A program made the position numbers and the translations under genes. Shown one piece after another: positions 1-64,000 of a stretch of 64,000 nucleotides of DNA. The notes under the pieces are model-generated. The model worked only from the letters and a program-made list of their open reading frames with translations, did no database searches and was not told the DNA's origin. The stretch covers positions 1 through 64,000 of the forward strand of contig JAAANX010000033.1 of assembly GCA_009909085.1 (NCBI GenBank), in the 5' to 3' direction. The DNA comes from Cyanobacteria bacterium GSL.Bin1 (GTDB lineage: Bacteria > Cyanobacteriota > Cyanobacteriia > Cyanobacteriales > Rubidibacteraceae). Positions within the stretch are counted from its first letter, which is position 1; every line of letters starts with the position of its first letter.

Positions 1-2
1 TG

Positions 3-194
3 TCCTGGACTAACCCAGTTGGGCGAGATTCCGCCCTCTTACATCTAATCCAAACTAGAGAAACATCTGGAAGTGTTTACTCGCTAACCGCTCATGGCTC
101 TATTCGCAGCTACGGGGAGGTTATCTCTCCCCAATCCCCCACCTCACGAAGTAGGTGGGGGTCATTGAATCTTGGGGTTAATATCCATGCCTAA
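3..194 (+). pseudogene. Possible C-terminal tail of a TnpB-type transposon protein (partial)
   Basis: An open frame enters from the window edge and stops at TAA 192-194, giving 63 residues. It contains VGRDSALL and a basic, Ser/Gly-rich tail (GEVISPQSPTSRSR). This style of tail follows the zinc-finger/RuvC end of many cyanobacterial IS200/IS605-family TnpB proteins, but no catalytic motif lies inside the window, so the assignment rests on general resemblance. Two GC-rich hairpins lie inside and just beyond the frame (114-132 and 136-161), which suits a transposon right end. It could also be the tail of an unrelated gene or a chance open frame. Confidence 0.35.
114..161 (+). repeat. Two consecutive GC-rich hairpins (possible transposon right end / omega RNA)
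   Basis: GGGGAG (114-119) pairs with CTCCCC (127-132). CCCCCACCT (136-144) pairs perfectly over 9 bp with AGGTGGGGG (153-161) around an 8-nt loop. Imperfect stems of this kind sit at the right ends of IS200/IS605 elements and form the scaffold of TnpB guide RNAs. No left end or transposase gene is visible here, so the mobile-element reading is an inference. Confidence 0.4.
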
Positions 195-320
195 ACTTTG
201 CCTAAATTTTTTGGGTAATTAGTCCTTTTTAGAGAGAATAGTCTAGATTGAAAAACCAGTCAACAACACAAAAAGACCGTCTGGCGATCTTTTAAGGCTT
301 ATCTTTATTCCAACTAAAAA

Positions 321-392
321 TGGCTCAGGCGTGATTTGAACACGCGACCAAGGGCTTATGAGTCCCCTGCTCTACCGCTGAGCTACTGAGCC
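321..392 (-). tRNA. tRNA-Met (CAU)
   Basis: On the minus strand this folds as a 72-nt cloverleaf. The acceptor stem is GGCUCAG/CUGAGCC with discriminator A, the D arm is GCUCAGCGGUAGAGC, the anticodon loop is CUCAUAA with anticodon CAU, and the T arm contains GUUCAAAUC. CCA is not encoded. The acceptor begins with a paired G, so it is not an initiator tRNA. Elongator Met is more likely than lysidine-modified Ile, but CAU alone does not decide this; the substrate of tilS elsewhere in the window would be the Ile form. Confidence 0.93.
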
Positions 393-544
393 GCTTACGA
401 AAGCGTTTACTATGCTAACACAGTTATTTAAGGGGAGCAAGGTAAGATTCAATTTTTCTTTTCATCAATTTATTGGATCTGAAACTTGAAATACTGAGAT
501 GACCAAAATTCCTGAAGCTAAGCGCTCATTCATCACTCTGCACT

Positions 545-1396
545 TTAATGAATGGGTAACACATCATAATTCCCAAAAATTTTGAGGACTTCTGTATATT
601 GAGGCAAATCTTCTAACGCTGCTTGAACATGAGGCTGACTGGCATTGCCTTCAATATCAATGAAAAAGAGATACTCCCCTAAAGAACGTTTAGTGGGGCG
701 AGATTCAATGCGGGTTAAATTGATTTCTCGTTGGGCAAAAACAGAAAGCGGACGAACTAGTGCCCCCGGTTTGTTAACCCCTGTACTAAAGCCAAGGGAA
801 ATATACTTGCCGTTTGTGGCGGGTTCTAAACCGACAACCCAAAACCGAGTGCAGTTGCCAGGGTAATCATTGAGAGATGAAACTAAAATCGGTACATTGT
901 ATAGTTTTGCAGCCCGAGAGGACGCGATCGCGCCACACCGTTTACTTTCTGCTTCTTGCGAGAGATAATGTAAGGCTTCGACAGTGGAAGCGGTAGGGAC
1001 TAACTGTACTTGGGGGAGACAAGACTCCAGGGCTTTTTGGCACTGGGCAAGGGCTTGAGGATGGGAATAAACGGTTTGAATTTCTTCTAAAGCAGTGGCA
1101 TGAGAGAGTAGGGAATGCGTAATCGGTAGCACTAATGCCTTTTGAATTTGTAGTCCTTCCAATTGCCACAAGGTATCTAGGGTAACGGTTACACTTCCTT
1201 CTGTCGAATTTTCCACGGGAACAACTGCAAAATCGGCTTCTTGTTCAGCGACCGCCTTTAAAGTTTGAGCAATACTAGCATAGGGACATAATAGCGAGTC
1301 CTGTCCATGAGTACGCTGCAACCATTGTGTATACGCTAAAGCTGCCGTCTCGGCATTCGTCCCAGTCGGCCCTAAATGAGCAATGGAGAAAGTCAT
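545..1396 (-). CDS. pheA: Prephenate dehydratase
   Basis: Converts prephenate to phenylpyruvate, the committed step to phenylalanine, in the cytoplasm. The N-terminal catalytic part (about 1-180) has the family opening IAHLGPTGTNAE and the NCTRFWVVG motif with the Thr-Arg-Phe signature. The C-terminal ACT domain (about 200-280) has GALVRPLSVF and the ESRP motif that binds phenylalanine for feedback inhibition. I start at the internal ATG giving MTFSIAHLGP, because the 10 upstream residues are not family-like and the remaining 283 aa is a normal monofunctional length. There is no chorismate mutase domain. aroA of the same pathway lies 4 kb away, not in an operon. Confidence 0.95.
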   Translation of the reverse strand: MTFSIAHLGPTGTNAETAALAYTQWLQRTHGQDSLLCPYASIAQTLKAVAEQEADFAVVPVENSTEGSVTVTLDTLWQLEGLQIQKALVLPITHSLLSHATALEEIQTVYSHPQALAQCQKALESCLPQVQLVPTASTVEALHYLSQEAESKRCGAIASSRAAKLYNVPILVSSLNDYPGNCTRFWVVGLEPATNGKYISLGFSTGVNKPGALVRPLSVFAQREINLTRIESRPTKRSLGEYLFFIDIEGNASQPHVQAALEDLPQYTEVLKIFGNYDVLPIH

Positions 1397-1670
1397 ATTG
1401 TTTATTAACGAAAAAAGGAATCGCAAGGGAAGATTAAACTAATTATCTATGATCAATATCTTTGTAATCAATTTTCTATCACTTGCAGCAGAGTTGTTTT
1501 CTCAATTCCTTTGTTGCTTTGGAGAGAGGATAAAGCTAACTGGAGTTTTTTATACTTATTATTAAGCGATGTGAAGTTTTTTAATGCATACGCTCGCTCA
1601 TGATTCTGCCCTGTCTTGACAGTGAGAGGATTGAAATGAGAGTCCACGCTGAGAGAGTCTTAACCAAACT

Positions 1671-2255
1671 ATGGAAACTGTACGATTTACCGCGTCTGAG
1701 TCTGTTAATTTGACCGTTCCGCCGGAAAATACGCCCATTCAACATTATTTACGCCAACCGCAACGTTTAGTAAAAACAATTGCGAATCCTAAACTAATGA
1801 CACCTCTCTCGGAGAACCGCTTTCGCTTGAAAATGCGCCCTCTCAATTTTCTGGATATTTATCATTTTCAACCTTCGGCAGTGCTGAAAGTAGTTGCTGA
1901 TACTAAGGGGGCTGTTACTCTGACATCAGAAAGCTGTGAAATTTTAGGAAACGATTATATTAATGATCGCTTTTCTCTTCAACTGAAGGGCAAATTGGAA
2001 CCCATTCAAGAAAATGGTAAAACTTACCTGAGAGGCGTTGCTGATTTAACCGTTGATGTGAACTTACCGCCTGCTTTGTGGTTTACTCCCCGACCGATGT
2101 TAGAGACAACAGGAAATGGTTTATTGAAAGGGGTATTGAGTCGCATTAAACAAAAGCTAATGAATCAGTTGATTTCTGATTATCACGCCTGGGCCAATCA
2201 AACGACAACAACGACTAACCAACAAGCTTCTCTATCTTCTCCCAAAACAGCTTGA
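1671..2255 (+). CDS. DUF1997 family protein
   Basis: A 194-aa protein of the DUF1997 family, found in cyanobacteria and plastids, with no firm biochemical role. The sequence shows the alternating hydrophobic/polar pattern of a beta-rich sheet (residues 25-130: FRLKMRPLNFLDIYHFQPSAV, then VTLTSESCEI) and a C-terminal amphipathic helix (LSRIKQKLMNQLISDYHAW). There is no signal peptide or membrane segment. It stands alone after a 270-bp spacer with its own likely promoter. The family is recognised by overall pattern; no function should be assigned. Confidence 0.8.
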   Translation: METVRFTASESVNLTVPPENTPIQHYLRQPQRLVKTIANPKLMTPLSENRFRLKMRPLNFLDIYHFQPSAVLKVVADTKGAVTLTSESCEILGNDYINDRFSLQLKGKLEPIQENGKTYLRGVADLTVDVNLPPALWFTPRPMLETTGNGLLKGVLSRIKQKLMNQLISDYHAWANQTTTTTNQQASLSSPKTA

Positions 2256-2453
2256 AATTAAGCTCGCATTCTTGAGTTGACTAAGGGACAATATGGATTA
2301 GTTGGTAGGCTTGAAGCTGAATCATTTGTTCTTTATAAAGTAATCAGAGCATGAGGCACAACGAACCAATCATCAAGCAAGTGCCTCTAGCTAAGATAAT
2401 AATTTGCTGTAATTTAAGATGAGGGTTTGTAATTGATGATTGACCTGGGCATA

Positions 2454-2486
2454 ATTAAGGAGAAATGAATTGCTTTTCTCCTTAAT
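2454..2486 (+). promoter_or_regulatory. Hairpin holding a Shine-Dalgarno and a 6-codon leader frame
   Basis: ATTAAGGAGAA (2454-2464) pairs with TTCTCCTTAAT (2476-2486), an 11-bp perfect stem just before the ATG at 2489. The 5' arm carries AAGGAG, followed 2 nt later by ATG (2465) and the frame M-N-C-F-S-P-stop. The stem could hide or position the ribosome site of the 410-aa gene. There is no downstream U tract, so it is not a simple terminator. The regulatory role is inferred. Confidence 0.35.
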
Positions 2487-2488
2487 CT

Positions 2489-3721
2489 ATGTATTTTAGC
2501 GGTTCAGTTTACCATTCTCAGCATACTCTGTTTTCTCGGTTAATTTTTCCTTGTGCTCAAGTTAAAAAGCTCCTGCAAAGGGTTTATGATTTTATATTAC
2601 AAAGCATTTGGACTGAGCTAATTTCCGGGAAGACTATCAAAAATGAGGTTGCGAACCTCGTTTTATTTTTTATTTTCTGTTTATTTTCCATTGCATTTTT
2701 CCACTTACAAACCTATCGAGGAATTCTGCTAGTTTTATTTTTTAGTTTGTGGCTGATAGATCGCGCGATCGCGCAGAAGTATTATCAAAAAGGCAGCAGT
2801 AAATATCCCGTTTCTCTCCACATTACTGAGAATAAACTTTATTTCAAAGAATATTTACCTAAAAATCAAACTATTGATTTAGAATTTAACCGTGAACAAA
2901 TTAAAGAAAGCGCGATCGTTTCCCGTACCCTTTACAGTGATGGCTTTCAAGCAGAGATTAAGCAATGTTGGCAAGTTCTCCTTTTTTTGCAAGACGGTAC
3001 CGAAATTCTAGTCGATGAACAACCTAAGCCAGAAAAAGCACTCAGTAAAGCCAAAAAATTAGCAACCCAATTAGAGATTCCGATTATTTTATTAGAGAGT
3101 GAAGGGAATCATTCTTACGCAACACATGAGTTATCCCCGATTGCAACAGCAAACTCGAATACGATTCAAATTGAGTTACAAAATCAGCAATATCATATTT
3201 ATTCGCAATGGCGACTGCAAGATAGTTGGCAACTATTGAAGCAAATTTTAGTCCAGTCAGGTTTTCTCCTATTTGTCATCATTAGTACAAACTTTATGGT
3301 TCGATGGGGTGGTTTTTTAAATGCGGTTTTTATCCCTTTTTTTAACCAACAGCAAACCACTATTTATTTACCGAGTATATGGGAAATATTACGTTTTAAT
3401 TTAGATATAGAAAGCTATTTTGAAATTGGTCTAGCCGTTGGCATTATCATATTTCAAGGCGCAAAAATTAGTCGTACCCAACACATTTATCTCGATCAGT
3501 CCTTGCTTAAATATTATGTAGGTCATCAGAAACAAGAGCAATTAAAGACAGCAGATATTGAAGCCATTATTTTAATTCCAGAACCTAATTTAATGGTGTT
3601 AATTGTTGCTAATCGTCAAGCCCTAATGATCGAGCATTTACCTACCCCTGACGCCTATCGAAAAATGGTAGAAAAAATTGAATTTGCCCTTAATCAGCAA
3701 TCAGTGAAGAGTCATCCTTGA
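2489..3721 (+). CDS. Hypothetical membrane protein, 410 aa
   Basis: I do not recognise a family. Two hydrophobic segments near residues 52-90 (NLVLFFIFCLFSIAFF, then ILLVLFFSLWLI) and another near 250-275 suggest three or four membrane spans, with PH-domain-like soluble stretches between and after them (ISRTQHIYLDQSLLKYYVG and IEAIILIPEPNLMVLIV near the C-terminus). The ATG at 2489 lies right after an 11-bp hairpin that contains the only good Shine-Dalgarno, which is odd. The last 21 bp overlap the 3' end of rnhB on the other strand. Confidence 0.75.
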   Translation: MYFSGSVYHSQHTLFSRLIFPCAQVKKLLQRVYDFILQSIWTELISGKTIKNEVANLVLFFIFCLFSIAFFHLQTYRGILLVLFFSLWLIDRAIAQKYYQKGSSKYPVSLHITENKLYFKEYLPKNQTIDLEFNREQIKESAIVSRTLYSDGFQAEIKQCWQVLLFLQDGTEILVDEQPKPEKALSKAKKLATQLEIPIILLESEGNHSYATHELSPIATANSNTIQIELQNQQYHIYSQWRLQDSWQLLKQILVQSGFLLFVIISTNFMVRWGGFLNAVFIPFFNQQQTTIYLPSIWEILRFNLDIESYFEIGLAVGIIIFQGAKISRTQHIYLDQSLLKYYVGHQKQEQLKTADIEAIILIPEPNLMVLIVANRQALMIEHLPTPDAYRKMVEKIEFALNQQSVKSHP

Positions 3722-4333
3722 CTGATTCTGACAAGGACGAAAAGAGAGACGATGTTGCGGAGACGGACCATATTCTTGTAGCGCAAGACGATGGGCTGCT
3801 GTTCCATATCCCTTGTTGGTTATTAGATGATACTGAGGATATTGGTTGCCCCAAAGACGGACAATCAGGTCATCGCGCCAGACTTTTGCGATAATACTCG
3901 CAGCACCAATGGCGCGCGATCGCGCATCTCCTTGTTTTAAAGTTACCTGCGACAGCTTTAAGCCGGGGACTGGAAACCGACCATCCACAAAGCAGAGATC
4001 CGGTTGCGGGGTTAACTTTTGTACCGCCCGTCGCATCGCTTGTAGAGAGGCTTGTAAGATATTAATCTCATCAATTTCTTTGGCGGTGGCGTAGCCAATG
4101 CGGACATCACTAACAACCGTTTTAATTTGTTGGGCTAACTCTTCTCGCCGTTTGGCAGAAAGTTTTTTACTATCTTTTGCGGCAATTTCGTTTAACTGCG
4201 ATAGTTCTGCAACGGAGATAACCACTGCTGCTGCAACTACAGGACCAAATAATGCGCCTCTTCCCACTTCATCTACTCCTGCAACCAAAGTTGAGGGGTG
4301 CATTTTGGCAAGCGTCTGTGCTTCGAGATTCAT
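3701..4333 (-). CDS. rnhB: Ribonuclease HII
   Basis: Cuts the RNA strand of RNA/DNA hybrids and removes single misincorporated ribonucleotides. Its 210 aa match the type 2 RNase H length. The N-terminal motif VAGVDEVGRGALFGPVVAAAVV supplies the Asp-Glu metal ligands and GRG, followed by DSKKLS, CFVDGRFPVPG and SIIAKVWRD. The start is taken at the first ATG; an internal ATG ten residues later (MHPSTLVAGV) is also possible. It is convergent with the upstream membrane-protein gene, and the two 3' ends overlap by 21 bp. Confidence 0.96.
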   Translation of the reverse strand: MNLEAQTLAKMHPSTLVAGVDEVGRGALFGPVVAAAVVISVAELSQLNEIAAKDSKKLSAKRREELAQQIKTVVSDVRIGYATAKEIDEINILQASLQAMRRAVQKLTPQPDLCFVDGRFPVPGLKLSQVTLKQGDARSRAIGAASIIAKVWRDDLIVRLWGNQYPQYHLITNKGYGTAAHRLALQEYGPSPQHRLSFRPCQNQSRMTLH

Positions 4334-4379
4334 GAGTTAATGGGATAATGGTCAGTTGTTGATCTAATCATTACTCATT

Positions 4380-5276
4380 GTGCAACAGCCTACAGTTATC
4401 GGCATCGATTTAGGCGGAACTGCGATTAAGCTGGGACGATTTCTCCAGGATGGTACTTGTCTGCAGCAGACAACAGTACCGACACCGCAGCCCCCTGATC
4501 CAGAAGCAGTTGCAGAGTTACTGCGGATTGCGGTGCAAGAAGTAGATCCAGAACAAACCAGTGGCGCGATCGGCATTGGTACACCGGGACCCACAGATGC
4601 AACAGGTCGTATTGCCTTGATTGCCATCAATCTCCTTGGTTGGCGCAATGTTCCCCTCGCCGATTTATTAGAAGCAAAGATTGGACTCCCCACGTTTGTT
4701 GCTAATGATGCCAACTGTGCGGGTTTAGGAGAATCTTGGTTGGGTGCGGGGCGCAATGTCAACAATCTGATTCTCCTGACTCTGGGAACAGGGGTTGGTG
4801 GCGCAATTATTATCAATAATCAATTGTTTACAGGGGCTTATGGCGCAGCAGGAGAGTTAGGCTTAATTACTCTCAATCCACACGGCGATCCCTGTAATAG
4901 TGGCAATCATGGGTCTTTAGAACAGCATTTATGTGTGCAAGCGATCCAGCGGAGAACGCAAAAAACCCCCGCTGAACTCGGAAAACTGGCAGCAGCCGGA
5001 GACAAAACGGCCCTTACCTTTTGGGAAGCGTATGGACGCGATTTAGGGGCAGGATTAGCAAGTTTAATTTATGTGCTGACCCCGGAAGCCATTATTATCG
5101 GCGGCGGAATTAGTGCCAGTGCAGAATTCTTTTTACCTGCAACTTGGCAAGAAATTGAAAAGCGGGTGGTTAGTATTTCACGGATGAATCTCCAGCTTTT
5201 AACCGCTGAACTAGGCAATCGAGCGGGAATGGTTGGTGCAGCTAAGCTGGCTTGGCAGAAATGGAAAGGGAGATAA
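4380..5276 (+). CDS. ROK family sugar kinase (probable glucokinase)
   Basis: ATP-dependent sugar kinase of the ROK family, 298 aa, starting at GTG 4380. The phosphate-binding motif DLGGTAIKLG is at residues 9-18; VANDANCAGLGE and the ROK signature LTLGTGVGGAII follow. The zinc site normally reads CxCGxxGCxE, but here the region reads HGDPCNSGNHGSLEQHL, so most of the zinc cysteines are missing. A second adenosine-site motif, IIIGGGISA, is present near 240. The stop codon is the TAA of the first unit of a 9-bp tandem repeat, which also supplies the last two codons. Glucose is a likely but unproven substrate. Confidence 0.88.
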   Translation: MQQPTVIGIDLGGTAIKLGRFLQDGTCLQQTTVPTPQPPDPEAVAELLRIAVQEVDPEQTSGAIGIGTPGPTDATGRIALIAINLLGWRNVPLADLLEAKIGLPTFVANDANCAGLGESWLGAGRNVNNLILLTLGTGVGGAIIINNQLFTGAYGAAGELGLITLNPHGDPCNSGNHGSLEQHLCVQAIQRRTQKTPAELGKLAAAGDKTALTFWEAYGRDLGAGLASLIYVLTPEAIIIGGGISASAEFFLPATWQEIEKRVVSISRMNLQLLTAELGNRAGMVGAAKLAWQKWKGR

Positions 5277-5400
5277 GGGAGATAAGGGAGACAAGGGAGA
5301 TAAGGGAGATAAGGGAGATAAGGGAGACAAGGGAGACAAGGGAGACAAGGGAGACAAGGGAGACAAGGGAGACAAGGGAGACAAGGGAGACAAGGGAGAC
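5268..5400. repeat. Minisatellite, 14.8 copies of GGGAGAYAA
   Basis: Fourteen full 9-bp units plus seven bases. Units 1, 2, 4, 5 and 6 read GGGAGATAA and the others GGGAGACAA. The array begins inside the last codons of the ROK kinase gene and supplies its stop. In the next frame it reads as Gly-Asp-Lys triplets, and the T/C variation is silent only in that frame. The homogeneous C-type block at the 3' end suggests recent expansion by slippage. Confidence 0.97.
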
Positions 5401-5449
5401 ACCCTCATCCCTGAAATAAATAATTGATCGCCCAATATTCTCTGTTCCC

Positions 5450-5527
5450 TAATGACCAATGACTAATGACTAATGACCAATGACCAATGACCAATGACCA
5501 ATGACTAATGACCAATGACTAATGACT
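5450..5527. repeat. Heptamer array (AATGACY) overlapping the aroA stop codon
   Basis: About eleven tandem 7-bp units alternating AATGACC and AATGACT, a form of the short tandemly repeated heptamers known in cyanobacteria. The aroA stop (TAG on the minus strand, 5519-5521) lies inside the array and the last residues Ser-His come from a repeat unit. The spacing is pure tandem, with no CRISPR-like spacers. Confidence 0.95.
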
Positions 5528-6871
5528 CTGACAGATCTCTTGTAAAGTCTCTGTAAAGCCTGGATAAGAAATACTCACTGCTTGCGCCCCATGAATTGTT
5601 GTTTTACCTTTAGCATTAAGAGCAGCGATCGCGAAACTCATGGCAATGCGATGATCGTTATAGGCTTCGATGTCAGTGCCGGTAAGTGTCCCTTCTCCTT
5701 GGATTTCAAAGCCATCCGGATATTCAGTAATTGCTGCGCCCATTTTAGATAACTGTGATGCCATCACCGCAATCCGATCACTTTCTTTGACTCGTAGCTC
5801 TTCTGCATCTTTAATCAGGGTTTTCCCCTTAGCAAAAACTGCTGCTACTGCTAAAATCGGGATTTCATCAATTAAACGCGGAATTAAATTCCCCCCAATT
5901 TCTGCGCCCTTTAACTGACAAGATCGGATGCGTAAATCAGCAACGGGTTCTCCGGCAATAATCCGTTCTTCTTCAATGGTAATATCGGCTTCCATGCGAG
6001 TGAGTGCCTCTAAAATACCAGTCCGTGTCGGATTAATCCCTACATTGGCAATCACTAACTCAGAATCGGGAACAATCGAGCCAGCAACTAACCAAAAGGC
6101 AGCCGAACTGATATCACCAGGCACGACCACGATTCTGCCTTGGAGTGTTGGTTGTCCCTCCAGGGTAACCGATTTTGTTTCTGGATCTGTGGTAATATTT
6201 GCCCCAAACGCTGCCAACATCCGTTCACTATGATCCCGCGATAGCGAAGGTTCAATCACAGTTGTATTCCCGTTTGCCATCAGTCCAGCCAGGAGAATAC
6301 AAGATTTGACTTGAGCCGACGCGATGGGAGAACAATACTCAATTGCTTTCAATGATTGCCCTTGAATCGCTAAGGGAGTACGAGAATTGTTTTGTCTTCC
6401 CCAAATCTGCGCTCCCATTTGCAATAGCGGTTGCACGACCCGCGACATGGGGCGCGATCGCAGCGATTCATCACCATTAATGACAAAAAAACGATTTGCA
6501 TGAGAGGCGAGTAAGCCCAGCATCAACCGCACTGTTGTTCCTGAATTTCCCGCATCTAAAACTTCTGTTGGTTCTTGCAAGTGGTCTAATCCCACCCCTT
6601 CTACAACAACTTCTTGAGCATTGAGTTCAGAAATACGAGCCCCCATTGCTCGGAGACAACGGGCAGTACTCCGGGGATCTTCTCCTAATAATAACCCCCG
6701 AATCCGGGTTTCTCCTCGCGCGATCGCGCCAAACATTAAAGCCCGATGGGAAATGGATTTATCGCCGGGAATCTTCACATTTCCTTGCAATGTCACCCCT
6801 TGATCCGGTCGTTCAATGACTAACGTTTGCTGTAAATCAGTCTCATGAATTGTAATGATCGAATTAGACAT
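5519..6871 (-). CDS. aroA: 3-phosphoshikimate 1-carboxyvinyltransferase (EPSP synthase)
   Basis: Sixth step of the shikimate pathway: shikimate-3-phosphate plus PEP gives EPSP. The protein has 450 aa. The N-terminal motif [18 protein letters not shown] holds the PEP/S3P-binding Lys and Ser; [15 protein letters not shown] (near 108) and [13 protein letters not shown] (near 135) are followed by [12 protein letters not shown] and [13 protein letters not shown]. These spellings resemble the class II (glyphosate-tolerant type) enzymes more than E. coli AroA. The C-terminal half has [11 protein letters not shown] and [13 protein letters not shown]. The 3' end runs into a heptamer array. No operon partner is adjacent. 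Confidence 0.96.
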
Positions 6872-6996
6872 ATTTTTTAATGAATCATAGATTCAGTGAG
6901 AAATATCAGGAAGTTTGGCTACAAATAAAATTTATGCTCATCTTACCATTATTGACTTAAATCATCAATTTATAGCGATCCAATAAGTTACTTGGT

Positions 6997-7461
6997 TTAT
7001 CTGTTCCGATTCAACTGCCGCACTAACCAATAACTAATTGAAAGTGCAAAAATTGCCACTGCCAAAGAAATTAAATCAGTATTTGAATATTTTTTCAAAT
7101 CAAAGATAATAATTTTACGTGCTACTGCAATCAGGGAAGTCGCAATGACCAACTCAACTTGGAAAATATGTTTTCTTAAATAAGCCGTAATATTATCTAA
7201 CAGTTCTAACGCAATTAAAATATTTAGAAATAAGCCAAAAACTTCTAAAATCGTTTGATTAAAAAAACCAGAGGGAGGCGATCGGAATAAAATTTGGCTT
7301 AAGACAAACATCAAATCAACAAGTGCAACTAAAATAACAATAAGCAGCGCAATGGTTAAGATTTTAGCGACAATTGTTTCTACGCCTTCAGTGATATTTA
7401 AAAATTTTTCTTCTTCCCATAATTTAGATATTGATCGGATGAAATTGCGCACTTTTCTCAT
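6997..7461 (-). CDS. PsiE-like phosphate-starvation-inducible membrane protein
   Basis: A 154-aa integral membrane protein with four hydrophobic spans (about 33-55, 70-90, 100-118 and 130-147), matching the PsiE family pattern including the conserved YLRKHIFQVELVIATSLIAVARKII segment split between spans 3 and 4. In E. coli psiE is induced by phosphate starvation, but the molecular role is unknown. No Pho box was identified upstream. A short spacer separates it from the SNF2 gene on the same strand. Confidence 0.8.
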   Translation of the reverse strand: MRKVRNFIRSISKLWEEEKFLNITEGVETIVAKILTIALLIVILVALVDLMFVLSQILFRSPPSGFFNQTILEVFGLFLNILIALELLDNITAYLRKHIFQVELVIATSLIAVARKIIIFDLKKYSNTDLISLAVAIFALSISYWLVRQLNRNR

Positions 7462-7553
7462 GTTTATTCTTAACTCATAACACGGCTTTTGCTACTCTCA
7501 TCAATTGAAAAATGATAGAGACGGGTAAAGGAAAAAGGTAATATAACAATGAT

Positions 7554-10500
7554 TTATCCCTCTTCATCAAGCACCGCTTTCCGATCTAATAACACCAAAT
7601 CTCGTAACTGTTCTGTATCCAATTGCGTGAGCCAATCTTCACCGGCATCAACCGTTTGCTCTGCTAATTGCTTTTTACTTTCAATCATTTCATGAATCCG
7701 TTCTTCTAGGGTGCCGGTACAAATAAATTTATGGACCTGGACATTTTGTTTTTGTCCAATCCGAAATGCCCGATCCGTTGCTTGGTTTTCGACTGCCGGA
7801 TTCCACCAACGATCAATGTGGAAAACATGATTAGCCCGAGTTAAATTTAAACCCGTTCCTCCTGCTTTAATGGAAAGAATAAAAAATGGCGGAGCATCGG
7901 GATCATTTTGAAAGCGGTCCACCATTTCTTGGCGTTGCTTTTTGCGAGTTGCACCGTATAAAAAAGGAATCGAGCAATTAAATTCTTTTTGAAGATAAGC
8001 TTGTAATAATTTTCCCCATTCAGCAAATTGGGTGAAAATTAAAGCGCGATCGCGCTCAGCCGTCAACTCTTCTAACATTTCAACTAAGCGCAATAATTTA
8101 CCAGAGCGTTGGGCAGAATCTAAGACTTTTTCTTTGTTTAATAATGCCGGATGATTACACAACTGTTTGAGCTTCATTAACAGTGTTAGGATTTTACCAT
8201 GACGTTGAATCCCTTCCGCCGCTTCAATATCAGACAGGGCTTTCTCGACAATTTCTTGATAGAGTTTCGCCTGTTCGCTGGATAAGCCACAATAGACATT
8301 CATTTCCTGTTTTTCCGGTAAATCTTGGATAATGTCTTGATCCGTTTTCAGCCGTCGTAAAATGAAGGGTTGAACCAGAGAACGCAGGGTTTGTAAGGAA
8401 TCGCGATCGCCGTATTTTTCAATGGGGGTGGCAAAACGGCGTTGGAAAAATTGCTGTGACCCTAAATAACCTGGATTCAAAAAGTCAAGAATTGACCACA
8501 ATTCAGAAAGGCGGTTTTCCAGGGGGGTTCCCGTGAGAGCAATCCGAAAATTGGCTTCTAATCCCCGCACGGCTTTCGACTGCTTGGCTTGCGGGTTTTT
8601 AATATTTTGCGCTTCATCTAAAATAATCCCGTCCCAAAGCACAGTTTTGAGTGTGGTTGCATCCCGCTGGGCTAGCACATAACTCGTAATCACTAAATCA
8701 TATTTTTGGGCTTGTTTGGCAAAGGGCTGCCCTTGCTTGCGCTTTTCACCGTAATGAACCAGCGTTGAACAATAATGACTGGCAAAGCGTTGCACTTCTC
8801 GTTCCCAATTGCCTAAAACAGAAGTGGGACACACTAAAAGGACAGGGGCAGACAGTTCTTCTTTTTCTTTAAGATGGAGGAGTAGCGCGATCGCCTGAAT
8901 CGTTTTCCCTAACCCCATATCATCAGCTAAACAAGCCCCTAAGCCCCACTTTTGCAAAAAGGCAAGCCAACCTGCCCCTCGGGCTTGATAGGGACGTAAT
9001 TCTCCGCGAAAGCCTGCCGGTGTTGCAATGGGAGTCAGCGCCTGATTGCCACTAAGATTGGTAATTAACTCCCGCAATGCCCCGCTGGCTTCAAAATCAA
9101 CAATGGGTAATTTGCCCATGGTCTGGGTTTCACCACTGGTGAGACGCACGGCATCTTCAACAGAGAAATTCATTTGTTCATCACTTACCTTAAGAAGATT
9201 TTGCGCTGCTTTCACATCACTGGGTTGTAAGGCTAACCATTTCCCATTCACTTCCACTAATGGCGATTGTTGGGCTAATAATTGTTGAAACGCTTCTGGG
9301 GAAAGGGTTTCTTCATCCACTGCTAATTCCCACTGATAGTCAAGTAAACTCTGTAAGCCTAACTTTTGTCCCTTTTTCGGGGCTTTTGCTTTCACCTTTA
9401 CCCCCAAACGTCGTTCCCCGCTACCGGGGGCTAAACCGGGAGGAAGCATAATACCAAAACCATTTTCTGATAAACGCCAGGCACTGGCGCGAATAAACTC
9501 ATAAGCCGCGATCGGATCGAGAGAACAACCTGTGGGCGTGGGCTGTTGTAAACTATCGCGAATCGTCGGATACAGGCGTAAGGCTAAACCTAACCCTTGT
9601 AGTAAGCTTTCTTGAGGCTGTTTAACCTTTCTTTCCTCATAAACCAGTTCAGTGGTTGCAGCCTGCCAAATCGTAGTTGCCGGTAAAAAACAATTTTCAT
9701 CGTCACGGGCTTGTAAACCATATTCTAAATACCAATTTTCCGTTGCCTTTTCTGGAGGAAGCAGTTGGAAACAAGGGCGAAACGGGTTTTGTCCTAGAGA
9801 TTTTAAGACCTGATCTCCCAAATAATCCTTGACAGGCGCAATCCAGAGCTGCAACGCTTTATCGAGACGGTGTAAATTCATCTCATCTACCGAAAAAGTC
9901 GGTTCGGAACTCGCCAGCGCGGTAAACCATTGTTTGAGGAGAGGGGTGGTGACAGGGGGAAAGGTTTGTACCGAACACCGTCGAATTTCAGTATCAATGA
10001 CGGTACTGATAAAACTGATAATAAGCGCTTGGGGAGATACCTCTAAATCATGGGCGCGGCAACTCGTGGGCATTTGTTCGGCAAAAGTTTGTAAACGGGC
10101 TTGGTCACTCGGGGCATCAAACAGAGGTTGCCAAACCGTTTTTCCTTTCCCTGCGCTTGGCACTTGCAGTTCCGGTAAAAACTTAGATCGCGCCAGTAAT
10201 TGACAACTCCAGCGGTAAAGATGCGACCAAAATTGTAAACTTCCCGTTTCGGTGGTTGTTGATAAGAACGGGAGAAGACTCGCTAGAGGGAGGTGATAGC
10301 CTGACACTCGCCAAGGTTCTAGAGAAAGATTGTCCGGCGCTGGTGGTGTTTGCTGGGAGAGAAGGGGAAGGAATTGTTGCTTACTACTGTCTTGAGTGGG
10401 AAGGGATAGTAATAATGAGCGGTAATCGGTTAATTCTTCGGCGGAAATTTGTTGCTGCGTCAACGCACGTTTCAGTTCAGCTTCATCCAGGGCAAAAGGG

Positions 10501-10616
10501 TGGTCACTGGGCAGATTTTCTGCCTTGATGCCTGTACAACTGCGCCAGGTTTCTCCCCAAATAAAAAATGTTTGTTCTTGCGGATGAGACAACCAAATTC
10601 CGTGTAATTTCGTCAT
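7554..10616 (-). CDS. SNF2 family DEAD/DEAH-box helicase-like ATPase
   Basis: A large Swi2/Snf2-type ATPase, 1020 aa from the ATG giving MTKLHGIWL, the start typical of cyanobacterial homologues; an in-frame ATG 27 codons upstream (10697) is possible. The N-terminal half (to about 480) is the SNF2-associated region. The motor follows: ADDMGLGKTIQAIALL (Walker A), LDEAQNIKNP (DExx motif), ALTGTPLENRLSELWSIL, then the C-terminal helicase lobe with LIFTQFAEWG and RAFRIGQKQNVQVHKF (motif VI). The family remodels or translocates on DNA; in cyanobacteria its partners are unknown. Confidence 0.9.
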   Translation of the reverse strand: MTKLHGIWLSHPQEQTFFIWGETWRSCTGIKAENLPSDHPFALDEAELKRALTQQQISAEELTDYRSLLLSLPTQDSSKQQFLPLLSQQTPPAPDNLSLEPWRVSGYHLPLASLLPFLSTTTETGSLQFWSHLYRWSCQLLARSKFLPELQVPSAGKGKTVWQPLFDAPSDQARLQTFAEQMPTSCRAHDLEVSPQALIISFISTVIDTEIRRCSVQTFPPVTTPLLKQWFTALASSEPTFSVDEMNLHRLDKALQLWIAPVKDYLGDQVLKSLGQNPFRPCFQLLPPEKATENWYLEYGLQARDDENCFLPATTIWQAATTELVYEERKVKQPQESLLQGLGLALRLYPTIRDSLQQPTPTGCSLDPIAAYEFIRASAWRLSENGFGIMLPPGLAPGSGERRLGVKVKAKAPKKGQKLGLQSLLDYQWELAVDEETLSPEAFQQLLAQQSPLVEVNGKWLALQPSDVKAAQNLLKVSDEQMNFSVEDAVRLTSGETQTMGKLPIVDFEASGALRELITNLSGNQALTPIATPAGFRGELRPYQARGAGWLAFLQKWGLGACLADDMGLGKTIQAIALLLHLKEKEELSAPVLLVCPTSVLGNWEREVQRFASHYCSTLVHYGEKRKQGQPFAKQAQKYDLVITSYVLAQRDATTLKTVLWDGIILDEAQNIKNPQAKQSKAVRGLEANFRIALTGTPLENRLSELWSILDFLNPGYLGSQQFFQRRFATPIEKYGDRDSLQTLRSLVQPFILRRLKTDQDIIQDLPEKQEMNVYCGLSSEQAKLYQEIVEKALSDIEAAEGIQRHGKILTLLMKLKQLCNHPALLNKEKVLDSAQRSGKLLRLVEMLEELTAERDRALIFTQFAEWGKLLQAYLQKEFNCSIPFLYGATRKKQRQEMVDRFQNDPDAPPFFILSIKAGGTGLNLTRANHVFHIDRWWNPAVENQATDRAFRIGQKQNVQVHKFICTGTLEERIHEMIESKKQLAEQTVDAGEDWLTQLDTEQLRDLVLLDRKAVLDEEG

Positions 10617-10770
10617 TATTGATACTTTTTTGCTTCCTGGGTCTAACAACGCTAAAGATGCCAAGGGAAGCGCCGCTTGCTGGTTCTCCCAAGACATCTT
10701 TTGAACTGATACTTTCTACCTTACCGTGAAATGAGAGAGGGAGTGGTGGAGATCAGGTAAGGCGGTGAAA

Positions 10771-10817
10771 GACCAATGACCAATGACTAATAACTAATGA
10801 CGAATAACCAATAACAA
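10771..10817. repeat. Degenerate heptamer array upstream of pnp
   Basis: Units of AATGACC/AATGACT drifting into AATAACT and AATAACC, in the same orientation as the array at 5450. It lies about 70 bp upstream of the pnp start, so the pnp promoter may sit inside or after it. No protein reading is implied. Confidence 0.85.
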
Positions 10818-10885
10818 ATTCTTTAGTGCTAGCATTGCCACAGAGAAAGAGCATAGCTATAGTCACATAAGGAAAAGAGACGATA

Positions 10886-13042
10886 ATGATGGAATTTGAA
10901 CAGTCAATATCCTTTGATGGTCGGGATATTCGGCTTCAAGTCGGACGGTTTGCACCACAAGCCGGTGGTTCTGTCCTCATTGAATGTGGAGATACATCAG
11001 TCCTGGTCACAGCGACTCGCAGCGGAGGACGAGAAGGAATTGATTTCTTACCGTTAATTGTCGATTACGAAGAAAGACTTTACGCCGCCGGTCGCATTCC
11101 CGGTGGTTTTTTACGACGAGAGGGTCGTCCCCCAGAAAAAGTGACGTTAACCAGTCGTTTGATTGACCGCCCGTTACGTCCCTTATTTCCGCAGTGGATT
11201 CGGGATGATATTCAAGTGGTGGCAACAACGTTATCCATGGATGAATTAGTGCCGCCAGATGTGTTAGCGGTCACCGGAGCTTCCCTTGCCGTCATTTGTG
11301 CGCAAATTCCCTTTTATGGTCCCATGGCAGCGGTACGCGTCGGTTTAGTGGGAGATGACTTTATCATTAATCCCACCTATGACGAAATTAATAACGGTGA
11401 TTTAGATTTAGTCGTCGCCGGAACCCCTGATGGCGTGGTCATGGTAGAAGCAGGGGCGAATCAACTCCCGGAACAGGATGTCATTGAAGCCATTGAGTTT
11501 GGTTATGAAGCGGTTCGGGATTTAATTGAAGCGCAAAAGCAGTTAATGAAAGACCAAGGCATTACCTTAGCGACGGAAGAACCGCCGCAAGTGGATCCGA
11601 AATTGGAAGATTTTATTAAAGCCAAGGCCACGGAACCGATTAAAAAAGTGCTGCAACAGTTTGATCTCGATAAAAATGGACGAGATGAATTGTTGGATCA
11701 AATTAAGGAAAACGAAATTGAAAACGCGATCGCGCAACTGCCTGAAGATGATCCGCTGCAAGTTTTAGTCACTGAAGATCCCAAAGCCATTGGCAAGGTC
11801 TTTAAAGAGGTCACCCGTAGCCTAATGCGGGGTCAAATTGTTGAAGAAGGGGTGCGCGTCGATGGACGGAAACTCGATGAAGTCCGTCCGGTGAGTTGTG
11901 ATGTGAGTGTGCTTCCGAAACGGGTTCATGGTAGTGGCTTATTCCGGCGGGGGTTGACGCAAGTCCTCTCTCTCGCCACCTTAGGTACTCCCGGGGATGC
12001 CCAAGATTTAGCGGATGAACTGCATCCCAACGAAGAAAAACGCTATCTCCACCACTATAATTTTCCCCCTTATTCGGTGGGAGAAACCAAACCCTTACGT
12101 TCCCCTGGGCGACGGGAAATTGGGCATGGGGCATTAGCTGAACGGGCCATTATACCAGTGCTTCCTTCTAAAGAGGATTTCCCTTATGTTTTACGGGTCG
12201 TCTCTGAGGTTTTATCCTCCAATGGTTCCACCTCGATGGGGTCAGTATGTGGTTCCACCCTCGCCTTGATGGATGCGGGCGTTCCCATCAGTAAACCGGT
12301 GAGTGGGGCGGCTATGGGCTTGATTAAAGAAGCAGATGAAGTGCGCGTCTTAACCGACATCCAAGGGATTGAAGATTTCCTTGGCGATATGGACTTCAAG
12401 GTCGCCGGAACCGATAGTGGAATCACGGCGCTACAAATGGATATGAAAATTACTGGCTTAAGTTTGGATGTGGTGCGCCAGGCGATCGAGCAAGCCCTTC
12501 CCGCACGGTTACATATCCTAGAGAAAATGCTAGCGACCCTTGATAAACCGAAACCGGAACTCTCTCCCTTTGCCCCCCATCTCATCAACTATAAAATTGA
12601 TCCTGACTTAATTGGATTAGTGATTGGACCCGGTGGGAAAACCATTAAGAATATTACCGAACAAACCGGGGCAAAAGTTGATATTGAAGATAGTGGTGCA
12701 ATGACGATTTCCGCATCCGACCGCGAAAGCGCGATCGCGGCGCTGAATCAAATCAAAGGACTGACTCGTAAAATTAGTGAAGGGGATGTTTGTCTCGGTC
12801 GCGTCACCCGCATTATTCCCATTGGTGCCTTTGTGGAACTCATGCCCGGCAAAGAAGGGATGATTCATATTTCTCAGCTTGCTGAGTATCGCGTGGGTAA
12901 AGTCGAAGATGAAGTCGCTGTCGGCGATGAAGTCGTGGTGAAAGTGCGAGAAATTGATAACAAAGGACGTTTGAATTTAACCCGCCTCAATATCCATCCT
13001 GATGAAGCGGCTGCTGCGCGGGCTGCGGTGGAAGCTGAATAA
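10886..13042 (+). CDS. pnp: Polynucleotide phosphorylase
   Basis: Phosphorolytic 3'-5' exoribonuclease and RNA-tailing enzyme, 718 aa. Order of domains: RNase PH-like 1 (about 10-140, [15 protein letters not shown]), all-alpha linker, RNase PH-like 2 (about 320-545, catalytic core with [27 protein letters not shown] and [12 protein letters not shown]), KH domain (about 560-620, [14 protein letters not shown]), and S1 domain (about 630-700, [19 protein letters not shown]). Two in-frame ATGs (10886 and 10889) are equally good starts. A preceding AAGGAAAAGAG serves as the ribosome site. A hairpin follows the gene. Confidence 0.97.
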
Positions 13043-13056
13043 CCCATCAAGATTCC

Positions 13057-13085
13057 CTCCCACTAAGCTGAAACCATAGTGGGAG
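13057..13085 (+). terminator. Hairpin after pnp, probable terminator or RNA-stabilising stem
   Basis: CTCCCACTA (13057-13065) pairs with TAGTGGGAG (13077-13085), a 9-bp perfect stem 15 bp after the pnp stop. The U tract after it is weak (TTGCAC), so it may be a 3' protective stem more than an efficient intrinsic terminator. Confidence 0.5.
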
Positions 13086-13186
13086 TTGCACTAGCAGCCG
13101 CCTTCCTTTTCCAGTTTCCCGAACACTCTGAGGGGTTAAAAACGCTACACTACAAATAAAGACGTTAAGAATTATTAATTAAAATC

Positions 13187-13582
13187 ATGGTTGAGAAAGT
13201 CAAAAAATCTGAGCAAGAGTGGAAGCAACAGTTAACCCAAGAACAGTTTCGGGTAACCCGCCAAAAAGGAACTGAACGCGCCTTTACTGGCGAATATCAC
13301 GATAAGAAAGAACCCGGGACTTATAAATGTGTCTGCTGTGGTCAACCCCTATTTAGTTCTGAAACCAAGTACGATTCAGGGACTGGCTGGCCCAGTTTTT
13401 ATGCTCCCATTAAGGATGACAACGTCAGTTATGAAACAGATCGGAGCTTGTTTATGACACGCACGGAAGTCTTATGTTCCGCCTGTGATGCCCATCTCGG
13501 TCATGTGTTTGAGGATGGGCCTAAACCCACGGGAAAACGCTATTGCATGAACTCTGCTGCTTTAAATTTTGAGCGTGAATAG
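13187..13582 (+). CDS. msrB: Peptide-methionine (R)-S-oxide reductase
   Basis: Repairs methionine-R-sulfoxide in proteins, using thioredoxin. At 131 aa it is a normal MsrB length. Zinc cysteines are present in CVCCGQPLF and [10 protein letters not shown]. The core GTGWPSF is followed by [21 protein letters not shown], where the Cys of RYCMNS is the catalytic residue. It is monocistronic, between pnp and a stretch of duplicated debris. Confidence 0.96.
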
Positions 13583-13659
13583 TGCGCCGAAAACGACCTT
13601 GTTTCAGTGAGTTGATCGCGCCATAATACTCACCAGAAAGAGGAAAAGCGCGATCACCT

Positions 13660-13704
13660 TTCTTTTTAAACCGTTCTTTTGCCTCTGCCAAGGCAGATTC
13701 CATA
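13660..13704 (-). pseudogene. Duplicated fragment of the GTPase gene 3' end
   Basis: Bases 13660-13703 match 14461-14504, the 3' end of the GTPase gene, at 40 of 44 positions. On the minus strand both read MESAxAEAKERFKK. A short in-frame continuation (KGDRAFPLSGEYYGAI) extends to about 13583 but has no recognisable homology. It is best read as debris of a second copy or an older end of the GTPase gene, separated from the present one by the Uma2 gene. Confidence 0.7.
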
Positions 13705-13851
13705 TTGTTTAATCATACCTGGCTTTTGCTTCGGCATTTGGGCGTAATTCCCCTAAACGATCACAGAGGGGGATTCTCTTAGAGCGTGAAATCAGTCTTT
13801 GCCTAAATAGTCAGTTACAAAGTCTTTAGCGATTTCATAAGATGACAAAGG

Positions 13852-14460
13852 ATGCTAACTCAAACGCAACCCATTAGTTTTGAAGAATTTTGCGATTGGT
13901 ATCCGGATGATGGCAAGCGCTACGAGTTAATTGAAGGAGAAATTATTGAAATTTTGCCCACTGGGACTCATGAAGATATTAGTGGTTTTCTCGTAGCAGA
14001 ATTAAACTTAGAAATTCGTCGCCATCAACTCCCTTATTCGATTCCGAGAACTTGTCTGGTTAAACCTTCACAACCCCGATCTGGCTATCAACCTGATGTG
14101 ACTGTCATTAACCGTAATTTGCTCAAAAATGAACCCCAGTGGTCACAAGCCTCAGTGCTAAAAAACGGTGAAACGATTCCGTTAGTGATTGAAGTGGTGA
14201 GTACCAATTGGCGAGATGATTATGGACATAAATTTATAGAATATGAAGCGATGGGCATTTCTGAATATTGGATTGTTGATTATCGTGGCTTGGGAGGAGT
14301 GCGATATATCGGTCAACCTAAACAACCGACAATTACGGTTTGTCAGTTAGTTGACGGTGAATATCAAATGCAATGTTTGCGAGGGAATCAAGTTTTAGAA
14401 TCGAGGATTTTTCCTGAATTACACTTATCGACCACTACCATTTTTGAAGCAGGCAGTTAA
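13852..14460 (+). CDS. Uma2 family endonuclease-like protein (DUF820)
   Basis: A 202-aa member of the Uma2 family (PD-(D/E)XK fold), hugely expanded in cyanobacteria and of unknown cellular role. Typical features are ISFEEFCDWYPDDGKRYELIEGEIIEILPTG split over residues 8-40, the metal-site segment GYQPDVTVI (near 80), and IPLVIEVVSTNWRDDYGHKF (near 108), with Glu as a ligand. ISEYWIVDYRGLG follows. The start ATG at 13852 has AAAGG just upstream. The gene is convergent with the GTPase gene, the two stops sharing the palindrome TTAA (14457-14460), and it is bracketed by two copies of the GTPase 3' end. Confidence 0.9.
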   Translation: MLTQTQPISFEEFCDWYPDDGKRYELIEGEIIEILPTGTHEDISGFLVAELNLEIRRHQLPYSIPRTCLVKPSQPRSGYQPDVTVINRNLLKNEPQWSQASVLKNGETIPLVIEVVSTNWRDDYGHKFIEYEAMGISEYWIVDYRGLGGVRYIGQPKQPTITVCQLVDGEYQMQCLRGNQVLESRIFPELHLSTTTIFEAGS

Positions 14461-15737
14461 TTCTTTTTAAACCGTTCTTTTGCTTCTGCAAACGCCGATT
14501 CCATTGTCTTTTGAATCTTTTTGGGATCGGGTTTCTTGCCTCCCATTAAATCCCCAAAATAAACACACGCCCCTTCCCCTAACGCCCAAGTGTAAGCTGC
14601 TGCCCAAGATGCCGCGATCGCGCTGCCGAAACCCGGGATAAATTTAATCAATTCGCGTCCCACCAGTTGGGCAAAAAATCCCCCGGCAATCGCACTCACC
14701 ACTCCTCCCGCTTGCGAAAAAGATAGCGGCTGTCCATATAGTTTTCCCAATAACCCCACTAAAGAGACTTGTAAGGTGGTTAAAACGGGCATTGTGGCAA
14801 AGGGTAACGGTACAGCAGCCACCGTCCCCGCAATAATGGAAAACGCTAGAATATAGCGCCGTCCAACATCTCGATAGAGGTTGCCTAATTTCTTGCCGAC
14901 AGAGGTGTCTAATAGCTCATACATTGCCTTGGCTTCTGCTTCTGGGAGTAACTCCCCTAACTGATCGCGGAGGGCTTCTAAGCCATAAAAAACGGGGGGA
15001 TAGCCATCTTCTTCTAAAGTGAAGTCAATTAAAACCGCGCGATCATATAGCCCAGCAAAGGTTTCTTCAATTTTCTGAAAAGGACGTTGCACACTTTCCC
15101 ACTCTGGCGGATAGTCGGGATGAGTCTCTACAGAGGAAGGATACACTTCGTGGGCACAAGTGACCGCTAGTAAACAGGGAACATCTGGATTTTTTCGCCG
15201 TAAGTCAGCGGCGGTTTCTCGGAGGGTATCAGTAGCAAAATCATTAATTTTTACGGTTAAAATAACAATCCGAGCCCGATGGTCTGAACTATCCTCTAAA
15301 TTAGTTTGTAAGTCCTGAATAATAAGGGGGGTATTTTCTTCAATATCGCCTAAGCCTACGGTATCTGTAAAAATCACTAACGGCAGTTCGGGCGACGGAT
15401 AGGGATACTGTTCGGTATGTTGCGTATGGGGGCGAAACCCTTGCCCGACAATTGCGGCGGAAACCCCAGTTAAGCCTCGCACAATGGAACTTTTTCCCGC
15501 TTGGGGTTTACCCACTAAAATAATTTCCGTGGTGGGCAGTTCCGCGCGAACTCGTTCTAAAATTTCTCCCACTTCCGCTTCGGAAACGGTAAACCATTGG
15601 GCGAGTTTTGCCGTTGCTTTTTGGAAGGGGAGAGACGCTTGCACACGATTTGTGGTATTCTGCCAGACTGACGCGATCGCGCGCCGCCAAGATTGATTCT
15701 CGGCATTAGAAGATGAATTTTTCTGTTGACGATTCAT
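14457..15737 (-). CDS. Dynamin-like/Era-type GTPase with DUF697-like membrane domain
   Basis: P-loop GTPase of 426 aa. The G1 motif GKPQAGKSS is near 76 and G3 is DTVGLGD near 126; the G4-like position is less clear (LLAVTCAHE). The C-terminal third (about 300-395) is hydrophobic and alanine/glycine-rich (AFSIIAGTVAAVPLPFA, GGVVSAIAGGFFAQLVG), like the DUF697 domain that follows such GTPases in cyanobacteria, and probably inserts in or docks to a membrane. A basic tail ends at ERFKKN. The function is unknown. The 3' end is duplicated at 13660. Confidence 0.8.
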   Translation of the reverse strand: MNRQQKNSSSNAENQSWRRAIASVWQNTTNRVQASLPFQKATAKLAQWFTVSEAEVGEILERVRAELPTTEIILVGKPQAGKSSIVRGLTGVSAAIVGQGFRPHTQHTEQYPYPSPELPLVIFTDTVGLGDIEENTPLIIQDLQTNLEDSSDHRARIVILTVKINDFATDTLRETAADLRRKNPDVPCLLAVTCAHEVYPSSVETHPDYPPEWESVQRPFQKIEETFAGLYDRAVLIDFTLEEDGYPPVFYGLEALRDQLGELLPEAEAKAMYELLDTSVGKKLGNLYRDVGRRYILAFSIIAGTVAAVPLPFATMPVLTTLQVSLVGLLGKLYGQPLSFSQAGGVVSAIAGGFFAQLVGRELIKFIPGFGSAIAASWAAAYTWALGEGACVYFGDLMGGKKPDPKKIQKTMESAFAEAKERFKKN

Positions 15738-15896
15738 CGGGATGAGAAGACGGCTAAAAGCAATTTGAACGTTCTTGATCCGGTAAGGTTTCGGTAACTG
15801 TCAGTTCAGGGAAAGCGGGATGTTAAACTTCCCTTGATCGGTTGTTTCCCCTTTTCCCCAATTGATCCTTTTTCCTAAAATGATTGCGTAAAACTT

Positions 15897-18785
15897 ATGA
15901 CCCTCACACAACTTGGCGGGGCTTTCCTCATTTTCATTCTTGGCCCCCTTTTCGGCGCCTTACCTCTCATTCATTGGCTGACTTTAAGTTTGACCGGTCA
16001 AAACTTAAAACGTCTTGGCACCGGCAATGTTTCGGTCTCAGCAGCATTTTATCATGGCGGCAAAGGCGTTGGAATTCTTGCCGTCCTCTCAGAAGCCGCA
16101 AAAGGGATGGCAGTGGTGTTGCTGGCGCGTTCCTTTTTTCCCAATGATCCGGCTTGGGAACTGGTGGCTTTAATTGCCTTGGTAATTGGGCGTTACTGGG
16201 GGGGCAAAGGGGCAGGAACTACTAATGTTATGTGGGGCATTCTCGTTCACGACCCGATTGCAGCGGGTTTAATTTTACTGATTAGCGGTATTAGTTTTAC
16301 TATTTTGCGCGATCGCGCTGCGGGACGAAACGGGGTTTTAGTGCTAATGGCGGTGATTATTGGCTTACGCAACATCAACGATCCCCCAACCATAATGGCG
16401 GTAATTGCCCTGTCGCTTCTTTTATTTGGGATTTACTATAAAATTCCAGATGACCTGGATTTACCGAGTAAGGACGGGCAAAACAGTGCCATGTTTAAAT
16501 TCTTTCGTGGCGATCGCGCGATCGTCTCCCTCGATGATGCTCTTTCAGCGAAAAAAGTTGGACAGAAAGCGGCTACTCTCTCTCAACTCAAACGTTGGGG
16601 ATATCCCGTTCCCACAGGTTGGGTTCTCCCCGCTGGAGATGACCCCCTGCCTTTGCTAGAATCGGCATCTCCCTCCCCAGAGAATCCCTTAATTGTTCGC
16701 TCTTCGGCGGTGGGAGAGGACACTGAAGAAAGTTCTGCGGCTGGGCAATATCAAAGTATTTCTCATATTACTAACCCAGAAGCCCTCAGAGATGGAATTT
16801 TACAGTGTCAGGGGTCTTATCATAATCCGACGGCTGCCCAATATCGTCGCCAACATCAACAAGGAGAAACCGCAATGGCAGTGTTAGTCCAGCAGCAAAT
16901 TCGAGGTGTCTTTTCTGGCGTTGCTTTCAGTCGCGACCCGATCACCCAAATGGATGATGCCGTTCTGATCGAAGCCCTTCCCGGAGAAGCCGCAACCGTC
17001 GTTTCTGGACAGGTGACACCACAACAATATCGCGTGATTCCCGGTTCCCCTCCCACCATTGAAGGAGAAGGGGAAATTCCCGAATCTCTCTTGCAAGATG
17101 TGGCCCAGTTAGCCCGAGAATTAGAGGAACGCTTTCATGGTTTTCCTCAAGATTTGGAATGGACGTTTGATGGGGAAAAACTTTGGATCTTGCAAAGTCG
17201 TCCTATTACCACCTTGCAACCGATTTGGACACGCAAAATTGCAGCAGAAGTGATTCCGGGCTTAATTCGTCCGCTGACTTGGTCGATTAATCGTCCGTTG
17301 ACGTGCGGAGTCTGGGGAAAACTATTTACCCTCGTTCTCGGCGATCGCGCCAAAGGACTCAAGTTTAAAGAAACGGCAACTTTACACTATAGCCGGGCTT
17401 ACTTTAATGCCACCCTTTTAGGGAAAATCTTTCGGCGCATGGGACTCCCCCCAGAAAGTTTAGAATTTCTGACGCGGGGGGCAGAATTTACTCGTCCTTC
17501 TCTGCTTTCTACCCTACGCAACCTTCCGGGATTACTGCGCTTAGCCAAACGAGAATGGCGCTTAGCCAGCGATTTTGCCGCCGATCAAGACGCTTTGTTC
17601 ACCCCGACGCTACAAGACTTACAACAACAATCCGCTCGTGAGTTATCGCCCCAAGCATTGCTCACCCGGATTGAAATGATTCTCACCACTCTCCATTCCG
17701 CCACGTACTATAACATTCTTGCGCCATTAAGTTTTTCCCTACGCAAAAATGTCTTGCAAGTCGAAGATGACGCCTTAGATTACAAGGCTTTACCGGAAGT
17801 TGCCTCTAGCCAAGCTTTAGCCCAAATTGCCCAAGATGCGAGAAACTTAGTCCCCATGGACAAAATTGAACCCATGAGTGCTCCCTCCTTATTTGCGATG
17901 CTAGCGGAATTACCGGATGGGGAAAGCATCTTAGAACAGTTCCAAGATTGGTTAAAGCAATATGGCTATTTAAGCGAAACCGCCACTGATATTGCAATTC
18001 CCCGCTGGCAAGATAATCCTCGTCCCGCGCGATCGTTATTTACCCAATTTTTCTTTAGCGAACAACTCCAAACCAATCAAAAAGGGAACCAATCAGGGCA
18101 TCGCAATTGGCAAGAAAATACGGTTCAGCAACGCTTAAATCTCAAAGCAGAAGTGGCAGAAGTTTATAATCGCTTATTAGCTCATCTGCGCTGGAGTTTT
18201 CTCGCCCTAGAACGGGTTTGGTTAGAAACCAGACTCCTCAATGAAGAAGGAGAGGTCTTTTTCTTGAAGTTATCAGAAATTCGCCATCTGGTGAAAAACG
18301 ATGACCCCAAATTGCGCGAGGACATTTCCCAACGCGTCGCAGATCGCCGTTTCTGGTTTGGCGAAGATGAAAAACTCCCTGCTGTTCCCTATGTGGTTTA
18401 TGGAAACCCTCCCCAACGAGACTCCATAGTGGTGTCTCCTCAATTGAGATCGCAACAACGTTGGCAAGGGATTGCCGCGAGTTCTGGGCAAGCCATTGGT
18501 CGGATTAAAGTGATTCAGGATCTTTCACAACCCATTACCGTGGATAAAGAAACGATTTTAGTGGTTCCTTATACCGATGCCGGTTGGGGGGTTGTGCTTA
18601 CGCAAGCAGGCGGTTTAATCTCAGAAGTAGGAGGAAGATTGTCTCATGGCGCAATCATCGCCCGCGAATATGGCTTACCGGCAGTAATGGACCTCCCCAA
18701 TGCTGTCCACCTCTTCCAAGACGGTCAACTCGTTAAAATTGACGGACAAACTGGAATTATTGAGTTACTTGAGGATCAAGAATGA
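15897..18785 (+). CDS. Fusion of PlsY-like acyltransferase domain and PEP-synthase/Rph-like phosphotransferase
   Basis: A 962-aa two-part protein. Residues 1-195 form a multi-span membrane domain like the glycerol-3-phosphate acyltransferase PlsY; motif 2 is altered (LGTGNVSVSAAFYHGGKG instead of SGNxGATN), and GGKGAGTTNVMWG is present. From about 205 comes a PEP/pyruvate-dikinase-type ATP-grasp domain (KKVGQKAATLSQLKRWG, IVRSSAVGEDTEESSAAG, DLEWTFDGEKLWILQSRP), a long middle region, and a C-terminal swivelling domain with the phospho-His motif GGRLSHGAIIAREYG. The three-part layout of the second half resembles rifampicin phosphotransferase. The substrate is unknown. The start ATG lies 159 bp after a divergent gene. 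Confidence 0.85.
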   Translation: MTLTQLGGAFLIFILGPLFGALPLIHWLTLSLTGQNLKRLGTGNVSVSAAFYHGGKGVGILAVLSEAAKGMAVVLLARSFFPNDPAWELVALIALVIGRYWGGKGAGTTNVMWGILVHDPIAAGLILLISGISFTILRDRAAGRNGVLVLMAVIIGLRNINDPPTIMAVIALSLLLFGIYYKIPDDLDLPSKDGQNSAMFKFFRGDRAIVSLDDALSAKKVGQKAATLSQLKRWGYPVPTGWVLPAGDDPLPLLESASPSPENPLIVRSSAVGEDTEESSAAGQYQSISHITNPEALRDGILQCQGSYHNPTAAQYRRQHQQGETAMAVLVQQQIRGVFSGVAFSRDPITQMDDAVLIEALPGEAATVVSGQVTPQQYRVIPGSPPTIEGEGEIPESLLQDVAQLARELEERFHGFPQDLEWTFDGEKLWILQSRPITTLQPIWTRKIAAEVIPGLIRPLTWSINRPLTCGVWGKLFTLVLGDRAKGLKFKETATLHYSRAYFNATLLGKIFRRMGLPPESLEFLTRGAEFTRPSLLSTLRNLPGLLRLAKREWRLASDFAADQDALFTPTLQDLQQQSARELSPQALLTRIEMILTTLHSATYYNILAPLSFSLRKNVLQVEDDALDYKALPEVASSQALAQIAQDARNLVPMDKIEPMSAPSLFAMLAELPDGESILEQFQDWLKQYGYLSETATDIAIPRWQDNPRPARSLFTQFFFSEQLQTNQKGNQSGHRNWQENTVQQRLNLKAEVAEVYNRLLAHLRWSFLALERVWLETRLLNEEGEVFFLKLSEIRHLVKNDDPKLREDISQRVADRRFWFGEDEKLPAVPYVVYGNPPQRDSIVVSPQLRSQQRWQGIAASSGQAIGRIKVIQDLSQPITVDKETILVVPYTDAGWGVVLTQAGGLISEVGGRLSHGAIIAREYGLPAVMDLPNAVHLFQDGQLVKIDGQTGIIELLEDQE
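16510..16517. repeat. Example of the dispersed HIP1 octamer GCGATCGC
   Basis: One of about 50 copies in the window. A random sequence of this size would hold about one. The octamer is a known feature of many cyanobacterial genomes. The longest gaps are about 35.5-41.0 kb and 44.2-49.8 kb; the second gap includes native ndh genes, so the lack of HIP1 is not proof of transfer. Confidence 0.9.
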
Positions 18786-18822
18786 TCAAAACTCGATATA
18801 GTGTCTCTCAGTTGAGTGAAGT

Positions 18823-18898
18823 AGTCATTAGTCATTAGTCATTAGTCATTAGTCATTTGTTATTCGTCATTAGTCATTAGTCATTAGTCATTGGTTAT
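18823..18898. repeat. Heptamer array (CATTAGT units) upstream of the flavodiiron gene
   Basis: About ten 7-bp units of GTCATTA/GTCATTT/GTCATTC/GTCATTG, the reverse complement of the arrays at 5450 and 10771. It fills most of the 139-bp gap between the PlsY fusion and the flavodiiron gene, ending about 27 bp before the latter's start. Confidence 0.95.
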
Positions 18899-18924
18899 CA
18901 CTTCATCATTCATTATTCATTCTT

Positions 18925-20637
18925 ATGCAACCTCGAGATACACAAGTCCTTCCCATTGCTTCTGAAACAACAGTTTATCGGTCTCGGACGTGGGATCGGC
19001 TGAAATTTGAAATTGAATATGGCTTACAACGCGGTACAACCGCCAATTCTTATCTTATTCAAGCAGACAAAACTGCACTCTTTGATCCACCAGGGGAGTC
19101 CTTTACGGAAATTTTTCTGAATGCTCTGCAGCAGCGCATTTCTCCCGCTGCAATTGACTATATCGTTCTCGGTCATGTTAATCCCAATCGGGCTGAAACG
19201 CTGAAAGCTCTCCTCAAGCTCATTCCTAATGTGACGCTTGTCTGTTCTAACCCAGCAGCCATTTCCCTAGAGAAACTTTTGGGGGAAACCAAAGCGAATT
19301 ATTGGGTGATTAAAGGAGAGGAAACGCTCGATTTAGGTCAAGGTCACAGCTTAGAATTTTTATTAACCCCAACCCCGCGCTGGTCGGATCAACTTTGTAC
19401 TTACGACCCAAAAACGCGGATTCTCTTTACAGATAAGTTTTTTGGGGCGCACGTTTGTGGGGAACAAATATTTGATGAAGGATGGCAAGTGTACCAGGAG
19501 GACCGTCGCTACTATTTTGATTGTTTGATGGCCCCTCATGCTAGTCAAGTGGGGAGTATTTTAGAGAAATTCCAAGGGAAACCAGCCCAGATTTATGGAA
19601 CGGGTCATGGTCCGATTGTTCGCTACGGGTTTCATGAATTAACCAATGCCTATCGAGAGTGGCTGCAAGGACAACAAGCCCAAGCGACAAAAGTTGTCCT
19701 CTTATATGCTTCAGCTTATGGGAATACGGCAACGGTTGCCAACGCGATCGCGCGCGGTGTGACCAAAGCGGGTGTCGCAGTGGAGTCTATTAACTGTGAG
19801 TTTGCGGATCCTGAAACAATTAAATCGGTTCTCCAAAACACCGCAGGCTTTATTATTGGTTCACCCACTCTCGGCGGACATGCCCCGACGCAAGTGCAAA
19901 CGGCGTTAGGCATTATCCTTGCCAATGCGGAAAAAACACAACTTGCGGCTGTTTTCGGATCTTACGGCTGGAGTGGCGAAGCCATCGATCTCCTGGAACA
20001 AAAAATTAAAGATGCTGGTTTTCGCTTCGGCTTTGATCCGATTCGCGTCAAGTTTAAGCCCACCGATGCCACCTTGAAATACTGCGAGGAAGCGGGAACT
20101 GATTTTGCCCAGAAGCTGAAACGGAAACAGAAAAAACAAGCGGCACGCCAAAGTGTAACCGATTCTCAAGCAGCGCGCACGGAACAGGCGTTAGGACGGG
20201 TGGTCGGTGCTTTGTGTGTCGTGACAGCCAAAAAAGGGGAATTAGCAAACGGAATGCTCGCTTCTTGGGTCTCGCAAGCGACGTTTTCGCCGCCCGGATT
20301 AACCGTTGCGGTCGCCAAAGAACGCGCGATCGAGTCGTTAATGCACGTGGGCAGTCCTTTTGTGCTCAATATTCTACCGGAAGGGAAACAACTGCAAAAG
20401 CAGTTTATGAAAAACTATTCTCCGGGAGAAGATCGCTTTGCTGACATTGAAACCGAAGAAGCCGAAAATGGCTGTCCGATTCTCAAACAAGCCTTAGCTT
20501 ATATTGAATTACAAGTGCAAAATCGCATGGAATGCGGCGATCACTGGCTTGTCTATGGGATAGCGAAATCCGGGAAAGTCCTTGAACCGGAAAAAGTGAC
20601 GGCAGTCCATCATCGTAACTCAGGTAGTCATTATTAA
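18925..20637 (+). CDS. flv1: Class C flavodiiron protein, Flv1/Flv2-type (non-canonical iron ligands)
   Basis: A 570-aa flavodiiron protein with three modules: beta-lactamase-like (1-250), flavodoxin-like (about 253-395, LYASAYGNTATVANAIARG) and a flavin-reductase module (about 420-565, GALCVVTAKKGELANGMLASWVSQ). Family enzymes reduce O2 to water with NAD(P)H or ferredoxin electrons and protect photosystem I. The diiron site is degenerate: HxExDH reads HVNPNR, the next His region reads TPRWSDQ, and the bridging Asp region reads FTDKFFGAH. This is the Flv1/Flv2 pattern, a partner of Flv3/Flv4. Flv1 is preferred because no flv4-type gene is adjacent, but the distinction from Flv2 is not proven. 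Confidence 0.9.
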   Translation: MQPRDTQVLPIASETTVYRSRTWDRLKFEIEYGLQRGTTANSYLIQADKTALFDPPGESFTEIFLNALQQRISPAAIDYIVLGHVNPNRAETLKALLKLIPNVTLVCSNPAAISLEKLLGETKANYWVIKGEETLDLGQGHSLEFLLTPTPRWSDQLCTYDPKTRILFTDKFFGAHVCGEQIFDEGWQVYQEDRRYYFDCLMAPHASQVGSILEKFQGKPAQIYGTGHGPIVRYGFHELTNAYREWLQGQQAQATKVVLLYASAYGNTATVANAIARGVTKAGVAVESINCEFADPETIKSVLQNTAGFIIGSPTLGGHAPTQVQTALGIILANAEKTQLAAVFGSYGWSGEAIDLLEQKIKDAGFRFGFDPIRVKFKPTDATLKYCEEAGTDFAQKLKRKQKKQAARQSVTDSQAARTEQALGRVVGALCVVTAKKGELANGMLASWVSQATFSPPGLTVAVAKERAIESLMHVGSPFVLNILPEGKQLQKQFMKNYSPGEDRFADIETEEAENGCPILKQALAYIELQVQNRMECGDHWLVYGIAKSGKVLEPEKVTAVHHRNSGSHY

Positions 20638-20720
20638 TCATTTTCTTATGTCCAACTCAGATTAATATGAGGCTAAATTTCTAATCATCAGAATGCCATC
20701 TAGTCAAGATATCTCTTAAG

Positions 20721-22130
20721 ATGACCCATACGCAAAAACAGCCTCAAGCCCAAAATTCTCAAACATCCAACCACCTAGATGAATGGCGTCAGCAATCCGG
20801 CTACCTCAGCACATCCGGGTCTGAAGCTGAGTCCATTCATATCCTGTTAGGTCGATTTTTAGCTAATCGCGATTCACCGAATCCTTTAGTTGAATGCTCA
20901 CTGCTTGCTGATAATGAAACGTTTGCATGGGGGAAAGGTCAGCCGTTAGAAAAAGTAATCGATTCCCAAGCTGCCCTGGAAAAACTAATGCTGAATCCAC
21001 AGCTATATCGGAACGCGATCGCGATTATCGAACCTTGGGAACATGTGGGCTATAACCCTCTCGGTGAACCCGTTCGTGCTTCAGTCAACGTTGCTTACAT
21101 TGCCCAAAAGATTGCCGACTGTGACTCGATTGTGTTTCCCATTTGGGCCTCTGGCAGCTTCAACCTTGACCAGCTGATTCCCATAATTAGCGCAAGTGTA
21201 GCGATTGTGGTTGAGGGAGGAGATTCTTCAGTGCGCGACCCAGCCAGCTTTGCTGGGGCCAACTGTAGTCACGAAGAGACGGTTGAAGTGGTTGAGCAAA
21301 TCCTCCTCTCGCGAGCGCAGACTAGTGCCGCTGCTCTCTTGATTTATCTCGGTCATCAACTTGCCGCTCATGCCCATGTCAGTTTGATTAAAAAGGCCGT
21401 TGCTCAAGTGTTGAAAACGGATCACTTGATTGCCGATTCCAATGACAGATTCCTGTCTGGCCTCAAGCTTGTCTGCCGTAAAATTCAAGCAATCGGAGAA
21501 TCTCTGACAGTGAGAAAAGGTGAAGGGCATATCGTTGCTGTGGGTTGGGATCATCCAGAATTTGCTGTCGGGCCGAATGAGACCAAAGAAGTGGGCAATC
21601 GTCAACTGATTCCCTATCAATCTCCTGATTTGGTTAGCTCTGATGTTCCGGAAGACCTAATTCTGGCACATGAGGTGGCCGCTGACGAACATGAAGGGGT
21701 GATTGATACTTCGATCCAGTATGAACATGAGCTGAATATTTCCATGTTTCATTCCGATGAAGTGAATGAAGAGGCGATATTATTTGCTAACTGGGCCTAC
21801 CGTCTATTGCACAATGCCTTGATTCCCTGCCGTCATATTATTGCTAATAGCCCTCTGTCTTGGTTGATTAAGCTGCCAGATGCGGTTGAGATTCTCTGTT
21901 CTACAGCAGAAGAAGGTAAAGTGGTAACGGAATGTTCAGCGACCTGCATTAACTACCGAGACTTTGAAACCAAAGAAGTGCGTCGTTCCTTTACCTGTCA
22001 GTTTCATCCGGAACTGTTGAGCGACCTGAGGGCGATTGGTGTCCGCCAGCCCCCTTCTTACCAAGAGTTGAAGCACGATGATGGAGCGCGCTTGTTTGCT
22101 CGTCTGCTCTATGCAGGGATGCAGGAATAG
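20721..22130 (+). CDS. Class I glutamine amidotransferase-like protein lacking the catalytic Cys
   Basis: 469 aa with no family I can name firmly. Residues about 130-440 resemble a class I glutamine amidotransferase fold. The nucleophile elbow (normally xCxGHQ) reads LIYLGHQLAA at 207-215 with Tyr209 in place of Cys, while the His-x-Glu pair seems kept in CQFHPEL near the C-terminus. The N-terminal 130 residues (including WRQQSGYLSTSGSEAESIHILLGRFL over two lines of helix) have no motif I recognise. It is probably a non-catalytic or repurposed relative. It follows the flavodiiron gene by 83 bp on the same strand; a functional link is unknown. Confidence 0.7.
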   Translation: MTHTQKQPQAQNSQTSNHLDEWRQQSGYLSTSGSEAESIHILLGRFLANRDSPNPLVECSLLADNETFAWGKGQPLEKVIDSQAALEKLMLNPQLYRNAIAIIEPWEHVGYNPLGEPVRASVNVAYIAQKIADCDSIVFPIWASGSFNLDQLIPIISASVAIVVEGGDSSVRDPASFAGANCSHEETVEVVEQILLSRAQTSAAALLIYLGHQLAAHAHVSLIKKAVAQVLKTDHLIADSNDRFLSGLKLVCRKIQAIGESLTVRKGEGHIVAVGWDHPEFAVGPNETKEVGNRQLIPYQSPDLVSSDVPEDLILAHEVAADEHEGVIDTSIQYEHELNISMFHSDEVNEEAILFANWAYRLLHNALIPCRHIIANSPLSWLIKLPDAVEILCSTAEEGKVVTECSATCINYRDFETKEVRRSFTCQFHPELLSDLRAIGVRQPPSYQELKHDDGARLFARLLYAGMQE

Positions 22131-22136
22131 TCCTCT

Positions 22137-23696
22137 CTATTCTGAAGAAGATGGTACCGGTATTGTCTCTGCTGATGGTTTTGGCTTCGGTGCGAGGGTC
22201 ATGACGGAAATTAGCGTTAACTCCGTTAACTCCATGTAGGCTTGAATATCTACCTGATTGGACAGCAGCATCTCTCGATATTGTTGTTTAATCTGGCTCA
22301 GTTTGCTCAGCGCAGCTTCCGGGTCACTCTGCAAGGTCTCTTGCCAATCATCTAGTAGGAGTAAGGTATTCAGAATCTGCTCACGACGTTGTTGATCTAA
22401 CACCGAGCGACATTGATCGCTAAAGGTTTGAGTTGTCTGTTGGACCTGAGCATAGACATCATCGGGAATCTTACCGGCAATAAATTGCAGTCGATTATCC
22501 TGGCTGAGTTCTTCAATTTCCCCGAGGGCTTCTTGAGGCGATTGGGTTAACCGTTCGTTAATTTCTATAATGCGCTGATGAGTGCGGTCAACCAGATGTT
22601 GAGATTGCCGCTTCTGCCAATACCGCAACACCATGCCAGCAACGCTCGTCCCTACGAGGAGAAAGAGCCCAGCTTGTAAATCGCTATTGTTTTCCCAATA
22701 GCGAACCCACACCCGACGCGGATCCCCATGTTCATAGACATCCACGGCATCGGGATGAACGAAGAATAATCCCTGACGTAGCAGTAAATTTGGATCGCCC
22801 GAGTGTAGCTCAGGATAGAAAGTTGCATAGCGCCGAGCGGTTGCAATGAGCGACCAAGTAATGAGGCGAACTGTCTTGGGATTGGCATCTGGGCGAGTTA
22901 TTAGCACTGTAGGCGTGGTAAGGCTGCTTACTGTTTGATTGGGGACGTTGGGAAAAACACCGTAGATGCCTTCGGGAATCGTCGCAGCTCTGTAAACCCC
23001 TGGTTTTTGCATTGCCAGAAAGTTAGTTAGACCAGAGGAAATCGATAATAACTTCAGGGAGGGGTCGCTGGCAAAAGCCTCTCGCAAGCGTTCGTTGGCT
23101 CCCAGACGCCCCACATAAAATGCCGCATCCACCTGACCTTGGCTTAATAAATCCAAGGCCTCGCTAAAGCCGACATCATTGGTTTGAATGCTACTCGGCG
23201 TATCCAGTCGAGCCGCTTGGAGGAGTTGCTCCGCCGTAAAGCGAATCCCACTACCTGGTGTGCCGATCGCGATCGTTTTACTATTGAGATCAGAGAGTGT
23301 AACCGGTTCAGCATCAGCTTTGGCAACTGTCGTCTGGCGAGTAATGAGATGGATATGTTCTTCCGCAAGGACCGCAATCGCTTTGATCTCCCCTGTTTTC
23401 ATCTTGGCTTCTGCCACATCGAGTTGTACGAGCGCTACATCTATCTCCCCTTCTAGTAGCTGTTGGAGATTATCCAGCGAGCCCTCAGACTCCTGAACTT
23501 GAAGATCAAGGTTGACGGTGTCCTCTACTGAAGCTTCAATGACCTGTCCCAAACGGTAGTAGTAGCCAGTGGGAGACCCGGTGGAGAGCTTTAATGGTTC
23601 AGAAACTGAGTTACATCCGCTCAAGCTGAGGGGCAAAAGCGCGATCGCCACCGTAACTAACTTCGGTAACCCTAACGTCGGGAAGAATAGTTGCAT
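22137..23696 (-). CDS. TAXI-family (TRAP-type) solute-binding lipoprotein with C-terminal membrane anchor
   Basis: 519 aa. The N-terminal lipoprotein signal has the lipobox LSGC (near 25-28). Residues 30-340 are a TAXI-type periplasmic binding fold (LSTGSPTGYYYRLGQVIE, GEIDVALVQLDVAEAKM, TIAIGTPGSGIRFTAEQLLQ). Unlike ordinary TAXI receptors, a membrane span follows (AGLFLLVGTSVAGMVLRYW, about 345-365), then a charged coiled-coil-like tail of 150 residues. No TRAP permease gene is adjacent, so it may be a sensor-like or orphan receptor. It is convergent with the amidotransferase-like gene, with 6 bp between the stops. Confidence 0.85.
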   Translation of the reverse strand: MQLFFPTLGLPKLVTVAIALLPLSLSGCNSVSEPLKLSTGSPTGYYYRLGQVIEASVEDTVNLDLQVQESEGSLDNLQQLLEGEIDVALVQLDVAEAKMKTGEIKAIAVLAEEHIHLITRQTTVAKADAEPVTLSDLNSKTIAIGTPGSGIRFTAEQLLQAARLDTPSSIQTNDVGFSEALDLLSQGQVDAAFYVGRLGANERLREAFASDPSLKLLSISSGLTNFLAMQKPGVYRAATIPEGIYGVFPNVPNQTVSSLTTPTVLITRPDANPKTVRLITWSLIATARRYATFYPELHSGDPNLLLRQGLFFVHPDAVDVYEHGDPRRVWVRYWENNSDLQAGLFLLVGTSVAGMVLRYWQKRQSQHLVDRTHQRIIEINERLTQSPQEALGEIEELSQDNRLQFIAGKIPDDVYAQVQQTTQTFSDQCRSVLDQQRREQILNTLLLLDDWQETLQSDPEAALSKLSQIKQQYREMLLSNQVDIQAYMELTELTLISVMTLAPKPKPSAETIPVPSSSE

Positions 23697-23867
23697 AACG
23701 GGATAGCAACCTAAAAATATTGATTGCTCTTCAACCTATCATACGGTTTAACTGTTGAGAAGTTACAGGTATACAAACATCCTAAAGCTGTGGAATCTTG
23801 AATAGTGTGAAAGGAATCAACCAATAGGGAACAAGGTGTTCCTGCTCTCTCATTTTCCCACCTTGGT

Positions 23868-23899
23868 TTGATGGTTATTAATAACTAATTGATTATACA
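23868..23899 (+). promoter_or_regulatory. Candidate promoter with palindromic operator for the DoxX operon
   Basis: TTGATG (23868-23873) and TTATAC/TATACA (23893-23899) form a loose -35/-10 pair with a long 19-20 nt spacer. The 12-bp perfect palindrome GTTATTAATAAC (23874-23885) fills the spacer. A repressor or activator could bind there. AAGGTG/CACCTT nearby also form a weak inverted repeat. No known binding motif is claimed. Confidence 0.35.
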
Positions 23900-23965
23900 A
23901 TAATTAATGAATCTAATGGCAATGACTTGCATTTGCAGCACAAACAAAAGGAGGGATGAAGTCAA

Positions 23966-24484
23966 ATGCAACGCCTAGTGTCTGCACTCTTTCGGTCGAA
24001 CCTTGCACCCAACTACTGGTCTCAAGGCAGTTGGGCAATTTTACGGGTCGTCATCGGACTGTTTATGATTCATAACGGTATTGATAAACTTTCTGATGTT
24101 GAGTCCTTTGCCCAGGCTTATGTAGAAGTGATTGGTTTACCGTTTCCGATTTTCTTTAGTTACGTTGCCGGCTATGCGGAATTAATTGGCGCCCCCTTAG
24201 TGGCATTGGGACTGTTCACTCGACCCGCAGCGCTACTGAATGTGGCGACAATGGCAGTAGCGATTTACCATCATATTTTAGTCGCGGGCTTGAGTATTCC
24301 CTACTTAGAATTAGCCAGTATCTATGCGGCAGCTTTCTTGTTCTTTGCAGTCAATGGCGGTGGCATCTTTTCCCTGGATACCTTTATTGGGAATTGGATC
24401 AGTGACCGCTTAACACCAGATCGCTCAGAAGAAGAGGAACCGATTTCAGTTCGGGAAGTTGCAGAATCCAAATCCGTTAATTAA
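23966..24484 (+). CDS. DoxX family membrane protein
   Basis: 172 aa with four membrane spans: RVVIGLFMIHNGIDKL, SYVAGYAELIGAPLVALGLF, LLNVATMAVAIYHHI, and IYAAAFLFFAVNGGG. This is the DoxX/MauE-like fold; DoxX relatives act in respiratory or thiol redox complexes. The start ATG has a strong AGGAGG upstream. It forms an operon with the c-type cytochrome 12 bp downstream, which suggests a shared electron-transfer role. The substrate is unknown. Confidence 0.9.
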   Translation: MQRLVSALFRSNLAPNYWSQGSWAILRVVIGLFMIHNGIDKLSDVESFAQAYVEVIGLPFPIFFSYVAGYAELIGAPLVALGLFTRPAALLNVATMAVAIYHHILVAGLSIPYLELASIYAAAFLFFAVNGGGIFSLDTFIGNWISDRLTPDRSEEEEPISVREVAESKSVN

Positions 24485-24496
24485 GGAGGTGAAAAC

Positions 24497-24964
24497 ATGG
24501 TTGGGAAAAAAATACTTGCACTCTTCGTTGTGGTAGCTTTCTTAATCACAGGTTGTGGCAGTTCTGACGCTCAAAGTCCTCCCGCCTCTAAAACGGAAAC
24601 CACTCCAGAAATGAGTCAACAGCCAGAGCAAACAGAAGAAGTTGCTGAGGCAAAATCAGAAGCCAGTGCAGTCGAGTTAAGTCGAGAGGCTGCGGATCTC
24701 GAAAACGGCAAACAAGTCTTCATGGCAAAAGCCAATTGCACCCAATGTCATCGTGGCGGCATCAACACTGTAATCGCAGACAAACATTTGGGAAAAGATG
24801 CCCTGGAGAAATACAATATGGATTCTATAGCAGCGATCACGCACCAAGTGAGAAATGGTAAAAACGCGATGCCTGCCTACGGAAGACGACTCAGTGACGA
24901 ACAAATTCAAGATGTTGCTGCTTATGTCCTCTCCCAAGCCGAAAAAGGTTGGACCAATCAATAA
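24497..24964 (+). CDS. Cytochrome c6-like lipoprotein
   Basis: 155 aa. The N-terminus is a lipoprotein signal (LFVVVAFLITGC, lipobox Cys at about 20), followed by a 45-residue acidic Ser/Glu/Gln-rich linker and a c6-type haem domain (about 70-150). The haem site is CTQCH, and NAMPAYGRRLSDEQIQDVAAYVL contains the Met axial ligand and the typical C-terminal helix, split here over the last 45 residues. Soluble c6 (PetJ) carries a cleaved signal peptide, so this looks like a membrane-tethered relative. It has a strong ribosome site (AAGGAGGTG) and is co-transcribed with doxX. Confidence 0.9.
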   Translation: MVGKKILALFVVVAFLITGCGSSDAQSPPASKTETTPEMSQQPEQTEEVAEAKSEASAVELSREAADLENGKQVFMAKANCTQCHRGGINTVIADKHLGKDALEKYNMDSIAAITHQVRNGKNAMPAYGRRLSDEQIQDVAAYVLSQAEKGWTNQ

Positions 24965-24992
24965 CTGAATCTGCCGATGATTTTATCATTGC

Positions 24993-25027
24993 TCAGCGTT
25001 GGGAAGACTCAGCGCTGACTTTTTCTT
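24993..25027 (+). terminator. Intrinsic terminator after the DoxX/cytochrome operon
   Basis: TCAGCG (24993-24998) pairs with CGCTGA (25013-25018), followed by CTTTTTCTT. It lies 29 bp after the cytochrome stop and inside the last codons of the convergent amidase gene. The stem is short, so efficiency is uncertain. Confidence 0.45.
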
Positions 25028-26780
25028 GCTGATTTTTCCACCAAACTTCAACCCCATCCGCAATAGTTGCTGCCAGTTTTTCTTGCGCTTGGGGATCGGT
25101 AATCCATTCAAATTCAGTGGGATTAATCATGAAACCGAGTTCTAAAAGGACAGCGAGGGTCGTGTGGGGACGAGTCAGGGCAAGCGTATTCCAAAACACA
25201 CCATAGGAATCTCGATCGCGCTCATTAACCAGATAATTGTGAAGGAAAACCGCCAAGTCGTGGGCGGGCGGATTGTACCAAAAGGTACCGATCCCAGAGG
25301 TATTAATGGCATCTCCATCATCGGGAAGCGCATTGTAGTGAATGGAAAGCGCGATCGCGGGATTGACCTCATTAATGAAAGCAATCCGGTCTGCTAAAGA
25401 GACAAACTGATCGCTCTCGCGGGTCATATAAACGATTGCGCCTCGTTGTTCGAGTTCCTCTCGCAGCAACTGAGAAACCGTCAAATTCACTACCTTTTCA
25501 GGATATCCTGTGGGTCCTTTTGCCCCGAGCTCATCTCCGCCATGACCTGGATCAAGTACAATTTTCATGCCAGCTAGAGTTTTATTCAATTCTGCATCAC
25601 GCTTTGGTGGATGTTTCAGAGATAAAATCAAATTGCTTCCTTCATACCTGAGCCGATAGCCCCACTGTTGTTGTGACTTCAAATGAAAAGTATATTGCAC
25701 TGTCTCAGGGTCAACTTGTTTCCAATCTAAGCGTTTAATGAAGGGATCGTCATCGAAATGGATGGTATCGGTTTGCGCGATCGTATGATGCAAAGTCAGC
25801 GTAAAGGTTGCTTCCCCCTGTTCCACGCTCACTGGTACAGGAACTTGCAAGGGAAAACTAATTTCAGTGGTGGTTGCTTCTGGTTTGGCTTTGATACTGC
25901 GAATCAAGGTTTTTGGCGGAACAGCATCAGGAATGATTTGTGTCTCCTCAGCATTAATCCAAGCCCCATAAGCCAAACGTAACCATTCCCCGTCCCGTCC
26001 CGTGACGGTTGCTCTTGTTCCTTTTGGCAGGGGCGTCAGACGAGAATAGCTCGTGCCGGGACCGGTTCGGGCTGCGCCTGTATCTACCGTCACTTCCACC
26101 ACTGAATACTCTTGTGGCGTTAGGATTGTGATATCAGCTGTATCAGAAGCAGTAATGGTCTGGTCACCCAATTGCATTGTATAAGTGGGATTACCTAAAT
26201 TTCCAGCGACTTTTGTAGTGAAACATCCCTGATAAAGTTGGGTAACCTGAAAAAGGGGTGCATTTTCTCCGGTTAAAACCGCATAATTTGGAGGAAGGGC
26301 ACGTCTTGCCTGAGGCAACAGCGGGATGACTTGCTCATCTAAAGTTGCTCTCACCTCAGCCTGGGGTGAACCCATTGCTTCTAGGCAAATCAATTCTCCT
26401 ACCTGACGAGTCATGGGTTGGGAAGGCACAAGAGACTCAGAGGCAAAACCGCCAGTAGCAGGAGGAGTGGGAAAGGGTGGAACCCGAGTCACTTGGATTC
26501 TAACTTCTTGATCCTGATAACGTAAGGTAAATTGGTTGTCTCCCATGTCTAGGGGGAAACTCGGAGCAAAGTGTCCGGCTCTACTCTGTTCGATAGGGGT
26601 ACCATTAACATATACTCTACCGGGAGCCGTCCCAATGAGGAAGATTTGATCAGCTGTTGTCTGGTGCTTTTGAGGAGGATAAACCACAGTTAATTCTTGT
26701 TTTGTTTCCCCCAACGCTGGAAAAGTGGCATAACTTGTCACTAGCAGTCCTGAAATGAAAGGAGTGAACCAATTTTTCAT
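24993..26780 (-). CDS. N-acetylmuramoyl-L-alanine amidase (Amidase_3) with SH3b domain
   Basis: 595 aa, secreted: signal peptide MKNWFTPFISGLLVTSYATFPALG over two helical turns. The N-terminal region contains beta-rich segments, then an SH3b-type wall-binding domain (about 228-285, TGAARTGPGTSYSRLTPLPKG). The C-terminal zinc amidase (about 400-590) has IVLDPGHGGDELG, EKVVNLTVS, SIHYNALP and LLELGFMINP, which together give the His-Glu-His zinc ligands and the catalytic Glu. It cleaves between MurNAc and the stem peptide in cell separation or remodelling. It stands alone. Confidence 0.93.
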   Translation of the reverse strand: MKNWFTPFISGLLVTSYATFPALGETKQELTVVYPPQKHQTTADQIFLIGTAPGRVYVNGTPIEQSRAGHFAPSFPLDMGDNQFTLRYQDQEVRIQVTRVPPFPTPPATGGFASESLVPSQPMTRQVGELICLEAMGSPQAEVRATLDEQVIPLLPQARRALPPNYAVLTGENAPLFQVTQLYQGCFTTKVAGNLGNPTYTMQLGDQTITASDTADITILTPQEYSVVEVTVDTGAARTGPGTSYSRLTPLPKGTRATVTGRDGEWLRLAYGAWINAEETQIIPDAVPPKTLIRSIKAKPEATTTEISFPLQVPVPVSVEQGEATFTLTLHHTIAQTDTIHFDDDPFIKRLDWKQVDPETVQYTFHLKSQQQWGYRLRYEGSNLILSLKHPPKRDAELNKTLAGMKIVLDPGHGGDELGAKGPTGYPEKVVNLTVSQLLREELEQRGAIVYMTRESDQFVSLADRIAFINEVNPAIALSIHYNALPDDGDAINTSGIGTFWYNPPAHDLAVFLHNYLVNERDRDSYGVFWNTLALTRPHTTLAVLLELGFMINPTEFEWITDPQAQEKLAATIADGVEVWWKNQQEKVSAESSQR

Positions 26781-26960
26781 GTATCCTAAAACTCGGAATA
26801 AGATTCAGTTTGATTTCTTTTTATAGGATATTAGTTGAGTGTTCATCGGTAAAATTTTAAGACGAGTCAGAATCAAATCTGCTTGCACTTGTTTTCGTGG
26901 CGATTAGTGTTAAGCTCAGTGATAAAAATCATGCTCAAAAATTAAAGGAGAGAAATAAAA

Positions 26961-28049
26961 ATGATTGGTGCTATCGTAGGTGCTCTCGTAGGTCTAATTA
27001 TTGGTGGTGTCGGAGTTCTCTTGTTTATGAGAGATCAAATCACACAACTCAAAGAGAACCATCAAAAAAAGCTAGAACAGCAAAAGAAACAATTAGAACA
27101 AGAACATCAAAAGCGAATTGAGGAAACAACCCAACGCTTACAGCAAGATTACCAAGCGCGAACGCAAGAACAAATTGATGAGCAGATTGAACAAGAAATT
27201 GCTGCCGCCCGAGAAAATGCCCAAGCCGAGTTAGAACAACTCCGTCAGCAACTAGAAGAGACGCGTCAAGAACTAATAGCCCAACAAAATTATCAAGCTC
27301 AGGTAGAAGAGTTACAAAATGAACTGCAACGTACCAACGCCCACTATCAACAACAAATGGAAGCGTTGGAACAAGAAAAAGAAAGCGCGATCGCGCAAAC
27401 AAGAAGCGAATATGAAGAGCGGCTTGAACAACTGAACCAAGAACTTGCTTCAGCGCAAGAGAAGCTTGCTCAAGTTGAAGCGACCAGTGCAAACACCACT
27501 GAATCGGTAGAACCCAAAACTCAGTTTGCCTTTGAAGAACCGGAAACCACTTTTAGTCCCCAAGAGACAGAAGTTAGGGAAGAAGTAACCAGTTTTCAAG
27601 AGGTAGACACGAACTTGAGTGCAGAGTCAGCTAGCACCGCGAGTCCAACAGAGGAAGCAACAGCAACTGATGAATTTGATGAGCTGTTTGATGACGAACT
27701 GAGTACCAGTTCTGCAACCGCAGAATCAGCCACAACCAGTCAGCAAGAATTAGATGAATTCTTTTTGGATGATGAAGAAGAATTCAATACAGTAACCAGC
27801 AATGAAACTCAAGCTTTTGATGATGACGAATTTGATGCTTTCTTTGCTGATGTTAAGGAAACAGCAACCCCTGCTAACGGCACTGCCAGTCAAAGTGAGG
27901 AAGATGAATTAGAAGAGTTAGACGCTTTGTTTTCTGATGATGAAACAGCAAAGGATCAATCTCAAACTCAACAAAAAAGTACAGCTGATGAGGAATTAGA
28001 TAGCCTCTTTGATCTCTTTGATGAAGATGAAGCAAAAAAAAACGTGTAG
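26961..28049 (+). CDS. Membrane-anchored acidic coiled-coil protein, 362 aa
   Basis: I do not recognise a named family. A glycine-rich membrane segment at residues 2-23 is followed by a long Gln/Glu/Lys coiled coil (about 25-175) and an acidic tail with repeated DELF/DEFF/DDEEFN blocks (about 220-358). A clear ribosome site (AAAGGAG) precedes the ATG. The gene ends at TAG 28047-28049, just after GCA-AAA-AAA-AAC. The tract A-AAA-AAC (28037-28043) is in the phase of a classic -1 slippery site, and a -1 shift enters the frame of the HEAT gene. So the true product may be a 502-aa fusion. Confidence 0.75.
   Translation: MIGAIVGALVGLIIGGVGVLLFMRDQITQLKENHQKKLEQQKKQLEQEHQKRIEETTQRLQQDYQARTQEQIDEQIEQEIAAARENAQAELEQLRQQLEETRQELIAQQNYQAQVEELQNELQRTNAHYQQQMEALEQEKESAIAQTRSEYEERLEQLNQELASAQEKLAQVEATSANTTESVEPKTQFAFEEPETTFSPQETEVREEVTSFQEVDTNLSAESASTASPTEEATATDEFDELFDDELSTSSATAESATTSQQELDEFFLDDEEEFNTVTSNETQAFDDDEFDAFFADVKETATPANGTASQSEEDELEELDALFSDDETAKDQSQTQQKSTADEELDSLFDLFDEDEAKKNV
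28037..28043 (+). promoter_or_regulatory. Candidate -1 ribosomal frameshift site A-AAA-AAC
   Basis: The run of nine A (28034-28042) ends in C. In the reading frame of the upstream gene the codons are AAA-AAA-AAC, so A-AAA-AAC sits in the correct phase for tandem -1 slippage. The -1 frame is open from 28043 through the HEAT gene to 28468, reading R-V-V-E-Q-L-M-A-W, where the Met is the annotated ATG. I saw no strong stimulatory stem downstream. Transcriptional slippage or a genuine indel are alternatives. Confidence 0.45.
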
Positions 28050-28060
28050 TTGAGCAATTA

Positions 28061-28468
28061 ATGGCTTGGGGAAATGAAGAGAAGACGACAATTATTCCTC
28101 AAGTCGAAGCTTATGCTTGGGATGAAGATGAACGGGTTCGCGCTGGTGTTGCACTTACTTTTGGTCAATTGATTGCCGAAAAAACAGTCGATGATCAGGT
28201 AGAACAAGCGCTTCAGCAGTTAGGAAACCTCAGCTGCGATCGCGCGCCCTTAGTTCGCCAATGTGCCGTTCAATCTCTCGGCAAAATTCGTTCCGAAGCC
28301 GTCATTCCTTTCTTAACTCGCGCCTTACAAGATGCAGATCTTGACGTTGTGGCCAGTGCCAGTGCTATCTTAAACAACTACAAAACCGATCCCGGGCCTT
28401 CTGCCACTGCTTCCGAACCCACCCTACCGGAAAACAGCGCCCTAAAAGCGCAAAACCAATCACTTTAA
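28061..28468 (+). CDS. HEAT-repeat protein (possibly the C-terminal part of a frameshift fusion)
   Basis: 135 aa with about three HEAT-like helical repeats: ERVRAGVALTFGQL, LVRQCAVQSLGKI and DVVASASAILNNY, ending in a Ser/Pro tail. HEAT repeats serve protein-protein contacts; no partner is known. The ATG has no good Shine-Dalgarno, and the frame stays open for six codons upstream (RVVEQL), residues that look like the start of the first helix. That suggests the protein is normally longer at its N-terminus and joined to the gene ending 12 bp upstream. Confidence 0.75.
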   Translation: MAWGNEEKTTIIPQVEAYAWDEDERVRAGVALTFGQLIAEKTVDDQVEQALQQLGNLSCDRAPLVRQCAVQSLGKIRSEAVIPFLTRALQDADLDVVASASAILNNYKTDPGPSATASEPTLPENSALKAQNQSL

Positions 28469-28525
28469 TCTCTCCCGAGACGTTTAAAATAGGTTGGGTA
28501 ATCATGCACTGACGCCCAACCGAAT

Positions 28526-29845
28526 ATGAAACGTAACCTGGTTGTAATTGCATCGCTCCTTTTATCTGGAATTGTTGGGTGTACCACCGCTCCCTCCACT
28601 TCCCAATTGGCAGAATCAGAGGACAAACCATCATCTTCTGAGCAGGCAAAGCAAATTGCCACTCAACCTCTTACGCCACAACCCATTCAGATTAAAATAG
28701 AGGATTTACCGCCCCCTTTTGCCACGGAAAGTGCCTCGAAACCGCCACAAGTGAGTCCGATTCCAGACCAACCGACACTCAAGGTTCCGGAAGGATTTAC
28801 CGTTAACGTTTTTGCTGAAGATTTAAATAATCCCCGTTGGCTGGCTTTAACCCCCTCGGGAGATGTGTTAGTGACTGAAACTCGGGATAACCGGATCCGG
28901 TTATTAAAAGATACGGATAATAATGGGGTTGCTGATGTCTCGCAAGTGTTTGCCACTGCCGACAATGGCTTAGATATTCCCTTTGGCATGGCATTTACCG
29001 AAGATTATTTCTTTTTAGGCAATCACAATGCAGTGCGTCGCTACCCTTACGAAAAAGGGCAAGAACAACTCATGGACAAGGGAGAAAAAATTGCGGATCT
29101 TCCCGGTGGCGGTTATCGGCAACATTGGACGAGAAATGTTGTTCTTTCCCCCGATCAAAGCCAGCTCTATGTATCCATTGGTTCCCGCAGTAATGTCAGT
29201 GAAGAGCCGCTCCCCCGTGCTTCCGTACAGGTCATGAACTTAGATGGCTCAAATCAAGAAACCTTTGCCTTTGGTTTACGCAACCCAGTTGGGTTAGACT
29301 TTCATCCAGAAACGCAAGCCCTCTATACTACTGTCAATGAACGAGATGGTTTAGGCGATGACTTAGTTCCCGACTATTTAACCCGTTTAGAACCCGGTGA
29401 ATTTTATGGTTGGCCCTATACCTATTTCAAACCGAGTTTACTGGATCCGCGACAAAGTAATAACGGGAAAAGCAAGGAACCGGAACTGGCGGCAAAAACT
29501 CGCACCCCTGATGTTTTATTTCAATCCCATTCGGCTGCCTTGGGTTTAGCCTTTTATGACGGCAAGACCTTCCCAGAATTTTATCGTAATGGGGCCTTTG
29601 TTGCTTTTCGCGGGTCTTGGAATCGCGATCGCGGTACCGGCTATAAAATAGTGTTTGTTCCGTTTAATGAGCAAAATCGTCCCGAAGGCGATTATCAAGA
29701 TTTCCTGACCGGATTCCTGACCGATCCCAGTGTTCCCCGTACCTGGGGGCGTCCAGTGGGGGTACAGGTTCTTCCCGATGGCAGTTTACTCTTGACAGAA
29801 GAAGCTAACAACCGCATTTATCGCGTCCAATACACAGGACAATAA
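28526..29845 (+). CDS. PQQ-type sorbosone/glucose dehydrogenase-like lipoprotein
   Basis: 439 aa. A lipoprotein signal with lipobox IVGC (about 16-19) is followed by a Ser/Gln/Pro linker (to about 80) and a six-bladed beta-propeller of the soluble glucose/sorbosone dehydrogenase family (LKVPEGFTVNVFAEDLNNPR, VLVTETRDNRIRLLKD, FGLRNPVGLDFHPETQ, EFYGWPY, LLLTEEANNRIYRV). Family members oxidise sugars or aldoses in the periplasm with PQQ; no PQQ synthesis gene is in the window, so the cofactor is uncertain. The next gene begins 3 bp later, so the two are likely one operon. Confidence 0.88.
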   Translation: MKRNLVVIASLLLSGIVGCTTAPSTSQLAESEDKPSSSEQAKQIATQPLTPQPIQIKIEDLPPPFATESASKPPQVSPIPDQPTLKVPEGFTVNVFAEDLNNPRWLALTPSGDVLVTETRDNRIRLLKDTDNNGVADVSQVFATADNGLDIPFGMAFTEDYFFLGNHNAVRRYPYEKGQEQLMDKGEKIADLPGGGYRQHWTRNVVLSPDQSQLYVSIGSRSNVSEEPLPRASVQVMNLDGSNQETFAFGLRNPVGLDFHPETQALYTTVNERDGLGDDLVPDYLTRLEPGEFYGWPYTYFKPSLLDPRQSNNGKSKEPELAAKTRTPDVLFQSHSAALGLAFYDGKTFPEFYRNGAFVAFRGSWNRDRGTGYKIVFVPFNEQNRPEGDYQDFLTGFLTDPSVPRTWGRPVGVQVLPDGSLLLTEEANNRIYRVQYTGQ

Positions 29846-29848
29846 ACC

Positions 29849-30412
29849 GTGAATACCCCCAGTCACTATATTTTCAATCTTGTCTTTCTGGGCAACACCA
29901 TTGCCCCCCATGCCAACCTTGCCATTACGTTGGGCGCAATTCTACCCGATCTCCCCATTTTTATTTTTTATGGCATCACAAAATGGGTTTACCAACTGCC
30001 AGAAAAGGAAATTTGGGGAAACGCTTACCATGATCCCCTGTGGCAAAACCTAATTGCCCTTTTCCACTCTTTTCCCTTGGCTGCGATCAGTCTAATCCTC
30101 TGTCTATACTGGCATTGGCAAAGTGGAGTAGTATTCTGTACCAGCCTCATTTGCCATTCTCTCCTTGATTTTCCAGTTCATCATGATGACGCCCATCGCC
30201 ACTTTTTTCCCTTCAGTGACTATCGCTTTATTAGTCCCCTATCTTACTGGGATCACTCTCACTATGGGCATTTTGTCGCTTTAGCAGAAGTCTTATTTGT
30301 CCTTGCGGTTACCCCCTTTGCCATCAGTTTACTCAAATCTGGAGTAAGCAAAGGGATTATTTTTAGCATTGATTTATTGTATATTGTTGGCTACATCCGC
30401 TTTTATCTCTAA
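29849..30412 (+). CDS. Hypothetical integral membrane protein (YdjM/DUF457-like)
   Basis: 187 aa starting at GTG, 3 bp after the sugar dehydrogenase gene. Four or five hydrophobic spans with conserved polar residues in between: NTPSHYIFNLVFLG, LGAILPDLPIF, CHSLLDFPVHHDDAHRHFFPF and ISPLSYWDHSHYG. Paired His and Asp of this type occur in the membrane-bound metal-dependent hydrolase group (YdjM/DUF457). The activity is unknown. The operon position suggests a link with the periplasmic dehydrogenase but does not prove it. Confidence 0.75.
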   Translation: MNTPSHYIFNLVFLGNTIAPHANLAITLGAILPDLPIFIFYGITKWVYQLPEKEIWGNAYHDPLWQNLIALFHSFPLAAISLILCLYWHWQSGVVFCTSLICHSLLDFPVHHDDAHRHFFPFSDYRFISPLSYWDHSHYGHFVALAEVLFVLAVTPFAISLLKSGVSKGIIFSIDLLYIVGYIRFYL

Positions 30413-30494
30413 TGTTCCCGCTTGCTAGTCACGGGATTTGTGAGAAGATAGCAAAGACCCACTTTTGAGCCACCGCCGCTTGTTAAGGACATCT

Positions 30495-32300
30495 ATGGAA
30501 CTGCAAAATTCATCCCGCCGAACGAAAATTGTTGCGACTGTTGGTCCTGCCACACTCAAACCCGATGTCTTGCGCGATTTAATTAAAGCAGGGGCGACCA
30601 CCCTCCGACTCAACTTTTCTCATGGCACCCAAGAGGATCACCAAAGAAGCATCCGCCTGATTCGTCAAACCGCCTTTGAACTCAATCAACCCGTTGCCAT
30701 CTTACAAGACTTACAAGGACCGAAAATTCGCCTCGGTGAATTTGAAAAGGGTTCGATTACTCTGGCCAAAGGAGATCCCTTTATTCTCACTAGCGATCCG
30801 ATGATGGGTACTCAAGAAAAAAGTTATGTCAGTTATGACTTACTGGCTGAGGAAGTTCCTCCCGGTGCAACCATTTTGCTTGATGATGGTCGCGTTGAAA
30901 TGAAAGTCGAGGAAGTCTATCCAGAGAAAAAGGAGGTCCATGGGCGTGTTGTAGTTGGGGGAGTTCTCTCCAATAATAAAGGGGTCAATTTTCCAGGAGT
31001 CTATTTATCCGTTCGTGCTTTAACGGATAAAGATCGTCGGGACTTAATGTTTGGTTTAGATCAAGGCGTTGATTGGATCGCCTTGAGTTTTGTCCGCAAC
31101 CCCCAAGATGTTTTAGAGATTAAGGAAATTATTTCCAGTGCCGGCAAATCTGTGCCCGTCATTGCCAAAATTGAAAAGCATGAAGCCATTGAACAGATGG
31201 AAGCGATTTTATCGCTTTGTGATGGGGTAATGGTAGCGCGCGGTGACCTCGGCGTTGAATTACCAGCCGAAGATGTCCCCATTTTGCAAAAGCGACTGAT
31301 TCAAACCGCAAATCGTTTGGGAATTCCTGTCATTACGGCTACTCAAATGTTAGATAGCATGGTGGCCAATGCTCGTCCTACTCGCGCCGAAGTTTCTGAC
31401 GTTGCCAATGCAATTTTAGATGGGACAGATGCGGTCATGCTGTCCAATGAAACCGCGGTTGGACAACATCCCGTAGAAGCGGTAGCCACAATGGCGCGAA
31501 TTGCCGACCGCATGGAACGGGAAAAACCCAAGCCCTCCGACCAACTCGATACAACACGCACTATTCCCAATGCAATTTCGAGTGCAGTTAGTCAAATTTC
31601 CCGTCAGTTGGATGCTGCTGCCATTATGACCTTAACCAAAACCGGGGCAACGGCGAGAAATGTTTCAAAATTCCGTCCGCAGACCCGCATTTTAGCGGTC
31701 ACGCCTCATGTTGATGTGGCGCGTCAACTGCAACTGGTTTGGGGAGTGAAACCTCTGCTCGTTCTAGATTTACCGTCTACTGGACAAACCTTCAAAGCTG
31801 CCTTAAATGTCGCGCAAGAAAAAGGGCTACTGGCAGAAGGAGACTTAGTTGTCATGACTGCCGGCACTTTGCAAGGTGTTTCCGGATCAACTGATTTGAT
31901 CAAAGTAGAAGTTGTGACTGCGGTTTTGGGTCGGGGGGTGGGCATTGGTCACGGTACCGTTAGTGGTCGCGCCCGTGTGGCAAAAAGTGCGAACGATGTG
32001 GGAAACTTTCGTCCTGGGGAAATTCTAGTGGTTCCCAAGACGAATGCTGATTATGTTGAGGCAATCCGTAAAGCAACAGGAATTATCACTGAAGAAAGCA
32101 GTCTGACGAGCCATGCGGCAGTGATTGGTTTACGCCTGGGGATTCCTGTCATTGTTGGTTTTGAAGAAGCAACGCAAACGATTCGAGAAGGGGCAATCTT
32201 AAGTCTGGATGCTCAACGGGGGTTAGTCTTTTCGGGTGCGGTTCCGGCTGGGGGTCATTTGAATGAGGGTGCTGGTACGGGGGTTCCACTCCCTTCTTAA
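30495..32300 (+). CDS. pyk: Pyruvate kinase with C-terminal swivelling domain
   Basis: Last step of glycolysis: PEP plus ADP gives pyruvate plus ATP. It has 601 aa from the ATG giving MELQNSSRRTKIVATVGPAT, which follows AAGGA; a TTG ten codons upstream is less likely. Catalytic motifs: LRLNFSHG, GPKIRLG, VPVIAKIEKHEAIEQME (active-site Lys), MVARGDLGVELP and ITATQMLDSM. An extra C-terminal domain (about 480-590) of PEP-utiliser type ends in EESSLTSHAAVIGLRLGIP, split over the motif and its helix; such extensions occur in Geobacillus and cyanobacterial enzymes. It is monocistronic. Confidence 0.96.
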   Translation: MELQNSSRRTKIVATVGPATLKPDVLRDLIKAGATTLRLNFSHGTQEDHQRSIRLIRQTAFELNQPVAILQDLQGPKIRLGEFEKGSITLAKGDPFILTSDPMMGTQEKSYVSYDLLAEEVPPGATILLDDGRVEMKVEEVYPEKKEVHGRVVVGGVLSNNKGVNFPGVYLSVRALTDKDRRDLMFGLDQGVDWIALSFVRNPQDVLEIKEIISSAGKSVPVIAKIEKHEAIEQMEAILSLCDGVMVARGDLGVELPAEDVPILQKRLIQTANRLGIPVITATQMLDSMVANARPTRAEVSDVANAILDGTDAVMLSNETAVGQHPVEAVATMARIADRMEREKPKPSDQLDTTRTIPNAISSAVSQISRQLDAAAIMTLTKTGATARNVSKFRPQTRILAVTPHVDVARQLQLVWGVKPLLVLDLPSTGQTFKAALNVAQEKGLLAEGDLVVMTAGTLQGVSGSTDLIKVEVVTAVLGRGVGIGHGTVSGRARVAKSANDVGNFRPGEILVVPKTNADYVEAIRKATGIITEESSLTSHAAVIGLRLGIPVIVGFEEATQTIREGAILSLDAQRGLVFSGAVPAGGHLNEGAGTGVPLPS

Positions 32301-32419
32301 GGTTTTCTCTCGCTTCTCGTGCAGAAAAATAATTTCCAAACGAAGGAGAGTTCGCCAGGCAACTAACGAATGGTAATGAGTTATTCCCTCACTTTCCCCC
32401 GCCCAGTGACTCTTTTAGC

Positions 32420-32476
32420 AAACCCGATTTAGGATAATCATATAATTGACATAAAGTCAAGATCAGGTTCGGGTTT
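32420..32476. repeat. Nested inverted repeats upstream of the AAA-like gene
   Basis: The gap 32301-32635 (335 bp) holds no gene. Within it AAACCCGA (32420-32427) pairs with TCGGGTTT (32469-32476), and TTGAC (32446-32450) with GTCAA (32456-32460) lies inside. TTGACA could also act as a -35 element. It could be an operator or RNA leader for the gene at 32636; nothing else was seen in the gap. Confidence 0.4.
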
Positions 32477-32635
32477 AAGGAACTGATCTTTACCAATACA
32501 GACAACATCAATCATCCTAGAGGTAGAAAGTAAGTTTCCTTGCTGGTGATGAGGTGAAATTGAGAGAGTGCAAAAGCCAGGGAAAGGTGAGCTTACCAAT
32601 TGCTGAATCGTTGGAGTGGAAATCAAAAGTCAGAG

Positions 32636-34000
32636 ATGAAAACCCTAATCGAGAATCAACCCATTACCTTTGAAACTGCCTTAACCATTGTTGATGCCAC
32701 AGTTTTTTCTCAGGTGTCTCGCCATTTAAAGAATATTGAAATTGAAGTTTTGCGGGGGGCTTGGTACGGTAAAACCTATGATGACATTGCCTTAGAAAGT
32801 GGGTACGCACCGGAATATATTAAGCATGATGTGGGTCCCAAGTTATGGAAAATTCTCTCAGCTAGTTTTGGGGAAAAAGTGAGTAAAACCAGCTTAATTG
32901 CCCTCTTAGCCAGCAAAGCCCAAGCGAATCCCCCTCTCTCACAACAGTCCTCTCCTCTCACTGACGCTGTAACCCCAAGCCAGTCTCTAGATGGACCGAT
33001 TCCTCTCCGTTCTGCCTTTTATATCGAGCGTCCTGCCGTAGAAACGCGTTGCTACAGCGAAATTACCAAATCAGGCATCCTCATTCGCATTAAAGCTCCC
33101 GCTCAGATGGGTAAAACGTCTTTGATGGTCAGAATTCTTGCGGCGGCTAAAGAAGCCTCATCAGAAGTGGCGACGGTTGCTTTAAATTTACAACAAGCCG
33201 ATCGCGCTGTTTTTCAAGATTTAGATCAATTTCTGCGTTGGTTTTGTGCAGCGATTACGCGCAAATTGCAATTGCCCTATCAAGTCAGTGATTACTGGAG
33301 TGAAACGTTTGGCAGTAAAAGTAACTGCACGGCTTATTTTGAAGACTGCATTCTCCCTCATCTCAATAGCAAGTTTGTTTTGGCTTTGGATAAAGTTGAT
33401 GAAGTCTTTGCTCATCCCGAAATTGCCGATGATTTTTTTAGTCTGTTACGCTCTTGGTATGAAGAAGCCTCTTATGGCGAAAGCGGCAATCCCCTGTGGC
33501 AGAATTTGTGTTTAATGATTGTCCATTCCACAGATGTTTACATTCCCTTAGATATTAACAAGTCGCCCTTTAACGTTGGCTTGCCCATTGAACTCGAACC
33601 CTTCAACGGCAGCCAAGCCATTGCCTTAGCGCAACGCTATCAACTCAATTTCACCGAAGCCGAGTGTCAGTCATTGATGGCACTGATTGCCGGACATCCC
33701 TACTTATTACAACAAGCCTTCTTTCATTTATCCCAAGGACTGGATTTGTCTCAGTTTCTCGAAACAGCAACCACAGATGCAGGGATTTATGGTCATCATT
33801 TGCATCGGCACCGGGAACTGTTGCAAGCTCATCCTGCTCTTTTAGAGGCTTATCAAGAGGTGGTGCATAGTACAGCGCCGGTGGAATTAGAGCAAGCAGT
33901 TGCCTTTAAATTACAAAGTTTGGGCTTGGTTAAATTTCAAGGGAATTGTGTTCTGCCTAGTTGCCAGTTGTATCAAGCCTATTTTCGCGATCGCGTGTAA
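32636..34000 (+). CDS. AAA-like (AAA_35) ATPase with vMAP-type N-terminal domain
   Basis: 454 aa from the ATG giving MKTLIENQPITFETALTIVD; a TTG 12 codons upstream is possible. The N-terminal 95 residues form a winged-helix-like domain (VLRGAWYGKTYDDIALESGY) found on cyanobacterial AAA-like and vWA-MoxR-associated proteins. The P-loop is KAPAQMGKTSLMVRIL (near 155) and the Walker-B-like segment is FVLALDKVDEVF (near 245), then LTDVYI-type sensor residues (MIVHSTDVYIPL). Relatives occur in signalling and conflict systems in filamentous and unicellular cyanobacteria. No effector domain is attached and no obvious partner is adjacent. Confidence 0.85.
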   Translation: MKTLIENQPITFETALTIVDATVFSQVSRHLKNIEIEVLRGAWYGKTYDDIALESGYAPEYIKHDVGPKLWKILSASFGEKVSKTSLIALLASKAQANPPLSQQSSPLTDAVTPSQSLDGPIPLRSAFYIERPAVETRCYSEITKSGILIRIKAPAQMGKTSLMVRILAAAKEASSEVATVALNLQQADRAVFQDLDQFLRWFCAAITRKLQLPYQVSDYWSETFGSKSNCTAYFEDCILPHLNSKFVLALDKVDEVFAHPEIADDFFSLLRSWYEEASYGESGNPLWQNLCLMIVHSTDVYIPLDINKSPFNVGLPIELEPFNGSQAIALAQRYQLNFTEAECQSLMALIAGHPYLLQQAFFHLSQGLDLSQFLETATTDAGIYGHHLHRHRELLQAHPALLEAYQEVVHSTAPVELEQAVAFKLQSLGLVKFQGNCVLPSCQLYQAYFRDRV

Positions 34001-34015
34001 ATATCACCCCAAGGC

Positions 34016-34381
34016 TTAACCCATAGAAAAATTCTGCACCGCTGTAATCAATTCTGGAACCGCAGTGGCTGACCAATTCCCTTCTGCGCCACGCCCCGTT
34101 TGGAGAATCAAGCGCAGGGAAAAGGAATGGGGATAGCCTTCCACTTCTAGCCAAACTTGGTCTGATTCCGCTTCGCACGCAATTCTCTCTTCCTCAACCA
34201 ATTCTTGCGCCATAGTTTCCATGGTGGTCGCCAGTTGCAATAATAAGCGACAAAAATCCTGAAATTCTGTTGTCGTTAATTCAATCGCCCATTCATCACT
34301 ACCGACTAAGCCTTTATAGGTGGTGGCATAAGGATTCCAACCCAGCCGCCAACCCGGTGCTTTTTTCAGAATGCGATCCAT
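34016..34381 (-). CDS. DUF1818 family protein
   Basis: A 121-aa cyanobacterial DUF1818 protein: KKAPGWRLGWNP, KGLVGSDEWAIELTTTEFQDFCRLL split over the central helix, and GAEGNWSATAVPEL near the end. The Trp-rich beta/alpha pattern is characteristic. The function is unknown. It precedes rpoZ in the opposite reading order on the same strand, 72 bp downstream of rpoZ, so it may share a transcript with it. Confidence 0.85.
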   Translation of the reverse strand: MDRILKKAPGWRLGWNPYATTYKGLVGSDEWAIELTTTEFQDFCRLLLQLATTMETMAQELVEEERIACEAESDQVWLEVEGYPHSFSLRLILQTGRGAEGNWSATAVPELITAVQNFSMG

Positions 34382-34453
34382 GGTTTAAATTCATCTCTTT
34401 ACTCAGAACCGATCACGAGCGTTAGCGCGATCGGCTCTTTCCCCAAATGATTA

Positions 34454-34687
34454 TTACTCCCCAATAATTTCCGGTTGAGTCAGTTCATCCGACATTTCAA
34501 TAATGGCACGGATGGGAGGCGTCATTAAGGGATCTTCGAGATTGTCTTGCGCTTTATCTTCACTACGACGACGCTTGGCGCGTTTTGCCACTTGCACCGT
34601 AATCCGATAGCGATTGGACGCAGCATTCATTAACTGTTCAGCCCGTTGGACAATCTCATCCGAGTTAAAAGAGGAACGTTTATACAT
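34454..34687 (-). CDS. rpoZ: DNA-directed RNA polymerase omega subunit
   Basis: 77 aa. It assists RNA polymerase assembly by latching the beta-prime subunit. The cyanobacterial form is recognised by [18 protein letters not shown] and [16 protein letters not shown], which contain the conserved contacts to beta-prime, and an acidic C-terminal tail ([20 protein letters not shown]). The length is typical. It lies between ftsY and DUF1818 genes on the same strand, with a 74-bp gap on the ftsY side. Confidence 0.93.
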
Positions 34688-34761
34688 TCTTAGAGTAGTT
34701 CAGCCGATTTGCTAAGCGTGATAACACATCTATCAGGATAACGTATTCCCCAAGAGAGACC

Positions 34762-36114
34762 TTAGCTTAACAGGGCTTCAGCAAACTCATAACTGGAAAA
34801 GGGACGTAAATCTTCAATGCCTTCACCGGCACCAACAAAGCGAATGGGAAGATTGAGTTGTTTGGAAATCGCTAGGGCGACCCCCCCTTTAGAACTACCA
34901 TCCAGTTTAGTCAAAACCACACCGCTTAAACGGGCGACTTCGGTAAAGGCTTCCGCTTGCTTCAACCCATTTTGCCCTAAGCTAGCATCAATGACCAGGA
35001 GCGATTCAATCTTGGCATCAGGGGCTTTTTTGTCAATGACTTTGCGGATTTTGCTCAACTCTTCCATCAAGTTTTTCTTGTTTTGTAAGCGCCCAGCGGT
35101 GTCTACTAAGAGCAGTTCTGTGCCTTTATTTTGGGCTTTAGTTATGGCATCGTACACCACCGCTGCGGGATCGGTATTTTTTCCCGGATTTGCAACGACT
35201 TCAGTATTGGCGCGATCGCCCCAAGCTTTGACTTGTTCCACTGCTGCCGCCCGGAAGGTATCGGCTGCGGCAATCAGACAGCGATAATCCGATTTTTGAC
35301 CGAGATGAGCCAGTTTACCAATGGTGGTGGTTTTTCCTGCCCCATTCACACCTGTAATTAACCAGATATTGAGCTGGTCTTTTTCTGGGGCAAAGGTGAC
35401 GGGGGTATCTTTATTTTGGAACGGACGTTCTAGAATGTCTTGGACAATTTCTTTTAAATACGCGATCGCGCTCTCTAACGGTAACGCTTCTTCGCGCATT
35501 TTCGCCTGTAAGGTTTCGATGATGTAATCTGTCGCTTCAATCCCCACATCCGCTTGCAGCAGCAGGGCTTCAATTTCCATTACTGCATCATCATTGAGGG
35601 GTCCTTTTCCAACCGCTGCTTTTAATTGATTGAGGAAATTACGGCGCGTTTTCCCTAACCCCCTCCGCAACTGTTTTAACCAGCTAATTTCTTCTTCTGA
35701 AATGTCTTCCGGTTTCCGCCCTTGATTAGCTAGCACTTGTGCTGACCAAGTGGTTTCTTCATCTTCCTCACTGACAGGGGCTGCAGCAACGGGTTCCGGT
35801 TCCGGCTCAGGTTTTGGTTCTGGTTCTGGCGTATCGTCGATCGCGCTTTCTTTGAGCTTCTCCAATCCTCCTGATTGTTGCAACCAAGTGGGAGTGGCAG
35901 CGGAGGCGCTACTGGTTTCCTCACTGGCAACCGGAGATTCCTCCACCTCAGTCGGGGTTTCTTCTGTTGCGACTTCTTGTGTTTCCTCTGTATTTAACGC
36001 CGGTTCCTCTGAGGAAACTTCTTCTTGTTCTGACGCTGTTTCTGACGAAACATCAGATTGAGAGGTTTGTTCCTCTTGTTCATTAAATTGACGACGAAAC
36101 CAGTTAAAAACCAT
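34762..36114 (-). CDS. ftsY: Signal recognition particle receptor FtsY
   Basis: SRP receptor GTPase that docks ribosome-nascent chains at the membrane, 450 aa from the ATG giving MVFNWFRRQF, chosen because GGAGGTG lies 5 nt upstream. An acidic Glu/Thr/Ser-rich A domain (about 10-130) precedes the NG domain: GVNGAGKTTTIGKLAH (G1, near 265), AADTFRAAAVEQ, LLVDTAGRLQNK (G3), VVLTKLDGSSKGG (G4) and GAGEGIEDLRPF. The acidic domain is typical for this protein. It is 24 bp downstream of nusB, so the two form an operon. Confidence 0.96.
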   Translation of the reverse strand: MVFNWFRRQFNEQEEQTSQSDVSSETASEQEEVSSEEPALNTEETQEVATEETPTEVEESPVASEETSSASAATPTWLQQSGGLEKLKESAIDDTPEPEPKPEPEPEPVAAAPVSEEDEETTWSAQVLANQGRKPEDISEEEISWLKQLRRGLGKTRRNFLNQLKAAVGKGPLNDDAVMEIEALLLQADVGIEATDYIIETLQAKMREEALPLESAIAYLKEIVQDILERPFQNKDTPVTFAPEKDQLNIWLITGVNGAGKTTTIGKLAHLGQKSDYRCLIAAADTFRAAAVEQVKAWGDRANTEVVANPGKNTDPAAVVYDAITKAQNKGTELLLVDTAGRLQNKKNLMEELSKIRKVIDKKAPDAKIESLLVIDASLGQNGLKQAEAFTEVARLSGVVLTKLDGSSKGGVALAISKQLNLPIRFVGAGEGIEDLRPFSSYEFAEALLS

Positions 36115-36138
36115 GACACCTCCAAGATTGCTCATTCA

Positions 36139-36783
36139 TCAAGCGCGAGCCGATGACGAGGGTAACTCTAAATTTTTGCTCACGCGCCGTAAAACACCAT
36201 TAATAAAACGATACCCTTCTTCATCAGAATACCGTTTTCCTAACTCCACTGCTTCATTGATTGCAATTTGTACCGGCGTCTCTAAAAAGACCATTTCTGC
36301 AACGGCAATTCGTAGCAGCGAGCGGTCAATTTTCGGGAGGCGATCAAAATTCCAATCCACTAGAGAAGCCCGAATGGCATCATCAATTTCCTGGCGATGC
36401 TCAACAATCGTGGTTAACAGTTGCAGGGTATAGTCCCGTACTTCTTGTAAATTGGCAATGTAGAGAAATTCTGGTAATTCCACAGCATATCCCAGACGAT
36501 TGATCGCCGTTTGGGTTAAGTCAACCGCATCCGAAACCATCGTCTTGGCACTATTCATTGTTGTGGCGCGGGTTTCACTACTCAGTAAGCGATCTCGCCC
36601 TCGCTTTAACTCTTGTGCCGCATTTTCAATGGCTTCTTCAACTTCATGAGTCAGCGTGCGAATGGCAGCGAGTACAATGCTATGTAACTCTTGCTGAGAA
36701 ATTTTTTCGGGGTCTTTCCCCATTTGACCTTGACTTAAGAGAGCCAGCTCGCGGGCGACCCGACGCGGTTGTTTTCGTTTCAT
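36139..36783 (-). CDS. nusB: Transcription antitermination factor NusB
   Basis: 214 aa. It binds boxA RNA with S10 in rRNA antitermination. The N-terminus KRKQPRRVARELALLSQGQ is the RNA-binding arginine-rich helix; the C-terminal half has DWNFDRLPKIDRSLLRIAVAEM and INEAVELGKRYSDEEGYRFING, split between helices. It is longer than the 140-aa E. coli protein by an insertion of about 60 residues in the middle (GRDRLLSSETRATTMNSAKT), common in cyanobacteria. It is the first gene of nusB-ftsY. Confidence 0.94.
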   Translation of the reverse strand: MKRKQPRRVARELALLSQGQMGKDPEKISQQELHSIVLAAIRTLTHEVEEAIENAAQELKRGRDRLLSSETRATTMNSAKTMVSDAVDLTQTAINRLGYAVELPEFLYIANLQEVRDYTLQLLTTIVEHRQEIDDAIRASLVDWNFDRLPKIDRSLLRIAVAEMVFLETPVQIAINEAVELGKRYSDEEGYRFINGVLRRVSKNLELPSSSARA

Positions 36784-36847
36784 CTCAATTTAGGCACATT
36801 CTTGCTGAATTGTATTTAAAAGCATAGCAGTGACAAAGTCTTTCCTC

Positions 36848-36889
36848 ATCTTCGCTCCTGGCTTGAGGGGAAGATGATCGTCCTGATCA
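36848..36889. repeat. Inverted repeats upstream of nusB
   Basis: CATCTTC (36848-36854) and GAAGATG (about 36868-36875) form a stem with an inner CTC/GAG. ATGATC-GTCCT-GATCAT (36873-36889) is a perfect 6-bp inverted repeat overlapping its right arm. They may belong to the nusB promoter region; no role is proven. The rest of 36784-37024 shows no gene. Confidence 0.35.
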
Positions 36890-37024
36890 TACTGCTGCGA
36901 TGAGATGAATTGAAAAATATTGTGTTTTTAAACGATGATTCGGCAATCAAGCGCAAAAAGAGGGATGCCATCGCTGCGATTGCCTGCCTTTGTGAATAAG
37001 CAGCGATGGTAATTCTGACCCCAA

Positions 37025-37528
37025 TTAATTCTGCTTAACATCGACGTGAGTTTTGATCGCTTGCCAAATTGACAAGACTCCTTCCAACCAACCTTGGGCA
37101 AACGTAATCCGACTTTGAGGATCAACTTCCAATAAATGAGCGAAATCGGGGTCATGAAGCCGTGCTTGCTCTGGATATTCCTTCAGGTCGAGAAAACTCC
37201 ATAAATAGTCGAGGACATCTTCATCGAGTGCTTCCGCGAGAGAGCTCACCCGTTCAAAGTGCTGGTAATCTTTGTAGGAGAGTTTTGAACTGGAGCGAAT
37301 TCCGAGTTCAAATCCTTCTTGATGGACTTTGTTGAGAAGGACATTTTTTTCAACCCGTAGCCGTTCGACTAAATTCTCTTGTCCTTGCGCTTGTTGTTTG
37401 AGTTCTTCACAAGTAATAGCCATTTCTAAAGCCTCCTGGCAAATCGAAGAAATATTGAAGTTGTGTTTGACAGCTTGCAGCCGTTCAAATAATTCATCAG
37501 GAACGGCGATGGTGACTCTGTGGCTCAC
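37025..37528 (-). CDS. Ribbon-helix-helix-like regulator, 167 aa
   Basis: Start at GTG 37528 (VSHRVTIAVPDELFERLQ), chosen because AAGGAG lies 6 nt upstream; a longer frame to 37585 lacks such a site. The N-terminal 45 residues resemble a CopG/Arc-type ribbon-helix-helix DNA-binding motif: the strand RVTIAVP and helix DELFERLQAVKHNFNIS-SICQEALEMAI. A coiled-coil segment (46-75) and an unrecognised C-terminal part with VLDYLWSFLDLKEYPEQA and FAQGWLEGVLSIWQAIKTHVD follow. No toxin gene is adjacent. Three spaced copies of a palindromic decamer upstream suggest autoregulation. Confidence 0.7.
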   Translation of the reverse strand: MSHRVTIAVPDELFERLQAVKHNFNISSICQEALEMAITCEELKQQAQGQENLVERLRVEKNVLLNKVHQEGFELGIRSSSKLSYKDYQHFERVSSLAEALDEDVLDYLWSFLDLKEYPEQARLHDPDFAHLLEVDPQSRITFAQGWLEGVLSIWQAIKTHVDVKQN

Positions 37529-37573
37529 AACTTTCTCCTTAAATCTGTGTACTCTTATACAATAACCTAAATA

Positions 37574-37642
37574 ATTACATAACAACTGGGAATGATAGAT
37601 TTTGTTACATAATTTACAGATTTTAGTTGAATGTTATGTAAC
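37574..37642. promoter_or_regulatory. Three decamer sites at ~30-bp spacing (candidate operators)
   Basis: ATTACATAAC (37574-37583), GTTACATAAT (37604-37613) and GTTATGTAAC (37633-37642); the last is the reverse complement of GTTACATAAC. Start-to-start spacings are 30 and 29 bp, about three helical turns. They lie 46-114 bp upstream of the ribbon-helix-helix-like gene. Binding by that protein is inferred from position. Confidence 0.5.
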
Positions 37643-37789
37643 TGCGGATTGAGATCGAGAGAATGCGGTTATCAAGGCATACAAGTTTGGAATACCCAAA
37701 ATTGGGATGATGATCCCGAACTGATTGCCGTCCCTTCTGGCAGAATCGCGATTAGCTGCAAGTAGCGGGAAAGATATTGTGGTGTGGGA

Positions 37790-38069
37790 ACAAACTCAAA
37801 AGGTGCGGAATGCATCTTCACTGCGTCGCTTCAGGCCGCTTTCCAGCTTGAATTCAATTCAAGGTGGGTCGGCAGTTTCTTCGACCAGATGCGTCTAAAT
37901 CCTCCTGTTATTTGTTGCCACTATCCCCCCCCACAGGACTCATTAAAATTAATTCTCCTGTTGGTGTTCATTCCATTGGTACATTTGGATTTGCCATGCA
38001 AAGCTGATCAAACTGTTCATCGCTCAAATGCACCGGTTTGATATCTAGAGTAAGGGGAAGCGTCCACAT
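37790..38069 (-). pseudogene. Decayed Uma2 family gene
   Basis: On the minus strand an ATG at 38069, preceded by AAGGTGG, opens a frame with the family N-terminus DIKPVHLSDEQFDQLCMANP. It then meets TGA where relatives read Arg (NVPME-stop-TPTGEL), continues as LILMSPVGGDSGN and meets TAA. After a frameshift, FKLESGLKRRSEDAF matches the next family motif (FKLxxGxxRSPDA). So there are two stops and at least one frameshift. Only the N-terminal half remains. An intact Uma2 gene lies at 13852. The plus strand at about 37670-37790 may hold an even older WD40-like scrap (GIQVWNTQNW, then GKDIVVWE in another frame). Confidence 0.72.
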
Positions 38070-38142
38070 AACAGTACCACCTTACCAATTAGGTTAATTA
38101 GAACCCAGTGAAACTGAAAACAATTATAGATTAAATCATTTA

Positions 38143-38213
<71 letters not shown>

Positions 38214-38325
38214 GCCCTTTTTATTCGCTCTACTAGGTTAGCACAACCGATTCCCCTTAGCAAGCTCTCGGAAAAATTGGTTATAGTATGGCTGTCATTT
38301 CCTCTCTAACACTGGCTAACCAAAG

Positions 38326-38997
38326 ATGATTGAAGCTTACCATTGGCAAGAACAAGTTTTCCCTTGGTCTCATTATCGAGAGCTAGCCTCAACGAATCAT
38401 ACGGCTTGGCAACTCTTAGAAAAGGGACACTCCTCTCCTTTAATTGTCACGGCTGACCAGCAAACTGCAGGCAAAGGACAATGGGGAAGGCAATGGGCAT
38501 CAGCAGCAGGGGGACTTTATTTATCTTTACTACTGACTCCACAAATGAAAGTCGAACAACCGTCTCATCTCACAATTGCTAGTGTATTTGGGGTGACAGA
38601 ACTTCTCAACTGCTATCAAATTCCAGTGCAAATTAAATGGTTAAATGATATTTTCCTAGAGCGGAAAAAATTAGGAGGCGTTTTAACAGAAACTCGCATT
38701 CACAATCAACAACTGAAAGCCGTTGTAATTGGTATTGGCATTAATTGGAGTAATCCAGTTCCTGAGAGAGGAATCGCCTTAAAAGATTATCTAAATGAAA
38801 ATAAAATCACAGCAAATCTTAATTTATCTCCCAGTTTAAAGAGGGAATTGATGGTTTCCTACTTGCCAGTGCAACTAACTGATTTAACGGATTTAAAGTA
38901 TATTATTCTGGCTGGTTTACTATGGGGCTACCAATGTTACTCTCAAGCAGGACTGAGGGAAATTTTACCTCAATATGAAGCCCGGCTTCTCAGTTGA
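38326..38997 (+). CDS. birA: Biotin--[acetyl-CoA-carboxylase] ligase
   Basis: Attaches biotin to the carboxyl carrier protein of acetyl-CoA carboxylase via biotinyl-AMP. It has 223 aa. Motifs: STNHTAWQLL, TADQQTAGKGQWGRQW (the GxGxxGRxW-type biotinyl-AMP loop), GGLYLSLLL, IKWLNDIFLERKKLGGVLTE (catalytic Lys) and VVIGIGINWSN. It lacks the N-terminal helix-turn-helix of E. coli BirA, so it is a ligase without repressor function. lysS follows 162 bp later with a TACTATAATAG promoter-like box between. Confidence 0.93.
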   Translation: MIEAYHWQEQVFPWSHYRELASTNHTAWQLLEKGHSSPLIVTADQQTAGKGQWGRQWASAAGGLYLSLLLTPQMKVEQPSHLTIASVFGVTELLNCYQIPVQIKWLNDIFLERKKLGGVLTETRIHNQQLKAVVIGIGINWSNPVPERGIALKDYLNENKITANLNLSPSLKRELMVSYLPVQLTDLTDLKYIILAGLLWGYQCYSQAGLREILPQYEARLLS

Positions 38998-39159
38998 GGC
39001 TACCTTTAGATCCTCATGCTACGAAACGAACAGGGATCTACTATAATAGGCTGTGCTGTTGTTTCAGTCTTGGTGCTACCGCTAGACGGTGCAGCTTTCT
39101 TGCTCGGTTCTGTAGACCAGCGTTGTTCGTTTTTCAGTGTTTATTATTGATTATTGAGT

Positions 39160-40722
39160 ATGTCCTCCTCTCCAGAAAAAAACAATCAACAAAGTGCTTC
39201 TAGTCTAAAGGATATTCGGGCTACGCGCATTCAAAAAGCAGAAGCCCTAAAAGAAGAAGGACTCAATCCCTTTGGCTATAAGTGGGACGTTACCCATCAT
39301 GCAGGAGAATTGCAGCAGCAGTATGTTGACTTAGAAAATGGAGAAGAAGCGGCAGTAGAAGTTTCAATTGCAGGACGAATTACTGCTCGTCGGGTCTTTG
39401 GAAAACTCGCCTTTTTTACATTACAAGATGAAACAGGGACAATTCAACTTTATTTAGATAAAAAGCGCATCACTGCTGCAATGCCTCATCTGGATAATGC
39501 GTTTAATTTGCTTAAAAAGCAAACTGATGCCGGTGATTTTTTAGGGGTTAAAGGAACGCTTAAGCGGACAGATAAGGGAGAACTCTCAGTCAATGTCAGT
39601 GAATATGATATTCTGACTAAATCGTTACTGCCGCTTCCGGATAAATGGCATGGGTTAACGGATACAGAAAAACGATATCGTCAGCGCTATGTGGACTTAA
39701 TTGTCAACCCGAATGTGCGGGAAACATTTCGGAAACGAGCAAAAATTATTGCTGCAATTCGCCGCTATTTGGAAGGCAATGATTTCTTAGAAATTGAAAC
39801 TCCTGTTTTACAAGCAGAAGCGGGGGGGGCAGATGCGCGTCCGTTTGTCACCTATCATAATACTTTAGAGATGGATTTGTATCTGAGAATTGCAACCGAA
39901 CTTCATCTCAAACGCTTAATTGTGGGTGGGTTTGAACGGGTTTTTGAACTCGGTCGAATTTTTAGAAACGAAGGAATTTCAACTCGTCATAACCCGGAGT
40001 TTACTTCGATTGAAGTGTATCAAGCTTATGCCGATTATTATGACATGATGACCCTTACTGAAAATATTATCACCTGTGCTGCGAATGAAGTTTTAGGGTC
40101 ATTAATTTTGTATTATCAGGGAGAAACGATTGATTTAAATTCCCCTTGGAAACGGGCAACAATGCACGAATTAATTCAAGAAAAAACAGGGATTAATTTT
40201 AATCAGTTTCATGAGTTTACTGAAGCTAAAAAAGCAGTAGAAGAAGCAGGAATTGAGGTGCCAGAAGAGTGTCAATCTTTAGGAAAGCTCTTAAATGAAG
40301 TCTTTGAACAAAAGGTAGAAGCAACCTTAATTCAGCCGACCTTTGTTCTTGATTTTCCTAAGGAAATTTCTCCTTTAGCAAAGCCTCACCGTTCTAAGGA
40401 AGGATTAGTGGAACGGTTTGAGTTATTTGTCGCGGGACGAGAAATGGCAAATAGTTTTTCGGAGTTAACGGATCCTATTGATCAACGGGAACGTTTGGAA
40501 TTACAAGCTGAGAAAAAAGCAGCTGGGGATTTAGAAGCTCATAATGTAGATGAAGATTTTTTGACCGCTTTAGAGTATGGAATGCCCCCAACAGGAGGCT
40601 TAGGGATTGGCATTGACCGCTTAGTCATGTTATTAACGGATGCCCCGAGTATTCGGGATGTGATTGCCTTTCCCTTGCTCAAAGGAATGACGACAACCAG
40701 TACGGAGGAAGCAGAGAGCTAA
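39160..40722 (+). CDS. lysS: Lysine--tRNA ligase, class II
   Basis: 520 aa from the ATG giving [10 protein letters not shown]; a TTG two codons upstream is less likely. The OB-fold anticodon-binding domain (about 50-160) has [18 protein letters not shown] and [17 protein letters not shown]. The class II core follows: motif 1 near EVETPVLQ-type [21 protein letters not shown], motif 2 [20 protein letters not shown] (split over the loop), and motif 3 [14 protein letters not shown] methyltransferase gene begins 4 bp after the stop, so the two are co-transcribed. Confidence 0.96.
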
Positions 40723-40726
40723 ATTT

Positions 40727-41515
40727 GTGCTGACAAGTACCAAGAACCCCCTGATTAAAAATATTCGTAAACTTCATCAGAGTAAGTATCGCAAAGCACA
40801 AGGTCTGCTTTTGCTGGAAGGAACGAATTTGCTGGAAGCCGCTTGTGAGGCTAACTATCTTTTAGAAACAGTCTGCTATACCTCCTACTGGCAAGAAAAA
40901 CATCCTCAACTATGGGAAAAACTTGAGCAACAAGCACAGCGAATTGAATTAGTATCGCCAGAAGTACTCAGCGCGATCGCGCTGACCAAAACGCCGGATG
41001 GCATTATGGCTATTGCCCCCCGTTCGTTACCACCCCCTGTCGATCTTGCCAGCATCCAATTCGGGTTAATGGTGGAACAACTGCAAGATCCGGGCAATCT
41101 GGGAACCATTATTCGCACAGCAGCAGCTACCGGTGTGGATTGTCTCTGGGCGAGTGCCGATAGTGTAGAATTTGATCATCCGAAAGTCTTACGAGCATCG
41201 GTTGGGGCGTGGTTTCGCGTGCCAATGGCAGTGGAAACCGATATTCAGTCTTTGCTTGAACAATTCCCTGGACAAGTGGTGGCGACGGTTCCGACGGCTG
41301 AGAAAACCTATTGGGAAGTGGATTTTCAGCAACCGACGCTGATCTTGCTCGGTAATGAAGGTGCCGGTTTATCGTCAGACTTAACTTCTTTAGCGGACGA
41401 ATGGGTCAAAATTCCCTTAGAAGGGGGAGTTGAATCTTTAAATGCCGCGATCGCGGCGTCTCTCCTTTTATACGAAGCAAAACGACAAAGATGGGAAAAC
41501 GGGGAAACGGGGTAA
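40727..41515 (+). CDS. SpoU/TrmH family RNA 2'-O-methyltransferase
   Basis: 262 aa starting at GTG, 4 bp after lysS. A SAM-dependent ribose methyltransferase of the knotted SPOUT class. The N-terminal part is an RNA-binding L30e-like domain (LIKNIRKLHQSKYRKAQGLLLLEG). The catalytic domain carries motif 1 QLQDPGNLGTIIRTAAATG, motif 2 LILLGNEGAGLS and motif 3 IPLEGGVESLNAAIAASLLLYE. Target RNA (23S rRNA or tRNA) cannot be told from sequence. Coupling to lysS suggests translation-related co-regulation. Confidence 0.93.
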   Translation: MLTSTKNPLIKNIRKLHQSKYRKAQGLLLLEGTNLLEAACEANYLLETVCYTSYWQEKHPQLWEKLEQQAQRIELVSPEVLSAIALTKTPDGIMAIAPRSLPPPVDLASIQFGLMVEQLQDPGNLGTIIRTAAATGVDCLWASADSVEFDHPKVLRASVGAWFRVPMAVETDIQSLLEQFPGQVVATVPTAEKTYWEVDFQQPTLILLGNEGAGLSSDLTSLADEWVKIPLEGGVESLNAAIAASLLLYEAKRQRWENGETG

Positions 41516-41617
41516 GGGAGAGAGTTACTTTGAATAAGGCGATACTGATCGGTGGAAGTAGGGGAAAGGAGCAAGGGAAGAAGATATTCCCTTAAGAACT
41601 GATCTCCTAAAGCAACC

Positions 41618-42364
41618 CTAATGAACCGCGGCACGGGAAGAAAACCGGTCTTTTAAAGATAAACCAATATAAACAATAATAACAATCGCGATCGCGCCCC
41701 AACCGAGGGGTTCGGGTAGCCAAAACACCACTTCAATTTGATTGTTTTCTCCGGGTTGGAGATACCAGATGGTTTCAGTGCCGCTTTGTTTCACTAAAGA
41801 TTGATTTCCGTTGGCTTCTGGATTGATAATTTTCATTCCCCAAGGGGTTTGGAAGCGAAATTCTAAATCTAAAAGAGAACTTGCCCCCACTAGCAACGAA
41901 TTTTCTCCTTTGATTGTTCCCAAAGCAGTTAAATCAATATTAAGTTGCACCTGGGTTTGTTGAAACAGAATAAAGTTATTTTGCTCGGTGGTGAGTTGAG
42001 AGTCAAGTTGCACTAACTCACTCGGTGCTGGCGTCGCTGTTGAATGAGTCGGATTAAAAAAGCGATTAAACTTGCTTTCTAATTCTTGGGCATTGGCAAA
42101 AGGAATAGTCAATTCCACCGCTTGTGGTGAAAGGCGCTGCGTTTTTCCCCCAAGTTGTCGCGATCGCGTTTGCAAACTGCCTAACCAGTCTTCAACATCG
42201 GCTTGACTAAAGTTTGTTAGTTGTTGACCTAATTCTATGTGTTGGACAATTTCCCCGCGGTGTAAACCATTAAAGTTAATGCCCACATCGTAGTGAACAC
42301 AACCGGAGAGAAAAAGGGGAAGCAATAAGAGTAAAAGGCGTTTCCAAGCAGAATTGATGATCAT
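41618..42364 (-). CDS. DUF3153 lipoprotein
   Basis: 248 aa, cyanobacterial DUF3153. The N-terminus is a lipoprotein signal with lipobox LSGC (about 18-21), followed by HYDVGINFNGLHRGEIVQHI and a folded region (about 25-215). A C-terminal membrane span (WGAIAIVIIVYIGLSL) follows, with a short basic tail. It is therefore probably anchored at both ends. The function is unknown. It stands alone between a methyltransferase gene and a divergent membrane-protein gene. Confidence 0.85.
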   Translation of the reverse strand: MIINSAWKRLLLLLLPLFLSGCVHYDVGINFNGLHRGEIVQHIELGQQLTNFSQADVEDWLGSLQTRSRQLGGKTQRLSPQAVELTIPFANAQELESKFNRFFNPTHSTATPAPSELVQLDSQLTTEQNNFILFQQTQVQLNIDLTALGTIKGENSLLVGASSLLDLEFRFQTPWGMKIINPEANGNQSLVKQSGTETIWYLQPGENNQIEVVFWLPEPLGWGAIAIVIIVYIGLSLKDRFSSRAAVH

Positions 42365-42540
42365 AATCCGGTGATGGACGACAACTATTCATCATAGTGG
42401 GTTGTCGAGTTGAACAGAGGCATAAATAACGAGACGAATTCCTTAATTAATCCAGTTTCTAGAAAACGTGTCAAGATACATTACAATGTGTTACGATTTA
42501 TTAAGTTTGTGACTTAACATTTTATCTTCGCTTTCCCTTC

Positions 42541-43236
42541 ATGACCTTTTTTAACGTAACAGAACCTGTCCTCCGTCGTAAACAAACTGCCCTTGACGTG
42601 CAAGATCTGTGTGGATTGCTTAAAATCAACATTGAAATTGGGAATAATCAAGTCTTTTCTGCACTTTACACGAGAATCGATCAAGTTTTACTGTTATGGA
42701 GCGCGATCGCGCTGGCAATTTTTTCCTGTGGTCAGTTTCTAGCCATTAGCTGGATCACTCAAGCTTACCTGTCATCGCTTCTGACTTTAGCAGCGATCGC
42801 AATCATGATCCTGTTCACTCGCTTCTGGACACAAGTCGAACAATTATCTTGGGTCATGTATTTCTGGAGTGGCTTAATGCTGCTGAGTTTAAGCCTGACG
42901 AATTTAGGTATTTTGGGCGGTTGGGGATTGATTCTCCTTAATTTGTGCCCCCTCTGGCTGGGAAGTTGCGGTCTTGGGTATGTCGTGACCGGTTTCGGAT
43001 TGCGTTCTCGTCTCTTCCTTTTGATTGGCTTAGCGCATCTGGGGGGAATTCTCCTCTTACCGCTGATTGCCAGTTGGCAATTTTTATTTACAGGTTTTCT
43101 CATTGCCAGTAGCTTAGCTTTGTTATCCGCAGTGCAGTGGGATATGCGCGAACCGATTGCTTCTCCTGTCTTATCAACCGCTGAGCAAGAATTTAACCGC
43201 CAACAGCAATCATTTAGACAACAACACGACCATTAA
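42541..43236 (+). CDS. Hypothetical membrane protein, six spans, 231 aa
   Basis: I do not recognise a named family. After a 50-residue soluble N-terminus (including LDVQDLCGLLKINIEIGN) come about six hydrophobic spans between 50 and 200 (VLLLWSAIALAIFSCG, SLLTLAAIAIMILFTRF, WSGLMLLSLSLTNLG, LGYVVTGFGL, LFLLIGLAHLGGILLL, FLFTGFLIASSLALL), then a Gln-rich polar tail. It looks like a conserved cyanobacterial protein of unknown role. The adjoining 3' gap carries a terminator and a large inverted repeat. Confidence 0.75.
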   Translation: MTFFNVTEPVLRRKQTALDVQDLCGLLKINIEIGNNQVFSALYTRIDQVLLLWSAIALAIFSCGQFLAISWITQAYLSSLLTLAAIAIMILFTRFWTQVEQLSWVMYFWSGLMLLSLSLTNLGILGGWGLILLNLCPLWLGSCGLGYVVTGFGLRSRLFLLIGLAHLGGILLLPLIASWQFLFTGFLIASSLALLSAVQWDMREPIASPVLSTAEQEFNRQQQSFRQQHDH

Positions 43237-43465
43237 TCCGGAAGAACTTTAGAAAAAGTTTAATTTTTTTGTAGTTTATCTTACAAAACCGGTAACAATT
43301 ATCTATCCTAGAAATAAGGTTATTTAGTGAGTACTCAGTAGCATTGCCTCTATCAGCAGTTTTGCTGTTTGGGCTGAGAATTTTCTTCCGAAGGAGAACG
43401 ACGTCAGGAAGAAAAAGGGCATTGAATCAAGAAAGCGCGAATTGAATCATGAAATCATCCAACAC

Positions 43466-43614
43466 AAGTTTTGATTGAGTTACGGGTTTGGGGTTTTTGT
43501 CGTTTCCCCCAATTTGCAACTTTGAAGGGAGTGCGAAACCACTCATCAGAACAGTCTGACAAGGTTGACCTACTTGAGACAACATTAAGTTAACAATTAA
43601 CTCAATCAAGACTT
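43466..43614 (+). ncRNA. Candidate structured RNA or small inverted-repeat element
   Basis: In the gene-free stretch 43237-43683, AAGTTTTGATTGAGTTA (43466-43482) pairs with TAACTCAATCAAGACTT (43598-43614): 17 pairs with one G-U. Inside lie short hairpins: TTGGGG/CCCCAA, GAGTG/CACTC and TCAGA/TCTGA. A strong plus-strand terminator follows 14 bp later, so a plus-strand small RNA is possible. Equally, 17-bp terminal inverted repeats around 115 bp could be a MITE; I found no target duplication. No known RNA family was recognised. Confidence 0.4.
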
Positions 43615-43627
43615 TGCTTCTTTCAAG

Positions 43628-43685
43628 CCAACCCCCTGCTCAAAGCGAACAAAATCAGCTTGGGCAGGGGGTTGGGATTTTATTT
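43628..43685 (+). terminator. Strong hairpin with U tract (plus strand)
   Basis: CCAACCCCCTGC (43628-43639) pairs perfectly over 12 bp with GCAGGGGGTTGG (43664-43675) around a 24-nt loop, followed by GATTTTATTT. It terminates transcription running in the plus direction, either from the membrane-protein gene 390 bp upstream or from an RNA in between. Confidence 0.7.
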
Positions 43686-44034
43686 AAGAGTTGACTTGCT
43701 CAACAACCTCATCTGTTTTGGCTGCCATAATAAAATCATTCTGATGCAGACCATTAATGGTATGGGTCCACCACTGAACCGTTAATTTCCCCCATTCCAC
43801 AATTAAAGTGGGATGATGTTGTTCTTGTTCGGCGATGTCTCCAACCTGCTGCGCTAATGCGAGGGCGCGTTTAAAGTTGGCAAGCGTATAGCTGCGTTCT
43901 AAGTAAGACGTTCCGTTTTCATTCTTGAGAGACCAATCAGGAATTTGCGGTTTATATTGAGCAATTTCCTCTTCAGTAACGGGTGGAACATTGCCTTGAC
44001 AGGGAACACATTGCTGTTGAGATAAAGTTGCCAT
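43684..44034 (-). CDS. 4a-hydroxytetrahydrobiopterin dehydratase (pterin carbinolamine dehydratase)
   Basis: 116 aa. Dehydrates 4a-hydroxytetrahydropterin to recycle the pterin cofactor. The family signature is EQHHPTLIVEWGKLTVQWWTH, split between the active-site His pair and the following beta strand (about 72-93). The N-terminal 30 residues contain CVPCQG, an extension common in bacterial members. ATG with GGGAGG upstream. It starts 15 bp after hisIE, so both lie on one transcript. Confidence 0.92.
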   Translation of the reverse strand: MATLSQQQCVPCQGNVPPVTEEEIAQYKPQIPDWSLKNENGTSYLERSYTLANFKRALALAQQVGDIAEQEQHHPTLIVEWGKLTVQWWTHTINGLHQNDFIMAAKTDEVVEQVNS

Positions 44035-44049
44035 AATTGATTCCTCCCT

Positions 44050-44685
44050 TCATCGTTTTCGCTCTTGTAGTTTTTTATAAACTGCTTTCACATCGACGTT
44101 ATGGTGAGACATAGCGACTAATGTGTGATAAAGCAGATCAGCCACTTCCGACGCGATCGCGCTGGGGTCATCATCTTTACACGCCATCACCACTTCCGCT
44201 GCTTCTTCGCCAATTTTCTTGAGCATTTTATTATCGCCCCCCGCCATCAAGTTACAAGTGTAGGAGTCGGGGGTGGGATGATCGCGGCGCTCACAGATAA
44301 CATCATAAAGCCCAGACAAAGTATCGGCGGGCGGATCCGCTTTACTCCCATCCACTTGATGGAAACAGGATCGTTCACCGGTATGACAAGCAATCTCTCC
44401 GAGTTGTTCAACCGTAATTAGAAGCGCATCACTATCGCAGTCGTAGCGCACAGCTTTCACTTTTTGCAAATGCCCAGAGGTTTCTCCTTTGTGCCATAAT
44501 TCTTGGCGCGATCGGCTCCAAAACCAAGTTTCTCCTGTTGCCAAGGTTTTTTGCAGAGAGGTTGCACTCATCCACGCCATCATCAATACTGTACCATCCA
44601 AATAATCTTGGACGATGGCAGGAACTAATCCTTGTTGGTTGTAGCGAATTTGATCAACCGGAATGGCTTGGGAAAAATCAGTCAT
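44050..44685 (-). CDS. hisIE: Bifunctional phosphoribosyl-AMP cyclohydrolase / phosphoribosyl-ATP pyrophosphatase
   Basis: Steps 2 and 3 of histidine synthesis. It has 211 aa from the ATG giving [10 protein letters not shown]; the upstream 26 codons have no family likeness. The HisI domain (1-115) has [26 protein letters not shown], split over the loop, plus the zinc and metal residues DCDSDALL and CHTGERSCF. The HisE domain (about 120-211) is all-alpha with [14 protein letters not shown] and [13 protein letters not shown]. Followed by the pterin dehydratase gene. Confidence 0.95.
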
Positions 44686-44910
44686 CTTTGCCGATGGGGA
44701 GTTTTGCAGTGAAATTATAGCATTCGGAGGAAACGGTGCTGCCATCTTGACCAGAGAGGGCAATCGAGAGCCGTCATCTTATAATAAATACGTAAGTGGT
44801 GAATTTCATAATTTGTATAAAACTTTTCAGAATTGCATTTCACTGTTACTCATCCACTGCTTGCTTCGATCATTGCACCTCATTACTAAAATTTTAGAGG
44901 CATTAGAATC

Positions 44911-45660
44911 ATGAATTACGCCCAAGCCACTCAATGTGCTCTTCTTTCGGAAGAGATTTATCAAGAGTTTTCCCAGATTCAGTTTAGTCATTTTCCGAAT
45001 CTTACTCCGGTGTTAATTGACAAAGAGGATACGGGGACTCAATGTGCAATGTTATTAGATTCAACGGAAGATGCCATTTATATTGTCTTCCGAGGAAGTG
45101 AAGAAAAAATCGATTGGACTACCAACTTTGATTTGAATAAAGTCACATTTGAAGAAAACGTTATCCACCAAGAAATTGTTGACAAGCTTGAAGAAGTCTA
45201 TCCTTACGAAGAAAAGAGTCAATCCGGTGCCAAGATGCATCAGGGGTTTGTGAATGCTTATCTTTCAGTCCGAGAGGAGATTCATCATCAGATCAAGAAT
45301 TATACTGCTTCTCAAGTGGTTGTAACCGGTCATAGTTTGGGTGGGGCATTATCAACCTTATGTGCCGTTGATATCCAATATTGCTTCGGCCAACAGTTTG
45401 CCATCTCTACCTATACCTTTGGTTCTCCCCGCGTGGGGAACGAGGGGTTTAGAGAATCGTTTAACAAGCGCGTACCCAATAGTTATCGCTTTATTTATGG
45501 CATGGATCTTGTGCCGGCTTTACCCCGACCTTGGCAAGGATATCGCCATGTGGAAAAAGAATATCGGCTAGGACCTCGTTTCAGCTTGAATTTTCTTTCT
45601 CAACGTTTCCGCGATCATGACATTATGAACTACATTACCGCATTGAAAGCATTAGCTTGA
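44911..45660 (+). CDS. Class 3 lipase-like alpha/beta hydrolase
   Basis: 249 aa of the fungal-type lipase (class 3) family. The nucleophile elbow is VVTGHSLGGALST (Ser near 145), the oxyanion region is YIVFRGSEEKIDWTTNF, and the acid and base are probably Asp in YGMDLVPALP and His in YRHVEKEYRLG. There is no signal peptide, so it may be cytoplasmic. The lipid substrate is unknown. It stands alone, convergent with ndhJ. Confidence 0.9.
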   Translation: MNYAQATQCALLSEEIYQEFSQIQFSHFPNLTPVLIDKEDTGTQCAMLLDSTEDAIYIVFRGSEEKIDWTTNFDLNKVTFEENVIHQEIVDKLEEVYPYEEKSQSGAKMHQGFVNAYLSVREEIHHQIKNYTASQVVVTGHSLGGALSTLCAVDIQYCFGQQFAISTYTFGSPRVGNEGFRESFNKRVPNSYRFIYGMDLVPALPRPWQGYRHVEKEYRLGPRFSLNFLSQRFRDHDIMNYITALKALA

Positions 45661-45745
45661 TGAGTCATCTTGATTGCTAAGATACAGATTAAAATCCCCC
45701 CAACCATATACAGTTAGAGGGACAAGCAATCGTGCTGAGATGGCC

Positions 45746-46285
45746 TTAATAAGCGTGTTGAATTTCGTAAAATTCTGGAGAAACGTAATCTTTACGCAGG
45801 GGCCAACCCACCCAATCTTCATTCATCAACAGCCGTTTCAGATTGGGATGTCCATCAAAAACGATACCGAACATATCGTAAGTTTCCCGTTCTTGCCAAT
45901 CAGCCGTTTTCCAAATCCAATAAACTGATGGCACGCGAGGATTGTCACGGGGTAAAAAGACTTTGATGCGCACTTCCTCAGTGGAGTCAGCATCATCATA
46001 CACTTTTGCTAGGTGATAAAAGCTCACTAACTCCTTCCCGGGACCCGCATCATAACCGCCCTGACATTGCAGATAATTAAATCCATTCTGATAAAGGGCA
46101 GTTGCAACCGGTAGCAAGGCATCTGCCTCTACCCGAATCATTTCCACGCCCCGATGGTCGGCGGGGAGGGCTTGATTCTCTAAGCCATTATTAGAAAGCC
46201 AGGAGGAAACCGCACCGGGTTCAACCAGTTGCGATTCTTCTTGATTGGCTTCTTCGTTTTGAGTCTGTTTTTCTTGTTCAGCCAC
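45746..46285 (-). CDS. ndhJ: NAD(P)H-quinone oxidoreductase subunit J
   Basis: NDH-1 hydrophilic-arm subunit in the thylakoid membrane (NuoC-like). It has 179 aa from GTG 46285, chosen because GAGGAGG sits 7 nt upstream and the resulting start VAEQEKQ aligns with homologues; an ATG at 46318 is possible. Motifs: [43 protein letters not shown] (split) and [19 protein letters not shown]. It is the last gene of ndhC-ndhK-ndhJ, 1 bp after ndhK. Confidence 0.94.
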
Positions 46286-46286
46286 C

Positions 46287-47033
46287 TTAAGCCTCCTCTT
46301 TTTGGGTTTGGGATTCACTCAACGCTGGTGAGAGAGGTGCTTCCATTGCTTCGGCAAGTTCCTTCGGCGGCGTTTCCCAAGTGCCTTTTCCTAAATATTG
46401 TCCATCATGGATGGGCTGAACCACTTTCATGTTGTGAGTCGTGCTGTAATAGCGATGGGTTTGTTCAATAGAACCTGCCCGTTCTTGGATTGACTCGTTC
46501 GCAATTTTCTTCCGGAGTTTGACAATCGCGTCAATAATGGCTTCGGGACGCGGTGGGCAACCGGGAATATAAGCATCTACCGGAATTAATTTATCAACCC
46601 CGCGCACGGCTGTGGGAGAATCCACACTAAACATCCCACCGGTAATCGTGCAAGCGCCCATGGCAATAACATATTTCGGGGCAGGCATTTCTTCATAAAG
46701 CCGCACCAACGCCGGTGCCATCTTCATCGTAATCGTACCGGAGGTAATAATTAAGTCGGCTTGCCGAGGACTGCAACGGGGCAATAAGCCAAACCGGTCA
46801 AAGTCAAAGCGAGACCCAATGAGAGCGGCAAATTCAATGAAGCAGCAAGCAGTACCATACATCATTGGCCAAAGACTCGATAACCGCGACCAATTGTAGA
46901 GGTCATCAACGGTTGTCAGAATCACGTTTTCTGATAAATCTTGCGTTACTCCCGTTCTACTAGCAGGATTCAAGATTTTTTCTTTCTGTTGTTCTTCTAA
47001 AGTTCCTTGATTCATAGTTGATTCAGAATTCAT
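46287..47033 (-). CDS. ndhK: NAD(P)H-quinone oxidoreductase subunit K
   Basis: NDH-1 subunit that carries iron-sulfur cluster N2, 248 aa from the ATG at 47033, which overlaps the ndhC stop in ATGA; an ATG at 47039 is also possible. Cluster ligands are in [23 protein letters not shown] and [14 protein letters not shown]. The family core [20 protein letters not shown] and [19 protein letters not shown] is complete. Translational coupling with ndhC is likely. Confidence 0.95.
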
Positions 47034-47392
47034 GACCATTCTAATGCTCCTTTGCGCCATGCGTACACTAATGCCACAACAAGAATGGCAATAAAGATTA
47101 GGGCTTCGACAAACGCGAGTAGTCCGAGTTGACTAAAGGCAACTGCCCAGGGATATAAAAAGACTGTTTCGACATCAAAGACCACAAACACCAGCGCAAA
47201 CATATAGTAACGAATGTTAAATTGAATCCAGGCTCCGCCCATCGGCTCCATCCCAGATTCATAGCTGGTGCGTGTCTCTGGTCCCCCGCCACTGGGTCGT
47301 AATAATTTAGCCGCAGCGAGGGCAATGACAGGGATTAATGAGCAAATGAGCAAAAATCCCAAAAAGTATTCATAGCCAGTTAGTGCAAACAC
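47030..47392 (-). CDS. ndhC: NAD(P)H-quinone oxidoreductase subunit C (subunit 3)
   Basis: Three-span membrane subunit of NDH-1, 120 aa. Spans: [44 protein letters not shown] (which carries the conserved acidic residues, split over the helix), and [35 protein letters not shown] is the conserved first loop. First gene of ndhC-ndhK-ndhJ; its TGA overlaps the ndhK ATG. Confidence 0.96.
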
Positions 47393-47535
47393 GCGGTTCT
47401 TTCCCTCTTGTTAAGTGCAAACTTTGTTATGTTTCTTTACGTTCTACTCTCTATCGTATCTTAATGCGTTGCTAGTAACGGCTCATTCGCTAGGGATAAT
47501 TAGATGATGAATATTTATAGTGATCTTTAGCTGTT

Positions 47536-47901
47536 TCATACCCAAACATCATTCTCTGCCGTTAACTCACCGCCCGTATCACCCGTATTTACGATACCCT
47601 TTGGCTCGACGAGCATTATCTTGCACTCGTCTTTCGCAGAGGGTTTATGCTCGACCCCTCGCGGAATAACGTACATTTCTCCGGCTTCGAAAGTCACTTT
47701 GCCCTCCCAAAATTCGATGTCGAGCTCGCCATCAACGACGATAAATACTTCGTCAGTATCGGAGTGCTTGTGCCAGACGAATTCGCCTTGTAATTTAACC
47801 AACTTGAATTGGTAATTATTCATCTCAGCAATAACTCTAGGAGACCAATGCTCATGAAATTTAGCGAATTTATCTTTGAAGTTTATAGGAGCGTATTTCA
47901 T
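47536..47901 (-). CDS. Cupin domain protein
   Basis: 121 aa, a single conserved beta-barrel cupin. Metal-site motifs are [21 protein letters not shown] (motif 1, with HxH and Glu) and [15 protein letters not shown] (motif 2 with His). Enzymatic role is unknown: members include isomerases, dioxygenases and sensors. The region 44.2-49.8 kb lacks HIP1 octamers, and this gene is not clearly tied to its neighbours, so horizontal origin is possible but unproven. Confidence 0.85.
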
Positions 47902-48101
47902 AGGAGTGCTGCAACAAATAAACCATCCATAATGTCTTGAAATTTCCCTAAGCAGCCTATAGCTACTGGATGATCATTTTCTTGGATTACTCTAGAATCT
48001 CCATACAGCTAACTATTAGTTATTCTGCCACTCGGTTCAGGATGTAGGTAGAGTAGTGACAGCCATATAAAATAACTCATAACCTTCTACCTAAAAGTGC
48101 A

Positions 48102-48506
48102 TTGACGAGATTCGAGTTTATAGTAGATGGTCCGCCAGTCTCACAACAGACTCGCCGGCGTGAGCGTCTTCGAGCTTGGAAGAGCATAGTACGGCAAGAG
48201 GCTGAAAAATGTTGTTCACCAGAGCAAAAAGTAGCCACTGGTCCGATTATGCTTCAAGTGACCTATTTCTACGATGCCATTGCAATCGATGTGGACAATA
48301 TCGTCAAGCCAATTCAAGATGCCATAATTGGATTAGCTTATATTGATGATGATCAAGTAACTGATGTTCTGGTCAGGAAGAGAAATTTGTCAGGTAACTT
48401 TAAAGTAGAAAATATGACGCCCACCCTTGCCGAAGGCTTTTCTCGGGGAAATGAATTCCTTCATATTGTCGTCATGGATGCTCCTGATCAAGAGGTACTT
48501 ATCTGA
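48102..48506 (+). CDS. RusA-like Holliday junction resolvase
   Basis: 134 aa starting at TTG (the start is uncertain). The RusA fold is recognised by FEFIVDGPPVSQQTRRR at the N-terminus and the Asp-rich core DVDNIVKPIQDAIIGLAYIDDDQ, split into DxDN, KxxxDA and DDDQ, which holds the metal ligands. RusA proteins normally come from prophages; no other phage gene lies near. Its stop overlaps the start of the next gene by one base (TGATG), so the two are translationally coupled and probably act together. Confidence 0.85.
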   Translation: MTRFEFIVDGPPVSQQTRRRERLRAWKSIVRQEAEKCCSPEQKVATGPIMLQVTYFYDAIAIDVDNIVKPIQDAIIGLAYIDDDQVTDVLVRKRNLSGNFKVENMTPTLAEGFSRGNEFLHIVVMDAPDQEVLI

Positions 48507-49186
48507 TGGTAACCCCAACTGCGAATTTAGAAAGAGAGAGATTACTGCAACTCGCAGAGGAATATCGTAACAAGGGGTACGAAGTTTCCTTTCATCCCAA
48601 TCCTGAGGATCTACCTGATTTTCTTAAAGGTTATCGCCCTGACTTGATAGCAAGACACGAAAATGAATCTGTGATCGTTAAAGTTACCTCACGCTCTTCT
48701 CTTGATTATTCTTCTACACAATATTTACGTAATCTAGCCCAAGTTGTAGAAAAACATCCTGGTTGGCGATTTGAGTGGGTGATGACTAATCCCGAGGATG
48801 CTACTTATGGATCAAAAGCGGAAAGGTCTCTTCAGAAACCTGAAATAGAAACAAGACTAGACCTAGCAAAGCAACTTGCCAAACAACATCCAGAATCAGC
48901 AATTCTCTATTGTTGGTCTTTAGTTGAAGCAACTTTAAGGCTGATTGCAGAGCAAGAGAAACTGAGTTTACAAAGATTCGATCCACTTTATCTAGTGAAA
49001 CAACTAGTGAGTGAGGGTGCGATTTCTCGAACTGAGTATCAGGTACTGATGAATGCACTCTCATTACGTAACGCGATTGCTCATGGCTTCAAAACCCCCC
49101 AACTGACGCAAGAATCTGTGTATGAGCTCATTGATCTGACAGAGCAATTCTTGAAAACTTTACCCGCTAGTACCAGGGTAGACTGA
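48506..49186 (+). CDS. REase-like (PD-(D/E)XK, degenerate) and HEPN two-domain protein
   Basis: 226 aa. Residues 10-100 resemble the REase_AHJR group of restriction-endonuclease-like folds: RPDLIARHENESVIVKVTSRSSL split as PD (45-46) and VIVKVTSR, where the usual ExK of VEVKSR is changed to VKVTS, so cleavage activity is doubtful. Residues 130-220 are an all-alpha HEPN-like domain (LYCWSLVEATLRLIAEQ) with R-N-A-I-A-H at 188-193, which fits the Rx4-6H RNase motif. It begins at the A of the RusA stop. Toxin or defence roles are inferred from the HEPN motif. Confidence 0.75.
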   Translation: MVTPTANLERERLLQLAEEYRNKGYEVSFHPNPEDLPDFLKGYRPDLIARHENESVIVKVTSRSSLDYSSTQYLRNLAQVVEKHPGWRFEWVMTNPEDATYGSKAERSLQKPEIETRLDLAKQLAKQHPESAILYCWSLVEATLRLIAEQEKLSLQRFDPLYLVKQLVSEGAISRTEYQVLMNALSLRNAIAHGFKTPQLTQESVYELIDLTEQFLKTLPASTRVD

Positions 49187-49216
49187 GCATTCACCTATAG
49201 CCAACAGTTGAATCAT

Positions 49217-49747
49217 TCAGGACTTAGTCAGTTCCACTGCATCTCGCCCATCTAAAGCTTCTAAATAGACCTTCACTTGTTCTTCATTAGCGGTGGGTAG
49301 CTTTTTCCCGGTAAAGTCGGGATGAATTGGGAGTTGGCGATGTCCGCGATCTACTAATACCACCAACCAAATTGCTTCTGGTCGCCCATATTCGGTGACT
49401 GCATTCAGGGCAGCGCGAGCGGTACGACCTTTATAGATTACATCATCCACTAAAACGATAATTTTGTCGGTGAGATCAAAGGGAATGTCAGTTCTGGCAG
49501 GAGTGCGGGTCTTAATTTGGTCGAGATCATCCCGGTAAAAAGTAATATCTAAGGCGCCCACGGGAACCGTGATGCCTTCTAAGGTTTCAATTTGTTGGGC
49601 GAGACGTTGGGCGAGGGGAACACCACGGGTATGAATCCCTAAGAGGATTAGCTTTGAAGGGTCACTGGCTTTTTCTAGGAGTTGGGAGGCTAACCGCGTA
49701 ATCGAGCGTCTAATTTCTGCAGCGGATAAAATTTCAATGACTGTCAT
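49217..49747 (-). CDS. pyrR: Pyrimidine operon regulator / uracil phosphoribosyltransferase
   Basis: 176 aa from the ATG giving [20 protein letters not shown]; the longer frame upstream overlaps the next gene and looks like coding shadow. The phosphoribosyltransferase loop is [21 protein letters not shown] (near 98), and [15 protein letters not shown] and [19 protein letters not shown] follow. PyrR binds pyr mRNA in other bacteria or acts mainly as a UPRTase; no pyr genes or attenuator are in the window. Confidence 0.93.
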
Positions 49748-49775
49748 GTTGCTACAAGTGAGGGGTTGTGAGTCG

Positions 49776-50285
49776 CTACCTTGAGTGTTTTCTGAGGCGA
49801 GGAATGAGCCATAAGCCAAGAAAATAAGCAATAATAGCAGCGATCGCGCCGACAACGGTACAACCCAAAAGTAGGGTCACGGCAAAAACTTGTCCGGCTT
49901 GCAGTAACTCTGTCGTCGATGTCCAATCGACATCTGTTGATAACTCATGGGTTCCCAGGAGAAGTTGTCCCACTTTGAAGTTAAACAGATAAATGGGAAC
50001 ATAGGTAAAGGGGTTACTAATCCAAGTGCCCACAGCCGCAGTTAACTTATTTCCCCGCACGAGAATCGCCAGGAAAACGCCAAGAATGGTTTGCGCCCCA
50101 AAAAAGGGAAATAAGCCTGCAAAGACACCCGTTGCTAACCCACGCGCGATCGCGGGAGTCGTACTACGTAAGCGAATAATTCGCAGATAGACATAACGGA
50201 ATTTTCGTTTCCACCAAGCCTGTCGTTTCTTAATTAAATAATAAGTGGGTTGCATCAGTTGATTGGAGGCAATGTGAGTCATCAC
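49776..50285 (-). CDS. DUF2062 family membrane protein
   Basis: 169 aa. The DUF2062 core is [24 protein letters not shown] followed by [26 protein letters not shown], each split between a span and a loop, and a C-terminal span ([24 protein letters not shown]). A basic N-terminus ([22 protein letters not shown]) likely faces the cytoplasm. The function is unknown. It ends 28 bp upstream of pyrR on the same strand and may be co-transcribed with it. The start could also be an ATG ten codons later. Confidence 0.85.
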
Positions 50286-50446
50286 AATATTATTATCATC
50301 TTAACCAATGCTCAGCGCAGACGTCTTCGCTGACAGATAGAGTTCATGGCGAAACGACATTTGTCTTTTTGATAAATTCTCCCTGTGCTTCAAAAAGGAT
50401 GAGACAATAAAATGATGATTGCTTGTGTTAAAGGGAGTCAAATCTA

Positions 50447-51379
50447 ATGCGGATTTTAATCATGGGTGGTACCCGTTTTATTGGGGTTGCCCTAACTAAA
50501 ATTTTAGTCGAACAAGGACATGAAGTAACCTTATTTAATCGAGGGAATAAACCCTCTCCTCTTGAGGGGGTGAAAGAAATTCATGGTGATAGAAAAGATC
50601 CAGAACAACTCAAAGAAAGGTTGGCAACAGCAAGTTTTGATGCCATTTTTGATAATAATGGAAGAGAATTAAGTGATACACAACCCTTAGTAGAGTTATT
50701 TAAGGATCAAATTGAACATTTTGTTTATGTTAGTTCGGCAGGGGTTTATTTAAAGTCGGATCAAATGCCTCACTATGAAGCGGATGCGATTGATCCGAAA
50801 AGTCGCCACAAAGGAAAACATGATACAGAAACCTATTTAAGTGAAATGGGGGTTCCTTGGACCTCTGTGCGCCCGGTTTATATATATGGGGCAGGGAATT
50901 ATAATGATTTGGAAGCGTGGTTTTTTGATCGGATTGTGCGCGATCGCGCAATTCCGATTCCCGGTCATGGCGAACATATGACTCAACTGGGTCATGTCCA
51001 AGACTTAGCCTATGCCATGGCATCAATTTTAGGGAATAAAAAAGCCTTGGCACAAGTTTATAATATTTCAGGCGAACGTTATGTTACTTTTAATGGGATT
51101 GCTCGCGCTTGTGCAAAAGCGATTGGAAAATCTCCCGATCATTTAAAGTTAGCTCACTATAATCCTAAGGATTTTGACTTTGGTAAAAAGAAAGCCTTTC
51201 CCTTACGAACGCAACACTTTTTTGCCGATATTAGTAAGGCAAAAATGGATTTAGGTTGGCAACCCCAATACGATTTAATTAGCGGCTTAAAAGAATCTTT
51301 TGAAAAAGATTATCTCGCTCAAAATCGTCACGAAGCCGAGATTGATTTTTCCCTTGATGACCAGATTCTTTCCGCCTAA
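50447..51379 (+). CDS. NAD-dependent epimerase/dehydratase-like protein, CSP41-type
   Basis: 310 aa, atypical short-chain dehydrogenase. The dinucleotide motif GGTRFIG (residues 6-12) is clear, and VYVSSAGVYL and VPWTSVRPVYIYG follow. The catalytic Tyr-x-x-x-Lys region reads SRHKGKHDTETYL, so Tyr is replaced. This matches plastid and cyanobacterial CSP41-like proteins that bind RNA more than catalyse. The role here is inferred from family. It is monocistronic. Confidence 0.85.
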   Translation: MRILIMGGTRFIGVALTKILVEQGHEVTLFNRGNKPSPLEGVKEIHGDRKDPEQLKERLATASFDAIFDNNGRELSDTQPLVELFKDQIEHFVYVSSAGVYLKSDQMPHYEADAIDPKSRHKGKHDTETYLSEMGVPWTSVRPVYIYGAGNYNDLEAWFFDRIVRDRAIPIPGHGEHMTQLGHVQDLAYAMASILGNKKALAQVYNISGERYVTFNGIARACAKAIGKSPDHLKLAHYNPKDFDFGKKKAFPLRTQHFFADISKAKMDLGWQPQYDLISGLKESFEKDYLAQNRHEAEIDFSLDDQILSA

Positions 51380-51414
51380 AAAAAGACAACGAGCCCGGGG
51401 AAAAGCTTGATTCG

Positions 51415-51462
51415 GGAAAAAGGATCAAGGAACTGCTTCAATCCCTTTGTCCTTTCTCCCTT
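51415..51462 (-). terminator. Weak candidate terminator after the DUF3086 gene
   Basis: Read on the minus strand, AAGGA-xx-AAGG pairs with CCTT-xx-TCCTT with two mismatches, followed by TTTTCCC. It lies just past the DUF3086 stop and could end the MlaE-DUF3119-DUF3086 transcript. Confidence 0.3.
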
Positions 51463-51492
51463 TCGCTTCCTCACCCAGTTTTCTTTCAAAGA

Positions 51493-52572
51493 TCAAAAGT
51501 CATAACTCGGAGAATCTTGAAAATCTTTGGCAAACGCTAGCCATAGCGGAAACTGCAGTAAAGAAAGATCCACTTCATTTTCACTTTGGTCAATAATAAT
51601 CAATGGTAGATCTTCATCCTCGACAATACGATCCGCTCTCTGAACCAGTGATTCTGGACTTTCAAACAAGACCACTCCCCGATTGGGTCCAAAATCGCTC
51701 CGAGAAATACCTAAACAATCTTGTAGCCCACGACGCCATTCCCCTAATCGTTCCGGGGAATCTGCTAAAACCAGGGTGCGCAACTGTTCTCCATACAGCT
51801 CTCGCAACACAGCAATAATCGCAGAAGCCACTAAAATATTCTGTAAACGACTCCCCATTGTAGGAATTGTCCCTCTCCCTGCTAGGGTGAAAAACCATTC
51901 CTGAGCGCGATCGGCATGAACCGGTTCAAACGTCCGCCGTAATTGCCAGGGGGGACCATAATAATCGGGAAAAGTTCGATATTGATCGAGTAAGGTCCGA
52001 ATTTGTCGAGCTTCTTCTTCCCATTCTTGTTGGGCAAATTGTGGGAAAGCCTTTTTCGGTTCCGGTGGCGGTGTAGCCGGTAGCGGATTTTCTTCGGCAA
52101 CGGGTTCTTCTAAGCTGGGTAAATCGAGTTGTTCAGCAGCAACCGCTAAATCCTGTAAACTTCCGACGAGATAGTCTTTGAAGCCTTGCACTCGTACTGC
52201 TAGTTCTTGAGAAACCCCGGCAAAAGTAGTGCGCATTTCTTCGGTCGCGCGATCGCGCCGTCGTTCTAACTGCTCAACCGACTGTTGCAAATTTTGCCGT
52301 TTTTCTTCTAGTTCTTGCACACCCTGTTGGATCATTTGCGCGATCGCGCGCTTGACAGCAGCCGTTTCCTCGGCAATACGTTGTTGTTTTTGGGCTTCTA
52401 GGGTTTTAATTTCTTGTTCTAATTGTGCTTTTTGGGCTTGTAACTGTTCTAAATCAGCGCTTAAATCCACTGCAGGAAAGTCCTGTTGATTGGTTTTCAA
52501 CAGGGCTTGTTCATGAATATTTTTCCGGTTTTGATCAATGGGTTGGGGAGAGTTAGATTCTTCAATTGGCAT
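51493..52572 (-). CDS. DUF3086 family protein
   Basis: 359 aa. A long coiled coil (about 35-130: LEQLQAQKAQLEQEIKTLEAQ) precedes a conserved globular part with EEARQIRTLLDQYRTFPDYYGPPWQLRRTFEPVHADRAQEW, split over two helices, and an ending with EDLPLIIIDQSENEVDLSLLQFPLW. This is the cyanobacterial DUF3086 family, of unknown function. It is the last gene of MlaE-DUF3119-DUF3086, 29 bp after DUF3119. The linkage suggests a role in envelope lipid transport, not shown directly. Confidence 0.85.
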   Translation of the reverse strand: MPIEESNSPQPIDQNRKNIHEQALLKTNQQDFPAVDLSADLEQLQAQKAQLEQEIKTLEAQKQQRIAEETAAVKRAIAQMIQQGVQELEEKRQNLQQSVEQLERRRDRATEEMRTTFAGVSQELAVRVQGFKDYLVGSLQDLAVAAEQLDLPSLEEPVAEENPLPATPPPEPKKAFPQFAQQEWEEEARQIRTLLDQYRTFPDYYGPPWQLRRTFEPVHADRAQEWFFTLAGRGTIPTMGSRLQNILVASAIIAVLRELYGEQLRTLVLADSPERLGEWRRGLQDCLGISRSDFGPNRGVVLFESPESLVQRADRIVEDEDLPLIIIDQSENEVDLSLLQFPLWLAFAKDFQDSPSYDF

Positions 52573-52601
52573 AAATGAATTACTTTTATTATTTATTATT
52601 T

Positions 52602-53051
52602 TTATCGTGAATTAGGGATTGCTTCTGAACGATCAAGTTTTATTTTTTCTTCTAAACACTGCTTTAATTGTTTGGGACTAAAGAGAACGGGAACAAAATG
52701 AATACTTTTAACTTCGCGGAAGTAAAACAAAATCGGGACAGACGGCCAAAAAATCTTCCAATTTGACCAATCCTCATAAGGAAATTGGCGGATTCGTTTT
52801 TCGGAACGATAAACCTCAAGCGAAGTTTCCGTAAAAGCGAGTCTGATAATAACCGTTTGTAACATCAAGAAAAATGAAAACAAACTAATAATTATGCCTA
52901 AAATAACTCCAACCAAAGCCAAAATTTTGCTGCTGAAGACAAGGGTATTGCCCAGGAAAATCAAAGCCAGCCCAATCACGAAAACAGCGAGTGATAACCG
53001 ATAATCAGGAGATAACGTGATCGTTTTTGAGGTAGAAGGAGAAGATGTCAT
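52602..53051 (-). CDS. DUF3119 family membrane protein
   Basis: 149 aa. Two spans (LSLAVFVIGLALIFLGNTLVF and ILALVGVILGIIISLFSFFLML) are followed by a basic soluble part ending in VPVLFSPKQLKQCLEEKI with SVPILFYFREVKSIHFVPV. This matches DUF3119, a cyanobacterial family next to MlaE-like permease genes. The function is unknown. It lies between the permease (38 bp upstream) and DUF3086 (29 bp downstream) in one operon. Confidence 0.85.
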   Translation of the reverse strand: MTSSPSTSKTITLSPDYRLSLAVFVIGLALIFLGNTLVFSSKILALVGVILGIIISLFSFFLMLQTVIIRLAFTETSLEVYRSEKRIRQFPYEDWSNWKIFWPSVPILFYFREVKSIHFVPVLFSPKQLKQCLEEKIKLDRSEAIPNSR

Positions 53052-53089
53052 GATTAATAAACCTCATATCTAGTATTTTTTCTATCGTC

Positions 53090-53878
53090 TCATGAAACTC
53101 CTTGAAACGCACTGCCTGCCCCTTGAAACATCAGCCAGGATAATAAGAAATTCGCAATAAAAATCGCTAATAAGGCAGTGACAACTGCCGTTGTTGTCGA
53201 TTGTCCCACTCCTTTTGCCCCACCGGTGGTGGTTAACCCCCAACTACAACCAATAATTGCAATTAAAGCGCCGAAAACGCTAGCTTTAATCAAGGCACTG
53301 ACTAAATCCCACAATTGTAAAAAATTTTTAGCCGAATCTAAAAAAACCGTATCGGAGAGATTATAGACAGTGGTTGCAATTAGTAACCCTCCTGCCATCC
53401 CTGTCATTAGCGATAAAATGGTGAGAATAGGCAACATTGTACAACAGGCAATCATCCTGGGAATGACCAAATATTCGATTGGATCTGTCTTGAGAACATA
53501 AAGGGCGTCAATTTGTTCAGTTACTTGCATGGTACCAATTTCAGCAGCAAAAGCAGAGCCAACTCTCCCCGCAATGACCACTGCGGTTAAAACCGGTGCC
53601 AATTCTCGCGTTAGCGCGATCGCGAGCACCCCTCCGACAGCGGTTCCCGCGCCAAAATTAATAAACTCCCGTGCCACCTGAATCGTAAATACCATACCGA
53701 CAAAACTTGCTGTAATCAAAGCAATAACAAGGGAATCAGGACCCACGACCGCCATTTGTTCTAAGGTATTGCGACGATGAATTTTGTGGGGTTGTAAGTG
53801 TAACAGGAGTTGTCCCCCTAAAAATAGTGCTGCCACGACCCGCTGCACCCATGACCCTAACCCGGTTTTCAACGTCAT
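53090..53878 (-). CDS. MlaE/YrbE family lipid ABC transporter permease
   Basis: 262 aa, integral membrane. The MlaE signature includes ITASFVGMVFTIQVAREFINFG, ALTRELAPVLTAVVIAGRVGSAFAAEIGTMQVTEQIDAL (split) and GAKGVGQSTTTAVVTALLAIF. MlaE permeases move phospholipids or glycerolipids across the envelope; the plastid counterpart is TGD1. The ATPase and MCE-domain partners are not in the window. It starts 13 bp after the chemoreceptor gene, matching the gene order slr1044-slr1045 that I recall in Synechocystis. Confidence 0.9.
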   Translation of the reverse strand: MTLKTGLGSWVQRVVAALFLGGQLLLHLQPHKIHRRNTLEQMAVVGPDSLVIALITASFVGMVFTIQVAREFINFGAGTAVGGVLAIALTRELAPVLTAVVIAGRVGSAFAAEIGTMQVTEQIDALYVLKTDPIEYLVIPRMIACCTMLPILTILSLMTGMAGGLLIATTVYNLSDTVFLDSAKNFLQLWDLVSALIKASVFGALIAIIGCSWGLTTTGGAKGVGQSTTTAVVTALLAIFIANFLLSWLMFQGAGSAFQGVS

Positions 53879-53891
53879 TTGATTAGTGATT

Positions 53892-56588
53892 CTATTTATC
53901 TTCAGGATTAACGCGGAATCGTTCCACCGAAGCCAAAAGATCCCCCGCTAAACTTACCAAATTTTGGAGTGCAGTTGAAACCTGCTGCGATTCTTGAGAG
54001 GTTCCTTGTGCTGTCATTTCTACCGATTGCATCACCTGCGCTACCGATTGAGCGGTTTCTGATTGTTCCACTGTATCAGCCGTAATCGACTGGACAAGAG
54101 AGTCAATGCGATTAGAAACTTGAATAATATCTTCCAAGGCATTTTTGGCTTGTTCCGCCCGTTCTGTTCCCTCAATTACCTGTTGGGTTCCTTCTTCCAT
54201 CGCAATCATCACCGAGCTGGTTTCACTTTGAATTTGCAGTACAATTTTTTCAATCTCCCGCAAAGACTTCGTTGAACGGTCAGCAAGCTGTCGGACTTCA
54301 TCAGCAATTACGGCAAAGCCCCGTCCGGCTTCTCCCGCACGCGCTGCCTCAATGGAGGCGTTTAAGGCTAAGTTGTTCGTCCGAGTGGCAATTTGGGAAA
54401 TGACCGAAACAATCTTAGAAATTTCTTGAGAAGATTCGGCAAGACGCTTCACTTTGCGGGTACTTTGCGCCACGGTTTCTCGAATTTGGAGAATCCCAGC
54501 CACGGTACTATCCACCGCTTCTCCTCCTTTGAGTGCTGTTTCTGAGGCAGTACGAGCAACCGATTCCGCTTCTTTGGCATTATCCGCAACCCGTTGAATG
54601 GACTCTGTCATCATCTGTGCTGAATTCAAACTGACGGCTAACTCTTCGGCTTGTCGCAGGGCATCTTCCGATAATCCGCCGGCAAAAGAGGCACTTTCCG
54701 CTGCCCCTTCATTCACTTGTCGAGCCGCTTCTTTCACCTGTTGTACAATTGTACGGAGACTACGAATGGTTAAGTTAAAGGCATCAGCAACTGCACCGAG
54801 AACGTCGGCACTCACCTGCGCCTGAACCGTTAAGTCTCCTCGGGCTGCCCCCTCTACATCATCGAGTAAGCGAATCACTTGACGCTGTAAATCTTCTTTT
54901 GCTTGTTCTTGTTCTTGGGCTTTGCGTTGGGCTTCATTCATTGTTGTAGAGACCACTCGCGTCATCTGGTTGAAACCGGACGCCAATTGCCCAAATTCGT
55001 CTTGAGAATAGACTGTGGCTTTCGCATCAAGATTTCCTTGCTGAACGGCATATAACTGTGCTTGTAAATCGCTAGTAGAACGTTTAATTTGCTTAACGAC
55101 CACACCACCCATTACCCAAGTAACGGCACCGCTAGCAGCACCTCCCACTAATCCAACTGCACTTGATTTGACCAAGTTACCCAAAAAGGTCGGTTTATTT
55201 TCTCCAACTGTGGATAGAGCAAAACTTCCTACGGCAACTACTACAGCAGAGGCAATTCCCACAGCACCCGAGAAGATTTTTTGTTTTTTCGCTAAAGAAG
55301 CATTTTCTAAAAAGGCAAGTGACCCTTGTTCCTGTTCAACAACAGGTTCGTCATCTTGGCTGCTGCCATCTAACGAGCGATCTGCCCCTACTTCACGAGT
55401 CTCTGCCGTATTAAATAATTCAGCACCTTGCCTTTGCTCAGGAGAACTGGCAAATAAGCCTTGACCGCCACCTGTATGATTTTCATCAGTTAAGATTGCG
55501 CTCTCTTCCTCTGAAAAGGCATCAAGGGTTTCTTGGCTGGTTACTGTTTCGTGATCGTGACCCTGAGGACTTTCTTGATTTTGCGAAAAAGCACCAGAAG
55601 ACCCCCCTTGGCCGGAGGATTTCGTGTGACCCTCACTCAAATTAGCAGACTGTTCTGTTGGCTGGGGTTGTATGTAACCAAAAGTATGCAAATCATCATC
55701 TTCCCCGTCTTCTAGAAAGTCTTCATCATCAGTATATTGATCAAAGTCAAATTCTTCCTCAATCAAGCTAGCATCTGTACTATCCCCTTCTGAAAATGAT
55801 GCTGATGCAGCGTTTTGAGTATGCGAAAGAAGCGTGCCTTGATTTTGTGAATCATCATTGCCACTAGTAGAACCAGTACTATGATTGAAGCGAGTTGGAG
55901 CTTGATTCTCTAAATTTTGCGAGTCTTGAGAATGAAATGAGTTGGTCATGTCTGATGCTTCTAAATTAGTGACCTCTTCATCTTCTTCATCAAAATCATC
56001 ATTTAATGCAGAAATAGCAGTCACTTCATCTTCTGACAACTCAGTAAAGGGATTGACTGGTTCTCCTTCTGTCGTAGCGTTGGCAGGAGCCTCATCAAAA
56101 GGATCTGCTAAATCCTGACTTAAATCCCCTGTATATTCATCTTCATCGTCTTCAAACTCTGAGTTTTCTTCCTCTGACCAAATCTCCGTTATATCTTCTC
56201 CGTCAGATCCAGATTGAACGATATGCGTTGTTGAGGTTGTCGACCATTGACTGGTATTTGTGGTTGCGGGTGCTTGAGTTGATGCAGCAGAAAAGTTTTC
56301 AACTCCTTCTCTTTCCCATTGCTCAACTGTTTCCAACCCGGAATTAGCGCATTCAATATAATCTTCGTTGTCGGTGTTTTGAATCACTAAATTATATTGT
56401 TCTTTAGCGCCTTCAAGGTTTTGAAAATAACAATAAATATGACCTCTCAGGAGTAAAAATTCTGGATCATTGGGTGACTCCTGAACTAACTTTTCAATGA
56501 TTTCTGCTGCCTCTTCATAGTTGTCTGTGATATAAGCCGTCTTGGCTCGCTCATATTCTTGTTGGTTTTTGTGGGTCCTTGATGCCAT
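53892..56588 (-). CDS. Methyl-accepting chemotaxis protein of the Tax/Pil system (PilJ-type)
   Basis: 898 aa. A TPR-like N-terminus (about 5-75) is followed by a long acidic, low-complexity region (about 80-430), then two membrane spans ([22 protein letters not shown] and [27 protein letters not shown], split), HAMP-like segments, and the MA signalling domain (about 640-890) with the hairpin-tip motif [36 protein letters not shown] (quoted in parts of the tip). Long acidic linkers and TPRs occur in cyanobacterial PilJ relatives. The receptor would signal through a CheA-type kinase not in this window. Confidence 0.93.
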
Positions 56589-56711
56589 TTCCCGTTGTGC
56601 CTCCCAATTTGCTATTTAATAATAAATTTTTCTCAGGAGAGATGATTTTTTTGAATTTTATAAGAGGGTAAAGACCGCCTCTCCAGCTTAACTTTATCCT
56701 AAATAAATTAG

Positions 56712-56744
56712 ACTCAGTTTTCTCCCGAAACTGAGTATTTTTTT
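56712..56744 (+). terminator. Intrinsic terminator inside the Tax operon, oriented against it
   Basis: ACTCAGTTT (56712-56720) pairs with AAACTGAGT (56728-56736), followed by ATTTTTTTTAGG on the plus strand. The operon is transcribed on the minus strand, so the strong U8 tract points the other way. It could stop an antisense transcript coming from the receptor gene. On the minus strand the stem is followed only by CTAATTTATTT. Confidence 0.6.
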
Positions 56745-57286
56745 TAGGCAGCCCACCGCGCTGAACGCAAAATTGCTGAAGGATTGAGTAAGAGTAAAGA
56801 AGAATTGTCGAGTTCCCATTCTCCTTTAATAAAAGGAGCCATTTCATCAGATAAGTTACTGGGAAGTTCTAATTCTTCTGGTTCAAGCCATTCCATACCA
56901 GTAATTTTCTCGACTGCTAGTCCCATCATCATTTCTTGCTCTTCGATTGTAATAACAGGAATTTCAGATCGCTCAGTTGTTAAGACGCCAGGGTCTCCTA
57001 AAAACTTTCCTAAATCAGCAACCCAAATCACTTGTCCTCGGAGATTCATTGTACCCAATAAGAGGACAGAAGCATTAGGAATCGGCGTAATTAAGTTTGG
57101 GGATTGGGAGACAACTTCTCGAATGCCAGTTGCGGGAATTGCGAGTTCGGTTTGCGAAGGAAGATGAAGTCGTAAATGCAATTCTCCTTCTGGCGGTTCG
57201 TATGACTGGAGGTCTGAACTCAGGTCATCTTCTGGATTAAAAGAAGAGATTGAGGCGTTTTCATTAAATTCTGCCGGATTAGTCAT
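56744..57286 (-). CDS. CheW-like coupling protein (PilI-type)
   Basis: 180 aa, one CheW domain (about 35-175): LHLPSQTELAIPATGIREVV, NLRGQVIWVADLGKFLG and VITIEEQEMMMGLAVEKITG. It links the receptor to the histidine kinase. An acidic N-terminal tail of 30 residues precedes the domain. Followed by the receptor gene after 155 bp that contains a terminator-like hairpin, and preceded by the response regulator gene. Confidence 0.92.
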   Translation of the reverse strand: MTNPAEFNENASISSFNPEDDLSSDLQSYEPPEGELHLRLHLPSQTELAIPATGIREVVSQSPNLITPIPNASVLLLGTMNLRGQVIWVADLGKFLGDPGVLTTERSEIPVITIEEQEMMMGLAVEKITGMEWLEPEELELPSNLSDEMAPFIKGEWELDNSSLLLLNPSAILRSARWAA

Positions 57287-57298
57287 TACAATTTCACT

Positions 57299-57670
57299 CT
57301 ATCCCCTTAGCAACTGCTTAATCGTGCCGATTAGTTCTGTGGGCTCAAACGGTTTGGCAATATAAGCATCCGCGCCTTGTTTCATTCCCCAGTATTTATC
57401 AAATTCTTCTCCTTTAGAAGAACACATAATAACCGGGACATTTTCGGTATTAGGGTCAGTCTTAATTTGACGACAGACTTCATAGCCATTCATCCGAGGC
57501 ATGACAATATCTAAAACAACGATATCAGGTGGTTGCGTTTTAATTTGTTCTAAGGCTTCCACTCCATCCCCAACACTGATGACAGACGCATTTAACCCAC
57601 TCCCTTTTAGTAAATCGGAAATCATCTGTCTCTGGGTTACACTATCTTCAACGACTAAAACAGTACTCAT
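57299..57670 (-). CDS. CheY-like response regulator (PilH-type)
   Basis: 123 aa, a single receiver domain with all key residues: Glu-Asp in VVEDS (8-9), phosphoacceptor Asp54 in VLDIVMP, Ser in MCSSK, and Lys106 in IAKPFEP. It should be phosphorylated by the Tax CheA kinase and affect pilus motors. It is 12 bp upstream of the CheW gene, so translation is probably coupled. Confidence 0.93.
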   Translation of the reverse strand: MSTVLVVEDSVTQRQMISDLLKGSGLNASVISVGDGVEALEQIKTQPPDIVVLDIVMPRMNGYEVCRQIKTDPNTENVPVIMCSSKGEEFDKYWGMKQGADAYIAKPFEPTELIGTIKQLLRG

Positions 57671-57818
57671 ATAATTGTGTGTCCTTACTACGGGCTTAAA
57701 CTGTGACTAAGATTGGTGTTTCATTTTAATCCGATTCTAATGGAATTTGGACGGTTGTGATGATAGAAAATGTAACTAGATTTCTTTAAATCATTATATA
57801 TTGTGATCTATATCTAGT

Positions 57819-59018
57819 TTATTGACCATATTCATGTAAAATTTTTAGCAAATCGGTTTCAGTAATGGGTTGTGCTAAAAAACTGGTTACTCCTAAATGC
57901 TGGGCTCTGATCAAACGAAGCGGATCCAAAGTTTCTGGAATCAACAGAACAATCGGTGTCGTTGCCAACGTTGGAATATTTCTTAAACTATAGCTCAGTT
58001 GTTCCCCCGACCAAGTAGATATCTCTAAGGCACAGAAAATTAGACAAGGCTGCGATCGCGCAACCAGACTGAGTGCTGAAATGGGATCATCAATGATTGT
58101 AGTAGTATATCCTTGAGATTTTAAAATATCTTTAATTTGTTGACTAACTTGCTTTTCTTCATTGATGCAAACAACTTGATTAGAGGAAGGGGATTGATCG
58201 ATTGTCGAGTAATCAACACTCAACTCTGTCCAAAGTTCTTCTTCTGCCAACAGTTGTAACCAGCCTCGCTGGATGTAGGGATAAAGTGCTTGGCTAATGG
58301 TCAGTAAGTTTTTATTGAGATAACGAGCAATTCGCCGTAATGAGAGTTGACCCTGACACGCTACAGCTAAGCTACGATAGGCAGAAAAAGTCAAGGCTTG
58401 CTTGAGTTCATTTGTCTTGATGATCAGGGGACATTGCTCCGGAGAAGTAATATAGGGATAAAGCTGTTTCCATTGTTGCAATTCTCGTGTTACTTGTCTT
58501 AAATTTGGAGTGACTTCAATCGTAGCAAGCTGAGGTTGGAGCACAGTTTTACGCTCAAAAATAAAGTGTCCCTGATTTAAACTTAATAAATCAAATAAGG
58601 TTTCATGCACAATATGCTCAAGAATCTGTATGGCTTGTTCAGAAGTCAGAATCTGATGCTCAAGAAGGACCCATAAATAGTTATATTCAGGTAAAACTCT
58701 TCCTGTTGTCTGGAAAGAGTCGATGGGCAAAGGAATATTCTCAATTTTTGGTAAATATTCCACAGTTGCTTCTACTTGATAGCGACGAAGATAATCTTGT
58801 AAACGTTGTAAATGGAGGTGATTTTGGTTAATTGTATAAGTCAGTTGTCCCTTACTGAAAAAGAGCAACCAAAAGGAAGGCTTAGTGCCAGTGGGAGAAG
58901 ATTGGTTTTGACTGGGAAATGCTGAGGTCGTTTCGATTAAGAGTTGTCCGGTGTATTGACCACGCTCAATCCACTCTAATAAGCTACGGATATCAAATTC
59001 ATGCAAGCTACCATACAT
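57819..59018 (-). CDS. PatA-like protein with DUF4388 and degenerate receiver (PilG-type)
   Basis: 399 aa. The N-terminal DUF4388/PATAN module (about 1-100: LHEFDIRSLLEWIERGQYTGQLLIE, split) and middle helices precede a C-terminal receiver-like domain (about 280-399). There the phosphoacceptor region reads LIFCALEIS in place of LDxxMP and the conserved Lys reads AQPITE, so both phospho-Asp and Lys are missing. First gene of the Tax operon. Its signal may come from binding, not phosphorylation. Confidence 0.88.
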   Translation of the reverse strand: MYGSLHEFDIRSLLEWIERGQYTGQLLIETTSAFPSQNQSSPTGTKPSFWLLFFSKGQLTYTINQNHLHLQRLQDYLRRYQVEATVEYLPKIENIPLPIDSFQTTGRVLPEYNYLWVLLEHQILTSEQAIQILEHIVHETLFDLLSLNQGHFIFERKTVLQPQLATIEVTPNLRQVTRELQQWKQLYPYITSPEQCPLIIKTNELKQALTFSAYRSLAVACQGQLSLRRIARYLNKNLLTISQALYPYIQRGWLQLLAEEELWTELSVDYSTIDQSPSSNQVVCINEEKQVSQQIKDILKSQGYTTTIIDDPISALSLVARSQPCLIFCALEISTWSGEQLSYSLRNIPTLATTPIVLLIPETLDPLRLIRAQHLGVTSFLAQPITETDLLKILHEYGQ

Positions 59019-59252
59019 AAGATTTAGTGAAAACTCCTATCAGTGACCGAAGGGCAAAATTAATAACGAAATTCATTCTGCTAGAGAGAGATTGAAAAAA
59101 CTAGGGCTTGTCCACCTAAATTATGAAAGTAAGTTAAGATCAATCCCATTGCCTGTTGTATCCCTGATGTCTTTTCCTACAAAAACGGATTCACGGTATG
59201 TAAAATTTAGCAGAAGCCAAGTGAGTAAAACATAAAAAAGAGGATTAGGGTC

Positions 59253-60965
59253 GTGCTGTATATTGCAGAAGTGAAGAAACAGACAAAAGCGTTTATGGGC
59301 GGGATGAAAACCGTTCTTCATTTACTGGCTTGTCAACAAAATGATAACCGTTGGAGCGCTATTCCAGGAGAAGACATACTCTCCACTGATGATGTCACAC
59401 AGCAATTTGCAGAAGGAGTAATCGTCACAGTTAATTTGGGACCGAATCGTCAAGTACAAGGGACATTAGATTTAGCAGGACCAAGGGTCGCTAATTTATT
59501 ACAAACCTTTTCTCGGCAAGTGGAAAAGACGAGAGGGCAAGAGGAAGAGATTGAAGAGTGGAAGCAATCTTTAACCATTCAAGCACAAGAATTGAACCGA
59601 CGCCAGAATGAATTACACGAAGCTGAAGTCCGAATTGAAGAAAAAGAAGAAGAACTGAGTGAGTTAGAGCAAGAACGAACTGAAATTCAGCAATTAAGAG
59701 AACAATGGGAGCGCGATCGCACTGAGTTAGAAGGGGCTTGGGAACAACTACGAGGAGAACAACAGCGCCTAGAAACCCAACAAGAAGAACTAAAAGGGAA
59801 ACAAGGGCTAAGCCCAGAACAAGGGGAATCTTTGCGTGCATTGATCCAACAAATCGAAGGCGCGATCACAACGGCGCAAGCAACAAAGAATCCGCTCAAT
59901 TCGGCTCAAACTGTCGTCCAACAGCAAACCCAAGCCATTAAAGAACAATCAAAAACACTAGAAGGAGAACGTCAACAGGCTGAACAACGACAAAATGATG
60001 CCCGCCAACTCAGCGAGCAATTAAAAAACCTTCGCCAGCAATTGCAAGAACAACAAGGAAATTTACTCCAAACCCAGCAGTGCTTAGCAACTGCTCAAAG
60101 CCAAATCGACACGAAGCAGCAAATCGTTACTTATTTAAGCGCTCAATTACAAAAACAAAGTGAAGTTAGAGATATTTTGTCTCGCTTAGTCATCAACTCG
60201 CCACAATTAAAAATTAACCAAGACGTAGATCTCCAATCCTTAGAAGCAATGCCGCTCGAACAACTAGAAGAAGAGTTGAATACCATGCAAGAGTCCTTTG
60301 AGCAGGCTGTTTCTTTTGTTAAAGATCAAGAAGAAGAGTTAGATTACCAATTACAAAGCGTTCGTGAGCTAGAAGAACAATTAAAGCAAGCTCGTAGCAG
60401 TGACAAAGAAAATATTCAAAATGAATTAGCCGAAGAAGAAGATCGCTACCGCTTTTTAGAAAAAACTTTAGTGGGTCAACGCCGAAATTTAATGTCAAGG
60501 GAAGACATTATAGAGCAATATAGGATTATTTTAACGCGTCGTCAAGGGGATAGCGATTGGGAACCAGAAATTCAAAAAGTGGATTTAAGTCCAATTTTTA
60601 ATAAAGTTGATCACCAGCGTGACTATAGTGAAGATGAATATCACCAAGTGAATGAAGAATTACAAACTTTACACAATCAAGTTCAAGAATTAGAAAGTAA
60701 GCTCAAGGAGCAACAAAAAGAGTGTGACCAAACTCGAAGTGAAATTGAAGCTTTAGAATTGACTTGGCAAGAAACACAAAAAGAAGCGACTGAACGATTA
60801 ACTCGTGTTGAAGTGAAGGGAGAAATTTTACATCTTCAGGAAAAGAAATTACAGGAGATTCATCAACAACTCAATACGATTGCTGAAGCAATTGAAAATA
60901 TTAATGTATCAGAACAACAAAATCAATTATCACAGGTACAAGAATTACTTGCCAGTTTATCTTAG
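59253..60965 (+). CDS. hmpF: Pilus motility taxis protein HmpF
   Basis: 570 aa starting at GTG. The N-terminus MLYIAEVKKQTKAFMGGMKT and the early LHLLACQQNDNRWSAIPGED are typical of HmpF, followed by a coiled coil of about 400 residues (Glu/Gln/Leu heptads) to the end. In Nostoc and Synechocystis the family is needed for type IV pilus function and motility. It is divergent from the Tax operon across a 234-bp gap, a context that supports the assignment. Its stop is 1 bp from that of tilS. Confidence 0.9.
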   Translation: MLYIAEVKKQTKAFMGGMKTVLHLLACQQNDNRWSAIPGEDILSTDDVTQQFAEGVIVTVNLGPNRQVQGTLDLAGPRVANLLQTFSRQVEKTRGQEEEIEEWKQSLTIQAQELNRRQNELHEAEVRIEEKEEELSELEQERTEIQQLREQWERDRTELEGAWEQLRGEQQRLETQQEELKGKQGLSPEQGESLRALIQQIEGAITTAQATKNPLNSAQTVVQQQTQAIKEQSKTLEGERQQAEQRQNDARQLSEQLKNLRQQLQEQQGNLLQTQQCLATAQSQIDTKQQIVTYLSAQLQKQSEVRDILSRLVINSPQLKINQDVDLQSLEAMPLEQLEEELNTMQESFEQAVSFVKDQEEELDYQLQSVRELEEQLKQARSSDKENIQNELAEEEDRYRFLEKTLVGQRRNLMSREDIIEQYRIILTRRQGDSDWEPEIQKVDLSPIFNKVDHQRDYSEDEYHQVNEELQTLHNQVQELESKLKEQQKECDQTRSEIEALELTWQETQKEATERLTRVEVKGEILHLQEKKLQEIHQQLNTIAEAIENINVSEQQNQLSQVQELLASLS

Positions 60966-60966
60966 T

Positions 60967-61944
60967 TTATCTTTTCAAAACAATTAAGTTCTGCTCTACT
61001 TCTGCATAAATGTTACCAGGAAACGAAGCGGTACGGCTTTTATTCGGGGCATTAATTAAATAGACTAATGCTTCAACTTGCTCAAACGTTGGAGACTGAC
61101 GAAAATGCTGTCGCCAAAATAAACGCATTACTCTCCGTTGTAGGGCGAGGGGTACCGTTTGCAGTGAATCACGAGCGAGAGAATACCCTGATGTTTCTAG
61201 AGAGGCTTTTTGAAATAGATCAGTTGCCAGTACTTGCAGATACTCAGTTTCAGCTTGTAGAATTTCTGCAGTTTGAGCAAGCGCCATCTCAACTTGGGGA
61301 TTGAAATGTTCTTTAAGTTGAGGCAATATTTGCTGTCGTAGGCGATTTCTAGCGTAGGAGAGATTTTCATTCGCCGCATCTTCCCAAACGGGCAGTTGAA
61401 ACTGTTCGCAAAATTGTTGTGTTTCAGAGCGAGAAAAATTGAGTAAGGGACGAACTAGAGAGATGTTTTCTGTCAGTGATCTTTGCCAAGTCAGTGCTTG
61501 TAAGCCATCACTCCCACTGCCTCGGATTAAATTATAGAGTAGCGTTTCCGCGCGATCGCTGCCCGTATGCCCTGTCACTAGGTAATTGTATTCATGATCT
61601 TGGCAACAGTCTCTTAACACTTGATAACGCCATGAACGGGCACTGGCTTCTGTTTCAGTAACAGGAGTGGCTGCTGTCAGTCGAAAAAAGGGAATGCGGT
61701 ATCCTTGAACCCATTGCTGCACATGATCCGCCATTCCCGCATCATTTTGCCAACGATGATCACAATGAGCAACCCCTAACTCCCACTGCCACTTCGCTTG
61801 TAAATCCAAGAGTAATCGCAACAAACAAAGGGAATCTTGTCCACCGGAAACAGCGAGTAAAATCCGAGCTTGTTTCGGTAGCAATTGGCGTTGACGCAGA
61901 GTTTTATGAACTCTTGCATGAAAATCTGTCCAGGCGATGGTCAT
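60967..61944 (-). CDS. tilS: tRNA(Ile)-lysidine synthase
   Basis: 325 aa. Converts C34 of the CAU-anticodon tRNA-Ile to lysidine, using ATP. The PP-loop motif is LLAVSGGQDSLCLLRLLLD (near 28), and HCDHRW, TGHTGSDRAETLLYNLIRGSGSDGL (split) and RPLLNFSRSE follow. The start ATG lies inside a heptamer repeat (GTCATTC units read on the plus strand). It is convergent with hmpF and next to ccsA. Confidence 0.94.
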   Translation of the reverse strand: MTIAWTDFHARVHKTLRQRQLLPKQARILLAVSGGQDSLCLLRLLLDLQAKWQWELGVAHCDHRWQNDAGMADHVQQWVQGYRIPFFRLTAATPVTETEASARSWRYQVLRDCCQDHEYNYLVTGHTGSDRAETLLYNLIRGSGSDGLQALTWQRSLTENISLVRPLLNFSRSETQQFCEQFQLPVWEDAANENLSYARNRLRQQILPQLKEHFNPQVEMALAQTAEILQAETEYLQVLATDLFQKASLETSGYSLARDSLQTVPLALQRRVMRLFWRQHFRQSPTFEQVEALVYLINAPNKSRTASFPGNIYAEVEQNLIVLKR

Positions 61945-61965
61945 TCGTCATTGGTCATTTGTCCT
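61939..61965. repeat. Short heptamer array at the tilS start
   Basis: GTCATTC-GTCATTG-GTCATTT-GTCC on the plus strand, in the same family as the arrays at 5450, 10771 and 18823. The tilS ATG (61944-61942 on the minus strand) lies inside the first unit, so the repeat supplies the start codon. Confidence 0.85.
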
Positions 61966-61989
61966 TCTGTAATTGGTCGCTGATTACTC

Positions 61990-62982
61990 TTAAAAGAACC
62001 AGCCATAGGAATGTAACCCTTTCCCGAGTAGGTTGACGCCCAAATAACAGATCCAAACGACAACAAAGCCGGTACTGGCTAAAATTGCGGGTCGTCTGCC
62101 TTGCCATCCTTTAGTAATTCTCGCATGGAGATAAGCCGCAAAAACGAGCCAAGTAATCAATGCCCACGTCTCTTTAGGATCCCAACTCCAGTATGACCCC
62201 CAGGCTTCATTTGCCCAAACTGCACCGGCAATAATCCCAATGGTGAGTAGGGGGAATCCTAGACCAATCACACGATAGCTCAAGTTATCTAACGTTTGTG
62301 CTAAGTTGAGTCGTTGTGGGGATAGCTGGGTTTGGTTACTTGTTTGTGATCGATCTAGAACAGCGGTTTGGGTGTTACTTGAACTGGATGTTGCGGTCGC
62401 GGTGGCAAATTCGGTTTGACTTTTGATCGCACGGAGGCGCTCATTTCCCGTACCGTAGGAACTGCCTTGAAGTTGCACTGAATTACCTTTGGTCACGATT
62501 AAAAACGCGATCGCGAGGAGAGAACCGACCATCAGTGTGGCATAACTTAACATCATGACACTCACGTGCATCATTAGCCAATTGGACTTTAAAGCGGGCA
62601 CTAAAGGCTCAGCCGACTGCATTTCCGGTGGCAAACTCAAGGCGGCAAACGCCGTAATTCCCATTGCCAAGGGCGCACTAAAAATCCCAAGAAGACGATT
62701 TTGAGTACTCAACTCCACGACTAAATGAACCGCTGTCACTCCCCAAGCTAAGAAAAAGAGAGATTCATACAAATTACTAATGGGAAAATAGCCCGCTTCG
62801 ATCCACCGCGCACCGAGTAAACCCGCAATACAGAAGTTCCCGATTGCCATTCCTGCTGTGCCTAAGGGGTGAAGAAATGACAGGTTACGGAAAGCCGTGC
62901 CTACCCAATAAGTCAGCATGGTCAGGAAAAGCACTAAAAAAGAAAGATTATCCAGTTGATGTTGTAGCGCAATTAAATCCAT
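61990..62982 (-). CDS. ccsA: Cytochrome c biogenesis protein CcsA (haem-handling, system II)
   Basis: 330 aa. Eight or so membrane spans and the haem-binding WWD motif [18 protein letters not shown] (near 245). Moves haem to the lumenal side and, with Ccs1, attaches it to cytochromes c; some pipelines name this family CcsB. An unusual polar segment (about 165-220, Ser/Thr/Gln-rich) sits between spans. It needs Ccs1, which is not in this window. The c6-like lipoprotein at 24497 would be a client. Confidence 0.92.
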
Positions 62983-63050
62983 TATGATTTTTAGTTAAAA
63001 AGCTTTTTCGCATTCTCCAGTATCCCATTTTAGCTGTAGCGTAAATAACA

Positions 63051-63239
63051 ATGACGGAAATTAATAATCTAATTCAGCAATGGCAGCGTAAAATCGAACG
63101 TGCCAACCAAAACAATATCTTCTGTCACTGTCGAGACTGTGGCCAAGAGTGGGTGGACTCTCAAGAAGAGGTGACCTGTAGCAAGTGTGGTAGCAACAAC
63201 TTAGAACAAATTCGCTGTTGGCAGTTTCCAGATGATTAA
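63051..63239 (+). CDS. Small zinc-ribbon protein, 62 aa
   Basis: A four-cysteine ribbon: C-x-x-C in FCHCRDCGQEW and C-x-x-C in VTCSKCGSNNLEQI, like the first or second half of a rubredoxin-type zinc ribbon. Short amphipathic N-terminus (NNLIQQWQRKIERANQN). The length and complete motif make a real gene likely. I cannot assign a role. No clear operon partner. Confidence 0.75.
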   Translation: MTEINNLIQQWQRKIERANQNNIFCHCRDCGQEWVDSQEEVTCSKCGSNNLEQIRCWQFPDD

Positions 63240-63688
63240 TGATGACTATCCCTGTTCTGTCAGTCTCCGAACAGAAAAATCAATTCAATTTTCCGAAGCC
63301 TTTTCTGATTGCGCGATCGCGCGTACTTTTCTTCAGATCAATTGGCTCAAACCCTCAAGGGGGTAAAAATGTTATAGTCAAAGTCCAGATTGTCCAGAAT
63401 ATGGTCATTCGACTTGATTTTCTTCATCAGAGAAATCGGAAAGTGACAGAAGCGGGCTATAGCAATTAGGCGTCGGTTGTGAGACACAAATTCTAGTCTA
63501 AGGGAATAGGGAATCAAAAATTATCCTAAGAAGTAACTAATCAAGAACGGGGAAAATTAACGATTCAATCTTATCACTACTTCGAAAGGACTACCTTTTC
63601 CTTAATAGCGAGAGGCTTGACAGCGATAAAAAATTGAACATCAGGCTTTTTGGTCAATCATCTCTCTCAGGGTTTTTGAAAAATGGGA
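63240..63688. other. Gene-free stretch of 449 bp
   Basis: I see no convincing gene here. A 76-codon frame (63239-63469) overlaps the end of the zinc-ribbon gene, contains a HIP1 octamer and has no family-like pattern. It ends at GGCTATAGCAATTAG, a phrase often met near decayed cyanobacterial insertion sequences, but no inverted repeats or transposase remnants were confirmed. Confidence 0.5.
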
Positions 63689-64000
63689 TTAGATCAGCCT
63701 GATGTCGGTAGCGCTCAAAGTCGGAATGTTTTCTAGGGTGGCGAAGTGTTCTCCCTCCCCCCATCCCTCCTCGGAACCATTTTGATTATAGAAGAGATTG
63801 CCGGTACCACGACTGTAGGTGATCAAAGCTTTGCTAATCGCAGCAAGATTATCATTAGCAACTACTTCAAACTCATTAGGATCGATTAAATTATCTAGGG
63901 TTGCACTCAGGCTGGTAAAAGTATTCTGGCTCAGGATGATCTGATCTGTGTTGACGGTTAGATCGGTAATTAAATCCACACCCACTTGATCAGAGTTAAA
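63689..64000 (-). CDS. C-terminal end of an RTX/haemolysin-type calcium-binding protein (partial)
   Basis: The frame is open to the window edge, so the 5' end is missing. It begins NSDQVGVDLITDLTVNTDQIILSQNTF and ends NGSEEGWGEGEHFATLENIPTLSATDIRLI (both quoted in parts). This is the typical non-repeat C-terminus that follows the GGxGxDxxx calcium-binding repeats in large secreted cyanobacterial proteins and serves type I secretion. The repeats themselves lie beyond the window. Confidence 0.8.
   Translation of the reverse strand, partial: FNSDQVGVDLITDLTVNTDQIILSQNTFTSLSATLDNLIDPNEFEVVANDNLAAISKALITYSRGTGNLFYNQNGSEEGWGEGEHFATLENIPTLSATDIRLI

What the first reader, a model, noticed from the sequence alone, without database searches (positions are those of the whole stretch)
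28034..28468. Coiled-coil gene and HEAT gene joined by a textbook -1 slippery heptamer
Seen directly: the 362-aa gene ends in GCA-AAA-AAA-AAC-GTG-TAG, and A-AAA-AAC is in the phase needed for -1 slippage. The -1 frame continues without a stop for 141 codons through the HEAT gene, whose own ATG lacks a good ribosome site, and the residues before that ATG look like part of the first HEAT helix. A shift would give a membrane-anchored, acidic coiled-coil protein of 502 aa with a HEAT tail beside the short form. Known: A-AAA-AAC/G sites serve programmed frameshifting, and runs of nine A also allow transcriptional slippage. An indel in this strain or a base-count error in the A run is the plain alternative.
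Basis: partly seen in the sequence, partly recalled or inferred. Interest (0 to 1): 0.75.

Follow-up and report, generated by a model that had tools for sequence, protein, structure and literature searches.

The report
Gene joined by a poly-A slip
A cyanobacterial membrane protein gene is interrupted by a run of about nine A's in every related species that carries both of its halves, and the second half is still preserved as working protein, so the cell very probably makes a short and a long version by letting its copying machinery slip on the run.

Summary
A run of exactly nine A (28034-28042) ends a 362-aa membrane/acidic coiled-coil ORF, and an open -1 frame encodes a HEAT domain. The two ORFs are one ancestral gene. 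About 54 relatives from the same order carry membrane segment, coiled coil and HEAT tail as one uninterrupted ORF. In this genus all four genomes that hold the HEAT part are broken at the same place by A9, A8, A9 or A10. HEAT remains under purifying selection (dN/dS about 0.2-0.26). Its ATG is private to this genome; the other three have no start codon for at least 42 codons. Sequencing error and decay are therefore unlikely.

The 'textbook -1 heptamer' is only partly right. Three genomes have A_AAA_AAC/G in -1 phase, but the A8 genome needs the other shift, and no usual ribosomal stimulator is evident. RNA polymerase slippage on the A run explains all four. The same gene is broken independently at a poly-C run in Roseofilum (HEAT dN/dS 0.03-0.16) and at an A9 run in a third genus, where a 99.7% identical relative has A10 and is in frame. 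DNA-level phase switching thus remains open. No transcript or protein was measured. This is a new instance of known recoding, unusual for arising repeatedly in one gene family.

The parts
26961..28049 (+). Zero-frame ORF, 362 aa: N-terminal membrane segment, long coiled coil, acidic tail with repeated D/E-L-D-x-L-F motifs; the short product
   Evidence: Pfam YtxH-like and ZapG-like hits are below cut-off
26945..26951 (+). Approximate position of the AAGGAGA ribosome-binding site of the coiled-coil ORF, conserved in the other three genus members
   Evidence: seen in sequence
28034..28042 (+). A9 run, the proposed slippage site (8, 9 and 10 A in G001, G004 and G002)
28037..28043 (+). A_AAA_AAC heptamer in the phase for -1 slippage
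28047..28049 (+). Zero-frame stop TAG just after the run
28043..28468 (+). -1 frame continuation, 141 codons plus stop: HEAT domain, fused in relatives
   Evidence: Pfam HEAT_2 1.3e-13; dN/dS 0.21-0.26
28061..28063 (+). Private in-frame ATG of the HEAT ORF, not a conserved start
28062..28107 (+). Predicted 12-bp stem-loop (TGGCTTGGGGAA / TTCCTCAAGTCG) starting 19 nt after the run; maximal pairing in all four genus members, role unknown

Best explanation
This is one ancestral gene for a membrane-anchored coiled-coil protein with a C-terminal HEAT tail. In this genus its frame is broken at an A8-A10 run between the acidic region and the HEAT domain. Reading the DNA-templated frame stops just after the run and gives the short protein (362 aa). 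The HEAT tail is reached only by slippage at the run. RNA polymerase adds one A (A10 mRNA) or, in the A8 species, drops one or adds two; ordinary translation of those mRNAs gives the 502-aa long protein. Ribosomal -1 slippage on A_AAA_AAC/G may add to this in three of the four species. Shown by sequence: one gene, a genus-wide frame break at the run, selection on HEAT, and no conserved start. Inferred: that slippage occurs, that it is mainly transcriptional, and that both forms are used.
For: Fifty-four relatives in the same order carry the parts as one ORF, apart from one cut by a contig end, including same-family G006 and G008. Nearly all of the further relatives in other orders also show long single frames. 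All four genus members with HEAT are broken at the same column by A9, A8, A9 and A10. HEAT dN/dS is 0.21-0.26 where dS is measurable, with most differences at codon position 3. The first HEAT-frame start codon is at codon 53, 75 or 43 in the other three genomes, so independent initiation would lose much of the domain. The required shift is not always -1: G001 with A8 needs +1 or -2, which RNA polymerase slippage accounts for and a -1 heptamer does not. Published precedents: A9 runs are efficient slippage sites, and 8 As appear productive in Nostoc 7120 IS elements (PMC1088944); C. rodentium tssM1 uses an A11 run before a stop to make two needed length variants of a membrane protein (PMC4256274). 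Two further lineages show the same arrangement (tree needs three changes).
Against: No RNA, ribosome-profiling or peptide evidence exists here. Eight of nine out-of-frame alleles need the -1 direction, which -1 ribosomal slippage also predicts; the A8 count in G001 could be a sequencing error. DNA-level run changes are seen in a related genus (A10 vs A9 in 99.7% identical loci), so phase switching is possible. Same-genus G003 shows no gene, and the G005 contig ends inside the coiled coil.
Confidence: 0.62

Rival explanations
1. Programmed -1 ribosomal frameshifting on A_AAA_AAC/G makes the long form.
For: The heptamer is in the correct phase in G000, G004 (AAC) and G002 (AAG); eight of nine out-of-frame alleles across three genera are in the -1 configuration.
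Against: G001 needs +1/-2. No upstream Shine-Dalgarno-like element is visible. The conserved stem starts 19 nt after the run, beyond the usual 5-9 nt spacer (general knowledge). In Roseofilum the run is poly-C.
Confidence: 0.2
2. Phase variation: replication slippage changes the run length in DNA, switching the HEAT tail on and off between cells.
For: Homopolymers of 8-10 A or C are typical switch tracts. G180 (A10, in frame) and G167 (A9, out of frame) are 99.7% identical over 2649 nt, with the run as the only gap. One Roseofilum-genus genome with C8 is in frame.
Against: All four genomes of the window's genus and four of five in Roseofilum are out of frame, with 8 of 9 out-of-frame alleles in the same -1 phase. 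HEAT stays under purifying selection in out-of-frame genomes. None of these counts excludes it statistically.
Confidence: 0.13
3. Pseudogene or sequencing artefact: HEAT is a decaying remnant or the run is miscounted.
For: Homopolymers are error-prone; G129 has a clearly damaged copy.
Against: Four genus members from separate assemblies are all out of frame, and HEAT is free of stops with dN/dS 0.21-0.26. Roseofilum HEAT dN/dS is 0.03-0.16.
Confidence: 0.03
4. Two separate genes, HEAT translated from its own ATG or by termination-reinitiation.
For: The window has an ATG 11 nt after the upstream stop codon.
Against: The ATG is absent in the other three species, whose next start lies 42 or more codons on; the residues before it are conserved and fused in relatives; no Shine-Dalgarno-like sequence.
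Confidence: 0.02

Closest known systems
Citrobacter rodentium tssM1 transcriptional frameshifting (PMC4256274)
   Same: Membrane protein gene stopped just after a poly-A run; slippage restores a C-terminal domain; short and long forms
   Different: Different, unrelated gene; A11 rather than A8-A10; experimentally shown there, only inferred here
Thermus thermophilus dnaX transcriptional slippage (described in PMC1088944)
   Same: A9 run, two length variants from one gene
   Different: In dnaX the templated frame gives the long form and slippage the short one; here the reverse
E. coli dnaX -1 ribosomal frameshifting (general knowledge; PMC5009743)
   Same: A_AAA_AAG/C-type heptamer in -1 phase
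   Different: No Shine-Dalgarno-like stimulator or properly spaced stem-loop seen here; one species has the wrong phase for it
IS elements of Nostoc sp. PCC 7120 and Deinococcus with A8/A9 runs (PMC1088944)
   Same: Includes a cyanobacterial case of A8/A9 runs proposed to fuse ORFs
   Different: Transposable-element genes, not a chromosomal structural gene

Membership tests
Programmed transcriptional slippage genes | A/T run of about nine at the frame junction | tested here: met
   A9, A8, A9, A10 in four genomes
Programmed transcriptional slippage genes | Downstream frame conserved as protein and lacking its own start | tested here: met
   dN/dS 0.21-0.26; no conserved start
Programmed transcriptional slippage genes | Transcripts of heterogeneous run length | not testable with these tools
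   no RNA data available
Programmed -1 ribosomal frameshifting | X_XXY_YYZ heptamer in phase in all members | tested here: not met
   met in G000, G004, G002; G001 requires +1/-2
Programmed -1 ribosomal frameshifting | Stimulator: upstream Shine-Dalgarno or downstream structure at 5-9 nt | tested here: inconclusive
   no Shine-Dalgarno-like sequence seen; conserved stem only at 19 nt
Phase-variable contingency loci | Run length varies between close relatives at DNA level | tested here: inconclusive
   A10/A9 in 99.7% identical loci of another genus; no strain pairs of the window's species available
HEAT-repeat proteins | Match to HEAT profiles above curated cut-off | tested here: met
   PF13646 51.5 bits vs 27.7; PF02985 39.2 vs 23.5
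ZapG / YtxH-like membrane proteins | Match above curated cut-off | tested here: not met
   PF06295 16.7 vs 33.5; PF12732 21.6 vs 37.5

The most novel reading that the evidence does not exclude
A cyanobacterial protein family has repeatedly, about three times and with either poly-A or poly-C, placed a homopolymer at the coiled-coil/HEAT junction so that cells make HEAT-tailed and tailless forms in a slippage-set ratio. Because the run is also mutable in DNA, the ratio itself would be heritably tunable.
Probability: 0.35. Interest if true: 0.75.

Novelty: new member of a known kind. Interest (0 to 1): 0.58.

Why it matters
Few chromosomal bacterial genes are known to use RNA-polymerase slippage to make two products, and in cyanobacteria the cases found here in the literature concern insertion elements. 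This one can be tested by cDNA sequencing in culturable strains. It also shows repeated evolution of a slippery tract at one domain boundary, which makes it a natural experiment for separating transcriptional slippage, ribosomal slippage and phase variation. Automatic annotation would list the halves as two genes or a pseudogene.

Tried and rejected
Independent HEAT gene: no conserved start. Pseudogene or single-strain error: rejected by four genomes and dN/dS. A pure -1 heptamer: G001 has the wrong phase. A downstream structure as a ribosomal stimulator: a 12-bp stem is predicted in all four. Total folding energy is not unusual once codons are shuffled synonymously, except in G001. Pairing in that stem is at its maximum in each of the four (p 0.04-0.05 each) and average in most fused relatives, but it lies 19 nt from the run, most of its pairs follow from the amino acids, and the test was post hoc; I did not use it as support. 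The single-sequence AlphaFold model of HEAT was poor (mean pLDDT 56.6); it draws a helix across the ATG but with pLDDT about 40.

Full report
Observation. The sequence is as described. The run is A9 at 28034-28042, the coiled-coil ORF is 26961-28049, and the -1 frame is open to 28468. Other homopolymers of seven or eight bases in this window lie inside uninterrupted ORFs, at ORF edges or outside long ORFs. In the window's genome, runs of nine or more A or T number at most 76 in 4.8 Mb. Of 30 such runs sampled from five genomes, only this locus joins two long same-strand ORFs.

One gene. The HEAT part was used to search whole genomes. In the genus, G001, G004 and G002 carry it next to the same membrane/coiled-coil ORF, beside the same divergent amidase gene. 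In the rest of the order 54 relatives carry membrane segment, coiled coil, linker and HEAT as one open frame, apart from one cut by a contig end. Nearly all of those in other orders also show long single frames, though these were not read one by one. The fused form is therefore most likely ancestral. Same-family G007 has a syntenic ortholog with no HEAT at all, so a tailless form can stand alone.

The break. At the same alignment column G000, G001, G004 and G002 have A9, A8, A9 and A10, and in all of them HEAT is out of frame. HEAT nevertheless evolves as protein: dN/dS is 0.21-0.26 among G000, G001 and G004, and synonymous sites are saturated against G002. The window's HEAT ATG is absent elsewhere; the first possible starts in the other three lie at codons 53, 75 and 43. 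The residues between run and ATG are conserved. HEAT must therefore be reached through the run, as part of the long protein.

Mechanism. In G000, G004 and G002 a -1 ribosomal shift or one extra A in the mRNA would join the frames. In G001 the join needs a lost A or two extra A. RNA-polymerase slippage, which produces mixed run lengths, accounts for all four; a -1 heptamer accounts for three. Literature supports slippage at A9 and probably A8 in bacteria, including Nostoc IS elements (PMC1088944), and gives a close parallel in tssM1 of C. rodentium (PMC4256274). GeneTack (PMC3711429) does not mention HEAT or coiled-coil proteins in its main text. These are inferences; no expression data were available.

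Convergence. HEAT dN/dS among the four broken ones is 0.03-0.16. In another genus of that family, G167 has A9 and is broken while G180 has A10 and is in frame; the two loci are 99.7% identical over 2649 nt and the run is the only gap. A tree of 63 HEAT domains needs three changes of state, even on well-supported branches only. This supports repeated origin, and it also shows that run length changes in DNA (or in the assemblies), so phase variation cannot be dismissed.

Function. Pfam and NCBIfam give only below-cut-off resemblance of the N-terminus to YtxH, ZapG and the ssl2009 thylakoid protein. HEAT is well supported. I infer a membrane-anchored scaffold in which HEAT is a protein-binding tail, so that the ratio of tailed to tailless forms would set how much partner is recruited. 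This last step is untested.

Verdict. The textbook ribosomal-heptamer reading is the weaker of the two slippage mechanisms. It is a new instance of a known kind, made more interesting by its repeated evolution.

Noticed in passing
window 28062-28107; L098, L099, L100 equivalents: A 12-bp stem (WG...IPQ codons) is at maximal pairing in all four genus members, with two compensatory synonymous changes, but not in most fused relatives; role unknown.
   Followed up: partly
L144 (G007): Same-family syntenic ortholog ends after the acidic motif and has no HEAT domain.
   Followed up: partly
L099 (G004), about 3046-4272 on the minus strand: A partial tandem copy of the coiled-coil gene start, with amidase fragments between the copies.
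   Followed up: no
L087, L088, L089, L092 (Roseofilum genus): The same gene is broken at a poly-C run, with HEAT under strong purifying selection.
   Followed up: yes
L076 / L077 (G180 / G167): 99.7% identical loci whose only gap is A10 versus A9 at the junction.
   Followed up: yes
G004:C1:2247106-2248489: A9 runs recur about every 343 bases, suggesting a tandem repeat array.
   Followed up: no
L157 (G298): A short gene with the HEAT domain but no coiled coil, apparently with its own start; no homopolymer run.
   Followed up: partly
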